From Anaerolineae bacterium (GTDB lineage: Bacteria > Chloroflexota > Anaerolineae > Aggregatilineales > Phototrophicaceae), in NCBI GenBank assembly GCA_028284565.1, contig JANQRM010000626.1, positions 1 to 8,025 on the forward strand: 8,025 nt of DNA. Reading direction: 5' to 3'. Under the pieces are notes generated by a model. That model was not told where the DNA came from. It was given only the letters and a program-made list of their open reading frames with translations, and made no database searches. A program made the position numbers and the translations under genes. Numbering within the stretch: position 1 is the first letter of the stretch; the number at the start of each line of letters is the position of its first letter. This document shows positions 1 to 8,025 of the stretch, in pieces.

Positions 1-555
1 CCATTGGATTACTTTAGTATGGGCATTGCGATTGTCGGTGTATCGATCCCCACCATTGTCTCTGGACCCGTCTTGCAATACATCTTCGGAGTGCGCCTCC
101 AAGATACCCCCTTAGAATTACCGGTTACAGGCTGGGGAGAACTTCAGCATGTGATTTTGCCTGCATTTGCTTTGGGTTTTGCTCAATCAGCTATTTTGGC
201 TCGACTCACCCGTGCGAGTCTCTTACAAGTGCTTCATGCCGATTACATTCGTACAGCACGCGCAAAGGGCTTGGCGGAAAGTCGGGTGATTACACTCCAC
301 GCACTCAAAAATTCGATGATACCTGTGGTCACAGTTTTGGGTCCCCTGTTTGCCTTCTTGATTACCGGAAGTTTCGTGACCGAGACGATTTTCGGTATTA
401 ACGGGCTGGGTCGCTTCTTCATCACCAGCATTACGAACCGCAACTATCCGGTCATTATGGGAACGACATTGATTTTTGCCGCGATAATTGTGATTGCGAA
501 CGCACTTGTCGATGTAGTGTATGCCCTCCTCGACCCACGCATTCAATATGATTAA
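1..555 (+). CDS. OppB/DppB-type ABC transporter permease, C-terminal part (5' truncated)
   Basis: This is the C-terminal 184 codons of an inner-membrane permease of a dipeptide/oligopeptide-type ABC importer; the reading frame is open through base 1, so the gene begins upstream. Several hydrophobic membrane spans are visible. The permease signature (EAA loop) that docks the ATPase subunit is clear: DYIRTARAKG starts at base 241 and is followed by the typical LKNSMIPVVT. Further family marks are ILARLTRASLL before the loop, GSFVTETIFGINGLG after it, and the C-terminal DPRIQYD ending in TAA. Family members are about 310-340 residues, so roughly the first 40 percent is missing. The partner permease starts 12 bases downstream, so the two are co-transcribed and form the heterodimeric channel. 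The binding protein and ATPases are not in the window, so the substrate (peptide, nickel or sugar oligomer) cannot be told. Confidence 0.95.
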   Translation, partial: PLDYFSMGIAIVGVSIPTIVSGPVLQYIFGVRLQDTPLELPVTGWGELQHVILPAFALGFAQSAILARLTRASLLQVLHADYIRTARAKGLAESRVITLHALKNSMIPVVTVLGPLFAFLITGSFVTETIFGINGLGRFFITSITNRNYPVIMGTTLIFAAIIVIANALVDVVYALLDPRIQYD

Positions 556-567
556 AGGAGACTTGCG

Positions 568-1611
568 ATGACAACAGCCAATGCAACCAATCAAGATATT
601 GCTAAACTCAAAAAAGAGGAGATACAAGGCGACAGTTTGTGGGCAGATGCCTTTCGTCGGTTGATGCGAAATAAGATGGCAGTGCTTGGTATCATCATCA
701 TTCTGATCAACATCTTTGTGGCAGTGTTTGCCGATGTTCTTACGCCAAATTTTGGTGTGAACGAGCAGAATCGGGAACTGAATAATGCCGCTCCACAATG
801 GATTATTGACCTCTTTCCAACCGTAATTGAAGAGAATCAAGAAAACGGTTACGTCAAACTTGCCAATCAGTATCCATTAGGTGCAGATGCCCTAGGGCGC
901 GACCTCATGACACGCATCATTTATGGTGCGCGCATTTCGCTTATGGTGGCATTTATTGGTCCTCTTGTGAGTTTAATTATCGGTGTCTTTTTGGGATTGA
1001 TGGCGGGTTATTTTGGAGGCTGGGTCGATGGTTTGGTCATGCGAGCTGTCGATGTGATGTATGCTTTCCCTGCCTTGCTCTTCATCATTCTTCTGATGTC
1101 GTTCTTTAGAGGTAGTATCACGGATGTTGAACCCGGCACACTTGCTCATACCTTGAGTGAATTGGATCGCTCCATGGGCGGGATGTTCTTTATCTTCATT
1201 GGGATTGGCTTAACCTCATGGACGGGGATGGCACGGCTGACTCGTGGTCAAGTGCTTTCCGTTCGGGAAGAAGAGTATGTCCTTGCGGCGAAATCCATCG
1301 GTGCTGGGCGACGTAAAATTATGTGGCGGCATGTCCTCCCCAACATCATTGGTCCCATCATCGTCGCCGAAACGCTGACCATTCCGACTTATATCCGCTT
1401 TGAAGCCTTCCTCAGCTTTATTGGGATTGGTGTGCAACCGCCCACGCCGAGTTGGGGCTTAATGATTGCGGAGGGTTCACGCTCAATTCAATCATATCCC
1501 TATCAAGTGCTATTCCCTGCCATTGCGCTCTTCCTCATCATGTTTGCCTTTAACTTCTTAGGTGATGGCTTACGCGATGCCCTCGACCCACGAATGCGGG
1601 GTGTGAATTGA
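568..1611 (+). CDS. OppC/DppC-type ABC transporter permease
   Basis: This is the second permease of the importer, 347 residues and complete. AGGAG at 556-560 lies 7 bases before the ATG, which supports the start. A charged cytoplasmic N-terminus of about 36 residues precedes the first membrane span (about 38-57). The family motif PLGADALGRD is at 103-112, and the EAA loop is at about 235-266 (EEYVLAAKSIGAGRRKIMW, then RHVLPN). The C-terminus has FLGDGLRDALDPR, as in DppC/OppC. Two hydrophilic stretches are longer than in typical E. coli-like members: an external segment at about 61-102, and one at about 180-204 between membrane spans. The gene ends just before an intrinsic terminator, so it is the last gene of the operon. 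Family assignment is very secure; substrate is unknown. Confidence 0.96.
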   Translation: MTTANATNQDIAKLKKEEIQGDSLWADAFRRLMRNKMAVLGIIIILINIFVAVFADVLTPNFGVNEQNRELNNAAPQWIIDLFPTVIEENQENGYVKLANQYPLGADALGRDLMTRIIYGARISLMVAFIGPLVSLIIGVFLGLMAGYFGGWVDGLVMRAVDVMYAFPALLFIILLMSFFRGSITDVEPGTLAHTLSELDRSMGGMFFIFIGIGLTSWTGMARLTRGQVLSVREEEYVLAAKSIGAGRRKIMWRHVLPNIIGPIIVAETLTIPTYIRFEAFLSFIGIGVQPPTPSWGLMIAEGSRSIQSYPYQVLFPAIALFLIMFAFNFLGDGLRDALDPRMRGVN

Positions 1612-1636
1612 CATAGATCATTGAATTCTCTACAGG
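1608..1636 (+). promoter_or_regulatory. Possible promoter for the ScyD-like gene
   Basis: A perfect TTGACA (1608-1613) overlaps the stop codon of the upstream permease and is followed after 17 bases by TACAGG (1631-1636), a weak -10 with 3 of 6 matches. A start site around 1643 would fall within the terminator loop, so the new transcript would lack the left arm and escape termination. An alternative is TTGAAT (1621-1626) with CAAAAT (1644-1649). Both are weak, consensus-based guesses. Confidence 0.22.
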
Positions 1637-1663
1637 GTGGTTGCAAAATCACCCTTCTTTTTT
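1635..1663 (+). terminator. Rho-independent terminator of the permease operon
   Basis: The arms GGGTGGTT (1635-1642) and AATCACCC (1647-1654) form an 8-bp stem with one G-U pair around a GCAA tetraloop (GNRA type). TTCTTTTTT (1655-1663) follows at once. It sits 23 bases after the OppC-type stop codon. The sequence gives no matching A-tract on the left, so it should act on plus-strand transcripts only. Confidence 0.9.
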
Positions 1664-1684
1664 GTACAGACAGCAAGGCTTCTG

Positions 1685-2839
1685 ATGCACAGATTGCTTT
1701 TTATACTCCTGATATTCATCGCCGCTAATCCTTTACTTGAGGCACAAGACATCAGCATTACACGGATTGCCACCAACCTCAATAATCCGCGCGGGGTGGC
1801 AATCATGCCCAATGGAAACTTGCTCGTTGTAGAAGCAGGTATGGGTGATTCTGAATTGGCAACCGATTCTGGCACAGGTCAAGTGTTGCTATTGATTGAT
1901 GTGAACGACGATGGCGATTTTGATGATGAGCTAGAGCGCACCGCACTTGTACAAGATGAACCCAGCTACAATAGCCTAGACCGCTTTGGCACAGGACATG
2001 ATGAACCCTTTGGTTTGTCCGATATTGTGCTAATGGAAGATGGGCGTATTTTTTTTAACAAAGACGATCCCTTCTTCCGAGAAGAACCGCGTCTCGATGA
2101 TGCTGGGTATTATGGCAATACCGGAGTTTTTGTGCTTGATAGGGGAACTGTCTCACTCTTTTCCGATAGTTTAGCCACCTTGAACGCATTAGTTTATGAT
2201 GCAGAGCGTGAAGTCTTTTTCGTGACTGAGAGTGGTTTTAATCAAATTACGCGTGTCATGATGGATGGTGAAGTTGAGGTGCTAGTCGATTTGCCTGCCC
2301 TTGCTCATGGACAACAGCCTGTCCCCTCTGGCATTGCACTTGACCCAACCACAGGCGATGTCTTGATTGCACTCTTTTCCGGCTTTCTCAAGGATTATCA
2401 TGGTATGTTTTTGGGCTTCTTCCCCGGTGATTCCATGATCGCCCGCCTGAATCCGGAAACACAAGAACTTACATATGAAATCACAGGCTTAACCACCGCC
2501 ATTGATGTCGCCGTCGATGAAATCGGCAATATATTTGTGGTTGAACTCACAACCGTTTGGCCCGCCCCCCTTATGCCCAGAGATTTTGACCTCTTTGACC
2601 CTGATGAATTGCCAGACCCCGGTGGCTATGTTCGCAATACCGGACGTGTCACGATGTTTCCTAGTGATGGGGGTGAACCGCTGATTTTGGCAGATGGCTT
2701 GGATAACCCGACAAATATCACGTATCATGAGGGTGATTTGTATGTTTCCACCGGTTTAGGCACACCGGAGCGCATGGTCTTTACGAATAATGGTATTCAA
2801 CCCATTCGAGGCGAGATTTACCGAATTTCAGGATTTTAG
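1685..2839 (+). CDS. Secreted ScyD/ScyE-family beta-propeller protein
   Basis: This is a 384-residue exported protein. The N-terminus is a signal peptide: MHR, a hydrophobic core (about 4-15), then a likely cut after LEA before QDIS at about residue 20. I chose the ATG at 1685 because AAGG (1675-1678) lies 6 bases upstream and it gives a clean signal peptide; an in-frame GTG at 1637 lies inside the preceding terminator stem. The mature part has the repeated blade pattern of NHL/ScyD-like propellers: LNNPRGVAIMPNGNLLVVE (about 32-50), PSGIALDPTTGDVLIAL (about 214-230), TAIDVAVDEIGNIFVVE (about 271-287) and LDNPTNITYHEGDLYVSTG (about 339-357). An acidic DVNDDGDFDDE loop (72-82) looks like a partial EF-hand/dockerin-type calcium loop, but the last ligand position is not acidic. 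ScyD and ScyE are known from scytonemin clusters of cyanobacteria, but homologues are widespread and mostly of unknown role, so no scytonemin function is implied. Its stop overlaps that of the convergent rfaE2. Confidence 0.83.
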   Translation: MHRLLFILLIFIAANPLLEAQDISITRIATNLNNPRGVAIMPNGNLLVVEAGMGDSELATDSGTGQVLLLIDVNDDGDFDDELERTALVQDEPSYNSLDRFGTGHDEPFGLSDIVLMEDGRIFFNKDDPFFREEPRLDDAGYYGNTGVFVLDRGTVSLFSDSLATLNALVYDAEREVFFVTESGFNQITRVMMDGEVEVLVDLPALAHGQQPVPSGIALDPTTGDVLIALFSGFLKDYHGMFLGFFPGDSMIARLNPETQELTYEITGLTTAIDVAVDEIGNIFVVELTTVWPAPLMPRDFDLFDPDELPDPGGYVRNTGRVTMFPSDGGEPLILADGLDNPTNITYHEGDLYVSTGLGTPERMVFTNNGIQPIRGEIYRISGF

Positions 2840-3312
2840 TCGGGCAAGGCGCGTATCTTAGCGATTAACTGTGTGGTACTGTGATTGGGCAAGTAATCAA
2901 TCAACTCGACCCGCCCACCATAGGCTTCAACTGTGGGACGCTCTGGTAGAGGTTTATGGGCATAATCCCCACCTTTGACATAAATATCCGGCTTCAATGC
3001 TTTCAGAAGCGCATCCGCGGTGTCACCTTCAAAAATCACGACAGCTGTCACCGGAATCCATGCCGAGAGCAAGCGCGCCCGTTCAATGGCTGGCACAATC
3101 GGGCGACCTATTCCTTTGAGGCGCGCCGTACTATCATCCCCATTCAAACCCAATATTAGGGCATCGCCTAATGCCCTTGCCTTTTCCAGATAATCCAAAT
3201 GCCCGACATGCAAGAGGTCAAAATGCCCATTTGTCAACACCACTGTTTTTTCTTCTCGACGAAATCGCTCTCGCAGAGCTATGGCTTCATTAAGTGAAAG
3301 ATGTCGTCCCAT
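2836..3312 (-). CDS. rfaE2: D-glycero-beta-D-manno-heptose 1-phosphate adenylyltransferase (stand-alone RfaE domain II)
   Basis: This 158-residue cytidylyltransferase-fold enzyme transfers AMP from ATP to heptose 1-phosphate, giving ADP-heptose for surface glycans. The nucleotidyltransferase signature is intact: TNGHFDLLHVGH at residues 27-38, with the HxGH motif at 35-38. Further family marks are GLNGDDSTARLKG (about 55-67), GRPIVP (69-74), DIYVKGGDY (about 109-117), VEAYGGRVELID (128-139) and STTQLI (145-150). In E. coli this domain is fused to a kinase in HldE; here it stands alone, as is common outside Enterobacteria, and no kinase (rfaE1/hldA) is in view. AGGAG at 3318-3322 lies 5 bases before the ATG. 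It lies 28 bases downstream of the nuclease gene on the same strand with no terminator between, so it is probably co-transcribed with it. Its stop overlaps the convergent propeller gene by 4 bases. Confidence 0.93.
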   Translation of the reverse strand: MGRHLSLNEAIALRERFRREEKTVVLTNGHFDLLHVGHLDYLEKARALGDALILGLNGDDSTARLKGIGRPIVPAIERARLLSAWIPVTAVVIFEGDTADALLKALKPDIYVKGGDYAHKPLPERPTVEAYGGRVELIDYLPNHSTTQLIAKIRALPD

Positions 3313-3317
3313 AAAAA

Positions 3318-3322
3318 CTCCT
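3318..3322 (-). promoter_or_regulatory. Ribosome binding site of rfaE2
   Basis: AGGAG on the minus strand, 5 bases from the ATG at 3312. It is noted because it partly lies inside one copy of the 11-bp direct repeat that brackets the nuclease gene. Confidence 0.75.
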
Positions 3323-3330
3323 AAATGTAA
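3320..3330. repeat. 11-bp direct repeat, copy 1 (rfaE2 side)
   Basis: CCTAAATGTAA here is identical to 5486-5496. With one-base gaps the similarity extends a few bases each way (CTC before, TACA after). This copy lies between the nuclease gene stop and rfaE2 and overlaps the rfaE2 Shine-Dalgarno. It could be one half of a target-site duplication. Confidence 0.55.
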
Positions 3331-3340
3331 CTACAAAAAC

Positions 3341-5389
3341 TTAGTCATTTTCAGGAACAAGTACTTCCGATGGACGAACCGCTGTGCTTCTAATTTGCGA
3401 TTGAATTATCTCATCTGCATTGGCTGGATTTTCGGCTAATTCATCTCGTTGCGTTTTCAATTTTTCCAGTAGAAAATTATGGCGAAGTTCAAACTCAGTA
3501 AAAATCTCACTCCAAGTCTTTACATAAATACGAACTTGTTTCTCGTCAATTGAGTAGACTAAAGAACGTTCACCATGATTAATTGAATTTTTTATTTCGC
3601 CTTGAATAAAGCCAGAGGTATCGAAACGATTACCAATCAAATAAAATTTCCATGTCATGTTTTTTGCATTAAATTCTGGCTGTTCTCGAATTACCCTCAA
3701 ATATTTTTTGACCTGATGCAGTTCCTTTTCTCCAAGTCTCACCTTAGGATTCTTCAATTCAACCACAATATTACTTATTTCGTCTGTCTCTTTTAACAGC
3801 CGAACAGCAAATATATCCATTTCACGTTGTTTGTCTTTGTGGGTAATTTTTACTTCTCTATTCTCGCCGCGAAGATGGAATATATAGCGTCTTAAGGCTT
3901 CCTCAAATTTTGGCTCTGCTGCAGTTACTAGGTGGTATTCTTCACCAAATAACCAATAATGACTCTCTACCATTTTCTGTATATGATTTGGCTCAGTTAC
4001 ATATAAATCGGAACTAAATACTAGCTGTTTTAGTTCTTCGACAACCTTAAATCGGTCCTCAATTAATCTAATAGTTTTTATTATGTTTGATAATTTAGAG
4101 CGTTTAAGTAATTGGGCTAAATCAGCTAACTCAGAGGATTCTAAGTCCGTAATTTCCCGCAACACATCAAAGAGATGACTTCTCTCTGCTTCATCTAAAG
4201 CCAGATTCAATAAATGTATAAAGGTCTTCTTTTGTTCCAAATTTAGATTAGAAAATAATTTAGGTTCAACTTGATAAAGTTCCCTCACGATTTTTTCTAA
4301 TTCTTTATGTCTATATACATCCCACTCATTTTGTCCAAAATCTGGAAAAACTCCAGCTTCCTCATAATCTTGGATTAATTTATCAGTGAAACTTCTAAGG
4401 AATGGCTTTCTCTTTGCTCTAAGGAAATTATCTACAAATACTTTTAAACCCCTAAATATTTCATCTCTACGACTTAGTGTTGGCAACATTAACTGACCAT
4501 CATCACTGTGACTACTTCCGAAACCATAAATATGAATCATGTCGAAATAATCGCTTTTAATGTAAACACTGTGATAAAAACTATCACCTTTATTATTCAG
4601 TGTAGTTGTTTCCTTCTGGCGTTCTACATTATCAGACCCAATATAGTAATAATGAGAATATTCATTGGATAGACGTTCTACCCAACGGACATATTTGATA
4701 TCAAATTCAAATAACTGACCATCTTCATATTGTTCATATTGTGTTTCCTCTATATCACCTATTAAGTTTGAATAATCTATTGGTATTCGATTAATGAGTA
4801 ATGCAAATTCACGGGCAGAATTCAATTCCAGAAACCATGCAAATTCTTTAACTAGATATGGATATATTTCTGTTTCAAAGTGATATTTGCTCAAACCAAT
4901 GATTCCTGAAAACCTAACCATTGTTCCTAATGCTTCGTCAATTGGCTTTGGCTCAGTATTTGAAAATTCATTTAAAGTATCTATATCAATATTAATAGAG
5001 TAAATATAATTTATGTCTTCATTTACGGGAGTATAGATTGTCTTCCATTCAGCATAACGCGCAAAGTGAAAAAACGTGAGTCGCCCAACACCATTTTTCC
5101 CGTGAATAGCTGACACTTTCTTATTTACGATGTCTTGAAGTTCTTTTTCTGACTGGAAAAATGGTCTAAAAGTGCTATCTAGGTTTTCGTGAGGGATGCC
5201 AGATCCATTATCAATAATTCGTATTTCGGTTATACCATCCAGTTCATTTAAATCCAATTGAATTTCAACTTCTGTTGCGCCAGCATCAAATCCATTCCAA
5301 ATATATTCTGAAATAGCTTGCTTTGCGTCATATCTTTTTAATGCTTTTTTTGTTCCCTCAACTGTTATCCGAATCGGTTGCTGTACCAT
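3341..5389 (-). CDS. GHKL ATPase fused to a Shedu-like PD-(D/E)XK nuclease (probable defence protein)
   Basis: This 682-residue protein has two recognisable ends. Residues about 5-165 form a GHKL (Bergerat-fold) ATPase: N-box ExxxNxxDAGA with E28, N32 and D35; IIDNGSGI with D60, G62 and G64; HGKNGVGRLTF at 96-106; and GTMVRFSG at 155-162. Residues about 170-330 probably form an S5-like transducer; about 335-460 look helical. The C-terminal part begins with YWLFGEEYHLVT (478-489) and carries a PD-(D/E)XK core: MDIF with D525, then VVELKNPK with E544 and K546, then QVKKY (559-563). This pattern matches the DUF4263/Shedu (SduA) nuclease type. Known precedents are Shedu anti-phage nucleases with varied N-termini, and prokaryotic MutL/MORC-like ATPases in restriction contexts (Iyer, Abhiman and Aravind). 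I infer an ATP-gated DNA nuclease that acts in phage or plasmid defence. No methyltransferase, helicase or toxin partner is visible. GGGAAG lies about 8 bases before the ATG. Base composition is more A+T-rich than all neighbours (for example 14 G+C of 60 at 4201-4260, against 28 of 60 at 6001-6060), which suggests transfer. Domain calls are strong; the biological role is inferred. Confidence 0.88.
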   Translation of the reverse strand: MVQQPIRITVEGTKKALKRYDAKQAISEYIWNGFDAGATEVEIQLDLNELDGITEIRIIDNGSGIPHENLDSTFRPFFQSEKELQDIVNKKVSAIHGKNGVGRLTFFHFARYAEWKTIYTPVNEDINYIYSINIDIDTLNEFSNTEPKPIDEALGTMVRFSGIIGLSKYHFETEIYPYLVKEFAWFLELNSAREFALLINRIPIDYSNLIGDIEETQYEQYEDGQLFEFDIKYVRWVERLSNEYSHYYYIGSDNVERQKETTTLNNKGDSFYHSVYIKSDYFDMIHIYGFGSSHSDDGQLMLPTLSRRDEIFRGLKVFVDNFLRAKRKPFLRSFTDKLIQDYEEAGVFPDFGQNEWDVYRHKELEKIVRELYQVEPKLFSNLNLEQKKTFIHLLNLALDEAERSHLFDVLREITDLESSELADLAQLLKRSKLSNIIKTIRLIEDRFKVVEELKQLVFSSDLYVTEPNHIQKMVESHYWLFGEEYHLVTAAEPKFEEALRRYIFHLRGENREVKITHKDKQREMDIFAVRLLKETDEISNIVVELKNPKVRLGEKELHQVKKYLRVIREQPEFNAKNMTWKFYLIGNRFDTSGFIQGEIKNSINHGERSLVYSIDEKQVRIYVKTWSEIFTEFELRHNFLLEKLKTQRDELAENPANADEIIQSQIRSTAVRPSEVLVPEND

Positions 5390-5418
5390 GCGTTTAGCTT
5401 CCCTGACTAATTTACCTT

Positions 5419-5447
5419 ATTATATTACTAAGTAGAATTCATGTCAG
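5419..5447 (-). promoter_or_regulatory. Near-consensus sigma-70-type promoter of the ATPase-nuclease gene
   Basis: On the minus strand, CTGACA (5442-5447) is followed by a 17-base spacer and a perfect TATAAT (5419-5424). The predicted start site is near 5412, which leaves a leader of about 23 bases containing the GGGAAG ribosome binding site before the ATG at 5389. Eleven of twelve hexamer bases match the consensus. The gene therefore brings its own promoter, which may also drive rfaE2. Confidence 0.72.
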
Positions 5448-5485
5448 TTACAAATTAAATGAAGTAAAATCCAAAATATTATCTC

Positions 5486-5496
5486 CCTAAATGTAA
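5486..5496. repeat. 11-bp direct repeat, copy 2 (upstream of the nuclease gene)
   Basis: CCTAAATGTAA is identical to 3320-3330 and in the same orientation. Read on the minus strand it gives TTACATTTAGG followed by GAG, an orphan Shine-Dalgarno-like sequence with no start codon in reach. That is what would remain if the ancestral rfaE2 leader had been split by insertion of the nuclease gene. Confidence 0.55.
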
Positions 5497-5536
5497 GATA
5501 CATAATAGAGAAAACATCCATAAACATAAGCATCTG

Positions 5537-5554
5537 TTGACAAACAATTGACAA
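5537..5554 (+). repeat. Tandem TTGACAA pair, 11-bp period
   Basis: TTGACAA occurs at 5537-5543 and 5548-5554, start to start 11 bp, about one helical turn. The second copy doubles as the -35 of a promoter candidate. It could be a two-site operator or chance; a related TGACAA occurs at 5669-5674. Confidence 0.35.
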
Positions 5555-5576
5555 GTCGGTGGAAGCTGTTTAGAGT
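5548..5576 (+). promoter_or_regulatory. Candidate distal promoter for the cysteine synthase gene
   Basis: Perfect TTGACA (5548-5553), 17-base spacer, then TAGAGT (5571-5576; 4 of 6 matches). A start near 5583 would give a leader of about 220 bases that contains all the inverted repeats ahead of the coding region. Confidence 0.4.
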
Positions 5577-5594
5577 GGTAGTTACAAATATTCA

Positions 5595-5610
5595 CATGGA
5601 GCTTTCCATG
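5595..5610. repeat. Small hairpin CATGGA-GCTT-TCCATG
   Basis: A perfect 6-bp stem with a 4-base loop. No T-run follows on either strand, so it is not a terminator. Confidence 0.4.
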
Positions 5611-5623
5611 CATCATTTCTGTT

Positions 5624-5667
5624 GTTGTTGTCTCAAGTTGATGTGTGACATGACTTAAGACAACAAC
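5624..5667. repeat. Long inverted repeat with 15-bp arms
   Basis: Left arm GTTGTTGTCTCAAGT (5624-5638) and right arm ACTTAAGACAACAAC (5653-5667) match at 14 of 15 positions; the odd pair would be G-U in a minus-strand RNA. Inside, ATGT (5641-5644) and ACAT (5648-5651) can pair around GTG, which gives a stem of about 19 bp with a small internal loop. Neither strand shows a T-run after it, so a terminator is unlikely. It may be an operator, an RNA leader element or a remnant of a small mobile element. Confidence 0.6.
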
Positions 5668-5684
5668 CTGACAATTTCGACATC

Positions 5685-5696
5685 TCGACAGGTCGA
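5685..5696. repeat. Short dyad TCGAC-AG-GTCGA
   Basis: Perfect 5-bp arms separated by 2 bases. The spacing suits a dimeric protein-binding site better than an RNA hairpin. No regulator can be named. Confidence 0.3.
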
Positions 5697-5717
5697 TGGC
5701 AATGTCTGAGCGTGACA

Positions 5718-5737
5718 CACATTCCTAAACGGATGTG
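5718..5737. repeat. Hairpin with one bulge upstream of the cysteine synthase gene
   Basis: CACATTCC (5718-5725) pairs with GGATGTG (5731-5737) around TAAAC, a 7-bp stem with one bulged T. It lies 64 bases before the chosen start codon. Confidence 0.3.
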
Positions 5738-5744
5738 AACACCG

Positions 5745-5774
5745 CTTGATGTTCCATTGACCTGTTTTTATTTT
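5745..5774 (+). promoter_or_regulatory. Candidate proximal promoter for the cysteine synthase gene
   Basis: TTGATG (5745-5750), 18-base spacer, TATTTT (5769-5774); 4 of 6 matches in each hexamer. The predicted start near 5781 is about 20 bases before the ATG at 5802, a normal leader length. If used, the in-frame TTG at 5757 would lie inside the promoter and could not be the start. Confidence 0.33.
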
Positions 5775-5801
5775 GCCGACAGCAACCTAATCACGAGAAT
5801 C

Positions 5802-6761
5802 ATGATGCTTAAACAACTCACAACACGCACCATCGATCACGTTCAATCAACCGATATTGATTCACAAATCGGCAATACTCCCCTATTGAGTTTCCGACAG
5901 ATTTCCCGACATTTGCCAGAAAATATCGCCATCTATGCCAAAGCCGAGTGGCATAATCCGGGGGGGAGTGTCAAAGACCGTGCCGCCCGCGAAATTATCC
6001 GCCAAGCTGAACAAGATGGACGACTCACTCCTGACAAAATTTTGATGGATAGCACCAGTGGGAATACGGGCATTGCCTATGCTATGTTGGGCGCGGCGAA
6101 GGGCTATCGAGTGAAGCTCTTTTTGCCAGAAAATGCCAGCCCAGAACGCACCGCTATCCTACGCGCATATGGTGTGGACATTGTGTTCACCGACCCACTC
6201 GAAGGATCAGATGGCGCAATTCGGGAAGTGCGGAAGCTGGCGGAAGCCGAACCCCACCGCTATTTCTATGCCGACCAATACAACAACCCCGCCAATTGGC
6301 AAGCGCATTATCATAGCACTGGGGTTGAAATCTGGGAGCAAACGAATCAGGAAGTCACACATTTCATTGCTGGCTTGGGAACAAGTGGCACACTGACAGG
6401 AACCGGACGACGCTTGAAAGATTATCATCCTGATATTCAGATTGTTTCCCTGCAACCGGATTCTCCTTTTCATGGCTTAGAAGGTCTCAAACACATGGAA
6501 ACCGCCATCAAACCGGGCATTTACGATGAGTCATTCGCAGACCGCAATCTGGGTATCAGCACCGAAGCGACTTATACAATGGCACGGCGTTTGGCACGAG
6601 AAGAAGGCTATCTCGTGGGGATTAGCTCGGCAACCGCGATGGTCGGAGCGCTCCAAGTAGCAGAAGAACTCGCAGAACAAGGCAAAGCTGGCATCATTGT
6701 CACACTTTTTCCTGACAATGCCTACAAATATCTCTCGGAACGCTTCTGGCACATTGACTAA
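5802..6761 (+). CDS. cysM: PLP-dependent cysteine synthase, CysM type
   Basis: This cytoplasmic enzyme replaces the leaving group of an activated serine (O-acetylserine or O-phosphoserine) with sulfide or a sulfur carrier to make cysteine. From the ATG at 5802 it has 319 residues, the usual length. Visible marks are IGNTPLLSF (23-31), the PLP lysine K58 in NPGGSVKDRA (52-61), the substrate loop STSGNTG (84-90), the PLP phosphate loop GLGTSGTLTGTGR (191-203), HGLEGLKHM (224-232), and FPDNAYKYLS (303-312). The layout resembles the mycobacterial/Thermus CysM branch that can use a sulfur-carrier protein (CysO/MoaD-like with a Mec protease), but no such neighbours are here. In mycobacterial CysM an arginine (Arg220, from memory) selects O-phosphoserine; the apparently equivalent place here reads QPDSPF, so O-phosphoserine use is doubtful. 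An in-frame TTG at 5757 would add 15 unconserved residues; a second ATG follows at 5805. The ribosome binding site is weak. Cystathionine beta-synthase activity is a less likely alternative. Confidence 0.88.
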   Translation: MMLKQLTTRTIDHVQSTDIDSQIGNTPLLSFRQISRHLPENIAIYAKAEWHNPGGSVKDRAAREIIRQAEQDGRLTPDKILMDSTSGNTGIAYAMLGAAKGYRVKLFLPENASPERTAILRAYGVDIVFTDPLEGSDGAIREVRKLAEAEPHRYFYADQYNNPANWQAHYHSTGVEIWEQTNQEVTHFIAGLGTSGTLTGTGRRLKDYHPDIQIVSLQPDSPFHGLEGLKHMETAIKPGIYDESFADRNLGISTEATYTMARRLAREEGYLVGISSATAMVGALQVAEELAEQGKAGIIVTLFPDNAYKYLSERFWHID

Positions 6762-6847
6762 GCCTACCTGACGTTTCCCCCACGCTCCCGTTGACCCCAG
6801 TCAGACGGAGTGCTACCCTATGCGGGCAAAAATGCGATGGAAAATGT
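6762..6847 (+). promoter_or_regulatory. Short intergenic region before the LysM/M23 gene
   Basis: No terminator is visible after the cysteine synthase gene, so read-through is possible. A weak promoter candidate is TTGACC (6791-6796), 17 bases, TACCCT (6814-6819). A good CGGAG (6806-6810) lies 9 bases before an out-of-frame ATG at 6820 that opens an 11-codon reading frame; the true gene start at 6848 has only GGA (6839-6841) 6 bases upstream. Confidence 0.3.
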
Positions 6848-8025
6848 ATGGCTGAGCTTCACGAACCGGAAATCGACCCGTTTGAAGACACCTCCCCGAC
6901 GAATATTGTGCGTCCGGTGGGGCTGGATGAACGCTTAAATGAACTCCCCACGTGGCGTAAGACGGCTGGTTGGTTGAGTCTGCTGGGTGCAATGGGATTC
7001 ACGATTGCCACGGTGGTGCTGTTGTTATCGCCATCGGAACCCTCCCCTGCACCTACTCAGGTCACGGATAATCCAACAGAAGTGAGTACGGATATTCCGA
7101 CTGAAGCCCCTACGGATAGCCCAACGACACAACCAAGTCAAGCCAATACCATCACCGAACCCACCTCATTGCCAACACTTAGCCCAGACCGTTTCGCTGG
7201 CATTCTCCAAGCACCTGTAGATATATCAGAAGAACCCTCTCTCGCGGATTTGAGTGGGATACAATATGACCCCTTCACCGTTATTCCGAATCGCCCAAGG
7301 AGTGGGATGATTAGCTACACCGCAGAGCAAGGCGATTCGATTTCTGAGATTGCGGTGCAGTATGGTATCGAACCGGAAAGTATCGCATGGTGCAATGACC
7401 GTCGGCTGGCACAGGTCTTGCGTCCGGGAGATGTGGTGAATATCCCACCCACCGATGGCGCGTGTCACCTTGTCCTGAGTAGTCAAGCTCTCTCCATTCA
7501 AGACATCGCAGAGCGATTTAAGATAACAGATGCCTATGCCATTATCGATTCACAGGCGAACAGCATTGCGAATGCGTCACCCGATACACTCTTGCCCAGC
7601 GGAACACAGTTGTTCATCCCCGGTGGTGAAGGTGAACCGATCACATGGCGACCTCCTGTCGAAGAAGATGAAGCCGGAAACGTGATTGCCTTCGCACCCA
7701 ACCAAGCTGGCAGTTGCGGTTCTGTTGGCGGTGGCGGCACATTCTGGGGCAACCCCTTACCAAATGGGACTTTTGTGCGCGGTTATTATCCGGGACATAC
7801 GGGAATCGACATCTCCGCTTCCACTGGCACACCTGTTTTCGCGGCAAATGGTGGACCTGTTTTGTACGCCGGTTGGAACTCATGGGGCTATGGTAACACT
7901 GTAGTACTGGGTCATGGTCCTTTCTCCACATTGTATGGACATATGGATCGGCTGGCTGTGCGTTGTGGCGATTTTGTCCAAACGGGACAAATCATTGGCT
8001 TTGTTGGCAGTACAGGCAATTCGTC
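6848..8025 (+). CDS. Membrane-anchored LysM and M23 (LytM-type) murein peptidase, 3' truncated
   Basis: The visible 392 codons run in one frame to the window end without a stop. Order of parts: a cytoplasmic N-terminus (1-39), one membrane span (about 41-61, GWLSLLGAMG onward), a Pro/Thr/Ser-rich spacer (about 62-115), a LysM peptidoglycan-binding domain (about 156-200, YTAEQGDSISEIAVQYGI to LRPGDVVNIPP), a second, degenerate LysM-like unit (about 207-259), then a zinc peptidase M23 domain from about 298. The first metal-ligand motif HTGID (H317, D321) and the catalytic-type LYGHMD (H365) are present; the window ends just after GFVGSTGNS, before the expected HLHFE-type motif with the last zinc ligand. 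It should cleave peptidoglycan cross-links outside the membrane, or regulate another hydrolase. The ATG at 6848 was chosen because the protein then starts with a plausible acidic tail before the anchor; the frame is open further up (to 6758) but lacks an ATG. It may be co-transcribed with the cysteine synthase gene, though the functions are unrelated. Confidence 0.92.
   Translation, partial: MAELHEPEIDPFEDTSPTNIVRPVGLDERLNELPTWRKTAGWLSLLGAMGFTIATVVLLLSPSEPSPAPTQVTDNPTEVSTDIPTEAPTDSPTTQPSQANTITEPTSLPTLSPDRFAGILQAPVDISEEPSLADLSGIQYDPFTVIPNRPRSGMISYTAEQGDSISEIAVQYGIEPESIAWCNDRRLAQVLRPGDVVNIPPTDGACHLVLSSQALSIQDIAERFKITDAYAIIDSQANSIANASPDTLLPSGTQLFIPGGEGEPITWRPPVEEDEAGNVIAFAPNQAGSCGSVGGGGTFWGNPLPNGTFVRGYYPGHTGIDISASTGTPVFAANGGPVLYAGWNSWGYGNTVVLGHGPFSTLYGHMDRLAVRCGDFVQTGQIIGFVGSTGNS

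Follow-up and report, generated by a model that had tools for sequence, protein, structure and literature searches.

A GHKL ATPase joined to a PD-(D/E)XK nuclease in an Anaerolineae bacterium, probably a single-gene anti-phage protein of paraMORC3 architecture

Can one gene that joins an ATPase to a nuclease be a complete defense system? The question is raised by a locus in an 8,025-nucleotide stretch of Anaerolineae bacterium DNA (contig JANQRM010000626.1; here, the window), where a sequence-only reading had described a GHKL ATPase fused to a Shedu-like nuclease without visible partners. We conclude, with a probability of roughly 0.7, that the gene encodes a probably horizontally acquired, single-gene anti-phage nuclease with paraMORC3 architecture that works like VcSduA of Vibrio cholerae. 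The basis for this conclusion is the domain architecture, the intact conserved sites, the folds of the predicted model, the patchy distribution of the gene, the low-GC islet in which it lies, and the location of part of its relatives beside restriction genes. The features of the locus are as follows.

3341..5389, minus strand: gene for a 682-amino-acid GHKL ATPase/PD-(D/E)XK nuclease with paraMORC3 architecture (open frame, full-length homologs, alignments)
4895..5389, minus strand: GHKL (Bergerat) ATP-binding domain, residues 1-165 (Pfam HATPase_c_3, conservation, fold; border approximate, from the model)
within 4895..5389, minus strand: GHKL motif residues E28 (5306-5308), N32, D35, D60-G62-G64, and G97-R103
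4391..4894, minus strand: S5-like transducer/middle domain, residues 166-333 (TRAP1 and MORC matches over 1-333; border approximate)
4025..4390, minus strand: helical linker between ATPase and nuclease, residues 334-455 (from the modeled secondary structure; confidence low to moderate)
3455..4024, minus strand: PD-(D/E)XK nuclease domain, residues 456-645 (invariant E466, E483, D525, E544-x-K546, and Q559)
5419..5447, minus strand: candidate promoter, CTGACA-17-TATAAT (11 of 12 consensus positions; 30 bases upstream of the ATG)

The minus-strand frame comprises 682 codons with an ATG start at 5389, and the plus-strand translation of the same stretch is riddled with stops. A homolog search returned 1491 proteins at E ≤ 1e-3 among 7993 scored candidates; besides the window protein itself, the nearest is 68% identical over the full length, and the closest relatives bearing a name belong to Anaerolineae. 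A chance frame or pseudogene was therefore ruled out, given the open frame and the conserved full-length homologs.

The N-terminal half is a GHKL ATPase by profile, conservation, and fold. Two Pfam models match above their curated cut-offs, HATPase_c_3 (E = 3.7e-16, residues 21 to 135) and HATPase_c (E = 7.7e-8). A histidine kinase reading was dropped, as its profile scores fell far under the cut-off. In an alignment of 25 rows, N32, D35, D60, G62, G64, G97, G102, and R103 are invariant, E28, K98, N99, and G100 are nearly so, and V101 alternates with Ile. The pattern recurs in a 74-row alignment, made up of the window protein plus 73 of the 83 loci from viral contigs and genomes (excluding frames shorter than 600 codons and loci beyond a residue cap), which reaches down to 36% identity with the window protein. 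Here N32, D35, D60, G62, G64, G97, G100, G102, and R103 are invariant and E28 nearly invariant, and all 74 rows match HATPase_c_3 at E ≤ 0.01. Residues 1 to 333 of the predicted model align with TRAP1, MORC2, and MORC3; the ATP lid (residues 78 to 99) has a pLDDT below 50.

The C-terminal half has the fold of a PD-(D/E)XK nuclease. D525, E544, K546, and Q559 are invariant in both the 25-row and the 74-row alignments, and L545 is nearly invariant in the former. The presence of both enzymes in one chain and the motif positions that had been named thus proved correct. In structural comparisons with VIA-align, the top-ranked matches of the modeled nuclease domain were Shedu, N.BspD6I, FokI, and EndoMS. 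Shedu was the top solved-structure match, but N.BspD6I (9.6) lay within 1 Z unit of it, in effect a tie, and this second look alone ranked Shedu first. With Foldseek, the nuclease domain alone had no match at E ≤ 0.001; the best, MspJI, reached 6e-3, and Shedu was absent from the 50 best matches listed. A sequence profile of the domain gave no matches to PDB sequences at E ≤ 10.

The likeness to Shedu is one of nuclease fold, at the level of a tie, and does not extend to the signature. The Shedu SduA proteins of Bacillus cereus and Escherichia coli (8ti8, 8ti9, 8ps4, and 8ps5) are the tied best match of the nuclease domain in structure, at 14 to 17% identity, and the window protein does not reach their sequence signature: it has no match to DUF4263/SduA_C in Pfam at E ≤ 1. 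Those two SduA proteins have a different N-terminal part, which is not known to include GHKL. Among the 74 rows, one matches SduA_C at E ≤ 0.01 (best, 7.4e-4). In a set of ten scored against the 27-bit cut-off, two matched weakly, at 17.6 and 19.5 bits. HSDR_N_2 is matched by 49 of the 74 rows at E ≤ 0.01; in the window protein it stays below threshold (E = 3.6e-4, 21 versus 25 bits).

Two published descriptions bear on what such a protein might do. In the accessible part of their 2008 paper, Iyer, Abhiman, and Aravind define paraMORC3 through a GHKL-S5 module joined to a restriction-endonuclease fold with E-D-ExK motifs (PMC2292703). The window protein has the same arrangement: GHKL ATP-binding motifs I to IV are intact, the S5 region aligns with TRAP1 and the MORC proteins, and the C-terminal restriction-endonuclease fold carries an invariant E-D-ExK set (E466, E483, D525, and E544-x-K546). 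By these three described features, it is a member of paraMORC3. The family is portrayed there as sporadic and laterally mobile, with some members standing alone and others near restriction-modification (R-M) genes; roles in R-M were proposed for paraMORCs, and standalone members were thought possibly to have a function of their own (PMC2292703). That account stresses Proteobacteria and Bacteroidetes, whereas the branch of the window protein is found in Chloroflexota and Cyanobacteriota.

The second description, by Adams, Blokesch, and colleagues in 2025, concerns VcSduA, a GHKL-DUF4263 protein of V. cholerae. As far as the accessible part of the paper goes, VcSduA guards E. coli from Drexlerviridae and guards V. 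cholerae from phage X29 where ddmABC is deleted; the E27A (GHKL) and K557A (nuclease) substitutions, tested in E. coli, each abolish phage defense; and ATPase control of the nuclease was proposed from a modeled dimer with a clamp-like middle domain (PMC12137116). The claim that a single-chain GHKL nuclease can be a defense system thus has a published precedent. Its authors class VcSduA as Shedu type I-D and note that such an organization has been annotated as paraMORC3 (PMC12137116). Both proteins are encoded by a single gene with GHKL followed by PD-(D/E)XK, and Glu27 and Lys557 of VcSduA have their counterparts, in kind, in E28 and K546; the likeness is one of described architecture alone, with an E-to-K spacing of 530 in VcSduA and 518 in the window protein. 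A pattern of E27 with K557 was found neither among the 360 homologs listed nor among the loci from a 394-genome scan. VcSduA is described as DUF4263, and the window protein falls short of that Pfam model. Because DUF4263 scores below the cut-off and the kinship with VcSduA is known by architecture only, we do not file the window protein as Shedu by signature.

With paraMORC3 and VcSduA both in print, the hypothesis first drawn from the letters of this locus is close to existing work, and the idea is already published in kind (PMC2292703 and PMC12137116). The accessible part of PMC9519451 mentions a DUF4263 protein, PD-T4-8, and no mention of a GHKL-nuclease protein was found in the accessible parts of PMC9519451 or PMC13092281. 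Searches of the open-access literature for Shedu with GHKL or for paraMORC3, which leave subscription papers mostly uncovered, found nothing on the window's branch.

We next consider the setting of the gene. The stretch that holds it has a GC content of 0.31 to 0.36, compared with 0.43 to 0.54 in the flanks. The other six genes scanned in the window encode two Opp-type permeases (one truncated where the window stops), an NHL-repeat protein, a cytidylyltransferase-like protein, a LysM/M23 protein, and a PALP-family protein that we read as CysM-like. No defense gene is among them, and the 8-kb window contains no tRNA, nor are clear repeats seen at the borders of the low-GC islet. On the upstream side, some 370 bases in which no gene is evident separate the nuclease gene from the divergent PALP-family gene. 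On the downstream side, a gap of 28 bases (within 3312-3341) leads to the cytidylyltransferase-like gene, which has the same orientation and may be a resident gene into which the probably acquired nuclease gene is transcribed. The promoter at 5419..5447 is a mere candidate, since the scan found 7 sites compared with a mean of 10.2 in shuffles. The gene-poor stretch at 5390-5756 also holds a 15-nucleotide inverted repeat (arms at 5624-5638 and 5653-5667, 93% complementary, 14 nucleotides apart); this hairpin may have a regulatory function or be a mobile element.

The distribution of the family is patchy. A scan of species genomes turned up 285 relatives, and the best 80 of these span Bacteroidota, Bacillota, Chloroflexota, Cyanobacteriota, Pseudomonadota, candidate phyla, and archaea. 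Within a class, the gene is rare and its distribution patchy: in the class of one carrier genome (G001), 2 of 396 genomes had a match at E ≤ 1e-30, namely, G001 itself and one partial match, and in the order of another (G004), 18 of 394 genomes, G004 included, matched at E ≤ 1e-6, some of them partially. Plasmid-borne matches came from 46 records, and relatives also occur on three viral contigs. The full architecture recurs in two further subfamilies, which align by profile with a probability of 100 over 611 and 632 columns; the members compared are about 23 to 27% and 29 to 31% identical to the window protein. In a tree from which L059, L068, and L082 were left out (frames shorter than 450 codons), the window protein groups with two Chloroflexota loci with 99% SH-aLRT support. 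As this branch groups by phylum, the lineage may have carried the copy for longer than the GC content suggests. Evidence of an empty insertion site was sought among the 59 relatives of genome G003, 13 of which matched the cytidylyltransferase-like gene; in the 5 of these 13 regions that were inspected, no other window neighbor was present, so the insertion is not demonstrable that way. Overall, we infer that the window copy was probably acquired laterally.

Other observations were made on individual relatives. The 27 scanned neighbors on the three viral contigs (L001 to L003) include integrases, repressors, and Psu-like polarity-suppression proteins. Psu-like proteins are tied to P4, which suggests P4-like satellites or prophages as carriers of these relatives. 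Four relatives (L059, L069, L079, and L082) read as two frames and are probably broken copies or assembly errors.

The absence of visible partners describes the window copy within its 8 kb; it does not describe the family. Among the best 80 of the 285 loci, at least one of six R-M families lies within 3 kb of the gene in 21, and the same families appear at 7 to 10 kb in 5, some loci being shorter than that distance. Defense genes are thus near in part of the loci of a patchy family. Per gene, the enrichment is modest (32 of 463 near versus 6 of 232 far; Fisher p = 0.02), and the near class is favored in this count because the R-M seeds were picked from clusters of near genes; Pfam confirmed one seed per family and two for HsdR. 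Over the same best 80 of 285 loci, the near-versus-far counts are 12 versus 0 for HsdR, 6 versus 1 for HsdS, 3 versus 0 for Mod, 4 versus 0 for Res, and 3 versus 1 for C5-methylase, and HsdM, at 3 versus 3, is not enriched.

Part of these genes are arranged as operons. In four loci from Ignavibacteria and Bacteroidota (L017, L018, L022, and L028), the order is hsdR-[gene]-hsdS: hsdR stops 0 to 5 bases short of the gene, whose end overlaps hsdS. These starts and overlaps are approximate because genes were called as longest open frames. In L042 and L059, hsdR ends 22 and 30 bases upstream, respectively. The order in L057 is mod-[gene]-...-res, and in L070 it is res-mod-[gene]. On the tree, the restriction label requires 16 changes and the strict operonic label requires 5 (counted over 7 of the 8 operonic loci, since L059 was too short to include), indicating that the association with R-M comes and goes.

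The PADLOC comparison of neighbors must be read with its sets in mind. The sets held 73, 71, and 116 proteins and matched 287, 307, and 85 families at E ≤ 1e-10; many of these models redundantly describe one and the same protein. We assembled the near sets manually from 149 genes; the second genes of L024, L055, L057, L070, L072, and L074 were left out, the downstream genes of L017, L018, L022, and L028 were swapped for the overlapping hsdS, and the Mod of L070 was added. The entry "Specificity_I, 4 of 71" very probably rests on the four swapped-in hsdS genes.

How, then, might the window protein act? Most probably, it cleaves invading DNA under the control of ATP. The protein would dimerize through its GHKL-S5 half, and upon ATP binding the two N-terminal domains would close around DNA like a clamp, triggered perhaps by an infection-specific state of that DNA. 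Closure would place both C-terminal PD-(D/E)XK domains on the DNA and license cutting, and ATP hydrolysis would reset the clamp. We infer the dimer clamp, DNA as substrate, ATP gating, and phage defense for the window copy.

The operons invite a different account, in which the protein is an accessory or guard subunit of R-M systems. The family would have evolved in type I and type III operons and would act upon DNA that the R-M enzyme is translocating or looping, or step in when a phage blocks that enzyme; the copy in the window would then be an isolated derivative or the partner of an unlinked R-M system. Such guarding has a parallel in the anticodon nuclease PrrC, which guards a type I enzyme. 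The eight operonic loci and the five changes in operonic state on the tree speak for this account, as do the R-M roles proposed for paraMORCs in 2008 (PMC2292703). Against it, 59 of the best 80 of 285 loci lack all six R-M seed families in the 3 kb around the gene, the window likewise has no R-M gene, and three close sisters of the operonic L022 (L015, L021, and L031) are unflagged. A further objection comes from E. coli MG1655 and is weakened by the fact that this strain has a type I system of its own, EcoKI. The objection is that VcSduA defends MG1655 away from its V. cholerae neighbors (PMC12137116). On balance, we consider a guard subunit a rather unlikely explanation. A related and similarly tentative idea is that the gene is a mobile ATP-gated nuclease cassette that type I and type III R-M operons have repeatedly taken up, precisely between hsdR and hsdS or between mod and res, and later let go. 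Captured copies would cut, as guards or second-strike nucleases, once the R-M complex of the host engages or becomes inhibited, and solitary copies such as that in the window would sense the state of the DNA themselves by the same clamp.

Two enzymatic relatives of the ATPase half suggest other functions, both of which we regard as highly improbable. Type II restriction enzymes of the HgiDII/BbrUII kind, which pair GHKL with a site-specific nuclease and need a cognate methyltransferase, have a GHKL-type N terminus in common with the window protein, and the NCBIfam model NF050001 matches at E = 8.9e-16. Its best stretch, however, covers residues 26 to 162, within the ATPase only, and the 57.5 bits are far under the cut-off of 550; a second stretch also passes. 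There is no methyltransferase among the window genes and no constant methyltransferase neighbor in the family (HsdM, Mod, and C5-methylase in 3 loci each within 3 kb, among the best 80 of 285). A housekeeping role as a mismatch-repair-like factor, a MutL relative with its own nuclease, would fit the MutL-like ATPase half and some public records titled "DNA mismatch repair protein." It would fit poorly with the MutL model TIGR00585 (32.2 versus a cut-off of 180 bits), with the patchy distribution and AT-rich islet, and with a PD-(D/E)XK fold unlike the C-terminal endonuclease of MutL as described in the accessible part of PMC2292703.

An anti-phage nuclease acting like VcSduA would connect the standalone role considered for GHKL nucleases in 2008 with the anti-phage activity demonstrated for one such protein in 2025, and would add a Chloroflexota/Cyanobacteriota branch for which we found no tested member. 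The defense catalog used, PADLOC, gives no match for this copy at E ≤ 1, and Pfam sees just the ATPase above its cut-off. If the copy defends, a large family mostly named "ATP-binding protein" or left nameless becomes annotatable. The relatives inside R-M operons further raise the question of whether the clamp responds to DNA handled by an R-M enzyme.

Additional genes were observed near the relatives. A protein with Schlafen AlbA_2 and HATPase_c_4 domains recurs in the near regions of 10 of the best 80 of 285 loci and in none of the far regions (L018, L025, L026, L040, L048, L061, L063, L067, L075, and L082; the copy in L018 was confirmed with Pfam). In Clostridium gasigenes, the gene right after the relative (L055:11995-12837) resembles AbiJ N-terminal domain 4 at E = 1e-6, below the cut-off; genes encoding 270 to 280 amino acids occupy the same place in several other loci and do not cluster with it. 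On a Psychrobacter plasmid (L086, 3723-9908), a distant relative lies amid a small defense cluster with Drt2 and an LlaMI-type restriction-modification pair.
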